Below, piece by piece: positions 1 through 64,000 of a stretch of 64,000 nucleotides of DNA. Source of the DNA: Lachnospiraceae bacterium. Lineage in GTDB: Bacteria; Bacillota; Clostridia; Lachnospirales; Lachnospiraceae. The DNA lies in NCBI GenBank assembly GCA_017521605.1, contig JAFXCD010000044.1, forward strand, positions 1-64,000. The letters are read 5' to 3'. A program made the position numbers and the translations under genes. The first letter of the stretch is position 1; every line of letters begins with the position of its first letter. The notes below the pieces were generated by a model that was not told the DNA's origin, ran no database searches, and saw only the letters and a program-made list of their open reading frames with translations.

Positions 1-8
1 AATAATAA

Positions 9-1121
9 CTAGTTTGTAATAATCTGCTCGGTCTCTTTGTCGAATACGTGAATCTTTTCAACATCAAGTGCGAACTTAACAACATCACCAGGTCTTGCAG
101 TAGTACGAGAATCTACTCTTGCAGTCATAGGGAATACATCCAAATCGAAGTATAAGTAAACTTCTGCACCAAGTAATTCGTATACTCTGATAGTAGACTC
201 GAATACGCTCTGAGGTGAGTTCTCGATGAACATTTCTGAATCATATACATCTTCAGGACGGATACCGAAAGTAACAACCTTCTCATCATAACCGCCATCG
301 ATAAGCTTCTTAGACTTAGCAGGAGGAAGAGGAATGCTCTTTCCACCGATTTCTAAGTATGCAACATCACCCTTAACCTTAACAGTTGCATCAAGGAAGT
401 TCATCTGAGGAGATCCCATGAAACCTGCAACGAAGAGGTTCTGAGGCTTCTCATATAAGTTCTGAGGAGTATCTACCTGCTGGATAACACCATCCTTCAT
501 AACTACGATTCTGGTACCAAGAGTCATAGCCTCTGTCTGGTCATGAGTAACGTAGATGATGGTGGTTCCTAATTTCTGATGTAATTTAGCAATTTCGATA
601 CGCATCTGTACACGTAACTTAGCATCCAAGTTTGAAAGAGGCTCGTCCATAAGGAATACCTTAGGATTACGAACGATAGCACGACCCATAGCAACACGCT
701 GTCTCTGACCACCGGACAAAGCCTTAGGCTTACGATCAAGAAGGGGAGTTAAGTCAAGAATCTTAGCTGCTTCCTTTACCATCTTGTCAATCTGATCCTT
801 CGGTACTTTTCTTAACTTAAGACCGAATGCCATGTTGTCATAAACTGACATATGAGGATACAAAGCGTAGTTCTGGAATACCATCGCGATATCTCTATCC
901 TTAGGTTCAACGTCATTAACTACTCTGTCACCAATCTTTAACTCACCAGAAGAGATATCTTCCAAACCTGCAATCATACGAAGGGTGGTAGACTTACCAC
1001 AACCTGAAGGTCCTACGAAGATGATAAACTCCTGATCTGCAATTTCAAGGTTAAAGTTCTTAACTGCTTCAAAGCCGTTAGGATAAACCTTGCATACATT
1101 CTTTAATGATAAACTTGCCAT
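9..1121 (-). CDS. msmX: Sugar ABC transporter ATP-binding protein, MsmX/UgpC type
   Basis: Cytoplasmic ATPase of carbohydrate ABC importers. The 370-residue protein has Walker A (GPSGCGKST, residues 37-45), the Q-loop FQNYALYPHM, the signature LSGGQ (135-139), Walker B ending at FLMDEP (about 156-161), the switch YVTHDQ, and a C-terminal TOBE-like regulatory region; the length is normal for the family. AGGAG lies 8 nt before the ATG. No permease or solute-binding gene is adjacent, which fits the known use of one shared MsmX-type ATPase by several sugar importers. That sharing is inferred from the family. The specific sugar cannot be told from the sequence. Confidence 0.93.
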   Translation of the reverse strand: MASLSLKNVCKVYPNGFEAVKNFNLEIADQEFIIFVGPSGCGKSTTLRMIAGLEDISSGELKIGDRVVNDVEPKDRDIAMVFQNYALYPHMSVYDNMAFGLKLRKVPKDQIDKMVKEAAKILDLTPLLDRKPKALSGGQRQRVAMGRAIVRNPKVFLMDEPLSNLDAKLRVQMRIEIAKLHQKLGTTIIYVTHDQTEAMTLGTRIVVMKDGVIQQVDTPQNLYEKPQNLFVAGFMGSPQMNFLDATVKVKGDVAYLEIGGKSIPLPPAKSKKLIDGGYDEKVVTFGIRPEDVYDSEMFIENSPQSVFESTIRVYELLGAEVYLYFDLDVFPMTARVDSRTTARPGDVVKFALDVEKIHVFDKETEQIITN

Positions 1122-1346
1122 GATGTAAAACTCCTTTCAGTTTTAACAAATGTATTTTCTTTTTATAAACAGCCATGCTGTTTCAATCTGTAGATAAGTA
1201 TAAAATAAATCTTCTAATTTTGCCATGCTACTATTTCACAAATATTTCACCAATGATTGTGAGAATTGCTTAGAAAACCCAGACAATTTTCATTTTTCCG
1301 TCATTTCGTACACAAAATCCAAGTCTTTTCGTCACTTTGTATATTT
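1122..1346 (-). promoter_or_regulatory. 5' leader of the MsmX-type gene, with a small hairpin
   Basis: This 225-bp gap precedes the ATPase gene on the minus strand. It holds a TATACT-like -10 box with a poor -35 (TGGCAA, 17-nt spacer). Below it a 7-bp stem AAACAGC/GCTGTTT with an ATG loop (forward 1168-1184) would lie in the leader RNA. I see no recognisable riboswitch or catabolite-repression site. Confidence 0.35.
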
Positions 1347-2069
1347 TTAGTCCTTTTTCCCTGCCAAAGCCTCATCCAGCTGATCATTAAATATTTTTTC
1401 AACACCATCATCCTCTTCCTCAGTGGCATCCGGCTTATTTAGGCCTTGGGCTTCCAAAATATGTTCTTCCAGCTTCTTAAAATACTTATTTAACAGCTTT
1501 TCAGAAAAATAAGCAGGCACTGCAAAACCAAACATCAGTGCTATAGGAACTATCTGCAAAAAATAAAGTACTATAGCTATAGGAACTATATTCATAACAA
1601 CCATCAAAATGGTAATGGGGAATTTCGCTACACTGATAATCAATGCATTTTTCATGGTACGCAATGTAGTATTTTCAAATTTACCCATAATCGGGAATAC
1701 CATCATGCATTCAAACAAGGCTATAATGCCCACCACATAAAACACTACGTGGAACCAATATGGGAATTGAATACCGGAAAGATTGATAATTAAAAAATCG
1801 CCGGCCAGAACCAAAATAATAAGTAACAAAACCAACCATACCTTCGTAGCCTGTTTAAAAGACTCCTTAAATGCAACAAAGTAGCCTTTTACAATATAGC
1901 TGTCTTCATTCCTAACCATTTTCAGGCACATGTAATGCAATGCCGTCAATGCAGCTCCTGCTGTAATCACAGGGATACAGCAAATAAGCGTAAGTAGATT
2001 TAATATCATCAGATTTGCCACTTTGGTCAATGCCGACATCAGGGGGGAATCATAATCAAAAAATCTCAT
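1347..2069 (-). CDS. DUF624 (YesL-like) membrane protein
   Basis: Integral membrane protein of 240 residues with about five hydrophobic segments (near 18-45, 72-95, 104-126, 140-160 and 165-185) and an acidic, Asp/Glu-rich C-terminal tail. The N-terminal pattern MRFFDYDSPLM and the spacing of the segments fit DUF624/YesL, a family of unknown mechanism often found beside sugar ABC transporters or two-component systems. AAGGAT precedes the ATG. It sits downstream of the lipase and acetyltransferase genes on the same strand. The link to sugar transport rests only on the nearby MsmX-type gene. Confidence 0.8.
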   Translation of the reverse strand: MRFFDYDSPLMSALTKVANLMILNLLTLICCIPVITAGAALTALHYMCLKMVRNEDSYIVKGYFVAFKESFKQATKVWLVLLLIILVLAGDFLIINLSGIQFPYWFHVVFYVVGIIALFECMMVFPIMGKFENTTLRTMKNALIISVAKFPITILMVVMNIVPIAIVLYFLQIVPIALMFGFAVPAYFSEKLLNKYFKKLEEHILEAQGLNKPDATEEEDDGVEKIFNDQLDEALAGKKD

Positions 2070-2084
2070 CTGTCTTATCCTTTC

Positions 2085-2564
2085 TTATAATACCTTTACC
2101 ATAGGCGTTACCCGAATACCGGCATAATGCTCCTCCGGTCCGATCGCCTTAAAACCAATTCTTTCATAAAACTCAACTGCATAGGGAGAAGATTTTAAAG
2201 TCATACATTGCTCACCTGATTCATTTTTCAGGAAATCACAAAAACAATTCATCAATCTCCTTCCCACTCCCTGTTTATGATATCTTTCATCCACAAACAA
2301 AAGGGAAAGATGGTGTCCGTCTCTAACCGAAGCAGCACCAACAATCTGTTCTTTGTCCACAGCCACCATTAAGAGATACTTTCCCTGAAGAAAAGAATGG
2401 AAAAGATCCTCATCTGTAATAAAATCCAGAAAGTTACGAACCCCTTCAGGGGAGTAGACATTTCCTTCAAATTTTAAAAACGTCTTCCAAATCATATTCA
2501 TGGCAGGAGTCCAATCTTCAACTCCGGCCCATCTGATTTGATATGGACACTCTTCTTGACACAT
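2085..2564 (-). CDS. GNAT-family N-acetyltransferase
   Basis: Predicted cytoplasmic acetyl-CoA-dependent acetyltransferase of 159 residues. The core includes the strand LLFVDERYHKQGVGRRLM, which carries the Q-x-x-G-x-G/A acetyl-CoA loop (QGVGRR), and a C-terminal AVEFYERIGF pattern common in GNATs. I chose the ATG at 2564 because AGGAG lies 8 nt upstream; an in-frame TTG 24 nt earlier lacks a site. The gene starts 24 nt after the lipase gene stops, so the two are probably co-transcribed. The substrate is unknown. Confidence 0.85.
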   Translation of the reverse strand: MCQEECPYQIRWAGVEDWTPAMNMIWKTFLKFEGNVYSPEGVRNFLDFITDEDLFHSFLQGKYLLMVAVDKEQIVGAASVRDGHHLSLLFVDERYHKQGVGRRLMNCFCDFLKNESGEQCMTLKSSPYAVEFYERIGFKAIGPEEHYAGIRVTPMVKVL

Positions 2565-2588
2565 GACAATACTCCTATTCTCAAACAA

Positions 2589-3527
2589 TTATGATTCCAA
2601 AAAATCCTTCCCTATCCACTCACATATATCCTTTATGACATCTTCACGATTTGTTTCGTTTAGGAGTTCATGACGGGCTCCGTCATATAATCGGCAATGC
2701 ACATTGACCAGTCCTACCTTCTTCATAAGCTCATAGAGCTTTTTAGGACCTTTACCAAAATTCCCTACAGGGTCTTTCGTTCCGGCCATAATCAGTACCG
2801 GAAGCTCCTTTGGTATATTCTGCATAACATTCATCCTATTCATACGGCCAATCAATTCGAATAATGTCTCAAATCCGTTTACAGTAAAGAAAAATCCGCA
2901 CAAAGAGTCTGCATTATATAGTTCAACAGCCTGAGTGTCTCTGGTCAGCCAGTCGGAGGGAGTACGCGCAGGTTTAAAATACTTTATATTAGAGCCAAAA
3001 CTCAAATAATTCAGTAACTTGCTAACGTGCTTCGAACCAAATATGGTTTTTTGTATTCCGTTCAAAGTCTTACCAAAACCAATAAGAGCCTTTCCTTGCA
3101 TGGCTGTCCCCAAAAGAATGGCTGCGGAAATCTCCCGGCCATAACAGCTTATATAGTTCCTTACCACAAAGGAACCCATACTATGTCCCAACAAAATGTA
3201 AGGCACCCGCGGATATTCCTCACGCATAAGCTTATGCAGGCTATGCACATTCTCTACCACAACCGTAGCTGGGTCCTTCTCGCAAAAGTATCCCGGTACA
3301 TCACCCTCTTTTAATGTCTTTCCATGTCCCGGGTAATCCTGGCCGGTTACTACAAAACCTTTTTGAGCCATTGCTTCCCCAAAGGTTTCATACCTTCCTA
3401 TATGCTCAGCCATGCCATAAGCAATTTGTATCACTCCGATTACTTCTTTATCTCTCGGAATATATTGTACTGCATATATTTTACCTTTTCCATCACTGGA
3501 GTCAAAATATAATTCTTTTTTAATCAT
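2589..3527 (-). CDS. Alpha/beta hydrolase, lysophospholipase/monoacylglycerol-lipase type
   Basis: Serine hydrolase of 312 residues with no clear signal peptide. The nucleophile elbow GHSMGS is present, with HGKT-type oxyanion residues after DYPGHG and a C-terminal catalytic His in DGARHELLNE; the Asp is probably in AGTKDPVG. This arrangement fits the serine aminopeptidase S33/Hydrolase_4 family, which cleaves acyl esters of glycerol or lysolipids. The ATG at 3527 is preferred because GGTGAG precedes it; an in-frame GTG lies 12 nt upstream. It lies between metG and the acetyltransferase gene on the same strand. The natural substrate is not evident. Confidence 0.85.
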   Translation of the reverse strand: MIKKELYFDSSDGKGKIYAVQYIPRDKEVIGVIQIAYGMAEHIGRYETFGEAMAQKGFVVTGQDYPGHGKTLKEGDVPGYFCEKDPATVVVENVHSLHKLMREEYPRVPYILLGHSMGSFVVRNYISCYGREISAAILLGTAMQGKALIGFGKTLNGIQKTIFGSKHVSKLLNYLSFGSNIKYFKPARTPSDWLTRDTQAVELYNADSLCGFFFTVNGFETLFELIGRMNRMNVMQNIPKELPVLIMAGTKDPVGNFGKGPKKLYELMKKVGLVNVHCRLYDGARHELLNETNREDVIKDICEWIGKDFLES

Positions 3528-3566
3528 TTTGCTCACCACATTTGTTTATACAAAAGCATTCAAATC

Positions 3567-5540
3567 TTAACAGATTTCAGCTCCGGCAGGCATCTTCTTC
3601 TCAGGAGTCATAAGTGCCAGATTACCCTCTGCGTCCTCAGCACAAAGAAGCATACCTTCTGAAAGTACCCCTGCCAGAGTCGCAGGCTTTAAGTTCACAA
3701 GTACCATTACCTTCTTACCTACCATTTCCTCCGGTGTGTAATGGGCCTTAATACCGGATACAATCTGCCGTACCTGACTTCCAATCTTCACCTGGGAACA
3801 TAGAAGTTTTTTAGACTTAGGCACTGCCTCACAGGCAATAATCTCACCTACCTGAAACTGTAGCTTTGCAAAGTCACCGTACTCGATTTCTTCCTTTGCC
3901 GCAATATCAATCACATCCTCCGCAGGCGCCTCTTCTGCCGGTGCTTCTGTTTCTGCGCGTCTTGCTGCATACATAGCCTCTGCCTTCTCTACGATTTCTT
4001 CTACCTTTAATCTTGCAAAAAGGATTTCAGGAGTTTCGGTTACCTTTACATTATTTTCACGTAAACCAAACTTCTTCAAAGCTTCAAATTCACGAATTTC
4101 AGCATTTAACTGTGCTACAATTTTCTCTGCTGTTTCCGGCATAAAGGGCTGGAGCAGGGATGCGCCTATAGTGATACCTTCTACCAGATTGTACATAACG
4201 GTTGCCAGACGGTCTGCCCTTGCCTCGTCCTTCGCCAGTACCCAAGGCTCGGTTTCATCAATATATTTGTTACATCTCTTAAAGATAGCAAAGATTTCTG
4301 TCAATGCATCAGCCACCTTCAAATCTGCCATCTTTGTCTGTACCTTATCCAAAGTACCGATAATAACAGCCTTCAAATCCTCATCAATTGCAGCATCCTC
4401 TACACCCTTGTCAGCTACTACGCCACCAAAGTACTTGTTACTCATGGAGATGGTTCTGTTTACTAAGTTACCCAGAGTATTTGCCAAATCAGAGTTTAAT
4501 CTCTCTACCATCAGCTCCCAGGTAATGGTTCCATCGTTTTCAAAAGGCATCTCATGAAGAACGAAATAACGTACTGCATCCACGCCAAAGAAATCAATCA
4601 AATCATCAGCATAAATCACATTGCCCTTAGACTTACTCATCTTGCCATCGCCCTGCAATAACCAAGGATGTCCAAATACCTGCTTGGGTAAAGGCTCTCC
4701 CAGTGCCATAAGAAAAATAGGCCAGTAAATAGTATGGAAACGAATAATATCCTTACCAATTAAGTGCAAATCAGCAGGCCATAATTTCTTATACTGCTCG
4801 GTACTGTTACCGTCTGCATCATAGCCGATACCGGTGATATAGTTGGTAAGTGCATCCAGCCATACATATACTACATGCTTGTCATCGAAATCTACCGGAA
4901 TACCCCACTTAAAGGAAGTACGGGATACACACAGGTCTGTAAGCCCGGGTAATAAGAAGTTATTCATCATCTCATTCTTACGGCTAACAGGTTGGATAAA
5001 TTCCGGGTGCTCATTAATATGCTTAATTAATTTATCTGCATACTTACTCATTTTGAAGAAGTATGCTTCCTCGCTGGCAGGCTTTACCTCTCTGCCACAG
5101 TCAGGACACTTGCCCTCTACCAACTGAGACTCGGTCCAGAAGGACTCACAGGGAGTACAGTACAGGCCCTCGTAAGAGCTCTTATAAATATCTCCCTGAT
5201 CGTACAGTCTCTTGAAAATCTTCTGTACCTGCTTTTCATGATAATCGTCCGTAGTACGGATAAATTTGTCATAAGAAATATTCAGTTGGTCACAAAGACC
5301 CTGAATCACTCCTGCCACATCATCCACAAATTCCTTGCAGGAAACACCTGCATCCTGGGCCTTTAACTCAATCTTCTGACCATGCTCATCTGTTCCGGTC
5401 TGAAAAAATACATCATATCCTTCTTTTCTCTTGAATCTGGCAATAGCATCTGCCAGAACGATTTCGTAATTGTTGCCAATATGGGGCTTACCTGAAGTAT
5501 AGGCAATGGCCGTCGTAATATAATAGGGTGTTTTGCTCAT
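3567..5540 (-). CDS. metG: Methionine--tRNA ligase
   Basis: Class I aminoacyl-tRNA synthetase that charges tRNA-Met, 657 residues. The HIGH-type motif HIGN is at residues 20-23, a zinc knuckle CTPC...CPDC follows in the connective domain, and KMSKS is at 300-304. A C-terminal EMAPII/Trbp111-like tRNA-binding domain begins near YGDFAKLQFQVG, as in dimeric MetRS. The start at 5540 gives the conserved MSKTPYYITT opening and has GGAGAAAGGAAG just upstream; longer readings run into the leader RNA. Expression is expected to respond to uncharged tRNA-Met through the T-box in front of it. Confidence 0.97.
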   Translation of the reverse strand: MSKTPYYITTAIAYTSGKPHIGNNYEIVLADAIARFKRKEGYDVFFQTGTDEHGQKIELKAQDAGVSCKEFVDDVAGVIQGLCDQLNISYDKFIRTTDDYHEKQVQKIFKRLYDQGDIYKSSYEGLYCTPCESFWTESQLVEGKCPDCGREVKPASEEAYFFKMSKYADKLIKHINEHPEFIQPVSRKNEMMNNFLLPGLTDLCVSRTSFKWGIPVDFDDKHVVYVWLDALTNYITGIGYDADGNSTEQYKKLWPADLHLIGKDIIRFHTIYWPIFLMALGEPLPKQVFGHPWLLQGDGKMSKSKGNVIYADDLIDFFGVDAVRYFVLHEMPFENDGTITWELMVERLNSDLANTLGNLVNRTISMSNKYFGGVVADKGVEDAAIDEDLKAVIIGTLDKVQTKMADLKVADALTEIFAIFKRCNKYIDETEPWVLAKDEARADRLATVMYNLVEGITIGASLLQPFMPETAEKIVAQLNAEIREFEALKKFGLRENNVKVTETPEILFARLKVEEIVEKAEAMYAARRAETEAPAEEAPAEDVIDIAAKEEIEYGDFAKLQFQVGEIIACEAVPKSKKLLCSQVKIGSQVRQIVSGIKAHYTPEEMVGKKVMVLVNLKPATLAGVLSEGMLLCAEDAEGNLALMTPEKKMPAGAEIC

Positions 5541-5558
5541 GTTCTTCTTCCTTTCTCC

Positions 5559-5866
5559 AAAAAAATAAACCCATCTCCTATTATTCCTAACAGAAGACGA
5601 GCCTAAACCCGTGTTACCACTTCTTTTCATCCGTTCCTCACGAAACGGACCTCCACCGGTCCTCAAAGACCGTCTCCGCTATAACAGGCGGAACCTGTCG
5701 CAGCCTTGCTTAATCAAGTTCGGTGCACCGCTCAGAAGCCATCTTCCCCTTGTGCTGTGTTTGCTCCCTCTCAGCTCTGCATCTGCTTTGTCAAATGCAC
5801 CGGAAGCCTCTCTGTAAAACCTTTCCAAGGATACTCTCTTCGTCATTGCTTTTAAAATATCATTGA
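5559..5866 (-). ncRNA. T-box leader of metG
   Basis: Transcription-attenuation riboswitch that senses uncharged tRNA. Read on the minus strand, it has the stem I opening AATGACGAAGAGAGTA, an AUG triplet in the expected specifier context GGAAG-ATG-GCTTCTGAGC (forward 5740-5742), and the T-box proper TGGTAACACGGG (forward 5608-5619). Its UGGU would pair with the ACCA end of tRNA-Met. A 14-bp terminator stem, TAGGCTCGTCTTCT with AGGAGATGGGTTTA, is followed by seven U (forward 5559-5565). The Met specifier matches the gene. The 5' end is estimated from the promoter. Confidence 0.93.
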
Positions 5867-5871
5867 AAATT

Positions 5872-5900
5872 AGTATAACATGAAGCGGGGTGATTGTCAA
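5872..5900 (-). promoter_or_regulatory. Promoter of the metG T-box transcript
   Basis: TTGACA (forward 5895-5900), a 17-nt spacer and TATACT (forward 5872-5877), read on the minus strand. This is a near-consensus housekeeping sigma promoter just ahead of the T-box. Confidence 0.85.
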
Positions 5901-5933
5901 ACAGAATACGTCCCAACTCCTCCGTAACCTTCC

Positions 5934-5962
5934 TTGACACCCCCTCAAATATCTGTTATTTT
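5934..5962 (+). promoter_or_regulatory. Promoter of the LytTR regulator gene
   Basis: TTGACA (5934-5939), a 17-nt spacer and TATTTT (5957-5962), placed 54 bp before the regulator ATG. It points away from the metG promoter, whose -35 box is only 33 bp away. The short sequence TTGTCAAA flanks this region on both sides (near 5894 and 5984) and could be part of a regulator site. Confidence 0.6.
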
Positions 5963-6016
5963 GACAATAACAATAACACATCCACTTGTCAAAAGTTTAC
6001 GGAGCCGGATAGCATT

Positions 6017-6724
6017 ATGAGAATCGGAATATGTGAAGATGAACAGTTATTTTTAGAATTTGAGGTAAAGATTGTACAAGACTTTTTTACAGCCCACAAT
6101 GAGGTAGTTGAAATCCATACCTTTTCGGACGGCACAGAGCTTTTAGAGTCCTACGGAGGCAAGGATTGCTATGATTTGATTCTTTTGGATTTGCAGATGA
6201 CACATAGTGACGGCATGGAAATTGCCGGTGCTATCCGACAGCTGGATAGGACCGTACCCATTATCTTTGTGACCGGTGTGGAGCACCGGGCACTGGAGGG
6301 GTATCACGTGGAGGCTCTGGATTATGTGGTGAAATCGGATATAGACAACCGGCTTCCGACTTCCCTACTGCGCTTTTTGGATAAACGTAGAGAATCATCC
6401 ATTGCTCTGGAAACTACTAATGGGGAAACCATCATCCTTCCCTATGAGCGAATCTTAAGTCTGGAATCAGAAAAACGTGGGGTCAAAATTACAGCCCTGA
6501 CAGAAACCTATTACAGCGCCCAACCCATAAGCAAGGTGGCTGCACTGCTACCACAACAGCATTTCATGGAAATCTACAAATCTGTGTTTGTACAGCTTCG
6601 TGCCATTAAGCGGATAGGCAGCGACTATGTAGAGATGGCTGACGGAAGCACGCTCCCCTTAAGTCGCCGCAAGAAAAAGCGAGTCATGTCCGGTGTACTG
6701 GAACTGGTGAAAGGCAGGATATGA
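6017..6724 (+). CDS. LytTR-family response regulator
   Basis: Two-component response regulator of 235 residues, AgrA/LytR type. An N-terminal receiver has acidic residues at 7-8, a phospho-acceptor Asp at 58 (LILLDLQM) and a conserved Thr in FVTGV; residues from about 135 form a LytTR DNA-binding domain. I start at the ATG of MRIGICEDE, since the upstream in-frame extension crosses the promoter. The last codons overlap the next gene by 4 bp (ATGA), so regulator and kinase are translationally coupled. It probably controls the lipoprotein and exporter genes downstream, which is an inference from position. Confidence 0.9.
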   Translation: MRIGICEDEQLFLEFEVKIVQDFFTAHNEVVEIHTFSDGTELLESYGGKDCYDLILLDLQMTHSDGMEIAGAIRQLDRTVPIIFVTGVEHRALEGYHVEALDYVVKSDIDNRLPTSLLRFLDKRRESSIALETTNGETIILPYERILSLESEKRGVKITALTETYYSAQPISKVAALLPQQHFMEIYKSVFVQLRAIKRIGSDYVEMADGSTLPLSRRKKKRVMSGVLELVKGRI

Positions 6725-8520
6725 TGAAAAAGCAAAACTTTTATTTTATACTGACACTTCTGGTTGCCATCCTGTTAAGCAGTGTAAGTAGTTATTTCTT
6801 TCTGGAGCGCCAGAATTATCAATACGAAACCCATACCAGTTTTATCCGAAATCAGCTTTCCATAGCACATGATATTTTGGATAACCTTTCCCATGAAGAC
6901 TATGAAGAGGAACTGGAAAAACTACAAAAAGAAGCCAGTGACCTATCGGCATACATTACCATATTACGGGATGAAGCCGCAATTGTTCCTGACCGCAATT
7001 TACTGCAAACTTATCCCAGGGAAGAACGTCCCGCCATTAAATCCAGATATGCCTATAGTCTGGAGCAGGCTGAGTTCCAGTACCAGTTTCTTCACTACTG
7101 TGTGGATAGACTCCTTTATGCCACAGAATATGAAACCTATCTGACATATGTGCAGGAGCAGGCTAATAAACTAAATGATTTTTCTGTTTTTGCGGAAGGA
7201 ACCAAAAGCAACATACGAAAGACAGAAAGGGACTTTGCCTTACTGGACAATATCCTTATTTCTCCTATGGTAACTGCCGGTATTTCCATGCTGTTGTCCA
7301 ATCCCTTTAGCAATATTATCGGTATCTTTATTGCATTTTTTTGTGCCGGTCTTCTGTCTGTCAGCATACAGAAACAGTCCGGACGCATCCGTTACAATTC
7401 CGGTAAGCAATACATTGTGCTTTTCCTGATAGGTATAATAGGTGTTTTTATAGCAGAACTTCTTGCTGTCAATCTTACATGGCAGTTGGGAGATTTGTCC
7501 GTTTCCATCCAATCCGTACCTGAATTTAAAACCTGCCGATACCCCCTGTCTTTAGGCGGCTTCTTAGCCCTTCGTGTTTTGGCCAAGGCCATAGGCTGCT
7601 TTATCCTTTTCCTACTGAGTGCCGGTCTGCTGTGCACCAAAAAAGGTCCCTATTTATGGTTTGGCGCAGCTGTTTTGTTTTGCCTTGTGGAATTTCACTT
7701 CCTAAAAAACACATTTTGGAATTTCGACGGTCTGTTTCACATTGAGGATTTGATTGGTGTTTACCACAATAGCTACCTTTTTCAAACCTCCTTTGCTACG
7801 GAGTTTCTATACAGTGCCATCATGCTGACAATCCTGCTGCTTTGTATGGCCTTTGCCTTCAGACAAATAAATCAGATGGTTTTGTTCCATAAGGAGCAGG
7901 CAGAAAAAGAATATTTCGAAGAAATCAACAACCGGTATTCTGAGATGCGGATGCTTAGGCACGATATTAATAATCACCTTTCTGCCATGTCACTGCTTTT
8001 AAAGGAAGGTAAAACGGAGGAGGCGCAAAAATACCTACAGGCGATTACCAACGACTTGGAGAGCACCATGCCTGTGGCAAGAACAGGAATCCATGCTCTG
8101 GACATGATACTTTGGAACAAGATTTCCCTTGCCAAAGAGAGTTATATCACCATCCAGCCCACCATCGACGGTATATTAACCGATCTGCAGATTTCCGATT
8201 ATGAGCTCTGTTCCCTACTTGGCAATCTGTTGGACAATGCCATAGAAGCGGTGCAAAAGTTACCGGAGACAAACCGGAAAATCAGCCTCCGTATCGGGCG
8301 GCAATTAGATATGTTGTGCATCTTCTGTGAAAATCCTTTTGCAATCATCCAAAAAGAAGGGAACCGTTTCATTACCTTAAAGGCGGACCATCAAAATCAC
8401 GGTCTGGGACTTCGTCAAGTCAAACATATCGCACATAAGTACAATGGAACCGTGGATATTAAGTCAGATGATAATATCTTCTCAGTATCCGTCTTATTGA
8501 CCACTTCTACGTCCAAATAA
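6721..8520 (+). CDS. GHKL sensor histidine kinase with an exporter-like membrane domain
   Basis: Membrane kinase of 599 residues. One N-terminal helix (about 8-26) precedes an extracellular, partly coiled region (30-180); five more helices lie near 183-210, 230-252, 283-304, 310-327 and 360-380. The cytoplasmic part has the phospho-acceptor H414 in RHDINNH, the N-box GNLLDNA (501-507) and a GLGL box (561-564), as in AgrC-type kinases. The membrane part is the odd feature: SIQSVPEF (262-269), the following helix and a later block (about 334-354) match both halves of the ABC permease encoded at 11585-13585. The sensed signal is unknown. Confidence 0.9.
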   Translation: MMKKQNFYFILTLLVAILLSSVSSYFFLERQNYQYETHTSFIRNQLSIAHDILDNLSHEDYEEELEKLQKEASDLSAYITILRDEAAIVPDRNLLQTYPREERPAIKSRYAYSLEQAEFQYQFLHYCVDRLLYATEYETYLTYVQEQANKLNDFSVFAEGTKSNIRKTERDFALLDNILISPMVTAGISMLLSNPFSNIIGIFIAFFCAGLLSVSIQKQSGRIRYNSGKQYIVLFLIGIIGVFIAELLAVNLTWQLGDLSVSIQSVPEFKTCRYPLSLGGFLALRVLAKAIGCFILFLLSAGLLCTKKGPYLWFGAAVLFCLVEFHFLKNTFWNFDGLFHIEDLIGVYHNSYLFQTSFATEFLYSAIMLTILLLCMAFAFRQINQMVLFHKEQAEKEYFEEINNRYSEMRMLRHDINNHLSAMSLLLKEGKTEEAQKYLQAITNDLESTMPVARTGIHALDMILWNKISLAKESYITIQPTIDGILTDLQISDYELCSLLGNLLDNAIEAVQKLPETNRKISLRIGRQLDMLCIFCENPFAIIQKEGNRFITLKADHQNHGLGLRQVKHIAHKYNGTVDIKSDDNIFSVSVLLTTSTSK

Positions 8521-8550
8521 ACCACTTCTACGGAAGTGGTTTTCTTTTTC
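8519..8550 (+). terminator. Rho-independent terminator after the kinase gene
   Basis: The stem AACCACTTC/GAAGTGGTT with a TACG loop is followed by TTCTTTTT. It would end or attenuate the regulator-kinase transcript before the lipoprotein gene. Confidence 0.85.
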
Positions 8551-8614
8551 CGAAAAACAGGTAGAATAAAAACAAGACATTATTGTCATTTAGCTTTTAA
8601 GAGGAGGATTCCAC

Positions 8615-9973
8615 ATGAATAAAAAACATATTATTTTATTACTCTTATGTTTATCTCTTTTCCTGTTTTCAGGCTGCCAAAAGGCTCCTTCATCCCCACA
8701 GCAATCATCTCATGACAAGACTGACCACCGTACTGCTGCCGATGACGACCTGGCCAATCACGGTGTCCTGGCCATCCTGGAAACGGAAAACGGATACTAT
8801 TATAACTATGGCTATTCTGTAGATGAAGCCGGCAAGAATTATATGGGTTCCGGCATGATTGTTAAGCATCTTCTCCGGTATTATGATAAAGCCACCGGAG
8901 AAACCATTCTTCTTTGTAGCAAGCCGGAATGTGAGCACCTGGGAGATGCTTCCTGTGCCGCAACCTACAAAAATCTATATGTGATTAACACTGTTATATA
9001 TGAGGAACAGATTTACATCTATGGCTTGGAAAAAAACGAAGAAATCCTACGTCTTAATCTGTACCGTGCTGCCTTGGATGGATCCTCCATGGATTTGGTA
9101 GGCACTGTCTTTGAAGCAGAAAACACTATTGGAGACGGTTTCGCCATACAAGCCCACAAACCTCTGAATATCTGTGATGAAAGCTTTATTATTCACAGAG
9201 GCTATGCTTACCTACCTTACTACCTGCGACTAGGCACTGCCAGCAAAGGCTTTATGGGCGGTGGATTGGTTCAAATGGATCTTCGCACCGGCAAAACCAA
9301 AACCATTTACGAAATGGAAAACATGAATTCTTATTGCCCCTTTAACCTGAGGGGTTGTAGCGACTATGTATATATAGATTTTACGGGCACCTCACGCTAT
9401 GTGATTTCAGAGGATCGTCTGGAACATCGCTTTATAGAGAAGAGCCCCAACCTTGACGCAGTAACTGAAGAACGTCTTTATACCATGCGCCCCACCTACG
9501 ATGAGGAAACCCATAAAAGTAGCGAGCCTGTCATAGTTTCCGTATATGACAGTATTACCGGAACACCTATCCCGGCAGAAAGCTTTGAAACAGACCTTAC
9601 CTGTGAGGAATATGCAAGACAACTGCGCACTTTTTCCTATGATGGGATGCTGATCACTGCTACAGACAAACGTGTTGTCTTTTATGATATAGAAAGTGAA
9701 AACTATGGTACCAAGCTGGGAGAAATAGAAATTAACATCGATTGTGAAAATTTCCGTTGGTATAGCCATTATTATAATAAACCGGCTGATATCAAAATCA
9801 CTAACGGCAAATTATACCTTATCTGCAATCCTACAGCTTATGATGGATATATGGACCCTAATGCTGTGCGACAAGGCTCCTATCTCCTGTATCAGGTCTA
9901 CAGCTGCCCTGTAGAGGATATTTTGAAAGGACAAGGTACTTGGGAAAAAGCCTTTGAATTCCAGCCGAAATAA
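8615..9973 (+). CDS. Lipoprotein, putative beta-propeller (DUF5050-like)
   Basis: Predicted extracellular lipoprotein of 452 residues. The signal peptide ends in the lipobox LFSGC, giving a lipidated Cys near residue 21. The rest is rich in Tyr and short beta-strand repeats such as LNLYRAALDG and IYIYGLEKNEE, with a Cys-containing segment LLCSKPECEH; this pattern resembles DUF5050-like propeller proteins, but I cannot prove the fold. AGAGGAGG precedes the ATG. It stands between the kinase and the ABC exporter genes, so it may be the surface partner of either. A damaged second copy follows directly. Confidence 0.75.
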   Translation: MNKKHIILLLLCLSLFLFSGCQKAPSSPQQSSHDKTDHRTAADDDLANHGVLAILETENGYYYNYGYSVDEAGKNYMGSGMIVKHLLRYYDKATGETILLCSKPECEHLGDASCAATYKNLYVINTVIYEEQIYIYGLEKNEEILRLNLYRAALDGSSMDLVGTVFEAENTIGDGFAIQAHKPLNICDESFIIHRGYAYLPYYLRLGTASKGFMGGGLVQMDLRTGKTKTIYEMENMNSYCPFNLRGCSDYVYIDFTGTSRYVISEDRLEHRFIEKSPNLDAVTEERLYTMRPTYDEETHKSSEPVIVSVYDSITGTPIPAESFETDLTCEEYARQLRTFSYDGMLITATDKRVVFYDIESENYGTKLGEIEINIDCENFRWYSHYYNKPADIKITNGKLYLICNPTAYDGYMDPNAVRQGSYLLYQVYSCPVEDILKGQGTWEKAFEFQPK

Positions 9974-9987
9974 AGGAGCAGTTTCTT

Positions 9988-10696
9988 ATGATGAAAAAAT
10001 ATCTTACTTCGTTATTATGACAAGGAAAGCGGTGATTCCATACTGCTTTGTAACAAACCGGAATGCGAGCACGAAGGAGATGATTCCTGTGTGGCTACCT
10101 ACAAGCATCTAAACGCAATCTATTCAGTTTTATACGATGAGTAAATCTATGTCTATGGGTTGGAAAAGGATGGAAACCTTATCCGCATTAATCTGTACCG
10201 TGCTACATTAGACGGTACTTCCATGGATTTAGTAGGTACTGTTTTTGAAGCTGAAAATACGATAGATAATGAATATCTTCCCGCAACTGCGGAAGATATC
10301 TCTCACCCATTTACAATGCTGTCACAGAAGAAGGTATTTACATGCGTTCAAATGGCTACGACCCGGACACAGGAGCTTTCTTCTCTTATGAGGCCATTGA
10401 TGTATTGGATGACATTACCGGAGTGCGGCTTCCTGCAAAGCAAATTGTCACAGACATTTCCAGCGAGGAAATGAATGGGTTCAACTCCTTCCTGACCTAT
10501 GAAGATATGCTTGTGATTGCCACCACGGAACGGATTGCTTTTTACAGCCAGAGGTTCTTATCAGATTTATAAGGTTTACCGCTGTCCTCTGGCAGATATT
10601 TTTGCCGGCACCGGTCCCCGGGAAGAAGCCTTCACCATGGGTCCGGCTACTAAAGAAGCTACTTATGGTCGTTTACCACAATATTCTAAACACTAA
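9988..10696 (+). pseudogene. Decayed duplicate of the preceding lipoprotein gene
   Basis: A ribosome site (AAAGGAGC) and an ATG remain, but the first frame stops after about ten codons. The remainder matches the intact lipoprotein in pieces: a block around YYDKESGDSILLCNKPECEH, an in-frame TAA near 10141 just before IYVYGLEKDG, then SMDLVGTVFEAENTI, a frame change, a block around DDITGVRLPAKQ, and the tail YQIYKVYRCPLADIF. At least three internal deletions, one nonsense codon and frame breaks are visible, including loss of most of the signal-peptide-proximal part. It is a tandem duplicate that has lost function. Confidence 0.88.
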
Positions 10697-10724
10697 CATG
10701 ACTCTGTACAAATAAGGAGGTCGC

Positions 10725-11588
10725 ATGCTGGAAATCAAAAAACTTACGAAAAATTACGGCAGCTTTACTGCTTTAGACAATATTAACCTGACACTGGATA
10801 CCGGTGTATATGGAATCCTGGGAGCCAATGGTGCCGGCAAATCTACCCTGTTAAACCTGGTTACAGACAATATTCCCCGCACCAATGGGGAAATCCTATT
10901 CCATGGCAAGGATATTCTGTCTCTAGGCGCAGACTTTCGTAAGCTGGTAGGCTATACCCCGCAGCTGCAAGGTATGTACGAGGAGTTTACTGCAGGACAG
11001 TTTATGCGATATATCGGTGCCCTGAAGGGCATGAAGTCCAAGCCCTGCAAGGAACAGACCCATGAACTTCTAAGCCTGGTGAGGCTTGATAAACACGCCC
11101 ACAAAAAGCTGGGTACCTTCTCCGGTGGTATGCGGCAAAGAATCCTTCTGGCCGCTGCCATGCTGGACAATCCCCGGATACTGATTCTGGACGAACCTAC
11201 TGCAGGACTGGATCCGGAAGAACGTATCCGTCTGCGAAATCACATCGCAGAGATTTCCAAGGATCGCATAGTCCTTTTGGCTACCCATGTGGTAAGTGAT
11301 ATTGAATGCATTGCCGAAAAGGTAATCCTGATGAAACGGGGCAAAATACTGCACTTCGCCTCACCCTTAGAGCTAATGGACAGTATTGCCGGCAAGGTAG
11401 GCGAGTTCCATGGTAGCTTTGAAGAGGTAAATACCTTGAAGGAAGTCTATGATAAGGGACAGATACTTAGGCGCCGCACCGGCTTTGTTCTCCGGGTGGC
11501 TCAGGAGGATTTACCGGAAGAATTTCTGCCTGTAGAAGATATAACTTTGGAGGATGTTTATCTTTTCTATGCGGAGGGCCGCCAATGA
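10725..11588 (+). CDS. ABC exporter ATP-binding protein
   Basis: ATPase subunit of 287 residues. Walker A GANGAGKST is at residues 33-41, the signature reads FSGGMRQR, Walker B is ILILDEPTAGLD, and the switch is LLATHVVSD; a C-terminal extension of about 70 residues follows. This fits the CcmA/ABC-2 exporter class. AAGGAGGT lies just before the ATG. Its final codons overlap the permease gene by 4 bp (ATGA). The cargo could be a peptide, lantibiotic or antibiotic, judging only from how often such exporters sit beside LytTR/GHKL systems. Confidence 0.92.
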   Translation: MLEIKKLTKNYGSFTALDNINLTLDTGVYGILGANGAGKSTLLNLVTDNIPRTNGEILFHGKDILSLGADFRKLVGYTPQLQGMYEEFTAGQFMRYIGALKGMKSKPCKEQTHELLSLVRLDKHAHKKLGTFSGGMRQRILLAAAMLDNPRILILDEPTAGLDPEERIRLRNHIAEISKDRIVLLATHVVSDIECIAEKVILMKRGKILHFASPLELMDSIAGKVGEFHGSFEEVNTLKEVYDKGQILRRRTGFVLRVAQEDLPEEFLPVEDITLEDVYLFYAEGRQ

Positions 11589-13585
11589 AAGAAGTCTTAC
11601 GCGTATTTAACAAAAGAACTCTCATGCTCTTAGCTATATTGTGTTTTATCAATACCAGTATCCTGATTCTTTGTGCAGACCCGGCCAAGCACATTACCCT
11701 AATGGGGGAAGAGCAGGAGCTTTACCTACAAGAATACCCCCAATTTCTGGAACGAACCCTTGCCAACGGACGTACCATGTCCCTGCTAAATGTATATCGT
11801 TCCGGCTTCGCACAGGAGCAGATACAGAAGGTCACTGCACGGTATCAGGCTCTTGAAAATATACAGGTTGCTTCTGGCAACAATCGGGGCTTGGTACTTT
11901 TTATCCAATATAGCCTGACTGACATTTTCCTGGTTGCTTTTCTTTTTCTGATAGTCATGAGCTTTTTTGCAGAGCGCAAAAAGGGCTTGGTTTATATAGT
12001 CCGTAGTACCATTCATGGCAGGGGAGTCCTATTTCTACAACGGCTTACCATACTAATCTGCGCCACACTGCTTGGTGGTATTCTTTTATACAGTACTGCC
12101 TTTGCAGGTGTACATTTCTCCTTTGGAATAAATGGGCTTTCCCGAAGCATCCAGTCCCTTCCGGAATTTATGAAATGTACCTACCCTATTACTATCGGAG
12201 AGTATTTATTTTACTCCTGTCTCATAAAGCTTTCCGGATGTTTATTGGCCGCAATCTTTTTGTATGTAATCCTAGGTATTTTCAGTCCTCTGGCCGGCTA
12301 CACCATTGCAGGTTTCCTTGTGGTGGCAGAAATTGTGTTTGCGTTCCTAATTGAACCGGTATCCTCTCTGAACCTGTTGCGATACCTGAACATTCTCACC
12401 CTTATTAGAACGGAGAGTTACTTTACAGATTGTATCTATCTGAATCTGTTTGGAAATGCAGTACCTGCCCTGGAACTCTGCCTGCTTTTACTATTAATAC
12501 TCTTTGTGGTATTGGCAGTGTTTGGATTTTTCGTACATGGAAAAATGTATGTGACTGTGAAAAGAGGGTTAGAAAGCTTCCTCGAGAAAATATATATCTT
12601 CTTGGAACGACATGCTCCGCAACGTACCACGACCGGCTGGGAAACCTATAAACTGTTTATCAAACAGGGGGCTTTACTCCTTTTGTTTGTTATGCTGGTG
12701 CTCCAAACTCATCTTTCCTTCCGTTATCAGTATTATTATCCTGTGAATGCCATGGAGAGACTGTATTACATGGAATTCGAAGGGGAAATTACAAAGGAAC
12801 TGCTGGAAACGGTAGAACACAAAATGATTATGCTGAAGGAAAGTGCAGCTAACATGCAAAAAACCTTGGACAAACTCTGGAATAGTGTTCCCCTTAATGA
12901 TTATTTATATGGTCTGACCTCTGACTATTTAACTAATAACCTCGCAATGCAAAGGGGGCTTGAACCAGTCCTTCTTAATATCCGGGAGGGGTTTGCCTAC
13001 ACCCAAAAAACCGGTAAACCCGTCGAGTTGATTCAGCCCTATACTTATGACCTGCTGATTAATCGGGATACACAGGTTAAACAGCGTGCTTCCTTCCTTG
13101 TACTAATTGTGATTATAGGTGCTCTTTCAGGTGTTTATGCCTATGACCACCAAAATCATATGCAACAAATTATGCATACCACCTATCGGGGCAGACAGGT
13201 TAACCACATCAGAAAGCCCCTTATTGGTATAGGTTTTTGCGCCCTTACCGCTATTTTGTTACATGGTGTACAATTAATACATATTCAAATCGGCATGGGC
13301 TTTAACAACCTGAGTGCACCCATTCAAAGTCTGACATTCATGCGCCATTTCCCTCTATACCTTAGTATAGGCGGTTACCTTCTGGTTTTGTTTTTGCTGC
13401 GGCTTCTTGCTACAACAGGACTGGGAATCCTTTGCATGAGCCTTAGTCACATCTGTCAGGACAAATTCACAGCCTTAGGTCTGGGAGCCTTTCTGTGTAT
13501 GCTCTTCTTCTCCTTGTCAGAGCTGATTCCGGGAGCCGATTTTCTAAATCCAATTTATATATTGAGTGGAAATTATTTCAAATAG
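11585..13585 (+). CDS. ABC-2-type exporter permease with two internally repeated halves
   Basis: Polytopic membrane protein of 666 residues, partner of the preceding ATPase. Residues 1-345 and 350-666 look like repeats of one unit: an entry helix, an extracellular region of about 70-130 residues, then a group of helices. The signature SIQSLPEF (188-195) in half one corresponds to PIQSLTFM (579-586) in half two, each followed by a Pro/Ile-Gly helix (PITIGEYLF, YLSIGGYLL). The same unit forms the membrane part of the kinase at 6721-8520. The fused two-half design would supply a full permease from one gene. Confidence 0.85.
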   Translation: MKEVLRVFNKRTLMLLAILCFINTSILILCADPAKHITLMGEEQELYLQEYPQFLERTLANGRTMSLLNVYRSGFAQEQIQKVTARYQALENIQVASGNNRGLVLFIQYSLTDIFLVAFLFLIVMSFFAERKKGLVYIVRSTIHGRGVLFLQRLTILICATLLGGILLYSTAFAGVHFSFGINGLSRSIQSLPEFMKCTYPITIGEYLFYSCLIKLSGCLLAAIFLYVILGIFSPLAGYTIAGFLVVAEIVFAFLIEPVSSLNLLRYLNILTLIRTESYFTDCIYLNLFGNAVPALELCLLLLLILFVVLAVFGFFVHGKMYVTVKRGLESFLEKIYIFLERHAPQRTTTGWETYKLFIKQGALLLLFVMLVLQTHLSFRYQYYYPVNAMERLYYMEFEGEITKELLETVEHKMIMLKESAANMQKTLDKLWNSVPLNDYLYGLTSDYLTNNLAMQRGLEPVLLNIREGFAYTQKTGKPVELIQPYTYDLLINRDTQVKQRASFLVLIVIIGALSGVYAYDHQNHMQQIMHTTYRGRQVNHIRKPLIGIGFCALTAILLHGVQLIHIQIGMGFNNLSAPIQSLTFMRHFPLYLSIGGYLLVLFLLRLLATTGLGILCMSLSHICQDKFTALGLGAFLCMLFFSLSELIPGADFLNPIYILSGNYFK

Positions 13586-13617
13586 AGATATCTTTAGAAA
13601 TTCAAACCTACAAAACA

Positions 13618-13650
13618 AGAAAACCTCCCAAAGGACATCCTTCGGGAGGT
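13618..13650 (-). terminator. Terminator of the zinc-ribbon gene
   Basis: The stem ACCTCCC/GGGAGGT, extended by AAGG/CCTT, is followed on the minus strand by TTTTCTTGTTTTG. It lies between two converging genes and may act from both sides. Confidence 0.8.
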
Positions 13651-13656
13651 AACTTA

Positions 13657-14541
13657 TTACTTATAAATATAAGATTTATTTAAAGGGGTAACTAAAAATC
13701 TAAGACCTGATTCATCAAAAGTGAATCTCTTGTCTTCACCTTTTGCAAGACCGGCATATACCCAGTCTCCATTGACCTTTAATACTGCAACCTTCACTGT
13801 ATCAGCCTTGTATTCATCATCCTTGGTATTTACGTAGAATTTCACCTTAACTTCATAACCCTCAGTAATTTCCATTTCTTCCAAGGCCTGGTTCTGCTTC
13901 AAAGTAGCCTTTACCAACGCCTTGTATTCGCTTTCAGAAATATCAAACAGCTCAGCGCCTTCTTCAATCTGGTCATCATCATTTTCCAGAATCTCTTCCT
14001 GATTCTCTATAACAGGCTTAACAGAATCCTTGTAATAGTTCTTTGCAGACTTCTGATAATCCTTTAAAACCTTTTCTTCCATTTTCTCTGCAGACTTAAT
14101 TTCATAACTGAGTTTCCATCCTTCATACTCTTCATCACACTCTTCATATGCATCTGCTTTATTTTCTGCTTCTGCTTCTTGAAGTTCTTTTGTTTCTTCA
14201 ATCTTCAGGTATGCTTTCTGTACATTCTTAGCAAGTTTTACTCTGCTTTCTGCCATTAATACATAATCATACGCAGTCACATCCGTGCTTTTCTTATTAA
14301 CCAACTCCACATACTCGTCCAACATCTTCTTATAGGGCTTACCACCTAACAAAGACACAACCAACACAATAAGCAAAATCGCCACAACACCAATCGCTGC
14401 AGGTACTGCCATCTTATTAGTCTTCTTTTCTGCTGCTTCCTGGTTTACCGGTGCCTGAGGTGCCACCACTTTTGCCTGCTGCTGGCATGAACACACTTCA
14501 CCATCTGCTAATTCTTTTCCACACTTTGTACAAAACGCCAT
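13657..14541 (-). CDS. Zinc-ribbon membrane-anchored protein
   Basis: Protein of 294 residues. An N-terminal zinc ribbon (CTKCGKEL...CSC, residues 4-19) is followed by a linker, one transmembrane helix (about 46-66), and an acidic, helical extracytoplasmic region with many Lys/Glu residues. The C-terminal part ends in beta-like segments around VLKVNGDWVYAGLA, resembling a small substrate or lumazine-like extracellular domain. AAGGAGG precedes the ATG. The architecture resembles that of the zinc-ribbon protein at 53326-54294, though the outer domain differs. Function unknown. Confidence 0.75.
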   Translation of the reverse strand: MAFCTKCGKELADGEVCSCQQQAKVVAPQAPVNQEAAEKKTNKMAVPAAIGVVAILLIVLVVSLLGGKPYKKMLDEYVELVNKKSTDVTAYDYVLMAESRVKLAKNVQKAYLKIEETKELQEAEAENKADAYEECDEEYEGWKLSYEIKSAEKMEEKVLKDYQKSAKNYYKDSVKPVIENQEEILENDDDQIEEGAELFDISESEYKALVKATLKQNQALEEMEITEGYEVKVKFYVNTKDDEYKADTVKVAVLKVNGDWVYAGLAKGEDKRFTFDESGLRFLVTPLNKSYIYK

Positions 14542-14561
14542 CTCTTTTCCTCCTTAGTTTC

Positions 14562-14610
14562 GTTTATCATGGATAAACTTAATATATGTAAAAGTCTTTT
14601 TAGACCTTTA
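14562..14610 (-). terminator. Weak hairpins between rpe and the zinc-ribbon gene
   Basis: At the end of rpe a 7-bp stem AAGGTCT/AGACTTT with a short A loop is followed by a weak U stretch. A second dyad, GTTTATC-ATG-GATAAAC (14562-14578), lies in the leader of the zinc-ribbon gene. Either may reduce read-through. Confidence 0.35.
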
Positions 14611-15258
14611 GACCATAATCTCTAAAAAGCGCTTTACATTCTCCGTAATGGGTTCCTTAAATACTGCCGACCCTGCCACTACTACATTGGCTCCTGCCTC
14701 CAGCACCACATGTACATTATCAACAGTAATGCCGCCATCCACCTGTACGTCCACATTCAATCCTCTTTCTTGAATCATGCTACGTGTTTTACAAATCTTC
14801 TCCGTACAGATATCCATATACTTCTGACCACCAAATCCGGGCTCCACTGTCATCACCAGTACCATATCCACCTTATCAATGTAAGGCTCCAACACCTCTA
14901 CCGGAGTACCGGGTTTGATACTGATACCCACCTTCGCTCCTGCATCACGTATGCACTGAATCACCTTGTTCGCGTCCTTCGTGGCCTCTATATGAAAAGT
15001 CACCATGTCAGCGCCACACTTTACGAACTCTGCCGCGTAGCGTTCCGGCTCCTCTATCATAATATGTACATCAAAAAAAATATCTGTCTGCTTACGAATG
15101 GATGCAATTATCGGCATCCCGAAAGAAATGGAGGGTACAAATCTCCCATCCATCACATCTATATGTAAATACTGCGCTCCAGCTTCTTCTACTTCTTTAA
15201 TCTGTTCTCCAAGCTTCCAAAAATCTGCTGCCAAAATGGAAGGTGATAAAATATTCAT
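14608..15258 (-). CDS. rpe: Ribulose-phosphate 3-epimerase
   Basis: Pentose-phosphate enzyme that interconverts D-ribulose 5-phosphate and D-xylulose 5-phosphate; 216 residues, normal length. Conserved TIM-barrel motifs are visible: LSPSILAADF at the start, LHIDVMDGRFVP (metal-binding His/Asp), MTVEPGFGGQ and VQVDGGI. A GGGAGAGGA stretch precedes the ATG. It lies next to the split transketolase genes on the same strand, although a small plus-strand gene separates them, so this region serves the non-oxidative pentose phosphate pathway. Confidence 0.96.
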   Translation of the reverse strand: MNILSPSILAADFWKLGEQIKEVEEAGAQYLHIDVMDGRFVPSISFGMPIIASIRKQTDIFFDVHIMIEEPERYAAEFVKCGADMVTFHIEATKDANKVIQCIRDAGAKVGISIKPGTPVEVLEPYIDKVDMVLVMTVEPGFGGQKYMDICTEKICKTRSMIQERGLNVDVQVDGGITVDNVHVVLEAGANVVVAGSAVFKEPITENVKRFLEIMV

Positions 15259-15564
15259 CCTTATGTCCTCTCCCGAGTCAGTTAAATTTCGACAAATTTA
15301 TCATAACAGATACTTGACAAAATAACAATATGATTGTTTACTAATTTATACATAGAAAAACCCATAATAGATTGCAAATATGCTAAATTAAGGTATTTTA
15401 GACACTTATTCCAAATGAGCTATCTTATTTCCTACTCTTTTAATTCTTCCTGTAACTCCGTTCGTTCCCATATCCTTTAAACATTCTACCAACTTAATAA
15501 AGGACATTACATCAACAAAAAATCCACCTATAATAAAAGTATAAATATAAAAGGTGGTGAAAAG
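15259..15564. other. Intergenic region between rpe and a small plus-strand gene
   Basis: It contains the rpe promoter on the minus strand (taken separately). On the plus strand there is a candidate TTGACA (15314-15319), 17-nt spacer and TTTACT (15337-15342). A 33-codon minus-strand frame at 15406-15507 has no convincing ribosome site. Nothing else is recognisable. Confidence 0.5.
15300..15328 (-). promoter_or_regulatory. rpe promoter
   Basis: Read on the minus strand: TTGTTA (forward 15323-15328), 17-nt spacer and TATGAT (forward 15300-15305), about 40 bp before the rpe ATG. Confidence 0.6.
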
Positions 15565-15762
15565 ATGGAGATTAATGAAATTAATACACAAGAATTAATA
15601 CAAAAGAACATTGAGGAATTCTCCCGACTTCAGACCTACATGGTTCTGGTGGATAAGAATTCCGAAGCATACAAAGTCATGAAAATCAGATATATCGAAT
15701 TAAAAGTCATCTTAACATCTTTCGGCACAAATCTTACAGAACTAGATGTAATCAAAGAATAA
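15565..15762 (+). CDS. Small conserved-looking protein, function unknown
   Basis: A 65-residue soluble, charged protein, mostly helical in appearance, with blocks IEEFSRLQTYMVLV and MKIRYIELKVIL that look like two amphipathic helices and a short tail GTNLTELDVI. A GGTGGTGAAAAG ribosome site sits directly before the ATG, and codon use looks protein-like, so I take it as real despite its isolation on the plus strand. The pattern reminds me of short hypothetical proteins in Lachnospiraceae, without a named family. Confidence 0.6.
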   Translation: MEINEINTQELIQKNIEEFSRLQTYMVLVDKNSEAYKVMKIRYIELKVILTSFGTNLTELDVIKE

Positions 15763-15827
15763 AAATCACATAGCAACTTAGAAACCCTTGATGTAAAGTC
15801 TTTTATTAAGTCGCCCAGAATCACTAA

Positions 15828-15862
15828 AAAACCGGCCACAACTCATGTTGTAGCCGGTTTTA
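15828..15862 (-). terminator. Terminator of the transketolase genes
   Basis: The stem AAAACCGGC(T)ACAAC with GTTGTGGCCGGTTTT is followed on the minus strand by more T residues. It lies 26 bp after the end of the C-terminal transketolase gene. The stem is long enough to act in both directions. Confidence 0.88.
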
Positions 15863-15887
15863 TTAATATGTTTGTAACTATTCAGAA

Positions 15888-16826
15888 TTACATAAATTCC
15901 TTAACTGACTTATAAACGCCTGCTGCATCCAAGCCATACTTTTCAACAAGTGCTGCTGCTGAACCGGACTCACCAAATACATCGTACATACCGATTTTCT
16001 TAACAGGGGTAGGAAGCTTTTCAGCCAGACAGTCACAAACTGCACTACCTAAACCACCGATTACGGAATGCTCTTCCACAGTTACAACCTTACCTGTCTT
16101 CTTTGCGCTTGCGATAATTAATTCTTCATCTAAAGGCTTGATGGTACAGATGTTGATAACTTCTGCATCGATACCTTCAGCTGCTAACTTCTCTGCTGCG
16201 CCCATAGCAGAATCTACACAGATACCGGTAGCTACGATAGTAACATCCTTACCTTCGCGAACTACTCTACCCTTACCGATTTCGAACTTGAAATCAGGAG
16301 TGTCATTGAATACAGGCACTGCTGCACGACCGAAACGGATATATACAGGTCCTTCATGCTCGATAGCTGCTCTAACTGCTGCCTTAGCTTCGATATCATC
16401 GGAAGGACACATAACTACCATACCGGGAATGGTTCTCATCAAAGCAAGGTCTTCGTTACACTGATGGCTGGCACCATCTTCACCAACGGTGATACCTGCA
16501 TGAGTTGCACCAATCTTTACATTTAAGTGAGGATAACCCACTGAGTTACGAACCTGCTCAAAAGCACGTCCTGCTGCAAACATTGCAAAAGAACTTACGA
16601 AAGGAATCTTACCAACAGTTGCAAGACCTGCTGCAATACCTACCATGTTACATTCTGCAATACCACAATCAATATGTCTTTCAGGGAAAGCTTTCTTGAA
16701 AACGCCGGTCTTGGTAGCTTCTGCAAGGTCAGCATCCAATACTACTAAATCAGGGAACTCAGCGCCAAGCTCTTTCAAAGCATTACCATAGCTTTCACGA
16801 GTTGCAATCTTCTTAACGTCTGCCAT
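15888..16826 (-). CDS. Transketolase, C-terminal subunit
   Basis: Second half of a split transketolase, 312 residues, covering the pyrimidine-binding and C-terminal domains. Visible family motifs include FVSSFAMFAAGRAFEQVRN, EDGASHQCNEDLALMR (catalytic His region) and VTVEEHSVIGGLG. Together with the adjacent N-terminal subunit it forms an enzyme that moves two-carbon units between pentose and hexose phosphates using thiamine diphosphate. It starts one base after the N-terminal gene ends, so translation is tightly linked. Confidence 0.95.
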   Translation of the reverse strand: MADVKKIATRESYGNALKELGAEFPDLVVLDADLAEATKTGVFKKAFPERHIDCGIAECNMVGIAAGLATVGKIPFVSSFAMFAAGRAFEQVRNSVGYPHLNVKIGATHAGITVGEDGASHQCNEDLALMRTIPGMVVMCPSDDIEAKAAVRAAIEHEGPVYIRFGRAAVPVFNDTPDFKFEIGKGRVVREGKDVTIVATGICVDSAMGAAEKLAAEGIDAEVINICTIKPLDEELIIASAKKTGKVVTVEEHSVIGGLGSAVCDCLAEKLPTPVKKIGMYDVFGESGSAAALVEKYGLDAAGVYKSVKEFM

Positions 16827-16827
16827 C

Positions 16828-17670
16828 TTATGCTTCCTCCTTTGCTAATTCTTCATCAATCTTTGCAAGATCTGCCATTGCAATAGCGTACTCTTCATCA
16901 TTAGGAGCCTTGCCATGCCAGCCTGCCTTACCTTCCATGAAGGAAACGCCCTTACCCTTGGTACTGTGCATTACGATACAGGTAGGCATACCCTTGGTTG
17001 CTTTTGCTTCATTAAGTGCTGCTCTGATTGCATCAAAATCATGAGCATCAATATTAATTACATGGAAGTTGAATGCTTCAAACTTCTTATCAATAGGATA
17101 AGGTGAGCAAACTTCGTCGATAGCACCGTCAATCTGTAAGCCGTTGTTATCTACGATTACTACCAGGTTGTCCAACTGACGATGGCCTGCAAACATAGCT
17201 GCTTCCCATACCTGACCTTCCTGAATTTCACCGTCACCTAAAAGTGTATAAACACGGAAATCCTTGTTGTCCAGCTTTGCACCAAGTGCCATACCAACAG
17301 CGGTAGAAATACCCTGTCCCAAAGAACCGGAAGACATATCTACGCCGGGAATGTGCTGCATACAAGGGTGTCCCTGAAGATAAGAGCCTAATTTTCTTAA
17401 GGTCTTCAAATCTTCCACAGAGAAGTATCCTCTATTTGCAAGTGTTGAGTAAAGACCCGGAGCGGTATGACCCTTTGATAATACGAAACGGTCTCTGTCT
17501 GCCTTCTTAGGGTCTGCAGGATCAATGTTCATTTCCTCAAAATACAGGAAGGTATACATATCTGCTGCGGACAAAGATCCACCCGGATGTCCTGCTTTTG
17601 CACTGTGAACAGCTGTTACAATACCTTTACGAACATCATTAGCACGTTTTTTCAGTTCTAAATTGTTCAT
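16828..17670 (-). CDS. Transketolase, N-terminal subunit
   Basis: First half of the split transketolase, 280 residues, the thiamine-diphosphate-binding domain. It shows AVHSAKAGHPGGSLSAAD (substrate-binding His), SKGHTAPGLY, GSLGQGISTAVGMA and the cofactor motif GDGEIQEG...VDNNGLQIDG. Split transketolases are common in Firmicutes and archaea. A GGAGG-type site (TGGAGGAACC) precedes the ATG. It is the first gene of the two-gene unit. Confidence 0.95.
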   Translation of the reverse strand: MNNLELKKRANDVRKGIVTAVHSAKAGHPGGSLSAADMYTFLYFEEMNIDPADPKKADRDRFVLSKGHTAPGLYSTLANRGYFSVEDLKTLRKLGSYLQGHPCMQHIPGVDMSSGSLGQGISTAVGMALGAKLDNKDFRVYTLLGDGEIQEGQVWEAAMFAGHRQLDNLVVIVDNNGLQIDGAIDEVCSPYPIDKKFEAFNFHVINIDAHDFDAIRAALNEAKATKGMPTCIVMHSTKGKGVSFMEGKAGWHGKAPNDEEYAIAMADLAKIDEELAKEEA

Positions 17671-17773
17671 GGTTCCTCCATTCTGCCAATTTTTGGCTTT
17701 GTAATCTACTTTCTAAAATATAGTAACATAGAAAAATCTTCTAGTCTAGTCGCATTTTTTACGGAAAATTACA

Positions 17774-20197
17774 CTATTTTACTACAATATTGATGATTTT
17801 GCCCTTTACGTAAATTTCCTTCACAATAGTCTTGCCTTCAATGGCTGCCTGCACTGCAGGAATTGCCTTTGCCTTAGCAAGTGCAGAGTCACTTTCCTCA
17901 CTTACACCAACCTCTACAACACCCTTTACCTTACCATTTACCTGGATACCGATTTCCACGCTGTCTTCCTTCAAAGCCTCTTCATCGTATGTAGGCCAAG
18001 ATTCGTAAGCTATTGTTTCTGAGTGACCCAGAATCTGCCAGATTTCCTCACCTACATGAGGACAGATACAGGAGAACATCTTTACAATGCCTTCTGCATA
18101 CTCTCTGGGACACTTATCAGTCTTGTAAGCCGCATTCATGAAAATCATCATCTGGCTGATAGCAGTATTGAAGCCAAGCTGCTCGAAGTCACTTGATACC
18201 TTCTTCACAGTCTGGTGATATACCTTAGTCAGGGTACCATCATTGTCCTCACTGATTCTATCTTCGTTGGTAAAATATGCCCATACACGGTTGATGAATC
18301 TTCTGGCACCTTCTACACCCTGAGGGCTCCAAGGTTTGGATACCTCCAAAGGTCCCATAAACATCTCATAAAGTCTCAAGGTATCTGCGCCGAATTCATC
18401 AATAACATCGCTGGGATTTACTACGAATTCCGGGAAACGCTTGCCCATCTTGATACCGTTGGCACCCAGAATCATACCCTGATGTACCAGCTTCTTAAAA
18501 GGCTCCTTCACAGGTGACAAGCCCTTGTCATACAAATAGCGGTTCCAGATTCTGGAGTAAATCAGATGACCTACCGCATGCTCAGGTCCACCGATATAAA
18601 GGTCAACCGGCATCCAGTGCTTCAAAAGCTCCTGATTTGCAAATTCATTTTCATTCTTAGGGTCAATGTATCTTAAGAAATACCAGCTGGATCCTGCACT
18701 ACCGGGCATGGTAGAGGTCTCACGAAGACCCTTAATACCATTATTATCATAGTGCTTCCACTCTTCTGCATTTTCCAAAGGTGCCTTGCCGTTCTTGCCC
18801 TTGTAATCCTCAAGTTCAGGCAAAATCAAAGGTAATTCTGCATCATCCAGCACATGAATCTGGCCATCCTCGCCGTGTACCACAGGAACAGGCTCACCCC
18901 AGTAACGCTGACGTGCAAAAATCCACTCACGGAAGTGATAATTTACGGTACGACGAGCCACGCCCTGCTTTTCCAACTTGCAGGTAATAGCTTCTTTTGC
19001 TTCTTCTACAGTAAGGCCGGTGAATTCCTCAGAATTCATGAGTTTGCAGCCCTTGCCTAAGTAATCGCCCTTTTCAAATGCACATTCACTTACATCTCTG
19101 CCTTCGATAACCTGAATCATAGGGATGTTGTGTGCGATAGCGTACTCAAAGTCACGCTGGTCGTGGGAAGGTACTGCCATAACCGCACCGGTACCATAGC
19201 TTGCCAATACGAAATCACCAATGTAAAGAGGCACTTCCTTGCCATTTACAGGGTTGATTGCATACAAGCCCTTCAAAGGGCAACCGGACTTGGTCTTATT
19301 TAATTCAGTACGGTCCATATCGTTCTTCTTTAAGGTTTCGTCGATATAAGCCTGTACCTCTTCTTTATTTTCAACGCGAGGCATCAAATCCTTTACAATC
19401 TGTCCGTCGGGAGCCAGTACCATAAAGGTAATACCATAGATGGTTTCGATACAAGTGGTGTAGATAGAGAACTTACCGCCGCCTACAATTTCAAAATCCA
19501 CTTCCACACCTTCGGACTTACCAATCCAGTGTCTCTGGATGTCCTTGGTAGATTCCGGCCAGTCGATTTCCTCCAAACCTTCCAACAGCTTCTCAGCAAA
19601 AGCCGGCTGGTTGATAACCCACTGCTTCATATTCTTACGGATAACAGGGTAGCCGCCACGCTCGCTCTTACCATCAATAACCTCATCATTGGAAAGAACG
19701 GTTCCCAGCTCCTCGCACCAGTTTACAGGCATATCGATGTACTTAGCATAGCCATCCAGATATAACTGCTTGAAAATCCACTGGGTCCACTTATAGAAAT
19801 CAGGGTCACTGGTTGCAATCATCTTGTCCCAGTCATAGTCGAAGCCCAGCTCTGTTAACTGCTTAGAGAAGGTCTCAATATTGTCCTGGGTAAATCCGTT
19901 GGGATGATTACCGGTGCTTACCGCATACTGCTCTGCGGGCAGGCCGAAGGAATCATAGCCCATGGGATGCAATACATTGTAGCCCTGCATACGCTTCATA
20001 CGGGAAATAATATCGGTTGCTGTATAGCCTTCGGGATGGCCTGCATGAAGACCTACTCCGGAAGGATAAGGGAACATATCCAATGCATAATATTTGGGCT
20101 TACTGAAATCCCACACATCAGTCTTGAAGGTGTGGTTCTCTGCCCAATATTTTTGCCATTTGGGTTCCACTTCTTTGGGATTGTACACTCTTTCCAT
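17774..20197 (-). CDS. leuS: Leucine--tRNA ligase with altered signature motifs
   Basis: Class I synthetase of 807 residues charging tRNA-Leu. The HIGH region reads GLHAGHPEGY (about 49-58) and the overall layout fits bacterial LeuRS. Two motifs differ from the usual form. KMSKS is KMGKR (583-587), and the editing-site Thr-rich stretch is TTCIET (247-252) where the Escherichia coli enzyme has TTRPDT at the same numbering. HDQRDFEYA of the editing domain remains. No T-box is visible upstream. The gene is full length, so I read it as a functional, divergent LeuRS rather than a relic. Confidence 0.94.
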   Translation of the reverse strand: MERVYNPKEVEPKWQKYWAENHTFKTDVWDFSKPKYYALDMFPYPSGVGLHAGHPEGYTATDIISRMKRMQGYNVLHPMGYDSFGLPAEQYAVSTGNHPNGFTQDNIETFSKQLTELGFDYDWDKMIATSDPDFYKWTQWIFKQLYLDGYAKYIDMPVNWCEELGTVLSNDEVIDGKSERGGYPVIRKNMKQWVINQPAFAEKLLEGLEEIDWPESTKDIQRHWIGKSEGVEVDFEIVGGGKFSIYTTCIETIYGITFMVLAPDGQIVKDLMPRVENKEEVQAYIDETLKKNDMDRTELNKTKSGCPLKGLYAINPVNGKEVPLYIGDFVLASYGTGAVMAVPSHDQRDFEYAIAHNIPMIQVIEGRDVSECAFEKGDYLGKGCKLMNSEEFTGLTVEEAKEAITCKLEKQGVARRTVNYHFREWIFARQRYWGEPVPVVHGEDGQIHVLDDAELPLILPELEDYKGKNGKAPLENAEEWKHYDNNGIKGLRETSTMPGSAGSSWYFLRYIDPKNENEFANQELLKHWMPVDLYIGGPEHAVGHLIYSRIWNRYLYDKGLSPVKEPFKKLVHQGMILGANGIKMGKRFPEFVVNPSDVIDEFGADTLRLYEMFMGPLEVSKPWSPQGVEGARRFINRVWAYFTNEDRISEDNDGTLTKVYHQTVKKVSSDFEQLGFNTAISQMMIFMNAAYKTDKCPREYAEGIVKMFSCICPHVGEEIWQILGHSETIAYESWPTYDEEALKEDSVEIGIQVNGKVKGVVEVGVSEESDSALAKAKAIPAVQAAIEGKTIVKEIYVKGKIINIVVK

Positions 20198-20291
20198 TTT
20201 TTTGCCTCTTTTCGTTTAAATAATTACACTTTATCATACTAAAATATATCTGCTCAACATTTTAGTCGGTTATATGGGAAATGTCAAATGC

Positions 20292-20338
20292 TTTTTATAC
20301 TGTTCCATCAATGGTTTTTTTATACTGTTCCATCAATG
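20292..20338. repeat. Two direct repeats of 22 bp
   Basis: The unit TTTTTATACTGTTCCATC plus AATG occurs at 20292-20313 and again at 20317-20338, a 25-bp period. It lies between the end of the next gene and the leuS leader. Probably a local tandem duplication. Confidence 0.85.
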
Positions 20339-20340
20339 TT

Positions 20341-20901
20341 TTACTTATTTTCCGGCTTGGCCGAGAATCCCTTGGGTAAATGCTCTTTTGGAATATAATT
20401 TTCATAATCTATATCTGAAAAACCGTTACAAAATTGCAATTCCACATAAATGAATTGATGATTTGTCTTGTCTGCCAAAGCATAAATATAGCCATAATAA
20501 TCATCTGCATATACTGCGCAAAGCTCGTAGGGAAATTCTGTTGCTCCGTAAATATAGATATCCTCTGACGAAGAAAGTGCCTTAAGCCTTTCATATTCTG
20601 CTTTATACGTATCAGCATCACAACTATAAACCAGATATCCCATATAACAAGCGTCCCACGGATTATAGTAATAATAAATAAAATCTTTTACTTCAACCTT
20701 TTCGGGAATTACATCCGGAAAAATATCATTATAAGTATCATAATGTTCTTTGTACTTACCTTCTGCCCCAAGATACGTTTCATATTGACTGATATCAGTT
20801 ACTTTCTCCGTACTATCAATGATATCCCAAAGCAAAAGAATGACAATGGCAACAATCACCACCATAATGATACTTAAAGTGGTTTTTGCTTTTTTATTCA
20901 A
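20341..20901 (-). CDS. Membrane-anchored hypothetical protein
   Basis: Protein of 186 residues with one N-terminal transmembrane segment (about 7-27) following a Lys-rich start, so the rest is probably outside the cell. The outer part is rich in Tyr and Asp, with YYYNPWDACYMGYLVY and a predicted mixed alpha/beta pattern. A GGAGGGAG site precedes the ATG. No family recognised. It lies downstream of araD on the same strand but after a likely terminator, so it may have its own promoter. Confidence 0.65.
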   Translation of the reverse strand: MNKKAKTTLSIIMVVIVAIVILLLWDIIDSTEKVTDISQYETYLGAEGKYKEHYDTYNDIFPDVIPEKVEVKDFIYYYYNPWDACYMGYLVYSCDADTYKAEYERLKALSSSEDIYIYGATEFPYELCAVYADDYYGYIYALADKTNHQFIYVELQFCNGFSDIDYENYIPKEHLPKGFSAKPENK

Positions 20902-20917
20902 ATTTACTCCCTCCTCA

Positions 20918-20957
20918 ATAAAATCTCTTTCCGTTTTTACACGAAAAGAGATTTTTC
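20918..20957 (-). terminator. Terminator of araD
   Basis: The arms AAAATCTCTTT and AAAGAGATTTT enclose a 14-nt loop; on the minus strand the stem is followed by ATTTTATTG. It lies just after the araD stop. Confidence 0.75.
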
Positions 20958-20961
20958 TCCA

Positions 20962-21660
20962 CTAATTATTTTGTCCGTAGTAAGCATTCGCACCATGCTT
21001 TCTATAGTAATGCTTATCCTGGAGCTCCTGAGGTGCAGGCTGAATACGTGGATTAATGGTTTCTGCACGATAGGCCATCTTTGCTACCTCTTCCAATACC
21101 ACTGCGTTATGTACTGCGTCATGAGCATCCTTTCCCCATGCGAAGGGGCCATGATTCTTGCAAAGCACTGCTGGTACTGCCATAGGATCCTTGTCCATAC
21201 GCTTGAATTCATCCACAATCAAAAGACCGGTATTGGTCTCATAAGCAGCTTCGATTTCTTCCTTAGTCAGACATCTCACGCAGGGAACCTCTCCGTAAAT
21301 ATAGTCTGCATGTGTAGTTCCGTAGCAAGGAATACTTCTGCCTGCCTGTGCCCAGCTGGTAGCGTAAGAAGAATGAGTATGTACCACACCACCGATTTCA
21401 GGGAATGCCTTGTACAGCTCCAAATGAGTAGCGGTATCGGAAGATGGGTTGTATCTGCCCTCTACCTTATTACCTTCCAAGTCCATAACCACCATATCTT
21501 CGGGAGTTAACTTGTCATATTCCACACCACTCGGCTTGATTACAAAATATCCTGTTTCTCTGTCGATGGCACTGACATTACCCCAGGTAAAGGTCACCAG
21601 ACCATACTTAGGCAGGTCCATATTTGCTTCATACACTTTTTTCTTTAATTCTTCTAACAT
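20962..21660 (-). CDS. araD: L-ribulose-5-phosphate 4-epimerase (class II aldolase family)
   Basis: Zinc-dependent enzyme of 232 residues that converts L-ribulose 5-phosphate to D-xylulose 5-phosphate. Motifs include TWGNVSAID, the substrate-loop KPSGVEYD, the zinc ligands in [14 protein letters not shown] and the later HGPFAWG. Length and order match AraD/SgaE. The product feeds the pentose phosphate pathway served by rpe and transketolase nearby. It is a single-gene unit with its own promoter and an operator-like dyad. No araA or araB lies adjacent; the FGGY kinase at 35544-37136 is a possible partner. Confidence 0.93.
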
Positions 21661-21720
21661 AATCTATTTCCTTTCCGGCGCCTTGCGCCTTTCATAATCT
21701 ATAAGTCTGTCGGCATGGCT

Positions 21721-21757
21721 ATTATACATCAAAACGCTTGTTGTAGTCAAAGCGTTT
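21721..21757 (-). promoter_or_regulatory. araD promoter with operator-like dyad
   Basis: On the minus strand: TTGACT (forward 21745-21750), 18-nt spacer and TATAAT (forward 21721-21726). A dyad AAACGCTT (21732-21739) and AAGCGTTT (21750-21757), ten bases apart, overlaps the -35 box and spacer, as expected for a repressor site. Which regulator binds is unknown. Confidence 0.7.
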
Positions 21758-21837
21758 CTTTTCGTTTTGGTATAACAATGCGCCACATAGCTTCTTTTGA
21801 AAGTTTCCTCTTAGAATCTGCGGAAGGAGACAAGAAA

Positions 21838-21880
21838 AGCCGAAGCTACTCCATCTTAGAAGTCGCTTCGATTTTTATTT
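21838..21880 (-). terminator. Terminator after the histidine kinase gene
   Basis: CGAAGC and GCTTCG arms with an inner partly paired region, about 18 bp after the kinase stop; the minus-strand side ends in GGCTTTTCTTG and the plus-strand side in ATTTTTATTTATT. Probably works from the minus strand. Confidence 0.6.
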
Positions 21881-21897
21881 ATTACTATTGCTGCTAT

Positions 21898-23187
21898 TTA
21901 TAAATTTCTTTCTAAATCTGCTTTCAGCCACACCGTAAATCTGGTCCCAATCTCCGGACTGGAAAGCACCTCTATTTTTCCATCATGGGCATCTACAATC
22001 CACTTGGCGATAGACAGTCCCAGTCCTGAACCTCCGGTATTACCATTACGTGCCTTATCCGAACGATAGAACGGCTCAAAAATATGCTTCACATCCTCAC
22101 CCTGCATACCGATACCCTCATCCTGCACTACATACCCTACACAATCGCCGTTTGTTTTCACACGAAACTGTATGGTAGACCCTTTAGCAGAATACTTGGC
22201 GGCATTTTGCACAAAAATACGCACAGACTGCTTTATCATCGCCACATCCCCGCACATCTTTACAGGCGGAAGAATCAGATTTCCTTCTTCATCTAAAGCG
22301 CTTCCCTTGTCGCTTACAAATTCATAAGGATGATCCCTATCAATCATTAAGGATTCTTCCCACACCTCATGGATCACCTGACACAAATCAAATTCCGAAT
22401 AATGAAGTGTATTTTTTCCATTTTCTCCCCGCGCCAAAAAGAGAAGCTGCTCCACCAGCTCCTTCATATGCTCCGACTCATGCTTCAATGCCTCGATGGA
22501 CTCCTCCAATATACTCTCATCCTCTTTGCCCCAGCGATCCAGCATGTTCACATAGCCCTGAATAACCGCAATGGGAGTACGAAGCTCATGGGAGGCATCT
22601 GACACAAACCGAGCCTGCTTTTTCTGGCTTTCCCGCATGCGGTAAATCAGATTGTTCAATGCCACCTCGATACTTGCCAAATCCTTATCTCCTGTAGAAA
22701 TTCTGGCATCCGGGGAATTAGGAGAAAGATTCTCTATAGCCTGCTCCAAGCTTTCAAACTTAGAAGTATCCAGCGGCAGGGAGCTAAGTCTCTCTGCTTT
22801 GATTGCCAAATCATTTAAAGGCTTAAGCTTGCGACGGATTTCCCCTGTACCAAACAACCCACCGATAATATCTAATCCCTGCAGGACAAGAAGAACACCA
22901 AGCGGCAATATCACATAATCAATAAATTGATACACCGGATATCGATGAAAGTCCCCATGGGAGTCCTCAATAATCAGCACAAAATCCTTATAGCTTTCCC
23001 CACTCTCAATCTCTACCTTCTCCACTTCTCTGGTGTCAGGAATCTGATCTATCCTCCACTTGAAAAAGGCGCCTGCAATCAGCGCCACAATTATAATATC
23101 CAGACAAATCGTTCCCCAAAACTGCTTAAACCAGAAGCTCATATGAATCCTTCTGGCAATAGATGTCATTTTACTGTTTGCGTTCAT
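21898..23187 (-). CDS. HisKA/HATPase sensor histidine kinase
   Basis: Membrane sensor kinase of 429 residues. Two transmembrane helices (about 27-43 and 88-112) bound a short extracellular loop; a HAMP-like linker leads to H200 in SDASHELRTP, then an N-box FVQNAAKYS and G-boxes DEGIGMQ and GGSGLGLSIAK. I choose the ATG at 23187 since GGGGAG lies just upstream; the longer TTG reading enters the repeat element at 23203-23263. It pairs with the OmpR-type regulator directly upstream. The signal sensed is unknown. Confidence 0.93.
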   Translation of the reverse strand: MNANSKMTSIARRIHMSFWFKQFWGTICLDIIIVALIAGAFFKWRIDQIPDTREVEKVEIESGESYKDFVLIIEDSHGDFHRYPVYQFIDYVILPLGVLLVLQGLDIIGGLFGTGEIRRKLKPLNDLAIKAERLSSLPLDTSKFESLEQAIENLSPNSPDARISTGDKDLASIEVALNNLIYRMRESQKKQARFVSDASHELRTPIAVIQGYVNMLDRWGKEDESILEESIEALKHESEHMKELVEQLLFLARGENGKNTLHYSEFDLCQVIHEVWEESLMIDRDHPYEFVSDKGSALDEEGNLILPPVKMCGDVAMIKQSVRIFVQNAAKYSAKGSTIQFRVKTNGDCVGYVVQDEGIGMQGEDVKHIFEPFYRSDKARNGNTGGSGLGLSIAKWIVDAHDGKIEVLSSPEIGTRFTVWLKADLERNL

Positions 23188-23202
23188 ACTACTCCCCTTG
23201 CA

Positions 23203-23263
23203 TATCACAAGCAACGCTTGTGATACTGCTAAAACAGAAAGTGAAAAATCTTTGATTTTTCAC
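23203..23263 (-). repeat. Double-hairpin leader element, copy 1 (before the histidine kinase gene)
   Basis: Read on the minus strand: hairpin A GTGAAAAATC-AAA-GATTTTTCAC (forward 23241-23263), a 15-nt spacer, then hairpin B TATCACAAGC-GTT-GCTTGTGATA (forward 23203-23225); both stems are perfect 10-bp. Fifteen nt follow to the kinase ATG, including its ribosome site. It fills the gap between the regulator stop and the kinase start. Two further copies lie at 46264-46324 and 50386-50446. Confidence 0.9.
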
Positions 23264-23264
23264 A

Positions 23265-23945
23265 CTACTCCTTCACAACATAGCCCACGCCACGTACTGT
23301 ATGTATCAGCTTAATACCATAACGGTCATCAATTTTGGTCCGCAGATATCTTATATATACATCGATAATATTGGTCTCTCCCATATAATCATAGCCGCAG
23401 ACCTCGTTCATCAACTTCTCCCTGTCCAGCACGATATTCTTATTCCTCATCAGCATACGAAGAAGCTCAAACTCCCTGTTGGTCAGCTCTACCACCTCTC
23501 CATTTACCGTCACCTCATAGCGTTCCTCATCCAATGTCACACCCTTAATGGACAAATTATGGGTAGCTGTCACCGTCACCGGTCCTCGTTTCTTTAAAGC
23601 TACTCTAATTCTGGCAAGCAGTTCCTCAATGGCAAATGGCTTGGTGATATAATCATCCGCCCCCGCATCCAGTCCTGACACCTTATCCATCACCGCATCC
23701 CGGGCAGTCAGCATAATCACCGGGGTATCCTTCTCCATGCGAAGCCTGCGCAATACCTCAAGACCATTTAATCCCGGAAGCATCACATCTAAAAGTATCA
23801 GGTCAAAGCATCCGGAGAGGGCCTTTTCCAGACCCTCTCTGCCATCAAATGCCTTCTCCACTTCATTCCCCTCATGCTTTAGCTCCAATTCCACAAAACG
23901 TGCAATTTTTTCTTCATCCTCGATGATTAAAATTCGATTTGCCAT
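23265..23945 (-). CDS. OmpR/PhoB-family response regulator
   Basis: Response regulator of 226 residues. The receiver has Asp-Glu near the start (IEDEEKI), the phospho-acceptor D53 (LLDVMLPG), Thr in MLTAR and Lys in YITKPF; the C-terminal winged helix shows LTNREFELL and YIRYLRTKID, typical of OmpR/PhoB DNA binding. It is the first gene of the two-component pair, with the kinase gene 77 bp downstream across the repeat element. Targets are not evident from the sequence. Confidence 0.95.
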   Translation of the reverse strand: MANRILIIEDEEKIARFVELELKHEGNEVEKAFDGREGLEKALSGCFDLILLDVMLPGLNGLEVLRRLRMEKDTPVIMLTARDAVMDKVSGLDAGADDYITKPFAIEELLARIRVALKKRGPVTVTATHNLSIKGVTLDEERYEVTVNGEVVELTNREFELLRMLMRNKNIVLDREKLMNEVCGYDYMGETNIIDVYIRYLRTKIDDRYGIKLIHTVRGVGYVVKE

Positions 23946-23971
23946 AACCCTTACTATCCTCGTATGTATCT

Positions 23972-24511
23972 TTATTTATTCTGAAAATCCTTCTTAATAT
24001 TCTCACAGGTCTCTGATGCCCGCTCGCAAATCTGATTTAAGTTGATGGTTGTAGTGTCCATTCCCTGAAAGTAATACTTACAGTCACAGAATAAACCAAC
24101 TACAAGCAGAATCGTAATTAACCCAAATGCGATGAGCAGTGCCAATACAAGTACCAACACCGGAACCTTCAAAAGAAGATTCTCGTTCTTAGTCACACAG
24201 AAATCAATCTCCAAAGACTTCTGAATCACACGTCCGCACCACTTACCAAACTTACTTATCACCTCACCAATAGAGGTTCTCTGACAAGAATCCTCGTAGC
24301 TTCTCTGAGCCTGTTCAAATTCCTGTGAAGTGTCCGTACCGGAAAAAGTGGTATAACTTGCGGTGCTTCCCACATTCACCTTGCCCTGCTTCTCCAAATA
24401 AATCATAGCATCCAGCATATCATAATTACATGCTTCCATAGCTTCCTTTGCGTCCTCAAATGATACATTTGCTTTCTCTCTTAATGCTTCAACCTTTTCA
24501 AAATTTTCCAT
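23972..24511 (-). CDS. DUF4342 (UBA-like) membrane protein
   Basis: Protein of 179 residues. The N-terminal 45 residues form a UBA-like three-helix fold with KANVSFEDAKEAMEACN, as in DUF4342. One long hydrophobic segment (near 118-142) follows, and a charged C-terminal tail. DUF4342 proteins are uncharacterised; some neighbour cell-envelope or stress regulators. It starts upstream of the OmpR-type regulator gene, 26 bp away on the same strand, so it is probably the first gene of that unit and perhaps linked to its sensing. Confidence 0.8.
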   Translation of the reverse strand: MENFEKVEALREKANVSFEDAKEAMEACNYDMLDAMIYLEKQGKVNVGSTASYTTFSGTDTSQEFEQAQRSYEDSCQRTSIGEVISKFGKWCGRVIQKSLEIDFCVTKNENLLLKVPVLVLVLALLIAFGLITILLVVGLFCDCKYYFQGMDTTTINLNQICERASETCENIKKDFQNK

Positions 24512-24674
24512 TTTCTTTATCCCTTTCTGATTTTAACTTTTTTGTTAGATTTGTTTCAGCTGATGGTTATATACTACAACAGATAAATTAATCTAAAATG
24601 TGTGAAAGATTAAAATCAGATTAATAATTTAAGTTTTTTCTTTAATTTTCTACCCTGAATAATTCCCTTTTATA

Positions 24675-25178
24675 TTATACTATTCTTTCAATATGTGTAT
24701 CTGACCACTCTTCTAAACCTTCCATCCCAGATACATAAAAAATGTAAAACACGCCTTCACAATAAGTGGCATCAAGTAGTAACATGTACCTCTTATCCCC
24801 CTTACAATTCAATTGATTCATTTCACTTAAAGTCGTTACTAAAAATTCATAAACATCATTACATACATTTGTATTTATAGTAATCTGACTTGTATTTTGT
24901 AGATATTGTAGCAATAATTCAGGTACATTACTTTCATACATACCAATACTGCAACATATATTCCTTTTAGAAGCTAATGCAAGCAAAAACGCTTCCGTCT
25001 CCAAATCACCTTGCTCCTCTAAAAAATCGTTAAATTCATCAAGTGATTCAACAAATAATAATTCCTTTAGAACATCATCATACTTTTCGTATATACTAAC
25101 ATAATCATTATTTTCCAATAAGGATTGTACAGAAGCTATTTCATCAAGTTTACCTTCTAACAAAGTAAATATATCCAT
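24675..25178 (-). CDS. Orphan acidic protein, immunity-like
   Basis: A 167-residue acidic, soluble protein with no recognised family. AAGGAGGTG lies 6 nt before the ATG at 25178; an in-frame GTG three codons earlier lies inside that site. Helical N-terminal half, then a beta-rich part around KRYMLLLDATYCEGVF. Its small size, acidity and company (SMI1-type and other orphan genes) suggest an immunity protein against a contact-delivered toxin, which is a contextual guess. Confidence 0.55.
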   Translation of the reverse strand: MDIFTLLEGKLDEIASVQSLLENNDYVSIYEKYDDVLKELLFVESLDEFNDFLEEQGDLETEAFLLALASKRNICCSIGMYESNVPELLLQYLQNTSQITINTNVCNDVYEFLVTTLSEMNQLNCKGDKRYMLLLDATYCEGVFYIFYVSGMEGLEEWSDTHIERIV

Positions 25179-25229
25179 CCCCGGCACCTCCTTCTAGAAA
25201 TATTCTCATATATATTTCCTACCAAAATG

Positions 25230-26294
25230 CTACATAATTTTACCAACATGAAACATTGCGATATTACATTTTAACAGTTCTTCATTAATGTATTTCTTAA
25301 AATCATCTGAAATATATCGGCCAAAACTGCCCCATACCACTTCATCATCTGACAGACGTTCCAGCAATGTAACATCAACTACATTTTTAACTGCGTCATC
25401 TCCATAACGCCACATTAATTCTATAATCCTACAATAAATCTCAACATAATCACAGAGATTATTATATTTTAACAATTCCACAAGTGGTTCGCCCACCTGC
25501 TCACTTGCATACAGATGAAGCAATATTTCACCGTAAGTATCTATATGCTCAATCAACTCATTGCTACCTGTTCTCTTTAATTTTTTAATCAAATAAGCAC
25601 AGTCTTTAATTGTCATTTTCTTTTTATGATATGTATGATAGTTCTGCACTTCTTCCAATGTTTCCTGTTCCCAATAGCATTGAACCATGTCTTCATAAAC
25701 ATTGCGTTCAAAACACCAATCCACTTCAGCAAACCATATTACATTTTCTTCCTTTTGATATGCTGAATGGGTGTAATTCATGCGGCGGCGGAATAATTCC
25801 TCATCCCAGTTTTCGCCAATCCACTGATACCATTCCTTACTGTTTACCTCCGACATTGCGATATTATCTCCATACCGCTCCCAATCCTTATCCGTATAAC
25901 CTTCCAAGTATAATATTCCATGAAGTGCTTCTTCTGAAAAATCATACGACCGATGATTAACCAATCCAAATCGTTCCCAATACACAAAGTCTTTCGTCTT
26001 TTCCACTTCTACAACAATTACTATACAGGAATAATCCAAATCATCCGAACACAAATAAATAGGCAATATTGCCTTTTCATATGTAAGCAGCTCCCATGCA
26101 AATCTTACATCTCCAAAATAATTAAGCCTCTTCGTCCATGCCGGACATAAATCATCAAACGGTTCCGTATTTGCAGGCAATTCTTTCATCTTGTTTTGTT
26201 TTAAATGCTCACTCAAACGAACTCCATCAATGAACCATTCAAAATCAGACCATTTATCACTTTTACAAACCTTTTGAATTGCAATTCTATTCAT
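25230..26294 (-). CDS. Large orphan protein, possibly immunity-related
   Basis: Soluble protein of 354 residues with no recognised family. The first half is Trp/Tyr-rich (for example EWFIDGVRL and WELLTYEK), the second half contains helical segments resembling repeats around VELLKYNNLCDYVEIYCRIIE. GAGGAAAAG precedes the ATG. It starts 18 bp after the endonuclease V gene ends, so the two may be co-transcribed. Function unknown; I see no catalytic motif. Confidence 0.6.
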   Translation of the reverse strand: MNRIAIQKVCKSDKWSDFEWFIDGVRLSEHLKQNKMKELPANTEPFDDLCPAWTKRLNYFGDVRFAWELLTYEKAILPIYLCSDDLDYSCIVIVVEVEKTKDFVYWERFGLVNHRSYDFSEEALHGILYLEGYTDKDWERYGDNIAMSEVNSKEWYQWIGENWDEELFRRRMNYTHSAYQKEENVIWFAEVDWCFERNVYEDMVQCYWEQETLEEVQNYHTYHKKKMTIKDCAYLIKKLKRTGSNELIEHIDTYGEILLHLYASEQVGEPLVELLKYNNLCDYVEIYCRIIELMWRYGDDAVKNVVDVTLLERLSDDEVVWGSFGRYISDDFKKYINEELLKCNIAMFHVGKIM

Positions 26295-26312
26295 AACTTT
26301 TCCTCAAAATAC

Positions 26313-27026
26313 TTACTCTGCCATTTTAGTTTGACAACTCTTTCTCATCTCATGAGTCATAATATCCGCACATCTTGTAGGCATGGGAATATGACTCTCC
26401 TTGGTCACAAAATACTTCGTCACCTCCATAGCCGTCTCCATATCTATCAGATTGCCCACAGACAAAAATATGGGGCGCACATTTTTATGGGTTCGCAACA
26501 CCCTGCCGTATACCTCACCATTAATTACAATATCCTCGTAAGCAAATACCTGATTTTCCGGTTCTATGTAATCTACATTCTCCACCTTATAATAAGACTT
26601 TGCCACACCAATTGTTGGCACTCCCAACAAAATTCCTGCATGAGTTGCCAGCCCCATGTGACGCGGATGAAGATATCCGTTTCCATCAAATACATATAAT
26701 TCTACAGAATGCTCTAACAACCGAACAGTCTCTAACACCAAATCGACCTCTCGAAAAGCCAGACACCCTGGAATGTACGGTACCTCAATTTTACCCATAC
26801 AGTGCTTCTTTTCTACGATTTCTTTAGTCAGATAATCAAATACCACTATGCAACATACAGCATATTCTGTTGAGTCTTCCTTCCAGTAAGCCAAATCCAC
26901 TCCTGCAACATATTTTAAACATGAAATATCCACATGGTTTGTCAAATCAATCTGCGTGGCCAGCTTCATTTGCTCTGCTATGAAAAAATCCTCCCGTTCA
27001 TGTTTTTTATTTTGTTCTCTATTCAT
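26313..27026 (-). CDS. nfi: Endonuclease V
   Basis: Nuclease of 237 residues that cleaves near deoxyinosine in DNA (and inosine in RNA for some members), using an RNase H-like fold. The three acidic positions are recognisable: D44 in AGVDLAYW, Glu in LAFREVDLVLE, and Asp in YVFDGNGYLHPRHMGLA, along with VGVAKSYY-type motifs (TIGVAKSYY). Length is typical. TAGGAT precedes the ATG. It sits between an SMI1-type gene and an orphan gene, close to the putative RNA end-repair pair. Confidence 0.93.
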   Translation of the reverse strand: MNREQNKKHEREDFFIAEQMKLATQIDLTNHVDISCLKYVAGVDLAYWKEDSTEYAVCCIVVFDYLTKEIVEKKHCMGKIEVPYIPGCLAFREVDLVLETVRLLEHSVELYVFDGNGYLHPRHMGLATHAGILLGVPTIGVAKSYYKVENVDYIEPENQVFAYEDIVINGEVYGRVLRTHKNVRPIFLSVGNLIDMETAMEVTKYFVTKESHIPMPTRCADIMTHEMRKSCQTKMAE

Positions 27027-27134
27027 ATATCCTACCCATATACAACAATCTTGCCAATATTCTAATACTAATCTTTTCCATTCAATATCATTTCAGAGGA
27101 AAATACAACCTTCGCATAAATCGTCGTTATAATA

Positions 27135-28400
27135 TTACAATACTTTTCTTAAATTGCTACGCATTACACTATCCGTCTTATATTTTTCTTCCATCCATCG
27201 AAAAGTTTCCATCAGTGCATAACTACGATGATTCGTGGATATTGCTGCCTGCAATGCGGTATGAGCTATTCTATAATTTTCTCCTTTCATCCACGCAATA
27301 AAACAATTCTCATACTCCATAGCATCTGCACATCCTCCCAGCACATAAATCGCAGTGGATTGCAATTCACTATCCTCAACTGATGTTTTTGCAAATCCTA
27401 TAATATCTGATGCTTTTCTGCACTCTTGATCCCCAATAAAATATAATAGTGTTTTTTTATCACAAGCATTATCTTCGTAAAGAATTTCTATAGCTCTTTT
27501 GTAATACTTTTTTTGTATTTCTTTCGGAATTCTACGTATATTTGAGACTGCTGCAGAAATATTTCCACCTTCAATAAATTTATCGAACAGTTTCATCCCT
27601 AAGTCCGTTTTAAATTTTAACAATACAGACAATCTGGCACTGTCTGTCTCTGCATCCTGTGTGTTGTACAAAAAATCTATTGTTTCCGCATTTAGTTTAT
27701 CAAAACGCATGAATCCTTGTAAATTATTTAATTTGTCCGTCAAAAGAACTGATTTCCTATAATCTTCTTGTAATTCCTGTTGTGTACCTCTTTTGCTATA
27801 TCCATAAGATTGTACACTATATCCTGCTACTATATCCTCAAAGAAACCTGTATACCACTCCAAGAAAGACATCTTTGTTAAAAAGGGGGGATAATCACTC
27901 TCCAAATTCCAATCAATATATACTATTTTTCCGGTCTCACTACCTCTGCACATCAAAAGATTGTCATAAGTACATCCTTGCGTTCCAATAATAAAAAGAC
28001 CTGTATTAATATGTTGTTCAATCTCATCATACAAATCATCATCCGTATCCATTTGTTCCATTAATTCATTCCACATTTCCTTGGAGAGCTTGTCATCAAT
28101 CACCGGCTCCAATTCATTATCCTGTTTTTTGCAATACTGTCTCTGTCTGAGCTCATTTAATGAATACAACCCATAATGCGGACCGGCTCCACCATTTCCA
28201 ACTTGTGTCAAAAAATACACATAATCGTCCGGTAGTTTTATATTAAAATCTGCCTCCAATTTCAATACCTCATCCATAGATACGGGAGGATTTAACTGAT
28301 ATTTGTGTTTTCTGGAACCAAAAACTTTATATTCAGAATCAACCTTTTTGGCCTTCTCCAACAACTCAACTATATATGCTTTCGTATATTTTTCATTCAT
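27135..28400 (-). CDS. SMI1/KNR4-domain protein
   Basis: Protein of 421 residues. An SMI1/KNR4-like fold is indicated in the first 190 residues by LEADFNIKLPDDYVYFLTQVGNGG and FLTKMSFLEWYTGF. The C-terminal part carries helical repeats around RALE-like segments, with YVLGGCADAME suggestive of HEAT repeats. In bacteria SMI1-type proteins often serve as immunity factors against polymorphic toxins. The ATG at 28400 is preceded by AGGGAG about 11 nt away. It begins 40 bp after the Thg1-like gene ends. Confidence 0.75.
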   Translation of the reverse strand: MNEKYTKAYIVELLEKAKKVDSEYKVFGSRKHKYQLNPPVSMDEVLKLEADFNIKLPDDYVYFLTQVGNGGAGPHYGLYSLNELRQRQYCKKQDNELEPVIDDKLSKEMWNELMEQMDTDDDLYDEIEQHINTGLFIIGTQGCTYDNLLMCRGSETGKIVYIDWNLESDYPPFLTKMSFLEWYTGFFEDIVAGYSVQSYGYSKRGTQQELQEDYRKSVLLTDKLNNLQGFMRFDKLNAETIDFLYNTQDAETDSARLSVLLKFKTDLGMKLFDKFIEGGNISAAVSNIRRIPKEIQKKYYKRAIEILYEDNACDKKTLLYFIGDQECRKASDIIGFAKTSVEDSELQSTAIYVLGGCADAMEYENCFIAWMKGENYRIAHTALQAAISTNHRSYALMETFRWMEEKYKTDSVMRSNLRKVL

Positions 28401-28440
28401 ACAATCTTGCTCCCTCACCACAACCTATACAATCATTAAA

Positions 28441-29202
28441 CTATTCTTCACGCAAAAAGTTCAATACAAATTCTCTATAGGCCTCTCCAATTGGAAGTTC
28501 ATAATCTACAATAATTTCTCTTCGCTTAGTGATGACTGTTTCATTAGTAATTGGATTAAATCCCTCTTTATCAACATTTGTAAAATAAATTCCCATACCC
28601 CGTTTTTGCCATGATGGCAGCTCATTATAATTGATACCCTTTTGAAACAGGAGTTCATTTTTATACGAAACACTCTTACTCTCTAATTCTGAAGTGGCTA
28701 CATTCTGAGATTGTCCCTCTTTGCGGAGCGCCCAGTAACAGTGTGCATTTAGAGAATTCCTATGAGAATCTTCCTGGCGCCACTGAAAATAATCTGCAAC
28801 TCTACTCCTGTTTGGCAATGGTACCACACGACAATCAAATGTTGCCACACGGCCTAATGCAAGCGAAAAAGCCGCGCTCGCTTCTCCTGCAAGAGTAGTA
28901 TTTATCTTACGCACCTTTCTTCCAAACGTGTTATCATCCGGATGAAACAGCAAAGAGATTTCATCACTTTCCGTATAACCATATACAATTCGAAAACCGG
29001 CATTCATCAGCGTTTTTACTGTATCTGTCATCAAATCTCTGAATCTAACATCAAATGGAGCCTCAAACTGACACACCTCCTTAGTAAGCCTTGTAAAAGA
29101 ACGTCCGTCTAATCTCGCCACCAGATACATGTCCGGCAAAATATACTGGTCAAGTGATTCTTCATACACCCGCATTTCTTTATCAAAATCATCAAATTTC
29201 AT
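28441..29202 (-). CDS. Thg1-like 3'-5' RNA polymerase (tRNA-His guanylyltransferase family)
   Basis: Protein of 253 residues, clearly in the Thg1 family. The metal-binding D32 is in ARLDGRSF, and D80/E81 in YTESDEISLL; WRQEDSHRNSLN (141-152) and NELPSWQKRGMG follow, as in the family. Thg1-like proteins add nucleotides to the 5' end of RNA in the reverse direction, often repairing truncated tRNA. They occur only sporadically in bacteria. It follows the kinase gene by 22 bp on the same strand, suggesting one operon. Whether the substrate is tRNA-His or damaged tRNA in general is not visible. Confidence 0.9.
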   Translation of the reverse strand: MKFDDFDKEMRVYEESLDQYILPDMYLVARLDGRSFTRLTKEVCQFEAPFDVRFRDLMTDTVKTLMNAGFRIVYGYTESDEISLLFHPDDNTFGRKVRKINTTLAGEASAAFSLALGRVATFDCRVVPLPNRSRVADYFQWRQEDSHRNSLNAHCYWALRKEGQSQNVATSELESKSVSYKNELLFQKGINYNELPSWQKRGMGIYFTNVDKEGFNPITNETVITKRREIIVDYELPIGEAYREFVLNFLREE

Positions 29203-29224
29203 ACTACATCTACACCTTCCAATA

Positions 29225-29674
29225 TTATTTATCTTTCCATTCTTCTGTCACAAATCTTCCATCCTCTATCCTTACATAATACAATTTATCAAATCCTTCT
29301 TCAAGTTTTGGAAGTTCCAGTTTACTATGCATACAGGCCAATGCCTTGTCCGGTACTCGTGCCTTTCCTTCTCTTTGACTATTACGCTCCATACAATCTG
29401 TAATCGCCGATTGAAAATAATATCCATGCACCGAATACCCTTTGTCCCTTGCCAATCGGATGTATCTTTCTCTATCCTGTACTGTTGGATTTGTATTATC
29501 TACCACAAAGGATTTTTCATCCTGTATACATTCTTGTAATAACAAATTCTCTTTATTCCTTGTGTGCAGCCTATCCAAATTCACATGTTCATACACGCTT
29601 AAGTACTGATGATAATAACTGGTTTTTCCGCTTGCTTGTATGCCAATAAAGATTATGGCTTCTTTACCTTTCAT
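29225..29674 (-). CDS. Polynucleotide-kinase-like P-loop kinase
   Basis: Small kinase of 149 residues. Walker A is FIGIQASGKTS (about 9-19); the middle has VNLDRLHTR and FVVDNTNPT, with RERYIRLARDKGY, and an Arg-bearing lid CMERNSQREGK. This pattern matches the kinase domain of PNKP and related 5'-hydroxyl kinases; no phosphatase or ligase domain is attached. The ATG at 29674 is preceded by GAAGTGAG. Directly followed by the Thg1-like gene, it could prepare 5'-hydroxyl RNA ends for nucleotide addition. The exact substrate is inferred. Confidence 0.75.
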   Translation of the reverse strand: MKGKEAIIFIGIQASGKTSYYHQYLSVYEHVNLDRLHTRNKENLLLQECIQDEKSFVVDNTNPTVQDRERYIRLARDKGYSVHGYYFQSAITDCMERNSQREGKARVPDKALACMHSKLELPKLEEGFDKLYYVRIEDGRFVTEEWKDK

Positions 29675-29774
29675 AACTAACACTCACTTCCCACAAAATA
29701 ATCACTTTTTTCCTGAAACTCAAGTCCCCTATATGGTATCTATATTCATTTCTGCTGTGATATCCACCTTCACC

Positions 29775-30506
29775 CTAAGTTTTCACAATAGTAAATTCTA
29801 ACCTTTCTCCCTTTTTTTCCTCTATAATCACCTTCTCGTTAAAAGGATAACAAAACTTGAAGGGTTCTTTCATCAAACCTTCATAAAAGGTTCTATAAGG
29901 ACTGGTAGTATCATCCCTGATCATAAAATCTTTATTTATAAAAAGCACTTGCTTGATATTGCTGACACATATTGCAAATTTTACATTTTCGCTTGGGATT
30001 TCATATACTTTATTGGTTTCGTAATCAAATTGATATACACTTTCATTTATTCTCACATTAATCTTCTTATTTGCTTTTTTAATTTTCCTAAATCCATGCT
30101 TCGTAAATGCACTTTCCTCAAGCTCTCCCTTATTTTGGGGGTCACGTTTAAACCAATACATCATAATAATTTTATTGATTCTTAACAAATTATATCTCTG
30201 TAACATACTGTCGTACCCATTCAGTAAAAAGACAAATAGGGCAAATCCCACCTTAAGTGCGCTTATAGGATTTTCCAACAGGAATATTATCAACAAAAAT
30301 AAACCTATCACCGTCCCCCCTATATGTATTTTAAAATTCTTCACAAACTGTTCCTTTAAATAGATAATATCTTCCTTGGAATAACCTCGCAAAAAATAAT
30401 TATCATTATCTTGCGTTTTTGTAAACTTATTAAACTTCGACTTACAAAACAGAACAAACTTCCTATAATATTTAATTCCCAGGATTTCGTATATTTTCTT
30501 TTCCAT
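29775..30506 (-). CDS. Membrane protein of unknown function
   Basis: Protein of 243 residues. The N-terminal 55 residues are basic (YYRKFVLFCKSKFNKF); one or two hydrophobic segments lie near 60-95 (VIGLFLLIIFLLENP and VGFALFVFLL); the rest is a cytoplasmic-looking beta-rich domain with VYQFDYETNKVYEIP and FINKDFMIRDD. This resembles YcxB-type proteins weakly. Function unknown. Confidence 0.55.
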   Translation of the reverse strand: MEKKIYEILGIKYYRKFVLFCKSKFNKFTKTQDNDNYFLRGYSKEDIIYLKEQFVKNFKIHIGGTVIGLFLLIIFLLENPISALKVGFALFVFLLNGYDSMLQRYNLLRINKIIMMYWFKRDPQNKGELEESAFTKHGFRKIKKANKKINVRINESVYQFDYETNKVYEIPSENVKFAICVSNIKQVLFINKDFMIRDDTTSPYRTFYEGLMKEPFKFCYPFNEKVIIEEKKGERLEFTIVKT

Positions 30507-30558
30507 GGTACTCCTTTTACTCTTGTAATATCTTTTCGTTACTTAGTCAAATTTTACT

Positions 30559-30948
30559 TCATCTATGTTTATATGTAATGTGAATGCTACTAATATCTCC
30601 TTTGGGATTATAATCGGACGATACCGTACCCCATGTAAATTCTTTTCGATTCGTAATACCATATTTCTTTAAAATTTCATCATGAAGTTTTTTTCTTTCC
30701 CTTTCCGTTTTATGAGTAAATGTTTCGTTACAACAAAGCAATGATATCAAATATATTTTCTCACACATAAACATCAGGCTCACTGCATAGTTTATCCCAT
30801 CAATAACTTTTTCACCCTCTAAATATATCACCCGAATACCATCCTGCTGATTGTAATAGGGCGTTTTCTTAAAATCATCAAATGAGTAATCAGGACCTAT
30901 GCATAAATCCTCTGCCAGGTTTATTCTTCCATTTTGAAAATCCATCAT
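30559..30948 (-). CDS. Small orphan protein, immunity-like
   Basis: A 129-residue soluble protein with a compact alpha/beta pattern: an N-terminal LCIGPDYSFDDFKKTPYY, a central beta part with two nearby Cys, a Lys/Arg-rich helix and a C-terminal FTWGTVSSDYNPKGD. This order resembles small immunity proteins of toxin systems, but I cannot name a family. GAGGAGAG precedes the start. Confidence 0.5.
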   Translation of the reverse strand: MMDFQNGRINLAEDLCIGPDYSFDDFKKTPYYNQQDGIRVIYLEGEKVIDGINYAVSLMFMCEKIYLISLLCCNETFTHKTERERKKLHDEILKKYGITNRKEFTWGTVSSDYNPKGDISSIHITYKHR

Positions 30949-30975
30949 ATTCTCATCTCTCCTCGTCTATCCTAT

Positions 30976-31260
30976 TTACTTCTTCTCCAACTGATCCGAG
31001 AAATATTGTGCTGCAATTGCGTATTCCAAATCATCCTCTATATACAAAACAATAGGATTATTCTCCTCGTCTTCCTCCACCTCATAAAGCATGTAACTAT
31101 GAGAAAAATCCAGTTTCTTTTCCCCTTTCAACGGAAGTAATGCAAAATACTTCCTGTTATTCACCTCAAAATAAGAATACACTCCACATTCCAGACTTGT
31201 CCCATCTTTATATGGAAGTGTCACAATAATATCCTCTAATTTTTTACCCATAAATTCCAT
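30976..31260 (-). CDS. DUF1292-like protein
   Basis: Protein of 94 residues with the DUF1292 pattern: an EFMGKKLEDIIV start, a beta-rich YFEVNNRKYFALLPL and a YEVEEDEENNPIVLYIEDD acidic segment. DUF1292 proteins are small and uncharacterised and are frequent in Clostridia. The ATG at 31260 has a GATAGGAG ribosome site; a GTG six codons upstream does not. Confidence 0.7.
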   Translation of the reverse strand: MEFMGKKLEDIIVTLPYKDGTSLECGVYSYFEVNNRKYFALLPLKGEKKLDFSHSYMLYEVEEDEENNPIVLYIEDDLEYAIAAQYFSDQLEKK

Positions 31261-31353
31261 AGTATACACTCCTATCACTTTAACCCAAAATATTTCTGCA
31301 TCTGCTGCATCCTTCGTTCATCTTTTCTTGGACGCTTCTTCCCAGCTTATATT

Positions 31354-31662
31354 CTACCATTCAATATAAGCATCGTTATCATAATAATACAGATATGCTT
31401 CCAGCAAATCATCTGCTGAAGCATTTTCTTTCTGTTGCTTTGCATTATAAATAATATCTTGTATATCCTGTATACTTAGGGCATATATTAAACCTAAATC
31501 CATCGCTGCTTTAGGAACCTCATCGCTCTCATCTTCTACATCATCCGGATCCCAAATCAGACCCTCTGTTTCCAGTTCCCATACTTCCTCTTCCGGTAAG
31601 AATAAGGCATCTGACCATTTAAAATCGTTAATATTCTCCAAAATATAAGATAATTTATTCAT
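31354..31662 (-). CDS. Small hypothetical protein
   Basis: An acidic protein of 102 residues, with WDPDDVEDESDEVPKAAMDL in the middle and a helical, Tyr-rich end (LYYYDNDAYIEW). No family recognised. Its start overlaps the end of the Nudix gene by 4 bp (ATGA), so it is translated with it and may act with it. Confidence 0.6.
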   Translation of the reverse strand: MNKLSYILENINDFKWSDALFLPEEEVWELETEGLIWDPDDVEDESDEVPKAAMDLGLIYALSIQDIQDIIYNAKQQKENASADDLLEAYLYYYDNDAYIEW

Positions 31663-32165
31663 TCCACACTCCTAATCGTATCCACGAACTCCCTCAACCT
31701 CTCCGTCAAGGTTGGTGCTGCTTGATTGGTATCAAAAAACTCTATGAACTCCTCTTTCATGAGCCATTTATAATCTATGGTTTCGCCTTCCTGTAGTTTG
31801 ATGGCATCCTTTGGATAGTCTGTTTTCAATAGATACCCATAATAAATGGACTGTTGCTTTTCCTGAACCAGCCGATAGATTTCTTCAAACTCCCCACTAT
31901 CAATACCGGTCTCTTCCTTTACTTCCCGAAACACTACTTCCAGCTTATTCTCACCTTTTAAAGCACTCCCACCGGCACCAATCTCCCATGCACCGGGAGA
32001 AATCTCCTTCTCAAAGCTACGCTGCATCAAAAGATAGTCTCCATCCGCATGCTGAATCACTGCTTCACAAACCATATGAAAATATCCGGCCGGAATCTTT
32101 TCTCCACGAACCAGGTCAAAACCGGCTAGTGTACCATCTGCTTTATATGCGTCCCAGAGTTCCAT
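31659..32165 (-). CDS. Nudix hydrolase
   Basis: Protein of 168 residues with a complete Nudix box, G-x5-E-x7-REUxEExGU: GSALKGE, seven residues, REVKEETGI. The N-terminal part (MELWDAYKADGTLAGFDLVR) resembles isopentenyl-diphosphate isomerase-like Nudix proteins, so the substrate may be a nucleoside or other diphosphate. The start at 32165 has GGAGGTAG just before it. Coupled to the following small gene. Confidence 0.9.
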   Translation of the reverse strand: MELWDAYKADGTLAGFDLVRGEKIPAGYFHMVCEAVIQHADGDYLLMQRSFEKEISPGAWEIGAGGSALKGENKLEVVFREVKEETGIDSGEFEEIYRLVQEKQQSIYYGYLLKTDYPKDAIKLQEGETIDYKWLMKEEFIEFFDTNQAAPTLTERLREFVDTIRSVE

Positions 32166-32204
32166 TTTACTACCTCCATGTGTAGGGTTACCCATAAGCT
32201 ACAA

Positions 32205-32744
32205 CTATATCCTCCCACAAAACTCCACAATCTCGTCCTTCCTAGCCTCCACCGCTTCTTTAAACTCAATGGAACACAACCCCAGCTGTCCACAACACTC
32301 TATCTCTAAATGTCCATAAAAATGCTCGATACTTTCAATGATACGTTCACACTCCCTCATACTGGGACCGGTACGCAATGCTATGACATAGCCCTTCTTT
32401 CCACCGCTTATAGTAGCATGAGGCTCGTGGGTATTACACCATGGAGTACATCTGTCGATAAAGGCTTTGAACTGCCCGGGCACATCCGCCCAATAAGAAG
32501 GTGCCACGGATACAATGATATCCGCCCACTCGTACTCTGCCATCATCTTGTCCACATCATCCTGCTGGATACATTTGGCAGTTGTATGGCAGGTCCGACA
32601 CCCTACGCAAAAACCAAACTTATAATCATCAATGCAAATGCTTTTCACTTTATACTTCTTCAAGCATTCCGACACTATTGTCACTATTTCTGCCGTTGCA
32701 CCGTTTCTGACCGGACTGCAATTGATTACTAAGGCTTTCATCAT
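32205..32744 (-). CDS. Flavodoxin-like NADPH-dependent FMN reductase family protein
   Basis: Protein of 179 residues with the flavodoxin-fold opening MMKALVINCSPVRNGAT, an FCVGCRTCHT Cys pair segment, and VSVAPSYWADVPGQFKAF. It probably binds FMN and reduces quinones or other acceptors. The second candidate start was set at 32744 because GGAGGGACAAG precedes it. The C-CxxC pattern occurs in related iron-sulfur flavoproteins; whether a cluster binds here is open. Confidence 0.85.
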   Translation of the reverse strand: MMKALVINCSPVRNGATAEIVTIVSECLKKYKVKSICIDDYKFGFCVGCRTCHTTAKCIQQDDVDKMMAEYEWADIIVSVAPSYWADVPGQFKAFIDRCTPWCNTHEPHATISGGKKGYVIALRTGPSMRECERIIESIEHFYGHLEIECCGQLGLCSIEFKEAVEARKDEIVEFCGRI

Positions 32745-32779
32745 ACTTGTCCCTCCACGTTTCTCATAATCTATCGTAA

Positions 32780-32974
32780 CTACCTCTTCCTCGAACGCCA
32801 ATCATCCAATGCCCATAAAACGATGGCTCCCCCGAATGAGATGCCGCCTATTGGCATCACAATCGAGAACACTCTCCATGTCTCCCCGGCACTACCTGCA
32901 GTAAAAACAGATATGAAGAGAACAATAATATATATTATAAAAATTGTCCATAAGACAGAGATTGCTTTTTTCAT
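32780..32974 (-). CDS. Small two-helix membrane protein
   Basis: A 64-residue protein with two hydrophobic segments (about 4-27 and 37-58) and a basic end, DDWRSRKR. The ATG at 32974 has GGAGGGG directly before it; the longer frame start lacks a site. It precedes the flavodoxin-like gene by 35 bp on the same strand. Function unknown. Confidence 0.6.
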   Translation of the reverse strand: MKKAISVLWTIFIIYIIVLFISVFTAGSAGETWRVFSIVMPIGGISFGGAIVLWALDDWRSRKR

Positions 32975-33005
32975 TTTCCCCTCCAAACCAGACATATTAT
33001 TAACA

Positions 33006-33500
33006 CTATCTCCGAATCACCATATTACATCTTCCCCAAGCTTCCTCTTTATACCGAAAAGCCCCTTTTGTCATTGTTCTCTCCTGAAAACCCACCTTTT
33101 CATAGCACTTCTTCGCACACGGATTTTCCGGAAATACATTCAGCTGTACTGCGTCCGCCTTCGCAATTTCAAAGGCATATTTCACAGCCAGCTTAAGCAT
33201 CTCACAGCCATATCCCTTGTTACGCTCAGAATTGTCAATGACCACAAATTTAAACATACCTTCATTTGTACTTATGTTTACTGAAAAGCAAAAGAATCCA
33301 ACCACCTTGCCCTCTTCGGTAGTAGCTACAAAAGGACTATCCCCAAAGCGTTCCTCCGCCTCTGCCAACAATTCATCAAAGCCTTTCTTTTCCAGCGGAA
33401 AGGGTATCAGATTGGCGCACCATAAAGCATGGGCACGTTCCTCTGTTATCCACTTGGATATCACTTCAAAATCTTTCTTCCGGTATGGTCTTATTCTCAT
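33006..33500 (-). CDS. GNAT-family N-acetyltransferase
   Basis: Acetyltransferase of 164 residues with the acetyl-CoA loop RNKGYGCEM and the terminal VFPENPCAKKCYEKVGF segment, as in RimI-like GNATs. GAGGGAG precedes the ATG at 33500. Substrate unknown. Confidence 0.85.
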   Translation of the reverse strand: MRIRPYRKKDFEVISKWITEERAHALWCANLIPFPLEKKGFDELLAEAEERFGDSPFVATTEEGKVVGFFCFSVNISTNEGMFKFVVIDNSERNKGYGCEMLKLAVKYAFEIAKADAVQLNVFPENPCAKKCYEKVGFQERTMTKGAFRYKEEAWGRCNMVIRR

Positions 33501-33534
33501 AATTTTCTCCCTCATTTTTCAGATGACCAAGTCA

Positions 33535-34446
33535 CTACATCATCAATCTCTTGCCCTTCATCACCTGCAGATAAAATTCCTCAAAGTTCATTTTCGTCTG
33601 CTCAAATTCCTTTAGCAGCTCCACAAATCGTTCAATATAGATAAAACTTTCCTTTTGGCGTCGGTATTCCTCTTCTATATCAAACTCAGGAAACAATTGC
33701 TGATTTTCCTCCACAAAGCGTATGGTAAAAGCCCGCACCCAATATTCATTCATCACTGCATAATCCACATTATAAGCATTGGACATATTGGTATGGCTCT
33801 CAAAAAATACGTTCAAATCACCCAGCAAATCCTTATTCCCCTCCACTACCGGGTTCACAAAGCAATGTGCATATTCATGGGCAACCCCTTTCGCAAAGAA
33901 ATCAAATGTCCAGCTGGGATTTTGCTCCTCATCATAATAGGGCATACACCTGACGGTATAAACTGTCGCCCCCAGGTTAAAGCCATAATTCCCCGCTATG
34001 GGGCAGATAATCAACTTAAACTCTTCAGGCTTCTGCTGGAAATACCGTTCTATGTAAGTAATCCAGACATCAAAATCACATTGCTTCAGATGTTTCAATA
34101 CCCAATTATAATAACCTTCCTGACTTCTATAAAAAGCATGGAAGTCCGTATCGGCGATAAATTCCTTCACAGCAATTGCCCATTCGAACAATTCATGGTC
34201 CCTTTTCGCCGCGATCTCCTCCAAGGATAAAATAGCTTGCAGCGGTCGTATGTGGATGAAGCTATGAGTATCAATAAGCTGCCTTGTCAGTAAAACCGCC
34301 CTATTATTTTTGAAAGGATGAAAATATGCTGAAATAGCTTCACAATACCCCTTATTGTTTATATGCTGTATGACTCTTTCCTGTCTACCCGCCAGATACA
34401 ACAATACCTGCACCAGCTCTACCTGCTCGCTTACTATAGGCTGCAT
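33535..34446 (-). CDS. DUF4932-like HExxH metalloprotease
   Basis: Protein of 303 residues with the zinc-protease signature HEYAH at 190-194 in AHEYAHCFVNP, as in DUF4932 proteins. There is no signal peptide, so it probably acts in the cytoplasm. The rest is helical and includes YIERYFQQKP. GGGGAGAGG precedes the ATG. It begins 3 bp before the end of the nitroreductase gene region and may be co-transcribed with it. Function unknown. Confidence 0.7.
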   Translation of the reverse strand: MQPIVSEQVELVQVLLYLAGRQERVIQHINNKGYCEAISAYFHPFKNNRAVLLTRQLIDTHSFIHIRPLQAILSLEEIAAKRDHELFEWAIAVKEFIADTDFHAFYRSQEGYYNWVLKHLKQCDFDVWITYIERYFQQKPEEFKLIICPIAGNYGFNLGATVYTVRCMPYYDEEQNPSWTFDFFAKGVAHEYAHCFVNPVVEGNKDLLGDLNVFFESHTNMSNAYNVDYAVMNEYWVRAFTIRFVEENQQLFPEFDIEEEYRRQKESFIYIERFVELLKEFEQTKMNFEEFYLQVMKGKRLMM

Positions 34447-34449
34447 TTT

Positions 34450-34980
34450 TTACCTCTCCCCAAATCCATTGAACCAAGCTCGCTGCTCAAAGTCCTGCTT
34501 CTTCGGTCCTACTGGTTCCTCTTCCGCAATCCCCACAGGCAGGAAGCACACCAGCTCATACTCATCCGGCACGTTCAGTACCTGTGCCATCTGATAACCG
34601 ATTCTGTCCTCGTCCGTAATATGTCCCTCGTACCAGCAGCTCTGATAGCCCAGTTCCACGATGGCAAGTAGCATATTTTCAATGGCTGCCGCATAGTCCT
34701 GCACTGCGAAACATTTGTCCCTGTAGGCACAGATTCTCCGAGTCAGAACACAAATAATGGCAGGGGCAGTCTCTCCCACCGGCGGGTCAATAACTGCATG
34801 AACCTTTTTCAGTACTTCCGGGTTATCTACCGCAATCAGGCTGGTGGTTTGTTTATTACAGCCGGAAGGTGCCGCCAGGCCCGCTTCCATGATGGTGATT
34901 AAGTCTTCCCTTGGCACCGGTGTAGACTTGAATTTCCCTCTATAACTATGTCTGTTTTTTATGATATCAATAATACCCAT
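34450..34980 (-). CDS. Nitroreductase-family flavoprotein
   Basis: Enzyme of 176 residues, FMN-dependent nitroreductase type. The usual IIDIIKNRHSYR start, GLAAPSGCNKQ and the later IGYQMAQVLNVPDEYE segment are present. The segment LVCFLPVGIAEEEP is typical of the last strand. It probably uses NAD(P)H to reduce nitro or quinone compounds; the natural role is unknown. It lies just upstream of the HExxH gene. Confidence 0.85.
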   Translation of the reverse strand: MGIIDIIKNRHSYRGKFKSTPVPREDLITIMEAGLAAPSGCNKQTTSLIAVDNPEVLKKVHAVIDPPVGETAPAIICVLTRRICAYRDKCFAVQDYAAAIENMLLAIVELGYQSCWYEGHITDEDRIGYQMAQVLNVPDEYELVCFLPVGIAEEEPVGPKKQDFEQRAWFNGFGER

Positions 34981-35020
34981 CTTGAGCCTCCCTTGTTATC
35001 GTTTCTCCTACCCACTTACC

Positions 35021-35455
35021 TTAAATACTCTTCCTAAAACATATCACTCTGTTCGCTTCCTCAAACTGCATGGCCATATGAAAGCGCAGGCTTTCTTCAT
35101 TCTCCAGCTCACAATCACTGGCAAACTCGGTACACCCCTTACTCTTAGCCCACTTTTCACATTCTCGCAGAAGTTCTTTGGCATATCCCTTATGGCGGAA
35201 AGCTTCCTCCACCAATATGCCTTCCAGATATCCCACCGGAGAGCTTTCCGTGCCCTCTACATAATCATGCCGAAGCTGGCACTGGGCAAAACCCACTGCT
35301 ACCTCACCCACATATTTCAAAAAACAGGTGGCCTCTTCATCGACCACCAAGTCTTCAAAGTGCTCCTCCAGTTCCTCTATTTCGTTGTCTTCCCACATTT
35401 GAATAGCCAGCCTTGCCAATTCAAAAGCATCCGCTTTTCCGGCTTGCCTAATCAT
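35021..35455 (-). CDS. GNAT-family N-acetyltransferase
   Basis: Acetyltransferase of 144 residues, with an acidic central part, GYLEGILVEEAFRHKGYAKEL (acetyl-CoA loop RHKGYA) and EFASDCELENEESLRFH at the end, as in aminoglycoside 6'-N-acetyltransferase-like GNATs. The specific substrate is unknown. Confidence 0.85.
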   Translation of the reverse strand: MIRQAGKADAFELARLAIQMWEDNEIEELEEHFEDLVVDEEATCFLKYVGEVAVGFAQCQLRHDYVEGTESSPVGYLEGILVEEAFRHKGYAKELLRECEKWAKSKGCTEFASDCELENEESLRFHMAMQFEEANRVICFRKSI

Positions 35456-35543
35456 AAATACTCCTCCATCCCATTTCTTATAGTGAGAAGGACAATTCTT
35501 TTCGAATTGCCCTTCAACTCATTTATAAAACTTTGTTCTATTT

Positions 35544-37136
35544 TTATTTCCAATTATCCACTGCGCCGTGCTCTGCTGCGAAGCAAGCCTTATAGCTTTC
35601 TACGAAAGCATCAAAGCCTGCCACATCTGCCGCATCGGGAGCTAAGGTAGTACCGGTCTGTCCGGCAAATACCTTGTCATTTAAGTAAGCACTTAAGGAT
35701 TCGTCCTCAGCCTTGTTTGCCATATAAGCTGCCAATACCGCCATACCCCAAGGACCGCCTTCACTTGCAGTATCCATTACGGTTACGGAGGTATTCAAAG
35801 CTGCTGCCAAAAGCTTCTGACCAACCACAGGAGTCTTGAATAATCCACCGTGACCCATGATGCAGTCTACGGTTACGCCTTCTTCCTTAATCAGGATATC
35901 ATTACCGATCTTAATGGTTGCCAGAGAGGACAAAATATGAGTTCTCATAAAGTTCGCCAGATTAAACTTGGCATCCGGCTTACGAACAAACATAGGACGT
36001 CCTTCTGCAAAGCCGGTTACAGGCTCGCCCGAGAAGTAGTTGAAGGAAACCAGTCCGCCGCAATCAGCGTCGCCTTCTAAAGCCTTACGGTAAAGAGTTC
36101 CGTACAAATCGTTCATATCTACGCTCATTCCAAAGGTATCTGCAAATTCCTTGAACAGATTTACCCATGCATTTAAGTCAGAAGTACAGTTGTTACAATG
36201 TACCATCGCAACGGGCTTGCCGTCGGGAGTGGTTACCATATCGATTTCTTCATGCACACCCTTCAAATCTTCCTTAGTTACAATCATAGAGAAGATGGAA
36301 GTACCTGCGGAAACATTACCGGTTCCTACAGCTACTGCATTGGTAGCTACCATCCCGGTACCTGCATCACCTTCAGGAGGGCAAAGCGGAATACCCGCTT
36401 CCAGCTTACCGGAAACATCCAACAATTTAGCACCTTCCGCTGTAAGAGTACCTGCTGCCTCACCTGCATTCAAACTCTTAGGAAGAATATCTGCCAGTTT
36501 CCAGCCAAAGCCTTCTGCAGCCATGAGCTCGTCAAACTGTGCAACCATCTTCTGATTGTAATCACAAGTAGTAGCATCAATAGGGAACATACCGGATGCA
36601 TCGCCTACACCAAGCACCTTCTCACCGGTCAATTTGTAATGAATATATCCTGCCAGGGTAGTAAAGAATGCTACATCCTTTACATGCTCTTCCTTGTTCA
36701 GTACTGCCTGATATAAGTGGGAAATACTCCATCTCTGAGGAATATTGAAGCCAAGTTTCTCCGTTAAGATTGCACTGGACTGTGCGGTGATGGTGTTTCT
36801 CCAGGTACGGAAAGGTACCAGTAAATTATCATCCTTATCAAATGCCAGATAACCATGCATCATAGCAGAAAAACCGATTGCGGAAAGCTTGGTAATCTCC
36901 ACATCATATTTTGCCTTTACATCTGCTGCCAGGCTTGCATAACAATCCTGCAAACCACCCCAGATATCCTCCAAAGTATAGGTCCAGATACCATCTACCA
37001 GACGGTTCTCCCAGTCATGGGTACCCAGTGCCAATGTTTCGTGATTCTCCCCAATTAATACTGCCTTGATTCTGGTAGAGCCAAACTCAATACCAAGTGC
37101 CGCTTTACCATTTACAATAAGTTCTTTTGCGTTCAT
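35544..37136 (-). CDS. FGGY-family carbohydrate kinase
   Basis: ATP-dependent sugar kinase of 530 residues in the FGGY/ribulokinase-xylulokinase family. The first ATPase strand [15 protein letters not shown], the adjacent [19 protein letters not shown] and the phosphate-binding [12 protein letters not shown] and [14 protein letters not shown] segments are visible. It phosphorylates a pentose or pentulose; L-ribulose, D-xylulose and D-ribulose kinases look alike here. AAGGAG precedes the ATG at 37136, and a strong promoter lies 83 bp upstream. It could feed araD at 20962-21660, though it is far away. Confidence 0.9.
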
Positions 37137-37218
37137 TTCAGTTTCTCCTTTTCTATATTTCTGCAAATTTTATTATTCTTACTTTTCTGTACTCGGGAAA
37201 TTTTTCCTACTAGATTTA

Positions 37219-37247
37219 AGTATAACGTTTTATGAAGATAGAGTCAA
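37219..37247 (-). promoter_or_regulatory. Promoter of the FGGY kinase gene
   Basis: On the minus strand: TTGACT (forward 37242-37247), 17-nt spacer and TATACT (forward 37219-37224), a near-consensus sigma-A promoter. The leader is about 75 nt. Confidence 0.85.
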
Positions 37248-37254
37248 CAAAAGA

Positions 37255-37276
37255 CGGATGGAAAAATATCCATCCG
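37255..37276 (-). terminator. Terminator of the Rpn-type gene
   Basis: The stem CGGATGG/CCATCCG with an 8-nt loop lies just after the Rpn-type gene stop, with TCTTTTG downstream on the minus strand and CTTTTTTT on the plus side. Confidence 0.7.
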
Positions 37277-37295
37277 CCCGCTTTTTTTCTACTAC

Positions 37296-38240
37296 CTATA
37301 CCTGTTCATACTTTTTCCACTCACTCTGTGGAATCCCCAGTGCTTCCATTGCTTGTCTGGAGGTTAATTTCAGATTCGTCATCAAATTGCAAATTGACTG
37401 TCTTAAACCTTCTTCTCTCCCAACCCTAATCCCTTCTTCTCTTCCTTCTTCTCTTTCATCTTCAAATGCTTTACACATATCCACTCCTCCATTCTCCTGT
37501 TTAAACCTCTTTAACTTACTTTTACCAATTAGTACTCCCAAAGTATCAATGGACAATTCATCCATACTTTGAAAACGCTCCTTATGTTCTAAATAGTATT
37601 CCTTCACTGCATCTCTATCTTTACTTCGCTTAAAAATCGCAATAATTTCCCGCAAGCCGGTCTGATAGTGTTCCTCCTGCAAATCCTTCAACTGATATAC
37701 TTGTATTGGATAGTCCGTAAACAGAGCCTGTAGATCCGGTTCCAAGGTTTGATAATTTGTCATTCCTAAGACACTTTCTACCCCATCATAATCCTGCATT
37801 CCACAATATAATACAATGGTATGTACCGGCAGAAACACATCTTCTTTCTTTACACCATAAAGAAATTCTCCACCTGTCCCCAACGCCATCTGTTCATCTT
37901 TTTTCTCTGCTTCATTCTTTGCACGTACATCCTTAATCTGGCGTTGCAGCTCCTGCGCATTATAGTCCATAACACGTACCGGGATGGTATAGTCCTGATT
38001 TTCCATGACTTCCACCCCAAGTACAAAAGCATTGCTTTCCTGATACTCCATTACCAAATCTCTCTGGATGCCTGACTTTGGAGTAGGCTTATGCTGACTT
38101 TTATGATACTCCGTGTCATGCCGTCTTAAGTACCGACTTTGTATCCGAGGTATCCCCTTAAACTGCGTCCCATTCCAAAAATCTGCGTAATATTCCGGGC
38201 GCCCCAGACAATCACACACCAATTCATTGATTCTTCCCAT
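37296..38240 (-). CDS. Rpn-family PD-(D/E)XK nuclease
   Basis: Protein of 314 residues in the Rpn/transposase-PDDEXK family. The N-terminal half resembles the nuclease fold, with FVLGVEVMENQDYTIPVRV (Glu) preceding the segment YNAQELQRQIKD. The C-terminal tail has the usual short repeat EGREEGIRVGREEGLRQ. The ATG at 38240 has AGGAGGAT immediately upstream. Proteins of this family promote recombination or act as restriction-like nucleases; many copies exist per genome in Lachnospiraceae. The upstream region carries the divergent XRE unit. Confidence 0.8.
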   Translation of the reverse strand: MGRINELVCDCLGRPEYYADFWNGTQFKGIPRIQSRYLRRHDTEYHKSQHKPTPKSGIQRDLVMEYQESNAFVLGVEVMENQDYTIPVRVMDYNAQELQRQIKDVRAKNEAEKKDEQMALGTGGEFLYGVKKEDVFLPVHTIVLYCGMQDYDGVESVLGMTNYQTLEPDLQALFTDYPIQVYQLKDLQEEHYQTGLREIIAIFKRSKDRDAVKEYYLEHKERFQSMDELSIDTLGVLIGKSKLKRFKQENGGVDMCKAFEDEREEGREEGIRVGREEGLRQSICNLMTNLKLTSRQAMEALGIPQSEWKKYEQV

Positions 38241-38574
38241 GTTCATCCTCCTTTGTAACATGGCAGACCTAAATTAGGGAAATTTAAAAATGCTACAGCT
38301 CCGCCATTTAAGATAATTTTGAGTAAAATGGCTGATCTGCCGCGAATGTGCTGAATGCACGTATTTCTAGATTACTCTGATAGAATTATCATATAACTGA
38401 TAAGTGTTTTTGTCAATATGAACAAAATGTGATTTATATGTAACTTTTCTATTGACACCTCTGCTGAAATGTGATAAATTAATCACATAGGGATACAAAT
38501 ATGTCACTTGTGCATATGACATGAAACATGTAAACATGAAAAATTACTAACCTTAATTTAACAGGAGGAGCATT
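38241..38574. promoter_or_regulatory. Divergent region with promoter and dyads before the XRE unit
   Basis: 334 bp without a gene. On the plus strand TTGACA (38452-38457), 17-nt spacer and TAAATT (38475-38480) form a good promoter for the membrane-protein gene. A near-perfect 18-bp palindrome with TGTGAT and ATCACA arms (38470-38487) overlaps the -10 box; a second dyad, ATGTCA and TGACAT (near 38501-38522), lies just downstream. These fit a repressor operator, with the XRE protein of the same unit as the obvious candidate. AT-rich; nothing else is recognisable. Confidence 0.6.
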
Positions 38575-39033
38575 ATGAACCAAGAAACTACTAAAACAAA
38601 AACAAAAAAACATTCCCAAGTTAAAAATGCCTTATTAAGTTGTGCAGTTGACCTTTTTATAATCATTATACTAGTAGGTGGTTTTGTAGAACGCATCTAC
38701 CGGGCCAATCACTTTGATATTCAAGACTATAACCCCACTAATGTCACCATACGCAATTTATTTCGTCTGCTTATAATATTATTTCTAATATTTATGAGCA
38801 TTTATAGGCTTAAATTTATTAACTCTACTGAGAAAACAGATGAGCTGTCTGATCTTCATAGATATAAAGCGGGATATATAGCAAAATATATTTCCTTGTT
38901 AGTAATTATAATTGGCATCTGCACCATTAAGAATTTCGAACCTATTTTTACAGATTTTTTCGATAATATTTCTCTTGCAATTGTTATACTTTTATTTGGT
39001 GAATTAATTACCAACACCACCTTTATCATTTAA
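38575..39033 (+). CDS. Multi-helix membrane protein of an XRE unit
   Basis: Protein of 152 residues with a Lys-rich N-terminus (TKTKTKKHSQ) and four hydrophobic segments near 21-40, 59-79, 105-122 and 130-150. A GGAGGAGC ribosome site precedes the ATG. It lies just before an XRE regulator gene, as in the DUF2178/DUF3021-type pairs in which a small membrane protein and a helix-turn-helix regulator work together. Role unknown; a toxin-antitoxin function is possible but unsupported. Confidence 0.7.
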   Translation: MNQETTKTKTKKHSQVKNALLSCAVDLFIIIILVGGFVERIYRANHFDIQDYNPTNVTIRNLFRLLIILFLIFMSIYRLKFINSTEKTDELSDLHRYKAGYIAKYISLLVIIIGICTIKNFEPIFTDFFDNISLAIVILLFGELITNTTFII

Positions 39034-39066
39034 GAAAAATTTCAATTAGATTAGGAAGTGATCATT

Positions 39067-39276
39067 ATGCCTACTATGAAAACAAAAATCAAAGAATACC
39101 GCGCAAAGTTTAATATGAAGCAGGATACTCTGGCCGAACTGGTTGATGTAAGGCGTGAGACTATTATCCGCATTGAGAAGGGGCAGTACAATCCTTCCCT
39201 GAAGGTAGCCATGGATATCGCAAAAGTTTTCGGGGTCCCTGTGGAAGAGCTCTTCTCCTTTGAAGAAGAGGAATAA
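39067..39276 (+). CDS. XRE-family transcriptional regulator
   Basis: DNA-binding protein of 69 residues, essentially a single helix-turn-helix domain: [20 protein letters not shown] followed by [23 protein letters not shown]. The start ATG at 39067 is preceded by AGGAAGTGA. A negative autoregulatory role on the dyad at 38470-38487 is plausible. The C-terminal ELFSFEEEE is common in this family. Confidence 0.9.
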
Positions 39277-39293
39277 ACAAAATCCCCAATAAC

Positions 39294-39326
39294 CAAGCCA
39301 GTCGTCATAAAGTGACTGGCTTTTTC
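39294..39326 (+). terminator. Terminator of the XRE unit
   Basis: The stem AAGCCAGTC/GACTGGCTT with a GTCATAAAGT loop is followed by TTTTC. It lies 17 bp after the regulator stop. Confidence 0.85.
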
Positions 39327-39362
39327 ATATAGTATTCTAATCCCTTTTCAGGTAATGAATCT

Positions 39363-41210
39363 ATGAAATGTAACCTAACCCACCCCAAAAAGAAACTTCT
39401 GATCAGCCTCCTGCTCTTAAGCGGCGTGCTAGTACTGCTGGCAGGATTCCTCACCACTCATAATGACTCCCGCCGCTTCAGGCAGGCTACCTCCCGGTTT
39501 TTCCGTGAGGAAATGCTGGCCAATACCTTAAATATGCATTACACCATCGCTCATCCTGAGGACTTCGGCATTACAAATTATGATGCCATACTGCCCGGCT
39601 ATGCTAATAGCAATCATCAGGAAAGCAGGCACGCCCTTGAAAATCTAATTGCCCTTTTTAAGGACCTTGACCCTTACCGTCTTTCACCGGTGGAGAACTA
39701 CACGCGTACCCTACTACTTACATATCTGGAAAATACACAAACGCTAAACCAATTCCCTTATTATTCGGAGCCCTTGTCGCCAGGCTCCGGCATGCAGTCC
39801 CAGCTTCCTATTCTGCTGGCAGAGTATACCTTGCGCTCCAAGCAGGATGTGGAGGACTATTTAAAACTACTGGACCAAACCGATGAGTACTTTGGAGGAC
39901 TATTAACCTTTGAACAGGAAAAAGCTGCTGAAGGTCTTTTTATGTCCTGTGCCTCTGTTGATAAAGTAATCGCCCAATGTGACACCATTGTCACAAAAGG
40001 AGATTTGGAAGCAAATACACACTTTTTGCAGAGTACCTTTAGGGAACGCTTAGAAGTGTTGCAAAAGGAAGGTTTACTGACTGCCAATGAAGCTGAAAGT
40101 TACATGGAACAAAATAATCGTCTTCTTTCCACAGTCTTGCTTCCTGCTTACCAAATGCTGGGTGATGGACTTACTTTATTAAAGAATGAAAAAATCCCCT
40201 TGCAGGGGCTGGCAGCCCACCCACAAGGGCAAGAATATTACAAGGCTTTGCTGGTTTCGGAAACCGGTAGCTATCGCTCCATAGAAGACATCAAAGCTTT
40301 GCTTCAGAAACAACTGGATTTGGAATATGACACTTTAATCTCTTTATTGTCCCAATATGCGGAGCCCGCCCTTGTCAATGCAGAGACCACGGTTACTGAA
40401 TGCTTCCCCTATGAAAATGCCGGGGAAATGTTGCAAAAACTAACAGAGCGAATGGGTGCACTGTTTCCTTCTGTGGCTACTAACGAAGACAACATTCCAA
40501 AAGTAAAAGTTAAAAATGTATCCCCCAGCCTGGAGGAATACTGTGCACCGGCTTTTTACCTGACACCACCCCTGGATGACACTGAAAACAACGTAATCTA
40601 CATCAATCAGAAGAACTCCCCTGAGGGGCTGGAGCTTTTTACAACTCTGGCTCATGAAGGGTACCCCGGACATATGTATCAAACCGTTTATAGCAATAAG
40701 CGTCTGGCTACACAGGACACCGGGCTGGTTCGCCAGCTCCTCTGGTATGGTGGTTATCTGGAAGGCTGGGCCTTATATGTAGAGTTCCTATCCTATGATT
40801 GTGCTTCCGACCTAATGAAGGAACAAGGTTGTTCTCCTCAGGCAGAATACATCCAAATAGAAAAGCATAACCGCAGTTTGCAGCTATGCCTTTACTCTTT
40901 ACTGGATCTTATGATTCATCATGATAATGCTTCCTACAATCAGGTTCATGATATGCTCTGCAGCTTCGGTATCAGCTCACCCCAGTCCACTGCTGCCATC
41001 TACGAATATATCGTAGAGGAACCTGCCAATTACCTGAAGTACTATCTGGGCTATTTGGAAATACTGGCCTTACAGGAGGACGCCCGTGTTCTTTGGGGCA
41101 CATCCTACACTGACTATGCCTTCCATGAATTCTTCTTGCAGAAAGGGCCGGCTGATTATCGGACTTTGGGAGCGGTACTGGAAAAAACTCCTGTATCGAA
41201 TAGGAAGTGA
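39363..41210 (+). CDS. DUF885 protein, secreted or membrane-anchored
   Basis: Protein of 615 residues with an N-terminal signal anchor (about 11-30: LLISLLLLSGVLVLLAGFL). The core fits DUF885: an N-terminal helical region (NTLNMHYTIAHPEDFGI), QFPYYSEPLSPGSGMQSQLP, and the HEGYPGH motif at 431-437, a putative metal site. Such proteins are thought to be extracellular peptidases or carboxypeptidase-like enzymes. The C-terminal region ends with LQKGPADYRTLGAVLE. Start chosen at the first ATG; the ribosome site is weak. Confidence 0.8.
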   Translation: MKCNLTHPKKKLLISLLLLSGVLVLLAGFLTTHNDSRRFRQATSRFFREEMLANTLNMHYTIAHPEDFGITNYDAILPGYANSNHQESRHALENLIALFKDLDPYRLSPVENYTRTLLLTYLENTQTLNQFPYYSEPLSPGSGMQSQLPILLAEYTLRSKQDVEDYLKLLDQTDEYFGGLLTFEQEKAAEGLFMSCASVDKVIAQCDTIVTKGDLEANTHFLQSTFRERLEVLQKEGLLTANEAESYMEQNNRLLSTVLLPAYQMLGDGLTLLKNEKIPLQGLAAHPQGQEYYKALLVSETGSYRSIEDIKALLQKQLDLEYDTLISLLSQYAEPALVNAETTVTECFPYENAGEMLQKLTERMGALFPSVATNEDNIPKVKVKNVSPSLEEYCAPAFYLTPPLDDTENNVIYINQKNSPEGLELFTTLAHEGYPGHMYQTVYSNKRLATQDTGLVRQLLWYGGYLEGWALYVEFLSYDCASDLMKEQGCSPQAEYIQIEKHNRSLQLCLYSLLDLMIHHDNASYNQVHDMLCSFGISSPQSTAAIYEYIVEEPANYLKYYLGYLEILALQEDARVLWGTSYTDYAFHEFFLQKGPADYRTLGAVLEKTPVSNRK

Positions 41211-41234
41211 GGTAATCTGCATGGCTCTGAACTG

Positions 41235-42056
41235 TTAAAAAATCATCTGTAAATAATTATACAAGAAACTTCTGATTGCTACAAAATTGTGCTCGGCATC
41301 AGTAATTTCATACCATCTGTGTTTTACACCATTCTTTTCAAAGAGCTTATGGTACTCTTCCGGGAACTTCCCTACGGAACCGTCCTTGGTACCACAGCAA
41401 ATAAGTAATACCTCCGGTTCATAACCTCTGCCTTCAAAGGTTACCTCTTCTTCCTTCATCTGGCCGGGATGCTCCATTGCCCAGTCCTTGGCCGGTACAA
41501 CCCCCGGTGCCGGTGCTACAGCACCTACATACTTAAACAAATCCGGTCTGCTTAAACCAACGAACAGGGTCTGTCTGCCACCCAGAGAGAATCCGCCAAT
41601 CGCCTGATGATCCCTGTCATCATATATAGAGTAGATCTCACGGATAAAAGGCATTAAATCTGCTGTTAAGTCAAAGATAAAATTATCATAGGGCTTTACT
41701 GCCTCCGCATCGAAAGCCGGCTTCATATTGGGATCAGAAGTTACATACATGCTGGGGAATACTACCACCGCTTCTTTCATCAATCCCTCTGCCATCATAT
41801 TACCGATTAGCTCTACCATATTTACATTTTCATTATAAAGTAAAGCATTTTCGTCACCGAAAATACCATGCTGCAAATAAATAACAGGATATTTCTTTGC
41901 CGGATCATACTTTGCCGGTAACAACACATTTACCTTTCTTTCTGAATTGGTAGTTGTGGAAAAATAAGTTCTAAGCTCTACCTTACCATACTCTACACCT
42001 TCCTGTTTCTCATAAATATGCTCAGGACAAAACTCTGTAATCTTAAAATCCATCAT
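41235..42056 (-). CDS. Esterase of the alpha/beta hydrolase class
   Basis: Predicted carboxylic-ester hydrolase of 273 residues, esterase D/feruloyl-esterase type. HGIFGDENALL is the oxyanion region, the nucleophile elbow is GGFSLGGRQTL, and the C-terminal Asp and His lie in CGTKDGSVGK and DAEHNFVAIRS. No signal peptide is visible. AAGGAGGG precedes the start. Substrates may be short esters or acetyl groups on plant xylan; the sequence alone does not decide. Confidence 0.85.
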   Translation of the reverse strand: MMDFKITEFCPEHIYEKQEGVEYGKVELRTYFSTTTNSERKVNVLLPAKYDPAKKYPVIYLQHGIFGDENALLYNENVNMVELIGNMMAEGLMKEAVVVFPSMYVTSDPNMKPAFDAEAVKPYDNFIFDLTADLMPFIREIYSIYDDRDHQAIGGFSLGGRQTLFVGLSRPDLFKYVGAVAPAPGVVPAKDWAMEHPGQMKEEEVTFEGRGYEPEVLLICCGTKDGSVGKFPEEYHKLFEKNGVKHRWYEITDAEHNFVAIRSFLYNYLQMIF

Positions 42057-42187
42057 AGGTGTTCCCTCCTTGGTGTCTCAATTTCTTGTGTAATTATATC
42101 ATACTTTACTGTTTTTTTCCAGTAAATACATTGAAAAAAATGCTTTTATGTGTGATTTTTCAGACTATTTGGAAGATTCCAAGTCAA

Positions 42188-42640
42188 TTACTCTTCTTCA
42201 TCCATCATGCTCTCCAAATACCCTCTGTCCCAAAGCATGATTTTCAGCTTTTTGGCCACTTCTACTGCCGGAGTAGTAAAATATTGATTGGTAAGCACTA
42301 CACCTACCATACAATCATAATAGTCCCTTCCTGCATAAGCCTCCTGTACCGCCTTTACACCCACAGGTGTGGTATAGCATTTGCATTGTATGCCATAAGT
42401 AACTCCATCTTTTTGAGCCAGAATATCGATACCATAATCCCCACTTCCCTTGGTTACCTCCACCTCCTGAAATCCCTTCTTACAAAGCAAATCCGCACAG
42501 AAATATTCAAAATCATGGCCCTCCATAAGGTCAATGTCGCCGGGATACTTCCTTTTGGCATACTTCAACACCAACAGTCCCACCAGGCACAGTATCAAAA
42601 CACCTATTAATAAAATTATTAAGTATATATCCTCATACAT
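42188..42640 (-). CDS. Membrane-anchored Mrr-like restriction endonuclease
   Basis: Protein of 150 residues. A single hydrophobic helix covers about 6-26 (IYLIILLIGVLILCLVGLLV); the rest is an Mrr/restriction-endonuclease-type PD-(D/E)XK domain. Catalytic residues are visible as D in GDYGIDILAQ and the Q-x-K set in YGIQCKCY, with FEYFCADLL as the N-terminal helix. Orphan Mrr-like nucleases often attack methylated or foreign DNA. The membrane anchor suggests action near the cell surface, where incoming DNA may enter; that is an inference. No methylase lies beside it. Confidence 0.85.
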   Translation of the reverse strand: MYEDIYLIILLIGVLILCLVGLLVLKYAKRKYPGDIDLMEGHDFEYFCADLLCKKGFQEVEVTKGSGDYGIDILAQKDGVTYGIQCKCYTTPVGVKAVQEAYAGRDYYDCMVGVVLTNQYFTTPAVEVAKKLKIMLWDRGYLESMMDEEE

Positions 42641-42758
42641 AATGGTACTTTCCTTCCATCATTTTCTTTCTCTATTTTAACATAGGGTATTTTACAGTTT
42701 CAATACTTGTGATACACTAAGGCTGGAAATCAGATTACGGATAAACATGGAGACTATT

Positions 42759-43706
42759 ATGGAAGAATTGTTTTTTAGTTTGAATGCTACTATTCCTATT
42801 TTTTTAATGATGATTCTGGGCTATGTCCTAAAGCAGATAAAGATGGTGGATGAACCATTTATAAAAACTTTGAATAAATTTAATTATAATGTTACTTTAC
42901 CGATTCTGGTATTCCGTGACTTGTTCCAATCCGACTTTTTACTGGTCTGGGATACCAAGTATGTACTGTTTTGTTTTCTGGTGACACTTTTTTGTATTTT
43001 AGTCATCTGGTTCCTGGCAGTGCTTTGTCTTAAAAATAAACGCATTGTGGGTGAATTTGTACAGGCCTCCTATCGCAGCTCTGCGGCAGTACTGGGTATT
43101 GCCTTTATTCAAAGCATTTACGGTAACTCTGGTATGGCACCGCTTATGATTATCGGTACAGTGCCTCTTTATAATATAGCTGCTGTATTAATTTTATCCC
43201 TTACCGGTCCGGAAGCTAAAGGAATGAATCGTACTGCTCTGAAAAAATCTATACTGGGGATTTTGACCAATCCTATCCTCCTAGGCATTTGGGCTGGTAT
43301 GTTGGCTAGTGTCTGTCGATTGGATTTACCGATTATTCTGGACAAAACCGTAAATAATATTGCAGTACTGGCTAGTCCCATGGCTCTCCTTGCATTGGGT
43401 TCCGGCTTTGAAGGACGCAAGGCTGTCAAGCTGGTAAAGCCTACATTAGTAACCACCTTTGTAAAGCTGGTAATGTTTCCACTATTGTTTTTGCCCTTAG
43501 CCATACTCTTAGGCTTCCGTAATGAAATGTTAATTGCCCTGCTGGTAATGTTAGGCGCACCCACCACACCCAGCTGTTACATCATGGCCAGAAATATGGG
43601 ACACGACGGAGTCCTTACCTCCAGCGCTGTAGTATCAACCACCCTTTTTAGCAGTATCTCACTAACAGTGGCCTTATTTATATTGAAAACACTGGGATAT
43701 GTGTAG
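42759..43706 (+). CDS. AEC-family auxin efflux carrier-like transporter
   Basis: Membrane transporter of 315 residues with about ten hydrophobic segments. The first reads LNATIPIFLMMILGYVLK and the segment GILTNPILLGIWAGML marks the second half; KFNYNVTLPILVF is typical of the family. AEC carriers export or import malonate, malate or other organic acids. The ATG at 42759 has GGAGAC just upstream. Not linked in an operon with its neighbours. Substrate unknown. Confidence 0.85.
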   Translation: MEELFFSLNATIPIFLMMILGYVLKQIKMVDEPFIKTLNKFNYNVTLPILVFRDLFQSDFLLVWDTKYVLFCFLVTLFCILVIWFLAVLCLKNKRIVGEFVQASYRSSAAVLGIAFIQSIYGNSGMAPLMIIGTVPLYNIAAVLILSLTGPEAKGMNRTALKKSILGILTNPILLGIWAGMLASVCRLDLPIILDKTVNNIAVLASPMALLALGSGFEGRKAVKLVKPTLVTTFVKLVMFPLLFLPLAILLGFRNEMLIALLVMLGAPTTPSCYIMARNMGHDGVLTSSAVVSTTLFSSISLTVALFILKTLGYV

Positions 43707-43724
43707 ATACCATCGAACCGTCCC

Positions 43725-44252
43725 CTACCCCATCATCCCTGTGATCCAAACACTTAGAACGATGTCAGCAATCACCGTAAACAATGCACCTTGTAAAGTA
43801 AAGCGTGTTTTGGTTACCTTGGCAGCCAGGAAATATACACTGATGGTATAAAAGATGGTCTCTGAACAACTCATTAGAATGGAGGCCATAATTCCTATGG
43901 AGGAGTCCGGTCCGTAGGTGCGAAACAGGTCCAGTGTAAGTCCTGTTGCCGCTGAGCCGGAAAATAATTTTAACAATATTAATGGTACCACCGGCGAGGG
44001 TATGCCCAAGGGCTCCATAAACTGCCCAAAAAGCGAAGACAGGAAGTCTAAAAAACCGGAAGCACGCAACACGCCCACCGCTACCAGAAGTCCTATCAGA
44101 GTGGGTACCATTTCTACTGCTACTTTTATTCCTTCTCCCGCACCTTTCAAAAAACTTTCATATACCTTGACCTTAGATACCAGTCCATAGCCTACTATAT
44201 AAAAAATCAGCATAGGAACCAGCAAATTTGAAATTCCTGTCAACAATTCCAT
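43725..44252 (-). CDS. spmB: Spore maturation protein B
   Basis: Membrane protein of 175 residues in the nucleoside-recognition family, SpmB type: LLVPMLIFYIVGYGLVS start, EGIKVAVEMVPTLIGLLVAVG, FMEPLGIPSPVVPLILLK and CSETIFYTISVYF are recognisable. It takes part in dehydration of the spore core. SpmA is encoded 7.7 kb away at 51954-52580 instead of next to it. A putative GGCAGG site precedes the start. It converges with the AEC gene. Confidence 0.9.
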   Translation of the reverse strand: MELLTGISNLLVPMLIFYIVGYGLVSKVKVYESFLKGAGEGIKVAVEMVPTLIGLLVAVGVLRASGFLDFLSSLFGQFMEPLGIPSPVVPLILLKLFSGSAATGLTLDLFRTYGPDSSIGIMASILMSCSETIFYTISVYFLAAKVTKTRFTLQGALFTVIADIVLSVWITGMMG

Positions 44253-44551
44253 TGTACACCTGCCATATTCTATCTTTATTACTTTATGACTTCAAAAGCA
44301 CCATTATTCCTTTACTCATATTTGATACTGTCGGAATTTGTGTGAGTACAATACTGTATGTCCTTTTTCCATACTCTCATAATTGATAATCATAAGTTTT
44401 TGTAGTATTCTATCTGTATCACTATTAAAATACGTGCAAATCTTCAATAGCTGTGTGTCACGCTTGCATGAATGCATATATTTTAAAAATTTTTATATAA
44501 AATGTGACCGAATGCATTTTCCATGCGTTTTGTTATCAGAAAGGAATCAAA
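44253..44551. promoter_or_regulatory. Leader region of the ECF sigma factor gene
   Basis: 299 bp between the diverging spmB and sigma-factor genes. Near the end is an AT-rich run with GCATGAATGCAT and GAATGCATTTTCCATGC, two related GAATGCAT words that may form an autoregulatory promoter or binding site of the sigma factor. No clear housekeeping promoter is visible. Nothing else recognised. Confidence 0.35.
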
Positions 44552-45046
44552 TTGAGCAGTATCGATTCTAGGAATACACTAGTAACAATTGCATATGATA
44601 AGTACGCTGACATGCTTTATCATCTTTCACTGTCCCATATGCAGAATCGTGAGGATGCGGAAGATGTGGTGCAGGAGGTGTTTTGTAAATACTTTGCCAA
44701 GCCCCCCCGGTTTGTGGACAAGGCTCACGAAAAAGCCTGGTTTATCCGGGTAGCCGTGAACCAATGCCATGACCACCTGCGACGACGCAATATCCGTTCC
44801 TACACACCACTTCATGAGATAGAAGATTTGGTTGCACAGACCAGTGTTCAGAATGAAGAAGCACTCCATCTGATGGAAATCTTATCCTACCTACCGGAAA
44901 AATTCCGTATTGTAGTGATTCTACATTATTTGGAAGGCTTTTCAGTGGAAGAGATAGCAGGCACCCTACGACTGGGACAATCTGCAGTAAAAATGCGCCT
45001 GTCCCGTGCCCGCAAGATGCTGGAAGAAAAATTAACGGAGGACTAA
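44552..45046 (+). CDS. ECF-type RNA polymerase sigma factor
   Basis: Sigma-70 family member of 164 residues. Region 2 includes DKYADMLYHLSLSHMQNREDAEDVVQ and region 4 includes LPEKFRIVVILHYLEGFSVEEIAGTLRLGQSAVKMRLSRARKMLEE. I use the TTG at 44552 as start because AAGGAA lies five nt upstream; an ATG-like alternative 48 nt earlier has none. It probably drives its own operon. The next gene, 3 bp on, has the layout of an anti-sigma factor. Confidence 0.92.
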   Translation: MSSIDSRNTLVTIAYDKYADMLYHLSLSHMQNREDAEDVVQEVFCKYFAKPPRFVDKAHEKAWFIRVAVNQCHDHLRRRNIRSYTPLHEIEDLVAQTSVQNEEALHLMEILSYLPEKFRIVVILHYLEGFSVEEIAGTLRLGQSAVKMRLSRARKMLEEKLTED

Positions 45047-45049
45047 CCT

Positions 45050-45583
45050 ATGTTTGAGCACACTCAAGTGCAAAGTTACAATCAAATAAAAGCGCCTGTC
45101 GAACTCAAGCAAAAAGTTTTGGAGGCTTGTACCAAACAGGAAACAAAGGTCAGCTTTTCCTGGCAAAAAGCCACCTTACGTCTGGTCCCTCTGGCAGCTT
45201 GTCTGCTATTGTTCATCGGTGTATTTGCCCTGAATCCAAAGGAACCTCTGCTTATTCAAGTAGATGATGTCCCAGTGACTTCCGAATATATGGCACTTTC
45301 CTATGGCCTTCAGCCAAGTGATAACAATGCCCGTATTCGGACCGTTTCTCTGGAGCCTGCCACCTACACTGTGACACTTTCCCTAAACCAAAGTGTTGAG
45401 GTTATTTCTACTCAGGAAAAAGTCGCTGTTACACCGGACGGGACCCTTGAATGGACAGTGGCTGTTCCTTATGAAGATACCTTGTTCGAATTATTCCTTC
45501 AGGCCGAAGACGGGACCTATTATGTTCCTCTTCAGTACCATGTTAACGAAGGCAGCTTTTCTATCCGCTGCGAAAAACAATAA
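45050..45583 (+). CDS. Putative anti-sigma factor
   Basis: Protein of 177 residues: an N-terminal cytoplasmic part of about 40 residues with KAPVELKQKVLEACTK, one transmembrane helix (about 46-63), and an extracytoplasmic beta-rich domain. This topology and the position, three bases after the sigma factor stop, fit an anti-sigma factor that holds the ECF sigma at the membrane. It lacks the classical zinc-binding HxxxCxxC motif. Confidence in the role rests on context. Confidence 0.75.
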   Translation: MFEHTQVQSYNQIKAPVELKQKVLEACTKQETKVSFSWQKATLRLVPLAACLLLFIGVFALNPKEPLLIQVDDVPVTSEYMALSYGLQPSDNNARIRTVSLEPATYTVTLSLNQSVEVISTQEKVAVTPDGTLEWTVAVPYEDTLFELFLQAEDGTYYVPLQYHVNEGSFSIRCEKQ

Positions 45584-45602
45584 AGATTTAAGGAGAAACA
45601 TT

Positions 45603-46214
45603 ATGAAAAAATTAGTATTAACTGTATTGGCACTTACCTTAGCATTTTCCATGACCGCTTGCGGCAACAAGGAAGAGCAGGCACCCGAAGCTACCCCCAA
45701 TCCTACCGAAGCACCTGTAGCAACTGAAGCTCCCGAAGCAACTGAGGTTCCTGAAGTAACAGAAGCTCCCGAAGCAACCGATGCTCCTCAGGAAGATGGT
45801 AACCAGGGTGAAGTAAGTGGCGAATCTCTTGGTCAAACCTTACTGGCAGAGTTTATGGCAATGGATGCTTCTACCGATGCATACACCATGGCTGAAACCT
45901 TGATTACAAATGAAAAGATTTTATTCATGGGTGGTGCTATGGAAGTAGAACCTGGATTATTGTCAGGCTTTGATAACTACGAAGTCACCGGCTTTGACAA
46001 GGGTGCCATGTTTGGTCCCATGATGGGTTCCATCGCTTTTGTCGGCTATATTTTCGAACTTCCTGAAGGTGCTGATGCAGATGCATTTATGACCGGCTTG
46101 AAGGACAACGCAAATCCCCGTTGGCAGATTTGTGTTGCTGCTGACGAAACTATTGTGGAAGCAAACGGCAACAAAGTATTCTTCCTTATGAGCCCTCTCA
46201 CCTTAGAGCAGTAA
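45603..46214 (+). CDS. Lipoprotein with a Glu/Ala/Thr/Pro-rich linker
   Basis: Secreted lipoprotein of 203 residues: signal peptide, lipobox FSMTAC (Cys near residue 20), then a repetitive linker of EAPEAT/EVPEVT-type pieces (to about 60) that would hold the C-terminal domain away from the membrane. The rest (about 70-203) is a compact domain with MEVEPGLLSGFDNYEVTG. AAGGAGAAAC precedes the ATG. It is the third gene of the sigma/anti-sigma operon and may be a product or a reporter of its regulation. Confidence 0.8.
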   Translation: MKKLVLTVLALTLAFSMTACGNKEEQAPEATPNPTEAPVATEAPEATEVPEVTEAPEATDAPQEDGNQGEVSGESLGQTLLAEFMAMDASTDAYTMAETLITNEKILFMGGAMEVEPGLLSGFDNYEVTGFDKGAMFGPMMGSIAFVGYIFELPEGADADAFMTGLKDNANPRWQICVAADETIVEANGNKVFFLMSPLTLEQ

Positions 46215-46263
46215 TTAAAAGTCCGTCAGGACACAGACCATTGATTGCAAAATGAGGTAACAT

Positions 46264-46324
46264 GTGAAAAATCCTTGTTTTTTCACTTTCTGTTTAAACA
46301 ATATCACAAGCAGCACTTGTGATA
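46264..46324 (+). repeat. Double-hairpin leader element, copy 3 (before the MBOAT gene)
   Basis: Plus-strand copy of the 61-bp element. Hairpin A (46264-46286) has an 8-bp stem GTGAAAAA/TTTTTCAC, the spacer is again 15 nt, and hairpin B (46302-46324) has a 9-bp stem TATCACAAG/CTTGTGATA with a CAGCA loop. The gap to the MBOAT ATG is 14 nt and carries GAGGTG. The stems are kept although the loops differ from the other copies. Confidence 0.85.
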
Positions 46325-46338
46325 TGCTGAGGTGTAAA

Positions 46339-47745
46339 ATGTTATTTTCCAGTATCCCCTTTTTATACTATTTTTTGCCTGCGGTACTGCTCCTTTATTT
46401 TGTAGTGCCAAATAAACTGAAAAACTTAGTATTACTGCTTTCCAGCCTGTTTTTCTACGGTTGGGGAGAGCCAAGATATGTAATCATTATGAGCATTGCC
46501 ATTGTGGCAGGATATGTATTTGGACGCCTTATAGAGGCCTTTCGTGGGAAAGGCCTTTCTAAGGTGTTTTTTATTCTGTCTCTGATTAGTGGTGTTGCAA
46601 TGCTGGGCTATTTTAAATATGTGGACTTCTTTATTACCAATCTGAATGTGGTGACAGGGCTGTCCATCCCTCTACTGAAAATCGCCTTGCCCATCGGAAT
46701 CAGCTTTTATACCTTCCAACTACTCAGTTATCTGGTAGATGTATATCGCGGCACTGTACCGGTCCAAAAAAATATTATTAATTTTGGAACCTATATCGCC
46801 ATGTTTCCCCAACTGATAGCAGGACCTATTGTACGCTACAGAGATATTGCCGCTCAGTTAGAACAGCGTACCCATTCCTTTGAAAAATGTGCTTATGGCA
46901 TCCGCCGCTTTATGATTGGTCTTTCAAAAAAGATATTATTGGCCAATCTTTTAGGTGAGCTTTGTGATATTTTCAGAGCCTCCCCGGACAAATCCGTGTT
47001 GTTCTTCTGGCTCTATGCCATCAGCTTTACCTTGCATATATACTTTGACTTCTCCGGCTATAGCGATATGGCTATCGGTCTGGGTAAAATCTTTGGATTT
47101 GACTTTATTGAAAACTTTAACTACCCCTATATTTCCAAGAGCATCACAGAATTCTGGCGGCGCTGGCATATGTCCTTGGGTTCCTGGTTCAGGGACTATG
47201 TGTATATCCCTCTGGGCGGAAACCGGGTGTCCAAGCCCCGCTGGTTTATTAATATCCTGGTGGTGTGGATGCTTACCGGTTTCTGGCATGGAGCTTCCTG
47301 GAACTTTATTCTCTGGGGTTTACTGTATGCAGCATTTTTAGTGATAGAGAAGCTGTTTCTGGGAAAATTCCTGGACAAGCCTTCTTTCTGGCGCCATATT
47401 TATGTAATGCTGATTGTTATGTTTGGCTTTGTACTGTTTAATGCTACGGATATCCGTGAGGCAGGAAGCTACCTGAGTGCCATGTTTAGTGCAGGCAATT
47501 ATCCCTTGGTTTCCGGGGAATTTGTGTATTATTTTAAAAGCTTTTGCTTTATCTTAGCTTTTTCCGTCTTAGGCAGTACGCCTTTACCCAAGCTGGCTGT
47601 AACAAAGCTTAAGGCTTCCAAAAAGCCTCTGGTTTCCGGCTTGATGGGCGTGGCAGAATTGTTATTCCCATTGATACTGCTGTTGCTGGTAACCGCTTAT
47701 CTGGTGGATGGTTCTTTCAATCCATTTTTATACTTTAGATTCTAG
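46339..47745 (+). CDS. MBOAT O-acetyltransferase (DltB/AlgI family)
   Basis: Polytopic membrane protein of 468 residues, MBOAT family. The invariant His region GFWHGASWNF and WRRWHMSLGSWFRDYVYIP, with PIGISFYTFQLLSY, match AlgI/DltB. The enzyme would take an acyl group across the membrane for attachment to an exported glycan. GAGGTG precedes the ATG at 46339; the longer reading from 46264 starts inside the repeat element and is rejected. It is followed 12 bp later by a DHHW gene, the usual partner. Confidence 0.93.
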   Translation: MLFSSIPFLYYFLPAVLLLYFVVPNKLKNLVLLLSSLFFYGWGEPRYVIIMSIAIVAGYVFGRLIEAFRGKGLSKVFFILSLISGVAMLGYFKYVDFFITNLNVVTGLSIPLLKIALPIGISFYTFQLLSYLVDVYRGTVPVQKNIINFGTYIAMFPQLIAGPIVRYRDIAAQLEQRTHSFEKCAYGIRRFMIGLSKKILLANLLGELCDIFRASPDKSVLFFWLYAISFTLHIYFDFSGYSDMAIGLGKIFGFDFIENFNYPYISKSITEFWRRWHMSLGSWFRDYVYIPLGGNRVSKPRWFINILVVWMLTGFWHGASWNFILWGLLYAAFLVIEKLFLGKFLDKPSFWRHIYVMLIVMFGFVLFNATDIREAGSYLSAMFSAGNYPLVSGEFVYYFKSFCFILAFSVLGSTPLPKLAVTKLKASKKPLVSGLMGVAELLFPLILLLLVTAYLVDGSFNPFLYFRF

Positions 47746-47757
47746 GAGGGCTGACTA

Positions 47758-48864
47758 ATGAACGAAAACACCAAAAATAAAATCATGGTCTTCCTTATGG
47801 CAGGAATATTGTTGATTCTCTCTCTGGTTTGCTGGTTCAAACCCGCCAAGGAGTATTCTGACAGTGAACGACGTGTACTTGCCAAATTTCCCCAACTTAG
47901 TAAAGAAACCATTTTAACCGGCCGCTTTATGAAGGATTTTGAAACCTATACCCTGGATCAGTTCCCTTTGCGGGATACCTTTCGAGGAGTTAAAAGCTTC
48001 TCCACCTTGTATTTGTTTCGTGAAAAGGAAATCAATGATTTGTATGTAGAGGATGGTTATGTGATAAAAGCAGAATATCCTTTGTCTCAGCCTATGATTG
48101 ATAATGCAGCCAAGAAATTCCAAAGCATTTATGAGAAATATTTACAAGGTACTGATACGGATATTTTCCTATCCATTGTACCCGATAAGAATTTCTTTGC
48201 AGGTGAAGATACTGGTAGATTAACCATGGATTATTCTCAGATGGTTTCTTCTTTGATGGAGCAGCTCCCTTATATGCAGTATCTTGATTTGTTTGACTGC
48301 CTGAATCTGAAGGATTATTATTACACAGATACCCACTGGAAGCAGGAAAATCTCCTTTTTGTAGCACAAACTCTGGCAAGCGGTATGGGTGTACCTATTT
48401 CCACAGAATATGAGACTAAGGAAGTCCCGGAGGATTTCTACGGTGTATATTATGGTCAGCTGGCTCTCCCCATGAAGCCGGACAGAATCAAGTATCTGAC
48501 CAATCCTATTTTGGAAAGCTGCATAGTCACCAATTTTGACACCGGTATGCCGGTAGTTACTCCTATGTATGACCTGAGCAAAGTCACCTCCAAGGATCCT
48601 TATGAATTGTACCTTTGCGGCAACAGTGCTTTGGTTACTATTGAAAACCCTAATGCGCTGACCTCCAAAGAGCTTATTGTATTCCGTGATTCCTTTGGCA
48701 GTTCTGTGGTTCCTTTGTTAGCTACCGGCTATAGCAAGGTAACCCTGGTAGATATCCGCTATATAAACTCCGGCATGTTGGGCGGTTTCATCAAATTTAA
48801 AGACCAGGATGTACTGTTCCTGTACAGCACATTGGTGCTGAATAGTAGTACCTCATTTAAATAA
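47758..48864 (+). CDS. DHHW/AlgX-like acetyltransferase partner
   Basis: Protein of 368 residues with an N-terminal signal anchor (about 8-26), then the SGNH/DHHW-type fold. The catalytic set includes the segment YYTDTHWKQE (variant of the DHHW signature with Asp-x-His) and FRDSFGSSV. Proteins of this family complete O-acetylation of exported polysaccharide together with an MBOAT membrane partner, here the gene directly upstream (12 bp gap). The glycan is unknown. Confidence 0.88.
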   Translation: MNENTKNKIMVFLMAGILLILSLVCWFKPAKEYSDSERRVLAKFPQLSKETILTGRFMKDFETYTLDQFPLRDTFRGVKSFSTLYLFREKEINDLYVEDGYVIKAEYPLSQPMIDNAAKKFQSIYEKYLQGTDTDIFLSIVPDKNFFAGEDTGRLTMDYSQMVSSLMEQLPYMQYLDLFDCLNLKDYYYTDTHWKQENLLFVAQTLASGMGVPISTEYETKEVPEDFYGVYYGQLALPMKPDRIKYLTNPILESCIVTNFDTGMPVVTPMYDLSKVTSKDPYELYLCGNSALVTIENPNALTSKELIVFRDSFGSSVVPLLATGYSKVTLVDIRYINSGMLGGFIKFKDQDVLFLYSTLVLNSSTSFK

Positions 48865-48876
48865 ACAGACTGTCAG

Positions 48877-48912
48877 AATCTCCTTAATTGGTCGTTAGGT
48901 CCAAATAAGGAG
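48877..48912 (+). terminator. Terminator after the DHHW gene
   Basis: AGAATCTCCTTA and TAAGGAGATTCT form a perfect 12-bp inverted repeat with an inner partly paired loop, followed by ATCTTTTA. It sits between converging genes and may act in both directions. Confidence 0.75.
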
Positions 48913-48922
48913 ATTCTATCTT

Positions 48923-49159
48923 TTACATTCTTTCTCCCTGTTTTGGAATAAAACCTTCATATATTTCAAATCCCGGTGTTCCCTTTGTCAGTTCTTTCCC
49001 CGGACCATCGTCATGCCTTACATAAATGACTTCCACTTTTGTTTCTCTGGCAGTATCCAATAATGTTTTCACAGCATTTTCAAACTCATAAAAATGATAT
49101 AACCCGGAATTCGTTATTTGTTCTTGCGTATCCACTACTAATAATACCATATTTTCCAC
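48923..49159 (-). pseudogene. Truncated isochorismatase-like hydrolase
   Basis: A 78-residue frame that matches the start of an isochorismatase-family cysteine hydrolase: LLVVDTQEQI (catalytic Asp) and VEVIYVRHDDGPGKELTKG, ending at GFIPKQGERM. The family continues to about 170-180 residues with a catalytic Cys, which is absent. The frame stops directly in the terminator region at 48877-48912, so the 3' half has been lost. Likely non-functional, unless it acts as a short protein. Confidence 0.75.
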
Positions 49160-49185
49160 CCTTTCACCAAAAGCTTTCTGTCTAC

Positions 49186-50370
49186 CTACTTCTTCATCCT
49201 CTTCAAATACTGCTCGTACTCCACGGACATGTTGCGCAATCTCTCCAGATTCTCCTTCAGAGCCTCTACTGTCAAATCCACTTCCTCCTTAGTGGTATAC
49301 TCCGAAAGGGTTAAACGTACCACACCCTTTGCCACCTCCGGGGGCACACCAATGGCCATAAGCACATGAGAAGGGTCTACTGCACCGGTTGTACATGCAG
49401 AACCACCAGAGCCACAGATACCCCTTTGGTCCAGAAGAATCAATAAGCTTTCGCCCTCGATAAAAGAAAAACAGAAGCTGGCATTACCCGGCAAACGTTT
49501 CTCTCTGCTGCCATTCAGTCTGACGTGAGGTATTTCCGTCAGTACACGGTCAATCAAATACTCCCTGAGCAATGTTACCTTATCCATCTTTTCTGCCATA
49601 TTCTCCCCAACCATCTCTGCAGCCTTACCGAATCCTACGATAGCCGGTACATTATGGGTTCCTGCTCGTCGGTGTCTCTCCTGTGCACCACCGTGGAGAA
49701 AAGAAGACAGCTTCACATTCTTACGGATATACAGTGCACCTATGCCCTTGGGTCCATGAAGCTTGTGCGCACTGATACTGAGCAAATCAATCTCCATTTC
49801 CTCTACATCCATAGGAATATGACCAACAGCCTGTACCCCATCCACATGGAACAAAATCCCCTTCTCATGGGCAATCCTACTAATTTCTGCTATAGGTTGA
49901 ATCGTACCAATTTCATTGTTGGCAGCCATCACAGAAATCAATATGGTATCCTGACGGATAGACTCTCTAATCTTCTCCGGGCTTACAAAACCTTCCGCAT
50001 CCACATCCACATAGGTCACCCGAAAGCCTCTTTTTTCCAGATATTCGCAGCTATGGAGCACTGCATGGTGCTCTATTTTTGTGGTGATAATATGCTTTCC
50101 CTTGTGGGCAAAGCTTTCAGCCACTGCCTTGATCGCCCAGTTGTCAGACTCACTTCCTCCACCGGTAAAATAAATCTCCTCTCTTCGGGCGTTGATAAGC
50201 CTGGCCACCTGATCCCTGGCTTTTGCCACACCCTTGGCAGACTGTCCTGCCAGAGAATAAATAGCCGCAGGATTGCCATAATTTTCTTGCAAATAGGGCA
50301 ACATCTCCTCCAACACCTCCAGATGAATTTTGGTAGTCGCCGCATTGTCTAAATAAATGATTCTTTTCAT
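49186..50370 (-). CDS. Cysteine desulfurase, NifS/IscS family
   Basis: Pyridoxal-phosphate enzyme of 394 residues that takes sulfur from cysteine. YLDNAATTK at the start, K203 in SISAHKLHGPKG (cofactor Lys) and the catalytic C326 in SGGSACTTG are conserved. The ATG at 50370 has GGGGAT upstream; a TTG nine codons earlier starts in the repeat element. No scaffold protein or thiI gene is adjacent, so whether it serves iron-sulfur clusters or tRNA thiolation is open. Confidence 0.94.
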   Translation of the reverse strand: MKRIIYLDNAATTKIHLEVLEEMLPYLQENYGNPAAIYSLAGQSAKGVAKARDQVARLINARREEIYFTGGGSESDNWAIKAVAESFAHKGKHIITTKIEHHAVLHSCEYLEKRGFRVTYVDVDAEGFVSPEKIRESIRQDTILISVMAANNEIGTIQPIAEISRIAHEKGILFHVDGVQAVGHIPMDVEEMEIDLLSISAHKLHGPKGIGALYIRKNVKLSSFLHGGAQERHRRAGTHNVPAIVGFGKAAEMVGENMAEKMDKVTLLREYLIDRVLTEIPHVRLNGSREKRLPGNASFCFSFIEGESLLILLDQRGICGSGGSACTTGAVDPSHVLMAIGVPPEVAKGVVRLTLSEYTTKEEVDLTVEALKENLERLRNMSVEYEQYLKRMKK

Positions 50371-50385
50371 ACTAATCCCCATACA

Positions 50386-50446
50386 TAACACAAGCAACGC
50401 TTGTGTTACTGCTCAAATGAAAAGTGAAAAATCTTTGATTTTTCAC
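50386..50446 (-). repeat. Double-hairpin leader element, copy 2 (before the cysteine desulfurase gene)
   Basis: On the minus strand: hairpin A (forward 50424-50446) is identical to copy 1; the spacer is 15 nt; hairpin B (forward 50386-50408) is TAACACAAGC-GTT-GCTTGTGTTA. Relative to copy 1 the third base pair of hairpin B changes from T-A to A-T on both sides, so pairing is kept. Fifteen nt follow to the ATG. Confidence 0.9.
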
Positions 50447-50464
50447 ACTAATCTAGTCTCTCTT

Positions 50465-50496
50465 TATAACAAGAGGATGCTGTTCAGCACCCTCTC
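50465..50496 (-). terminator. Terminator of the NSS transporter gene
   Basis: The stem AGAGGGTGCTG/CAGCATCCTCT with a 2-nt loop lies about 10 bp after the transporter stop, with TTGTTAT downstream. The U tract is weak but the stem is strong. Confidence 0.65.
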
Positions 50497-50504
50497 ACAA
50501 TTTT

Positions 50505-51860
50505 TCACTCTTTATACAGACCTACGATTAATAACACTAATATTATAACCGGAAGTACAAAAGTCATGTATGGACGCATCCACTTTGCCACCTTCAGGCC
50601 CTTACCTTCATTAGCCTCTGCCAGGAATTTCTCCCAGCCCCAGCCATAACGGGTGGTACAAAACAGCACAAACAATAGGGAACCGATGGGCAGTAATAGA
50701 TTACTTACAACAAAATCTTCCATATCCATAATGCCCTTGCCTGCAATCTTTACATCCTGCCATACACTAAAGCCCAGAATACAGGGAATGGACAGGATAA
50801 ACATGGCTATACCATTTACAAAACAAGCCTTCTTTCTACTCCAACCACTTAAATCCATGGTACAGGAAATAATATTCTCAAACACCGCAAATATGGTGGA
50901 CAATGCTGCAAAGGACATAAATACAAAGAACAAGCTTCCCCAAAATCTACCCATGGAGATATTGTTGAAAATATTAGGCAGGGTGATGAAAATCAATGGC
51001 GGTCCACTACTAACCTCTACTCCATAAGCAAAACATGCAGGGAAAATAATCAAACCAGAGCACAATGCCACACCGGTATCCAGAACACCAACATTCACTG
51101 CCTCACCCAAAAGACTACGGTCTTTGTTTATATAACTACCAAAAATAGCCATGGAGCCGATACCAAGACTCAAGGTAAAGAAGGCTTGATTCATGGCACC
51201 TACAATTACATTCGCGACACCGATATCTGCCATTTTTCCAAAGTCCGGTAACAGATAAAACTTAAGTCCTTCCCCGCCACCTTCCATAAACATACTATTA
51301 ATGGCCAGCACAATCATGATACCCAAAAGAGCCAGCATCATAAACTTGGTAATTCTTTCCAAACCCTTTTGTAAACCAATGGCACATACGCTAAAACCAA
51401 CTACTACCACAATACCCATATACAGAATCATAGTTGGCGCATTCCCCATCATAGCATTGAACACACCTTCCACACCGGCTACATCCTTACCTACAAACGC
51501 ACCTGTTGCAGTCTTTACAAAGTACTGTAACATCCAGGCTGTTACACTGGTATAAAACATCATCAGTATGTAATTACCAAGCATAGCTGCATAACCGTGG
51601 AAATGCCACTTCTGTCCCTTTTTCTCCAACTGTTGATACATGCACACAGGACTCTTACGGCTGGCACGACCCATAGCAAACTCCATGGTCATAACTGGAA
51701 TTCCCATAATCGCCAAAAAAAACAGGTACACCAGTACAAAAGCACCACCACCATACTGGCCGGCCATATAAGGGAACTTCCACACATTACCAATTCCGAT
51801 TGCACAACCGGCACTCAGAAGGATAAATCCTAAACGACTTCCTAAACTTTCTCTTTTCAT
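50505..51860 (-). CDS. NSS-family (SNF-type) sodium-dependent transporter
   Basis: Membrane transporter of 451 residues. The first-helix motif GFILLSAGCAIGIGNVWKFPY and the following GGGAFVLVYLFFL are typical of neurotransmitter:sodium symporter homologues such as TnaT and MhsT. It has about 11 segments and uses sodium to import amino acids. The specific amino acid is unknown. GGAGAGG is visible before the ATG. Its product ends near copy 2 of the repeat element. Confidence 0.92.
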   Translation of the reverse strand: MKRESLGSRLGFILLSAGCAIGIGNVWKFPYMAGQYGGGAFVLVYLFFLAIMGIPVMTMEFAMGRASRKSPVCMYQQLEKKGQKWHFHGYAAMLGNYILMMFYTSVTAWMLQYFVKTATGAFVGKDVAGVEGVFNAMMGNAPTMILYMGIVVVVGFSVCAIGLQKGLERITKFMMLALLGIMIVLAINSMFMEGGGEGLKFYLLPDFGKMADIGVANVIVGAMNQAFFTLSLGIGSMAIFGSYINKDRSLLGEAVNVGVLDTGVALCSGLIIFPACFAYGVEVSSGPPLIFITLPNIFNNISMGRFWGSLFFVFMSFAALSTIFAVFENIISCTMDLSGWSRKKACFVNGIAMFILSIPCILGFSVWQDVKIAGKGIMDMEDFVVSNLLLPIGSLLFVLFCTTRYGWGWEKFLAEANEGKGLKVAKWMRPYMTFVLPVIILVLLIVGLYKE

Positions 51861-51953
51861 ATTGCCTCTCCAAATATATTCTCTGTTTTGTCACTTTCCC
51901 ATACTATATATAATAAGCAACTATTCTTATTTTACTGAAATCCCTAAAATCCG

Positions 51954-52580
51954 TCAACCGTTTCTACGTATAGTTACATTCTTTACCAGACAATATAGGA
52001 TTCCCACCAAAGCACTTACTATCGTAGCTAAAATCGCCGGTCCCACTATCGCTGCAGGATTCACGCTACCATACTGACTTCTGTAAGCTATGATGTTAAT
52101 AGGTAGCAGTTGTAAGGATGATATATTTACAATTATAAAGATACACATCTCATTACTGGCAGTACGTATCCCCTCTGCGTTTATTTTACAATATTCCGGA
52201 TTTCCCCGTTCCTTCTCCAGATTCGCCAATTCCTCCATCGCTTTGATACCTGCCGGTGTGCAGGCCCAACCAAGTCCCAGCACATTGGCAATCATATTCG
52301 TCGCAATATATTCCAGAGATTTATGCCCCTCCGGTACTCGGGGAAATAAAAGTCGCAAAAACGGCTTGATTCCCTTAGTCATTTTTTCTACCATACCAGA
52401 TTCCTGTGCAATCTCCATCAAACCCATCCATAGTCCCATGACCCCTGCCATGGTAATACAAAGTGATATACCTTCTCCTGCACTATCCAACGCAGCATCC
52501 GTAATAGCACCAACATTGCCTGTAAGTACAGCATATACAATACCAACTAATATCATGCTTGCCCACAGATAATTTAACAT
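51954..52580 (-). CDS. spmA: Spore maturation protein A
   Basis: Membrane protein of 208 residues in the nucleoside-recognition family, SpmA type: MGLWMGLMEIAQESGMVE, LLFPRVPEGHKSLEYIATNM, and ANVLGLGWACTPAGIKAM are family signatures. GGTGGG precedes the ATG at 52580; the 39-codon upstream extension in frame is not supported. Acts with SpmB in spore-core dehydration. It diverges from the YehR-like lipoprotein gene. Its partner gene spmB is at 43725-44252. Confidence 0.9.
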   Translation of the reverse strand: MLNYLWASMILVGIVYAVLTGNVGAITDAALDSAGEGISLCITMAGVMGLWMGLMEIAQESGMVEKMTKGIKPFLRLLFPRVPEGHKSLEYIATNMIANVLGLGWACTPAGIKAMEELANLEKERGNPEYCKINAEGIRTASNEMCIFIIVNISSLQLLPINIIAYRSQYGSVNPAAIVGPAILATIVSALVGILYCLVKNVTIRRNG

Positions 52581-52684
52581 AGTATTTCCCACCAACATAA
52601 CCATTATTATTGTTTTTATGCATAATCTATACACTTTATTCAAAAAATCGTTGACAAATTTCTTAAAATTATGCAAATAGCATC

Positions 52685-52713
52685 TTGACTTTTGCAATTT
52701 ACTACATTAAAAT
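52685..52713 (+). promoter_or_regulatory. Promoter of the YehR-like lipoprotein gene
   Basis: TTGACT (52685-52690), 17-nt spacer and TAAAAT (52708-52713), 43 bp before the ATG. The TTGACA on the same strand at about 52651 lies further upstream with a poorer -10. Confidence 0.7.
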
Positions 52714-52756
52714 ATGCTTTGTAAATTTAATCAATCCAATTATGAGGAGGACAATC

Positions 52757-53227
52757 ATGAAGAAACTTGTAAAACTTTTACTTTGCATGACTTTAGTACT
52801 TGCATTAGCTGGTTGTGGTAAAGAACAGAAGGCTACCTACAAAATGGAACAGGATATGATGGGAATGACCATTACCGATACCCAGATTATTACCGCTAAG
52901 GGTGACAAGGTAGTTAGAATGGAAGAAATTACCGAAATTTCTTTCGCTGATTTCACAGATGAAGAAAAAGAACTTGCAGCAGCAACTTACGATGAAACCT
53001 ATGGTGCTATGAAGGATGGCGCTCCTGACAGTGTAAAGATGGAATATGGTTTAGACGGAGATGTTTATCGTTTCACTTTAGATATCGACATTGCAAATGG
53101 CGATATTAAAGAATTAATTGACGGTGGTTTCGTATATGCTACATCCGGTGATGCTGAAAAGGCTATTTTCATTTCTTTCAAGCAGACTTGCGAAGGACTT
53201 GAAAAAGCAGGCTATACTGCACAGTAA
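52757..53227 (+). CDS. YehR-like (DUF1307) lipoprotein
   Basis: Surface lipoprotein of 156 residues: signal peptide, lipobox LALAGC (Cys near 20), then one DUF1307/YehR-type domain with YKMEQDMMGMTITD, FADFTDEEKELAAATY and ISFKQTCEGLEKAGY. AGGAGG precedes the ATG. The same domain makes up the C-terminal third of the next gene product, so the two are paralogs. Function unknown; the family is exported. Confidence 0.85.
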   Translation: MKKLVKLLLCMTLVLALAGCGKEQKATYKMEQDMMGMTITDTQIITAKGDKVVRMEEITEISFADFTDEEKELAAATYDETYGAMKDGAPDSVKMEYGLDGDVYRFTLDIDIANGDIKELIDGGFVYATSGDAEKAIFISFKQTCEGLEKAGYTAQ

Positions 53228-53255
53228 TTATTTATTATAATTTACTAGACTGAAG

Positions 53256-53284
53256 GACCTGTTCTTTTTCGGACGGGTCTTTTT
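53256..53284 (+). terminator. Terminator of the lipoprotein gene
   Basis: GACCTGTTC with GGACGGGTC (with G-U pairs) around a TTTTTC loop, followed by TTTTT. Ends before the next gene. Confidence 0.8.
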
Positions 53285-53325
53285 CATAATATTCAATACT
53301 TACAATCTACAAAGGAGAAATTAAT

Positions 53326-54294
53326 ATGTTTTGTAACAATTGCGGAAAACAAATTGCAGACAATGTAGCATTCTGTCCTGAATGTGGTGCAAAATTAACT
53401 GCGACTACGGACACTCCGGTAGCTCAAGAACCTGTTGTAGCTCCAACTCCTGTTGCACAGGCACCCCAAAAGAAAAGTAAGGGACCTATCATTGTAATTG
53501 TAATTCTCTTATTACTTGTTATAGCATTAGGAATTGTTATCTGGTACTTAATGAGCGACAACTATAAGGGTAATCGTGATGCAAAGGAGTCTACTGAGGC
53601 CTTTGCTGATGAAGACGAGGACGAAGAAGAAAAGGAAGATGAAGATGAAGATGAGGAAGCTACTCCGGAACCTACCGAAGAGCCTACTCCGGAACCTACT
53701 GAAGAACCTACTCCGGAACCTACTCCGGAACCTACTCCGGAACCTACTCCGGAACCCACCGAAGAGCCTGAAGTGGAACCTACCGATGATCCTGAAGTAG
53801 ATCCTACCGACGATCCTGAAGTAGATCCTACCGACGATTCTGTTGTATGGAATGACCCTGTATTTGATGTAGACCCCTCTGATTATGAAATATGTACTGT
53901 TTATGAAACAGAAATGGAAGCCAGTGGTCTTACTATTACTGATAAGCAGACTATTCTTGCTGATGGTGATATAGTTGCTATATTAATTGAGTCTACTGTT
54001 ATTGACCTCTCCGATTTTTCCGAGGATGAAATTGCCCTCTATGCAGAAGTATATGATGCGACTTATAGCTCCATCGGTGAAAATGCTCCTGAATCTGTAG
54101 AAGTTATTAATGGTTTAGATGGTGATTCTTATCGTTTTGAGATGATTATCTATTTGGAAGATGCTGATTTGAAGGAATTAGCAGATGCAGGATATATCTC
54201 CATTACCTCTGGTTCTGCTGAAACCGCCAAGTTCATTTCTTACAAACAAACTTGTGACGGCTTAGAAGCCAGCGGATACACCTTATCTGAATAA
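53326..54294 (+). CDS. Zinc-ribbon, transmembrane, EPTPEPT-repeat protein with a YehR-like domain
   Basis: Protein of 322 residues: an N-terminal zinc ribbon (CNNCGKQI...CPECGAKL, 3-24), a short Pro-rich linker, one transmembrane helix (about 54-75), an acidic DEDE region and a Glu-Pro-Thr repeat stalk (about 112-170), then a C-terminal domain (190-322) closely matching the preceding lipoprotein, for example SYKQTCDGLEASGY against SFKQTCEGLEKAGY. AAGGAGAAA precedes the ATG. The cytoplasmic zinc ribbon may report on the outer domain, but this is speculative. The repeat region also makes misleading serine- and glycine-rich frames on the other strand. Confidence 0.85.
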   Translation: MFCNNCGKQIADNVAFCPECGAKLTATTDTPVAQEPVVAPTPVAQAPQKKSKGPIIVIVILLLLVIALGIVIWYLMSDNYKGNRDAKESTEAFADEDEDEEEKEDEDEDEEATPEPTEEPTPEPTEEPTPEPTPEPTPEPTPEPTEEPEVEPTDDPEVDPTDDPEVDPTDDSVVWNDPVFDVDPSDYEICTVYETEMEASGLTITDKQTILADGDIVAILIESTVIDLSDFSEDEIALYAEVYDATYSSIGENAPESVEVINGLDGDSYRFEMIIYLEDADLKELADAGYISITSGSAETAKFISYKQTCDGLEASGYTLSE

Positions 54295-54306
54295 TGGATT
54301 ATGTTA

Positions 54307-54338
54307 AAGGGCTTGTCCGATTGGGCAAGCCCTTTTCT
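54307..54338 (+). terminator. Terminator between converging genes
   Basis: The stem AAGGGCTTG/CAAGCCCTT with TCCGATTGGG between, followed by TTCTT. It serves the plus-strand gene and also lies just before the end of the minus-strand coat gene. Confidence 0.85.
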
Positions 54339-54347
54339 TAAAATCTT

Positions 54348-54608
54348 TTATAATGACGATGTGCTAAACAAACTCTTTACATGAGCCACTGCTTCTTCAC
54401 TAGCCTTTGCGGCTGGCACATAATATGACTTCTCACGTGCAATCTGATACAGCTCCTCCTGGCTCTGTTCACAGGCAGTACGGAATTGTTTCAAAGTTTG
54501 CTTTAATTCCTTATTTTCTGTCTGTGCTATAATAGCACCATAACGTCCCAATTCACCATTGATACCTGCCAAAGTATCGGCTACCATTGTCTTTTCCTGC
54601 ATCCTCAT
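54348..54608 (-). CDS. CotF-like spore coat protein
   Basis: Protein of 86 residues, helical, in the CotF/spore coat protein style (VADTLAGINGELGRYGAIIAQ and LKQFRTACEQSQEELYQIA). AAGGAGGTGG precedes the ATG at 54608. It is the second gene of a two-gene unit with the upstream coat-type gene 14 bp away. Expected to be made in the mother cell during sporulation. Confidence 0.75.
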   Translation of the reverse strand: MRMQEKTMVADTLAGINGELGRYGAIIAQTENKELKQTLKQFRTACEQSQEELYQIAREKSYYVPAAKASEEAVAHVKSLFSTSSL

Positions 54609-54621
54609 ACAAACCACCTCC

Positions 54622-54807
54622 TTAACCTAAAAACTTCATCAGCTGCTGCTTGTTTTCCATAGCGGATTTAGCCCCTTTATCAAAAAATTGCTTAATCTGG
54701 GGATCCTGTGCCTCTGCTGCATACTCCTGAAGCTTACAATGTGTGGTCTCAAAGCCACCAATTAAGTGGCGTAAATTTTGTAATTCCAATTCTGAAATAT
54801 TGCTCAT
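54622..54807 (-). CDS. Small spore-coat-like protein
   Basis: A 61-residue helical protein (LRHLIGGFETTHCKLQEYA) of the small CotF-associated type. GGAGGTATGG precedes the ATG at 54807. It is the first gene of the two-gene unit. Role probably in spore coat assembly; named by resemblance and pairing only. Confidence 0.7.
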   Translation of the reverse strand: MSNISELELQNLRHLIGGFETTHCKLQEYAAEAQDPQIKQFFDKGAKSAMENKQQLMKFLG

Positions 54808-54916
54808 AACCATACCTCCATTTCCATTTGTGGTGGGAATCGCTCACCCCAATTAGTATGTGTGAATGCATCAGGATTCATACATGGGAAAAGAGCCCAG
54901 TGAAGGAACCACTCCA

Positions 54917-55609
54917 CTATATCAGTGGAACAAAGAAGGATATTGCTATCACTGAAAGAATTCCTGTTACTACAATGGACAGGCTACTCATGGCTCCTTC
55001 AATTTCTCCCTTTTCCATGGCTTTAGCTGCCCCTAATGCATGAGCTGCCGTTCCCAGTGCCAATCCTATAGCAATTGGTTCTCGGATCTTAAGTAATCTC
55101 AACCACATATCTGCCAGTATGGTACCGGAGATTCCGCTTATACTAATGGATATCACCGTTAATGCCACTACTCCACCTATTTTCTCCGAAACGCCCATAC
55201 CGATAGCAGTAGTAATGGATTTTGGCAGAATAGACACATATTGCTCATGAGTAAGACCAAAAAGCAAACTTAGAATATAAATACTAACCATTGCAGTCAA
55301 TACACCGGATAGTACTCCTCCCACTATAGCCAAGGGGTACTTTTTTAGCAACACCAGTTGGCGATATAGCGGAATAGCCAGACAGACTGTTGCCGGTGTC
55401 AGTAAAAAACTTATAGGACGAACACTTTCCTGATAAGTCTTGTATTCTATATCTAATGCTACCAAAATACCTATGATAAGGACTGCTCCTACCAATAATG
55501 GATTGGCCAAAGGAAATTTAACTTTCCGCTTCACTGCAAGCCCGATTTCATAGCAGACAAGAGTCAGCACCATACCAAAATATGCAGATTCCTTAAACAA
55601 CTCCTTCAT
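54917..55609 (-). CDS. lrgB: LrgB/CidB-like membrane protein
   Basis: Membrane protein of 230 residues with the LrgB layout: VLTLVCYEIGLAVKRKVKFP, LLTPATVCLAIPLYRQ, ILPKSITTAIGMGVSEKIGG and GTAAHALGAAKAMEKGE. Its start overlaps the end of lrgA by 4 bp. LrgAB-type systems affect murein hydrolase activity and can carry pyruvate in some organisms. Confidence 0.93.
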   Translation of the reverse strand: MKELFKESAYFGMVLTLVCYEIGLAVKRKVKFPLANPLLVGAVLIIGILVALDIEYKTYQESVRPISFLLTPATVCLAIPLYRQLVLLKKYPLAIVGGVLSGVLTAMVSIYILSLLFGLTHEQYVSILPKSITTAIGMGVSEKIGGVVALTVISISISGISGTILADMWLRLLKIREPIAIGLALGTAAHALGAAKAMEKGEIEGAMSSLSIVVTGILSVIAISFFVPLI

Positions 55610-55968
55610 GCTTCTTCCTTTTTTCCTTTCCTCAAAATCATCTGACTAACTAACCCTGTCACCCCCATTATTAACAATGTGGTAACAATACAAATCACCA
55701 AAAGAGGAAGAGCCATCTGCTTCATAATCTCTACACCATTCATCATTCCTACAGTAGGAGGAATAAATAACAGTGCAATATTGCTTAATAAAAAATCTGC
55801 TGTATCCTGTACCTCTTCCAAAGGTAAAAGTTTAGTCGTCAGAGCCAACAACATCAGTATCAGCCCATAGATACTGGCTGCTATTGGTAGCGAAATGTAA
55901 TACTCCAGCAGTTCAGCCATCAGGCATATTCCCAAAATTATACTTATTTGTTTGATATATTTTACCAT
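55606..55968 (-). CDS. lrgA: LrgA/CidA-like membrane protein
   Basis: Holin-like protein of 120 residues with four hydrophobic segments; LLEYYISLPIAASIYGLILM and FIPPTVGMMNGVEIM fit the family. I set the start at 55968, with GGAG six nt upstream; an ATG four codons earlier has no site. Partner of LrgB, directly downstream. Confidence 0.88.
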   Translation of the reverse strand: MVKYIKQISIILGICLMAELLEYYISLPIAASIYGLILMLLALTTKLLPLEEVQDTADFLLSNIALLFIPPTVGMMNGVEIMKQMALPLLVICIVTTLLIMGVTGLVSQMILRKGKKEEA

Positions 55969-56010
55969 GTTGTACTCCATGCTTTTTTTGTTTCAATGAG
56001 ATGTCCATAA

Positions 56011-56042
56011 TATAAAAGAACAGACTAAGAATAGTCTGTCCG
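56011..56042 (-). terminator. Terminator of the DUF6472 gene
   Basis: On the minus strand the stem ACAGACTA/TAGTCTGT (extended by GG) is followed by TCTTTTAT. It lies about 85 bp after the stop. Confidence 0.75.
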
Positions 56043-56123
56043 GAAATTAATATTTTATGAATTGATAAGGCTTCACAAAAGAAAATGCCTGCTTCGCAGT
56101 CGCTTCCTTTTTGCTTGCTCGCC

Positions 56124-56303
56124 TTACATCTGATGTCTTACTACTGCGTACTCATCATCAGCACTATAATAAGGACATTCCCATTGACTGCCGGAAAGGA
56201 ATCGATACATCTCATCCTCATCCAGATTTACCATACAACAATAGCAATCATAATCCTCATCATATACATAATTCGCACAAGAATCACAACTTGTCGCTGC
56301 CAT
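56124..56303 (-). CDS. DUF6472-like Cys-rich miniprotein
   Basis: A 59-residue protein opening MAATSCDSCANYVYDED with a second CYCCMVNLDEDEM segment and a final WECPYYSADDEY part; six Cys suggest a metal-binding fold. It matches the small Cys-rich DUF6472 family I know from Lachnospiraceae. AGGAGG lies directly before the ATG. No function is known for this family. Confidence 0.85.
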   Translation of the reverse strand: MAATSCDSCANYVYDEDYDCYCCMVNLDEDEMYRFLSGSQWECPYYSADDEYAVVRHQM

Positions 56304-56317
56304 AATTACCTCCTAAT

Positions 56318-56863
56318 TTAATTAATCTCTATCCAATAACGTTTCATTTGACTTCCGTCCACATCTATAATTTTTTCAAAAATACCACCATTTGCCAATA
56401 TGGTTTTTTCACTGGCTATATTATCCACATTACAAGTGGCCAGAAACTGTTTTATCCCCAAGTTCTTTGCTTTTTGCAGATTAAGTCTTAGCATTTCCTT
56501 GGCATAGCCTTTCCCTCTTTCCGAAGGCCGTACAGTATAACCACTATGTCCTCCCCAAGTCCCCAATATGGGGTGATTAATATGATGTCGCAAATCAATA
56601 ATCCCTACGATTCGCATGTCTGTCTGTCGCACTGCCAAAAACATATGGGAGGGCACTTCGGTCCCGGTCTGCTCACAGGTTTCCTCCTTCTTTCGAAGTC
56701 TGCAAATAGCAATCCACTCTTCAGCAGTAGTACAAGTATCCAAGGAAAGGCAACCTGCAAACTGATCCTCATTCTCTGCATCATATTCAAACACTTCCTG
56801 CCGAAAGGCCCAGATATCATCTGAGTAGTCTTCCGTGGGCTCTACTAAAGTTATATTGTACAC
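56318..56863 (-). CDS. GNAT-family N-acetyltransferase
   Basis: Acetyltransferase of 181 residues with SGYTVRPSERGKGYAKEML (acetyl-CoA loop) and ATCNVDNIASEKTILANGG, as in RimL/YjaB-like GNATs. The GTG start has AAGGAGG eight nt upstream. It lies 14 bp before the DUF6472 gene on the same strand, so the two may be co-transcribed. Confidence 0.85.
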   Translation of the reverse strand: MYNITLVEPTEDYSDDIWAFRQEVFEYDAENEDQFAGCLSLDTCTTAEEWIAICRLRKKEETCEQTGTEVPSHMFLAVRQTDMRIVGIIDLRHHINHPILGTWGGHSGYTVRPSERGKGYAKEMLRLNLQKAKNLGIKQFLATCNVDNIASEKTILANGGIFEKIIDVDGSQMKRYWIEIN

Positions 56864-56914
56864 TTTATTTTCCTCCTTTATGATTCAAACACCAACCACA
56901 TTTATTCTTCGCTT

Positions 56915-57376
56915 TTATATCCTTAACTCGCTTGCCAACTTCTCATATCTTGCCTGCTCGGTTTGCTTCACCTCAAATAGCGGGTTATACATTACATGTT
57001 GCAATACATCCGCATCCTTTAATATCTCATCCAATGCAGCATGTGTAATTGCTTTATCACTATGACGATAAATGGCTGTACAAATATTTTCTATCTCTTC
57101 TTCAGAAAAAATCTTAAGGTTCTCCAATATTTCCCTTGCCATGACAGCCCCTTTGTGGGCATGGTCAGTAGAATCCATTTTCGCATAAGAATAAATATCA
57201 TGCAACATTCCGGCAATTACCGCCATCTCTGTATTTTCTTCACGCTTCTTAGCAAGTAATGCACAGACTTGCGCCACTCCATATAAATGTACATAAGCAC
57301 ATCTGCGTTCTTCTGTATCAAGCATACTGAGCAATATTTCATCCACCTGCTGACGTACCAATTCAATCCTGTTCAT
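56915..57376 (-). CDS. HD-domain phosphohydrolase
   Basis: Protein of 153 residues with the HD set: the first His in AYVHLYGV, the HD pair in GMLHDIYSY, HAHKGAVMA, RHSDKAI and Asp in KDADVLQH. Such small HD proteins hydrolyse nucleotides or phosphate esters; the substrate here is unknown. Start chosen at the first ATG. Confidence 0.88.
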   Translation of the reverse strand: MNRIELVRQQVDEILLSMLDTEERRCAYVHLYGVAQVCALLAKKREENTEMAVIAGMLHDIYSYAKMDSTDHAHKGAVMAREILENLKIFSEEEIENICTAIYRHSDKAITHAALDEILKDADVLQHVMYNPLFEVKQTEQARYEKLASELRI

Positions 57377-57449
57377 TTATCCTACTTTTCCTTCCTAAAA
57401 ATCCATCCTCTGCTCATCTGTCAAAAGCAGCTTTCCGCTTCCCTTGAGA

Positions 57450-58361
57450 TTACTTAGGTATCTCCCTCACGGAAACCTCTGTCCAAGCCGGTACAAATCC
57501 AGCTTTCAATCCTACTGTCTGGGATAGGATATGGGATTCACCTGTTCCATAGAAAGGTACTTTTCCTCTGCGTAACACTTCCTCCTTCATAGCTCTCACC
57601 AATCTGTGTCCCAAACCCTGACCCGCATAATCCGTGTCCACATTGATACCGATTTGCCACAGATACTTACCGTCCCTGCTGACTCCAGCCATACCACACA
57701 TGTGGCTTTGGTCGAAGTCCTTGCGTTCCTTGTCACCATCGCTCAATTGCACTGTTTTTTGCTCATCTCGCATAACAGTTACTGCCAACATATCCGGATG
57801 TTCTTCCCAAAAGCTGATAGCACTGGTAAAGCGATTATTCTCCTTAAACTTCAGAATTTCCTCCTGCTCATACCAGATTAATTCCTGAGCATCTACACTG
57901 CCTTTTGCCGCTTTATCATAGATGTTGCTTGCCTCAAAACTATTATCTTCATCCTCTGACACATTACCTTCTTCCGGCAAAAAATAGACATGAGTGTCAT
58001 AAATCTCCTGTCCATACTCCTTTAACTTCTCATCTAATTTCCTCAGATTTTTATAATCACAAAACCATTCCGGCTTATAATGGCTATACTGCTCTACAAC
58101 CCAGTCATAGATTCTTTCATCACAGCAGATAAGCAATTGTCCTAAGCATATGATTGCCCGAAAGAACGACGTTCTCTCAGCATAATTTCGAGTACCGTCT
58201 CCAACCACATCCATAGTCCCCGGCACATACACTGCCTTCTGAATCAGCACACGTTTTTCTCTATTCTTTTTATATTCCTCCCAAGGTAGTCCCACATCCA
58301 GACAAAATTGTTTTTGGGCTACCTCCAGACATTTTTTATCTAAATTCAAGCTATTGCTCAT
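57450..58361 (-). CDS. Large GNAT acetyltransferase with an N-terminal extension
   Basis: Protein of 303 residues. The C-terminal third contains the acetyl-CoA loop YAGQGLGHRLVRAM and GESHILSQTVGLKAGFVPAW, so it is a GNAT. The first 190 residues include GTRNYAERTSFFRAIICLGQLL and WFCDYKNLRKLD and may bind the substrate. Substrate unknown. Confidence 0.8.
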   Translation of the reverse strand: MSNSLNLDKKCLEVAQKQFCLDVGLPWEEYKKNREKRVLIQKAVYVPGTMDVVGDGTRNYAERTSFFRAIICLGQLLICCDERIYDWVVEQYSHYKPEWFCDYKNLRKLDEKLKEYGQEIYDTHVYFLPEEGNVSEDEDNSFEASNIYDKAAKGSVDAQELIWYEQEEILKFKENNRFTSAISFWEEHPDMLAVTVMRDEQKTVQLSDGDKERKDFDQSHMCGMAGVSRDGKYLWQIGINVDTDYAGQGLGHRLVRAMKEEVLRRGKVPFYGTGESHILSQTVGLKAGFVPAWTEVSVREIPK

Positions 58362-58399
58362 ACTGTTGCTTCCTTTTATTTTACCCTACACACCTTAAC

Positions 58400-59026
58400 T
58401 CAAGCATTATTCTTCTCAAAAACAATGGTTCCAACCTCATAAGGGTGGTCCAGATATAACAATTCCCCCGCCTTGGAATGATACTTTAAAATATTCCCAA
58501 TAATCAGCATATCCCCTCCGCCGCCAATAATCATTATTATGCTAAACAATAATAAAAAGCTTTGTGCAAACACTATTGCCGATACTGCCGGCAGCAAGCC
58601 CAACACAATGGTAGGCATAATGGCCGCCAATAACATGGGTCTTTTCTTCATTGGTTCATTACAGGTACAATACGGAGTCGCATACTTCCATATAATACCA
58701 AACTCTATGGATTTCCACCCTTTTTCAGCAAAAGAAGCCCAAGTAATACCATGAATCAGTTCATGCACTACAATACCCACAAACATGGCTACAAAAAATA
58801 GCAATTCATTATGATTTTGCATAAAGGGATTCCCGTATAAAATCACATAGATTACTATTTCAATCACTATAAATGGTAAAGCAACAGCCACACCCAACAG
58901 ATTTGCTTTTAATGCATCCAATTTTAGTTCTACTTTTTGATATCCTTTTTCCTGCATCTGTACTTCCAACAACTCAAATGTTCTTTTTCTGCGCTCCTCT
59001 GCCTTTGTAAGTTTTCTCTCACTCAC
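58400..59026 (-). CDS. DUF3267-like membrane protein
   Basis: Integral membrane protein of 208 residues with about four segments. VGIVVHELIHGITWASF has the HExxH motif of the family (a membrane metalloprotease-like site), and a CNEPMKKRPMLLAAIMPTIVLG segment follows. DUF3267 proteins are putative zinc metalloproteases of unknown function. Confidence 0.8.
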   Translation of the reverse strand: MSERKLTKAEERRKRTFELLEVQMQEKGYQKVELKLDALKANLLGVAVALPFIVIEIVIYVILYGNPFMQNHNELLFFVAMFVGIVVHELIHGITWASFAEKGWKSIEFGIIWKYATPYCTCNEPMKKRPMLLAAIMPTIVLGLLPAVSAIVFAQSFLLLFSIIMIIGGGGDMLIIGNILKYHSKAGELLYLDHPYEVGTIVFEKNNA

Positions 59027-59070
59027 TGTTGTATTCCCTCCATGGTCTCAAAATAGTCCTTTCTGTTTTC

Positions 59071-60219
59071 CTACTCCTTGATTAATACTTTTTCTGATTC
59101 CTCAATAATAGGACCATTCACTTCCTTAATAACATTAACCAAATGCAAAATAAGTCGTCCTTCCTCCAGTTGGGCAACCAATATCGCTTCTCCCTTCACC
59201 GAACGGAAATCGTCCTTTAACTCTCCAAAATCTGAAATTCCAAGATATTCTGCCAATTTTTCCTGATACGCATCCTGAGGTATACCCCAGTTGGTGATAT
59301 CCACACCTTTCGTAAGCTGTTGCCTGCTAATTTCCCAATCACCAATCGTTTCCTCCGATGCAGAACTATCTGCATCTCCCTGCTGTGAAGTTGCATCCAT
59401 CCCCATCAATTCCCTATATGCCTGCTCCATAGTTGAGTGCATTTCCTCCACCTTGTGACGATCTGCTTCTACCCGAGCACGATAAATATACTCCACATAA
59501 TTGAATTCTGTGGCTTTTATTCCCCAAAATATCAATCCCATTACCAACAAAACAAATATCGCTTTTTCCAAACTGATTCTGTCTTTTCTGTATTTATCTA
59601 TTTCTACATCTTCTTTATATTCTTCATTACACATCTGCTTACGATGCTTAAAAGCCATAAACAACCAATATAGATCGATTATCAGCAATACTCCAAAGAA
59701 GAAGCCTATACCATCAAAAAAACTCCAGTTACAGCAAAACCACACATTTATCGTCAGCAAACATAACCATATATATCCATAAATTATAAAAAAGACTTTA
59801 CTCCTACGATTATAGGGCTTCTGTTCCAAAATCACCTCTGTCCGGGGTACCTTTTCTAAAATAAATCCATAGTCTCTACTACGCCAGGGGATTTCATAAC
59901 CATACTTTTCTAAACGATATAAATAGCATTTCCCACTTAACCAATATGCCAATAGAATGAGAAACAGACATCCAAACATTGCCAAAAACAGCCCTGCTAC
60001 CGGATCCACGTATTCTGCAATTACAACAGACGTCAAAAATGCAAATGCCGACACTATTGTCAGAATCCCAAACAGTCTCACTGTCCATCCATCATATTTA
60101 ATCAATGTAACTGTTTCTGTCTGCGCATACTCAAACAAATATCGTTTTCTATTGTTTATTCGCAAATCTCCTGTCATAATCCACATGACTGCAAAGAATA
60201 TAACTAATGAACCTATCAT
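59071..60219 (-). CDS. Multi-helix membrane protein
   Basis: Protein of 382 residues. About five hydrophobic segments: near the start (VIFFAVMWIMT), a pair near 50-95, two near 150-190, and one near 235-255 (VLLVMGLIFWGIKA). The C-terminal 120 residues are outside, with a soluble domain including WEISRQQLTKGVDIT and AQLEEGRLILHLVNV. The ATG at 60219 has GGGAGGAAA upstream. No family recognised. Confidence 0.6.
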   Translation of the reverse strand: MIGSLVIFFAVMWIMTGDLRINNRKRYLFEYAQTETVTLIKYDGWTVRLFGILTIVSAFAFLTSVVIAEYVDPVAGLFLAMFGCLFLILLAYWLSGKCYLYRLEKYGYEIPWRSRDYGFILEKVPRTEVILEQKPYNRRSKVFFIIYGYIWLCLLTINVWFCCNWSFFDGIGFFFGVLLIIDLYWLFMAFKHRKQMCNEEYKEDVEIDKYRKDRISLEKAIFVLLVMGLIFWGIKATEFNYVEYIYRARVEADRHKVEEMHSTMEQAYRELMGMDATSQQGDADSSASEETIGDWEISRQQLTKGVDITNWGIPQDAYQEKLAEYLGISDFGELKDDFRSVKGEAILVAQLEEGRLILHLVNVIKEVNGPIIEESEKVLIKE

Positions 60220-60293
60220 TTTGTTTTCCTCCCATTGTGGCTTACAATATCGGCCTCCTTCTGATAGGGAATATTGTACTTTATCCATCCTTA

Positions 60294-61136
60294 TCATTCC
60301 ACATGTAAATGCTGATAAATCTCTCTCTTTCCTACCCCTCTGTCCTTGGCTACCTGCTTCATGGCAGACTTTTCATCCATGCCTTGCTTCTCATAGTAAG
60401 CCATATGCTCCTCAATGCTCATATTCTCCCAGGAAGAAATCTCCTCCTGACGTTTTTCTTCCAGGCTCTTGCCTTCCAACACCAGCACATATTCTCCGCG
60501 AGGCTCCTCTGTTTTATAATATTCCAGAGCCTGTTCCAAGGTGGTAGGGAATATGGTCTCAAACTTCTTGGTTAACTCCCTGCAAAGGGTAATCTTTCGC
60601 TCTCCCAAGGCTTCATAAAGCTCCTCTAAGGTACGCACCAGATGATGGGGTGCCTCATACAAAATCATGGTGCGGCTTTCATTTTGCAGTTCCTTCAATA
60701 CTGCTGCCTTTTCCTTTTTATCTGCCGGCAAAAATCCCTCAAAACAAAATCTTCTGGTACTTAAGCCCGACAAAGTCAGAGCGGTAATGCAAGCTGCTGG
60801 TCCGGGCAGAGAAGTCACGGTAATCCCCTGCTCGTGACACATTTTCACCAGCACCTCGCCCGGGTCTGAAATGGCAGGGGTTCCTGCATCCGTAATCAGG
60901 GCAATATTCTGCCCATTCTGCATCTGTCCGATAAGCTGGTAGGCCTTTTCCACCTTGTTATATTCATGATAACTGGTCATGGGGGTATGTATATCAAAGT
61001 GATTCAGCAACTTAATACTGTTTCGGGTATCCTCTGCTGCTATCACATCCACTATATTCAAAGTCTCTACCACTCGTGGCGTCATATCTCCCAGATTCCC
61101 GATGGGAGTTGCACACAAATACAATTTTCCTGCCAT
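60294..61136 (-). CDS. rsmI: 16S rRNA (cytidine(1402)-2'-O)-methyltransferase
   Basis: Enzyme of 280 residues that methylates cytidine 1402 of 16S rRNA using S-adenosylmethionine. GNLGDMTPRVVETL, AAEDTRNSIKLL, LITDAGTPAISDPG and LPGPAACITAL are the family motifs. A basic C-terminal tail completes it. The order ricT, trmN6, rsmI is common in Firmicutes, here interrupted by a MerR gene and a palindromic element. Confidence 0.96.
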   Translation of the reverse strand: MAGKLYLCATPIGNLGDMTPRVVETLNIVDVIAAEDTRNSIKLLNHFDIHTPMTSYHEYNKVEKAYQLIGQMQNGQNIALITDAGTPAISDPGEVLVKMCHEQGITVTSLPGPAACITALTLSGLSTRRFCFEGFLPADKKEKAAVLKELQNESRTMILYEAPHHLVRTLEELYEALGERKITLCRELTKKFETIFPTTLEQALEYYKTEEPRGEYVLVLEGKSLEEKRQEEISSWENMSIEEHMAYYEKQGMDEKSAMKQVAKDRGVGKREIYQHLHVE

Positions 61137-61182
61137 AAAAATTCCTTTCTCCGGTCATTCACAAATAGCTATCCCTTTGGCA

Positions 61183-61944
61183 TTACCACCCAAATCTTCT
61201 GGACAGTGCAATCAACAAAATACATAACACAAACAAAGCCTCAAATGACCAAAACATTATTTTATTTCTCATTTGCAACACTTCCGGACGCTTCCTGCCC
61301 ACTAAGAATACAGGAATACCCACCAACAATTCTAATACAAGAATAAATACTAATCCCCATACTCCGTCCAGTACACTCTGCAGCGACCAATCTTGGTACA
61401 GCAGACAACGCACAACTACATATACTATCAGACATGCCAATACATTCAGAAACATCTGGCCGATTCCTACTGACAAATTCCCTTCGCAGTCAGCTATATT
61501 AAAAAACTCCAGCAGAATACCCTTTTCATAATGCACCATATCCTTGGCAATATCCAGAAAACGATTGCCCTTCTTTTCCTCTTCTTCTATTACATTCCAG
61601 TACTTATCTGCTTCAAAGGTCTCGATTTCTTCTTGCTCCTCCTGAAGCCTCCTACATACCAAAAGAGCACCTTTCAGTTCCTCAATCTGCTTTTCCAAAT
61701 TTACAATGTTTTCAGTCACCGCCTCCGATAACGGCTTGACTCCATCCAACACATCTTCAATATCCGTAATGGACATTCCTAATTTTCGAAAAATAATAAT
61801 TTTACGAAGTCGCATTACATCTTCTTCACTGTACTCCCGATAACCGTTCTCGCCTCGCTGAGGATTGATTAACCCTTCCTTTTCATAAAAGCGTACGGTA
61901 GCTCTGGGCACCTCCAAGTACTGCTCAATCTCTTTAATTGTCAT
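61183..61944 (-). CDS. MerR-family regulator with C-terminal transmembrane helices
   Basis: Protein of 253 residues. The N-terminal winged helix-turn-helix (IKEIEQYLEVPRATVRFYEK with GYREYSEEDVMRL) is MerR type; a coiled-coil of about 40 residues follows (AVTENIVNLEKQIEELKGA). The C-terminal half has three hydrophobic segments (about 160-180, 190-212, 228-247), so this regulator is likely membrane-bound and may sense a membrane signal. It has its own MerR-type promoter. AGGAGG precedes the ATG. Confidence 0.85.
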   Translation of the reverse strand: MTIKEIEQYLEVPRATVRFYEKEGLINPQRGENGYREYSEEDVMRLRKIIIFRKLGMSITDIEDVLDGVKPLSEAVTENIVNLEKQIEELKGALLVCRRLQEEQEEIETFEADKYWNVIEEEEKKGNRFLDIAKDMVHYEKGILLEFFNIADCEGNLSVGIGQMFLNVLACLIVYVVVRCLLYQDWSLQSVLDGVWGLVFILVLELLVGIPVFLVGRKRPEVLQMRNKIMFWSFEALFVLCILLIALSRRFGW

Positions 61945-61978
61945 AACTAATTCCTCCTGTATTCATGATTTTGAGCAT

Positions 61979-62009
61979 ACTGTAAGGTATAAACAAGGTT
62001 TACAGTCAA
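61979..62009 (-). promoter_or_regulatory. MerR-type promoter of the regulator gene
   Basis: On the minus strand: TTGACT (forward 62004-62009), a 19-nt spacer and TACAGT (forward 61979-61984). The long spacer with an inner dyad GTAAAC...GTTTATAC is characteristic of promoters that MerR proteins unwind. It suggests autoregulation. Confidence 0.75.
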
Positions 62010-62064
62010 GGTTTTTTTGAAAATTTGTTTCAATTTGCTTCGTTTTACTAATTTATAGACTGCA

Positions 62065-62205
62065 TAGGGAATTGAGAACATAATTTCCTACAAGCAGGTC
62101 TTGCAAAACGTTGCCCCTTGGCGAGGTCTTTTCGAGCCTAGTGGCGTTACGTTTTGGACGAAGCGAGAGCGCCCTGCGGTAGGATGTTATGTTTCCAATT
62201 CCCTA
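62065..62205. repeat. 141-bp palindromic element between merR and trmN6
   Basis: Outer arms of 27 bp (62065-62091 and 62179-62205) match inverted at all but about four positions. Inside, GCAGG pairs with CCTGC, CAAAACG (62104-62110) with CGTTTTG (62150-62156), and a short inner stem AGG/CCT near the centre; the order suggests one long imperfect hairpin. No open reading frame. It could be a MITE-type mobile element, a structured RNA or a large bidirectional terminator. It splits a region normally contiguous. Confidence 0.8.
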
Positions 62206-62258
62206 AGGTACATTTTGGAGATACCAATAAGCAAATGAGACAAAATCATATCAGCATC

Positions 62259-62996
62259 TTAGTACCCGTAAATATCATAAATTTCAGGCATGTATACCCC
62301 TGGCTCCTTGTAGACAATCAATGGCTTCTCCACGGTCATGCGGCTCTTTCCTCCACGGGTGGCTTCTATGAGCACCATGTTGGGTTCCTTGTCCACATAA
62401 GGATACACCAGTTGCATACGCTTGGGCTCCAGCTTATGCTGTACCAATGTAGTCATAATCTCCGCCAGACGAAAGGGTCTGTGCACCATAAAAAAATGTC
62501 CTCCCGGCTTTAAAAGTTTCGCCGCTTGCGAAATCACATCTGCCAGAGTACAAAGCACCTCATGGCGCGCAATAGCCTTGGGGGCATCCGGGTTGGTCAG
62601 TCCATGCTGACCAATCATATAGGGTGGATTGCAGGTAATAATATCAAAAGAAGCAGACTTAAATATCCTGTCTGCTTCCTTAATATCGCCTGTTACAATA
62701 TCAATTTTTTCAGAAAGTCCGTTCAACACCACACTGCGCCTTGCCATATCCGCACTTTCCTCCTGGATTTCCAGGCCGGTCAAATGTGAGGCTTCCGTCT
62801 TGGCTTCCATAAGAATTGGTATGATACCGGTTCCCGTTCCCATGTCCAAAACCACATCGCCCTTCTTTGCCTTGGCAAAGCCTGACAAAAGCACTGCATC
62901 CATGCCGAAACAAAACTTTTCAGGATTCTGAATAATCTGATACCCATTTCGCTGCAATTCATCCAAACGTTCATTTTCCTTCAGATTAATTGTCAT
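62259..62996 (-). CDS. trmN6: tRNA1(Val) (adenine(37)-N6)-methyltransferase-like protein
   Basis: S-adenosylmethionine-dependent methyltransferase of 245 residues, TrmN6/YfiC family. SAM motif I DMGTGTGIIPIL, the catalytic NPPY in DIITCNPPYMIG and a C-terminal KLEPKRMQLVYPYVDKEPN segment fit. The start overlaps the end of ricT by 11 bp, so the two are translated together. Methylation of A37 of a tRNA is the family function; in this organism it is inferred. Confidence 0.92.
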   Translation of the reverse strand: MTINLKENERLDELQRNGYQIIQNPEKFCFGMDAVLLSGFAKAKKGDVVLDMGTGTGIIPILMEAKTEASHLTGLEIQEESADMARRSVVLNGLSEKIDIVTGDIKEADRIFKSASFDIITCNPPYMIGQHGLTNPDAPKAIARHEVLCTLADVISQAAKLLKPGGHFFMVHRPFRLAEIMTTLVQHKLEPKRMQLVYPYVDKEPNMVLIEATRGGKSRMTVEKPLIVYKEPGVYMPEIYDIYGY

Positions 62997-63897
62997 CGAG
63001 TTTTGATTTTCCTTCCTGTTTTTCTAAGCGCTCCAATTCACGCATTTCTTCCTTGGACAGCTCCATTTTGTCTTTTTTACCATGACGCTTCTTAAAGCGC
63101 AACTTACTGGCCTCGTACTCGCGGATTTCCTTTTCATCATTTACATCCACAACTACCTTTACCAGCTGGCGAAGTACATTCACACTCTGCACCTCACCCT
63201 TTAAACCATCATCTGTCGTTACATAATCCCCGATACTTGGCAGCTTACGATTCAGTTCTTCATAAGTCTCCTCTTCATGCTTCAGACAGCACATAAGTCT
63301 GCCACATACACCGGAAATCTTGGTAGGATTCAGGGACAGGTTCTGTTCCTTAGCCATCTTGATGGATACCGGTATAAAATCAGACAGATGGGTATGACAA
63401 CAAAGTGGTCTTCCACAAATACCAATACCACCCACAATCTTGGTCTCATCACGAACACCAATCTGACGCAGCTCAATACGGGTCTTAAATACAGCTGCCA
63501 AATCCTTTACCAGCTCACGAAAGTCAATACGACCATCTGCTGTAAAGTAAAACAGCACCTTATTGTTATCAAAGGTATACTCTGCATCAATCAGCTTCAT
63601 CTCCAAACCGTGTTTCTGAATCTTCTCCAGACAAACCTTATAAGCCTCTTTCTCCTTCTGCTTATTGGCTGCTTCCTGCTCAATATCTCTTTGGTTCGCA
63701 ATACGAAGCACCGGCTTGAGAGGCTGAATCACCTTCTCCTCCTCTACTTCCTTCACATCGCTGACTGCCGTACCAAACTCAATACCACGGGCAGTTTCTA
63801 CAATTACATGATCGCCTCGCTTAATTTCAAATTCTAAGGGATCAAAAAAATATATTTTTCCTGCTGTACGAAAACGTACTCCCACAACCTTAATCAT
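62986..63897 (-). CDS. ricT: RicT/YaaT, PSP1-domain regulatory iron-sulfur protein
   Basis: Protein of 303 residues of the YaaT/RicT family. The PSP1 domain contains the Cys clusters GICGRPLCCHTHL and GVCGRLMCCLKHE, four of them likely ligands of a [4Fe-4S] cluster. In Bacillus RicT acts with RicA and RicF to help RNase Y and sporulation signalling; here only ricT is in the window. A GGAGAAG site precedes the ATG. Confidence 0.92.
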   Translation of the reverse strand: MIKVVGVRFRTAGKIYFFDPLEFEIKRGDHVIVETARGIEFGTAVSDVKEVEEEKVIQPLKPVLRIANQRDIEQEAANKQKEKEAYKVCLEKIQKHGLEMKLIDAEYTFDNNKVLFYFTADGRIDFRELVKDLAAVFKTRIELRQIGVRDETKIVGGIGICGRPLCCHTHLSDFIPVSIKMAKEQNLSLNPTKISGVCGRLMCCLKHEEETYEELNRKLPSIGDYVTTDDGLKGEVQSVNVLRQLVKVVVDVNDEKEIREYEASKLRFKKRHGKKDKMELSKEEMRELERLEKQEGKSKLDDN

Positions 63898-63943
63898 TTA
63901 CTTCTCCAATCTATTACCACAAAATTTCATTGCAATCCATTGT

Positions 63944-63964
63944 AGTATACCATAGATTTGGTAT
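63944..63964 (-). promoter_or_regulatory. ricT promoter with a dyad
   Basis: TATACT -10 box (forward 63944-63949) with an overlapping ATACCA...TGGTAT dyad (63947-63964), about 50 bp before the ricT start. The -35 box is weak. Nothing else is readable to the window end. Confidence 0.45.
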
Positions 63965-64000
63965 TCTGAAAAGGGAAAGTTATGGTACCACGATAATTTC

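Follow-up and report, generated by a model that had tools for sequence, protein, structure and literature searches.

A probable family of small non-coding mobile elements at translation starts in Lachnospiraceae

Y1 transposases move REP sequences and relatives of IS200/IS605, and an imperfect hairpin with an unpaired base is typical of REP/RAYT elements and of the IS200/IS605-derived elements called PATEs. Integron gene cassettes are inserted in one orientation and can be stacked beside a fixed attachment site, with folded hairpins as substrates. To our knowledge, no mobile element has its landing site in the gap between the ribosome-binding (SD) sequence and the start codon. The REP/REPIN and RAYT (TnpA-REP) system resembles the element described here in being a small, non-coding, palindromic, multicopy sequence, genome-specific on a common layout and possibly mobilised in trans (PMC3116915, PMC3733652, PMC2817692 and PMC8266576, in part; the rest is general background). 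The present element differs from it in being a fixed two-hairpin unit of about 76 bp that includes an SD, in lying in sense before start codons, and in the absence of a Y1 transposase from the five carrier genomes searched. PATEs share with it hairpins near both ends, the absence of terminal inverted repeats and oriented insertion (PMC7290912 and PMC6006769, in part; the target rules are general background), whereas here no Y1 transposase was found and the target would be the SD-start gap. The nearest published parallel found is that of the TAACTGA heptamer repeats of marine Beggiatoaceae, which cluster just upstream of the start codons of functionally unrelated genes, in a system where canonical ribosome-binding sites are rare according to a section heading of the same paper (PMC4679880, in part). 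These are direct repeats of a heptamer, a different kind of sequence, whereas the present element carries a ribosome-binding site; TAACTGA occurs in 0 of 120 copies on either strand. The likeness to integron cassettes is an analogy of working only; there is no cassette ORF here, and the attachment site would be the SD. The element was not found described in the open-access literature searched.

In the window (the whole stretch of 64,000 nt that was analysed), a first-pass annotation had placed a 61-bp double-hairpin element immediately before three start codons, at 23203-23263, 46264-46324 and 50386-50446, and reading the sequence confirms all three copies (Table 1). In each, hairpins A and B, both of 23 nt, are separated by a linker of 15 nt, and all three copies lie the same way round relative to the downstream gene, as had been claimed. 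The gap between hairpin B and the ATG, given as 14 or 15 nt with the ribosome site inside it, is indeed 15, 14 and 15 nt in copies 1, 2 and 3 and contains an SD segment in each; the downstream genes likewise encode a histidine kinase, an MBOAT protein and a class-V aminotransferase-fold protein resembling cysteine desulfurase. The identity of about 55 of 61 positions reported for copies 1 and 2 belongs to copies 1 and 3, the correct figure being 50 for copies 1 and 2, and 45 for copies 2 and 3. Although the three 61-bp copies are real, the repeated unit is larger, about 76 bp, and continues beyond hairpin B: some 15 nt past it (TGCAnGGGGnnTAnT, SD included) recur in most copies and are followed by ATG. 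The unit thus runs from hairpin A through a T-rich linker and hairpin B to an SD segment ending beside the start codon, and comparison with relatives puts its left edge where hairpin A begins, give or take a few bases.

Table 1. Features of the three window copies and their surroundings
Feature	Position	Strand	Basis
Copy 1 hairpin A, 10-bp stem, 3-nt loop	23241..23263	-	sequence and fold
Copy 1 T-rich linker, GCAG at end	23226..23240	-	sequence
Copy 1 hairpin B, 10-bp stem, 3-nt loop	23203..23225	-	sequence and fold
Copy 1 SD segment TGCAAGGGGAGTAGT, immediately 5' of ATG	23188..23202	-	sequence
Native SD of histidine kinase gene (AAGGAGTAGT), stranded upstream of copy 1; adjoins start codon in relatives	23264..23273	-	relatives
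Histidine kinase gene 3' of copy 1	21898..23187	-	
Copy 2 hairpin A, single mismatch near loop	46264..46286	+	sequence and fold
Copy 2 T-rich linker	46287..46301	+	sequence
Copy 2 hairpin B, innermost pair broken	46302..46324	+	sequence and fold
Copy 2 SD segment TGCTGAGGTGTAAA	46325..46338	+	sequence
Native SD region GAGGTAACAT stranded upstream of copy 2	46254..46263	+	relatives
MBOAT gene 3' of copy 2	46339..47745	+	
Copy 3 hairpin A	50424..50446	-	sequence and fold
Copy 3 T-rich linker	50409..50423	-	sequence
Copy 3 hairpin B, compensatory T-A to A-T change relative to copy 1	50386..50408	-	sequence
Copy 3 SD segment TGTATGGGGATTAGT	50371..50385	-	sequence
Native leader remnant upstream of copy 3; alignment to relatives gapped, SD remnant not clear	50447..50456	-	relatives
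Class-V aminotransferase-fold (cysteine-desulfurase-like) gene 3' of copy 3	49186..50370	-	

On the gene strand, hairpin A and the T-rich linker score as terminator-like in copies 1 and 3 (hairpins at 23241-23263 and 50424-50446), and copy 2 gives no such score. A role of the element in supplying a promoter was rejected, as none of the three window copies contains a sigma-70-like site. Rfam gave 0 matches in the window, in agreement with the earlier remark that no named RNA family came to mind, and a search in evalue mode of seven loci with various copies returned nothing above the cut-offs and one sub-threshold microRNA match (E 0.62).

A covariance model restricted to the 61 nt, without SD or ATG, identified 38 copies at E<=0.01 in the genome to which the window belongs, a 3.8-Mb draft (G000). 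In 29 of these 38, an ORF of 50 codons or more begins (28 with ATG, 1 with GTG) 14-15 nt past hairpin B. None of the 38 has a start codon at that distance in the opposite direction, beyond hairpin A on the other strand, and positions drawn at random from both strands of these loci give a background of 2.8% (456 of 16,400). Shadows of these hairpins on the reverse strand, together with two matches taken as chance (L061, L064), were dropped from the match list; three weak copies with a visible ATG (L060, L062, L063) were kept by eye and bring the count to 32 of 41, the unbiased count being 29 of 38. Among the nine others, L041 does have an ATG 15 nt away, though its reading frame is short, six (L032, L035, L044, L013, L053, L058) have a start 24-37 nt away, and two non-genic copies (L038, L046) have no start codon nearby.

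The stems covary. In an alignment of 40 of 55 copies from five genomes, from which the 15 that were degenerate or of odd length were excluded, 95.0% of stem cells pair, and two-sided changes occur at 12 of 20 pairs. The 69 cells with such changes compare with 23.1 in shuffles and no more than 18 in slid versions. Across 81 matches from other genomes, in an alignment fitted to the model, they occur at 15 of 20 pairs (234 cells against 75.3). This covariation shows that the structure of the element is under constraint and, together with the 38 copies at E<=0.01, that the family is not due to chance. The first-pass annotation had held that random orientation or distance, or a lack of covariation, would reduce the element to an ordinary palindromic repeat; a sense orientation at fixed distance in 29 of 38 copies, none in antisense, and strong covariation were found instead. 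Hairpin sequences are genome-specific on a shared layout, for example GTGAAAAATC...GATTTTTCAC versus TTGAAAAATC...GATTTTTCAA. The triplets GCA and TGC are nearly invariant among the 40 copies, and through them hairpin B extends, with one unpaired purine, in copies 1 and 3 but not in copy 2. In several copies of genome G040 (L267-L270, L272, L276), the apex of hairpin B contains a further hairpin, GTAGTTGGCAAAGCCAACTAC, which recurs across that genome.

The earlier suggestion of an insertion element that supplies a ribosome site draws good support from comparison with relatives, in which the empty site was read base by base at 8 of the 11 loci queried (one to four relatives each), the native SD lying upstream of the copy and the element SD beside the ATG. 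At the locus of copy 1, three relatives whose histidine kinases are 83-89% identical read AAGGAGTAAT-ATG, AAGGAGTAGT-ATG and AAGGAGTAATT-GTG, and G000 has AAGGAGTAGT followed by the element, whose AAGGGGAGTAGT precedes the ATG. At the locus of copy 2, relatives G078 and G082 read GAGGTAAC with an ATG within 5 nt. Ten further loci were queried with joined flanks, and base-level empty sites were obtained at seven: L024 (window copy 3), L027 (window copy 2), L030, L034, L043, L045 and L047. An eighth locus, L028, spans the junction by coordinates rather than by base-level reading, and the query for L025 returned nothing. A stranded native SD can be recognised clearly at five of the loci (L023, L027, L030, L043 and L047) and with less clarity at the other three (L024, L034 and L045). 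The empty sites show that the copies at these eight loci were inserted, in sense orientation, between SD and start codon, leaving the native SD upstream and placing the element SD at working distance.

Most copies are, to judge from such comparisons, lineage-specific insertions. Of 25 copies from other genomes that were tested, only two coincide with a G000 site, both of them G078 copies, and none of 16 G040 copies tested does so. The copy before dxr (L033) was found in its own locus only, among 30 loci fetched, two of which match elsewhere in the locus. At the site of copy L026, G078 has between the flanking genes a gene (L263, about 1060-1530) that is presumably acetyltransferase-like. Two old copies are common to G000 and G078 by descent (L058=L280, L055=L282): hairpin A is degenerate in both genomes at L055/L282 and lost in G000 only at L058, and hairpin B and the SD are kept in each case. 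At L055 and L282, the frame of the upstream gene appears to enter the element and stop in the linker, so that the element may supply the C-terminus of the protein.

The element SD appears to have taken over translation of the downstream gene. Over 30 copies its predicted pairing with the anti-SD averages -9.1 kcal/mol, whereas stranded native SDs average -6.7 and random 16-mers -3.9, and the difference between left (native) and right (element) SDs in pairing with the 16S tail is significant (Wilcoxon p = 8e-5, 30 copies). At eight loci compared, pairing of the element SD falls within the range of the native SDs of relatives. A weaker SD as a cost of insertion was rejected, since it is not seen on average at the eight loci; at L024 the element SD does pair more weakly than the native SDs of its three relatives. 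The host may tolerate the element because the element SD took over translation.

Taken together, these features probably define a family of non-coding, non-autonomous mobile elements of about 76 bp targeted to translation starts. If confirmed, this would show a parasite settling in the handful of bases where a gene is most vulnerable, by bringing a substitute for the signal that it pushes aside, and an element that rewrites the translation-initiation regions of genes such as dxr, dnaB, ruvX and that of an SRP-type GTPase. The occupied and empty loci also provide natural before/after pairs for the effect of upstream hairpins on initiation.

The first-pass annotation had also proposed a cis-acting translational or attenuation leader, that is, a regulatory RNA of a regulon whose hairpins would respond to a signal or to a bound protein and control access to the neighbouring SD. 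Some observations agree with such a leader, namely the strong covariation of the stems, the fixed spacing to SD and ATG, the terminator-like hairpin A and T-rich tract of copies 1 and 3 on the gene strand, and the two old loci of G000 at which hairpin B and SD have outlasted hairpin A. However, copy 2 is not terminator-like, the element is absent before the same genes in close relatives, units are stacked in tandem, and hairpin sequences are genome-specific on a common layout. Eleven downstream genes examined have no evident common function, and the genes that follow copies include those for HD-domain, QueH, tRNA-synthetase-editing-like, RuvX, DnaB and SRP-GTPase proteins as well as dxr. A shared regulatory leader would not explain this mostly lineage-specific presence before unrelated genes, and the leader proposal, which thus retains the covarying stems and the persistence of hairpin B with its SD in its favour, is unlikely to be correct.

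The many similar copies within single genomes, the lack of a consistent ORF and the few non-genic copies (L038, L046) are what would be expected of an ordinary miniature repeat of the REP/MITE type, inserted at random and retained only where the SD it brings keeps the gene functional. If insertion were random, however, the copies easiest for the host to tolerate should be those that fall 5' of the native SD or in the space between convergent genes; in fact, 29 of 38 stand immediately in front of a start codon. Nor are terminal inverted repeats present: over 33 copies, the best 12-nt match of the left end to the reverse complement of the right end has a mean of 5.8 and a maximum of 7, against 6.0 in shuffled sequences. 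The chance that random insertion accounts for the family is slim. It is scarcely credible that the element is a mini-ORF, in which the first codon of hairpin A (GTG/TTG/ATG) would use the native SD to produce a short peptide translationally coupled to the gene: the frame from that codon is open and ends at the ATG in many G000 copies, but among 112 copies only 28 stop near the start codon as this would require, while 17 are in-frame fusions, 27 terminate early, 33 cannot be fitted to the scheme and 7 have no first codon, and the proposal was rejected.

The left and right flanks of the copies have a short core around TA in common. When the sequence before the left junction is compared with that before the start codon in G000, positions -5 and -6 agree in 17 and 19 of 30 copies (8.6 and 9.1 expected), and among the other positions -10 alone is marginal (p 0.049). 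In other genomes the excess at these two positions is smaller (16 and 22 of 47 copies; p about 0.05 and 0.02), -4 and -10 also being marginal. The dinucleotide before TA is identical on the left and right in 24 of 52 scorable copies, against a null of 10.4 and a shuffle maximum of 19, in a test whose form was chosen after the -5/-6 result and from which 60 of 112 copies were dropped as having no nnTA on both sides. The agreement, which covers only two informative positions, fits either a small target duplication or a recombination core. With less certainty, the right end of the element, which resembles an SD and has the core nnTA, would be recombined with a chromosomal SD-spacer by an enzyme supplied in trans, and the chromosomal SD would thereby serve as the attachment site. 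Such recombination would account for where the copies lie, for their single orientation, for an SD on either side, for the common core and for the ability of units to stack. It is tentatively suggested, as a possibility short of an even chance, that this is a class of mobile element with the ribosome-binding site as attachment site, in which every insertion falls in the SD-start gap, gives the gene another SD and opens a target for the next unit; Lachnospiraceae genomes would then have layered stacks of units, moved by a recombinase, before ordinary genes. If confirmed, this would point to a site-specific enzyme.

Two candidate sources of mobility were rejected. A Y1 (HUH) transposase (PF01797) is absent from all five carrier genomes (0 of 5) and present in 5 of 14 control genomes. 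A longer autonomous copy was sought among six left and nine right unmatched half-copies in G040, and no gene lies between halves; when read, these 15 proved to be degenerate copies or copies with an extra nested hairpin.

The family is patchily distributed. At least 26 of 138 genomes of the genus, most of them fragmented drafts, match at E<=1e-4 with 1 to at least 34 copies each; the model used contains the SD and ATG positions and thus favours copies at starts, and the counts are lower bounds, the best 34 candidates per genome having been scored. Outside these 26 carriers, G093 has one locus with a weak match. In a class-wide sample in which the best 12 candidates per genome were scored, at least one of 391 genomes was positive, namely G000 itself. 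A pattern scan of named genomes yielded at least 118 stretches. Among the 80 matches listed, most titles are Lachnospiraceae or Parablautia, Anaerocolumna, Velocimicrobium and Lacrimispora, placed there by taxonomy, and others are unassigned bacteria or Clostridia; Rahnella and one Clostridium MAG among them look like chance matches. A start codon lies at the usual distance in 48 of 79 copies from other genomes of the genus and in 43 of 83 copies among the matches listed from the named-genome scan, two sets that overlap in part (three of 86, L138, L176 and L195, were set aside because their palindromes are poor). The fraction is thus lower outside G000, in part owing to stacks and contig ends.

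At several loci units are repeated in tandem with periods near 70-77 bp, and a single ATG can be preceded by a stack of different unit types. A few cases raise the suspicion that stacks have a polarity, with the newest unit nearest the ATG. At L127, L131, L140 (Parablautia muri) and L166 (Anaerocolumna), the main unit is separated from the start codon by a unit of a second type, which has another pair of hairpins and an SD of its own. Carriage on plasmids or phages was also rejected: copy 1 (76 bases) had no blastn match in the plasmid or phage collections, and a second pattern searched in the viral collection gave no match. One contig of that collection (IMGVR_UViG_3300012089_000107; L393 around 1397) carries a hairpin B and SD before an ATG.
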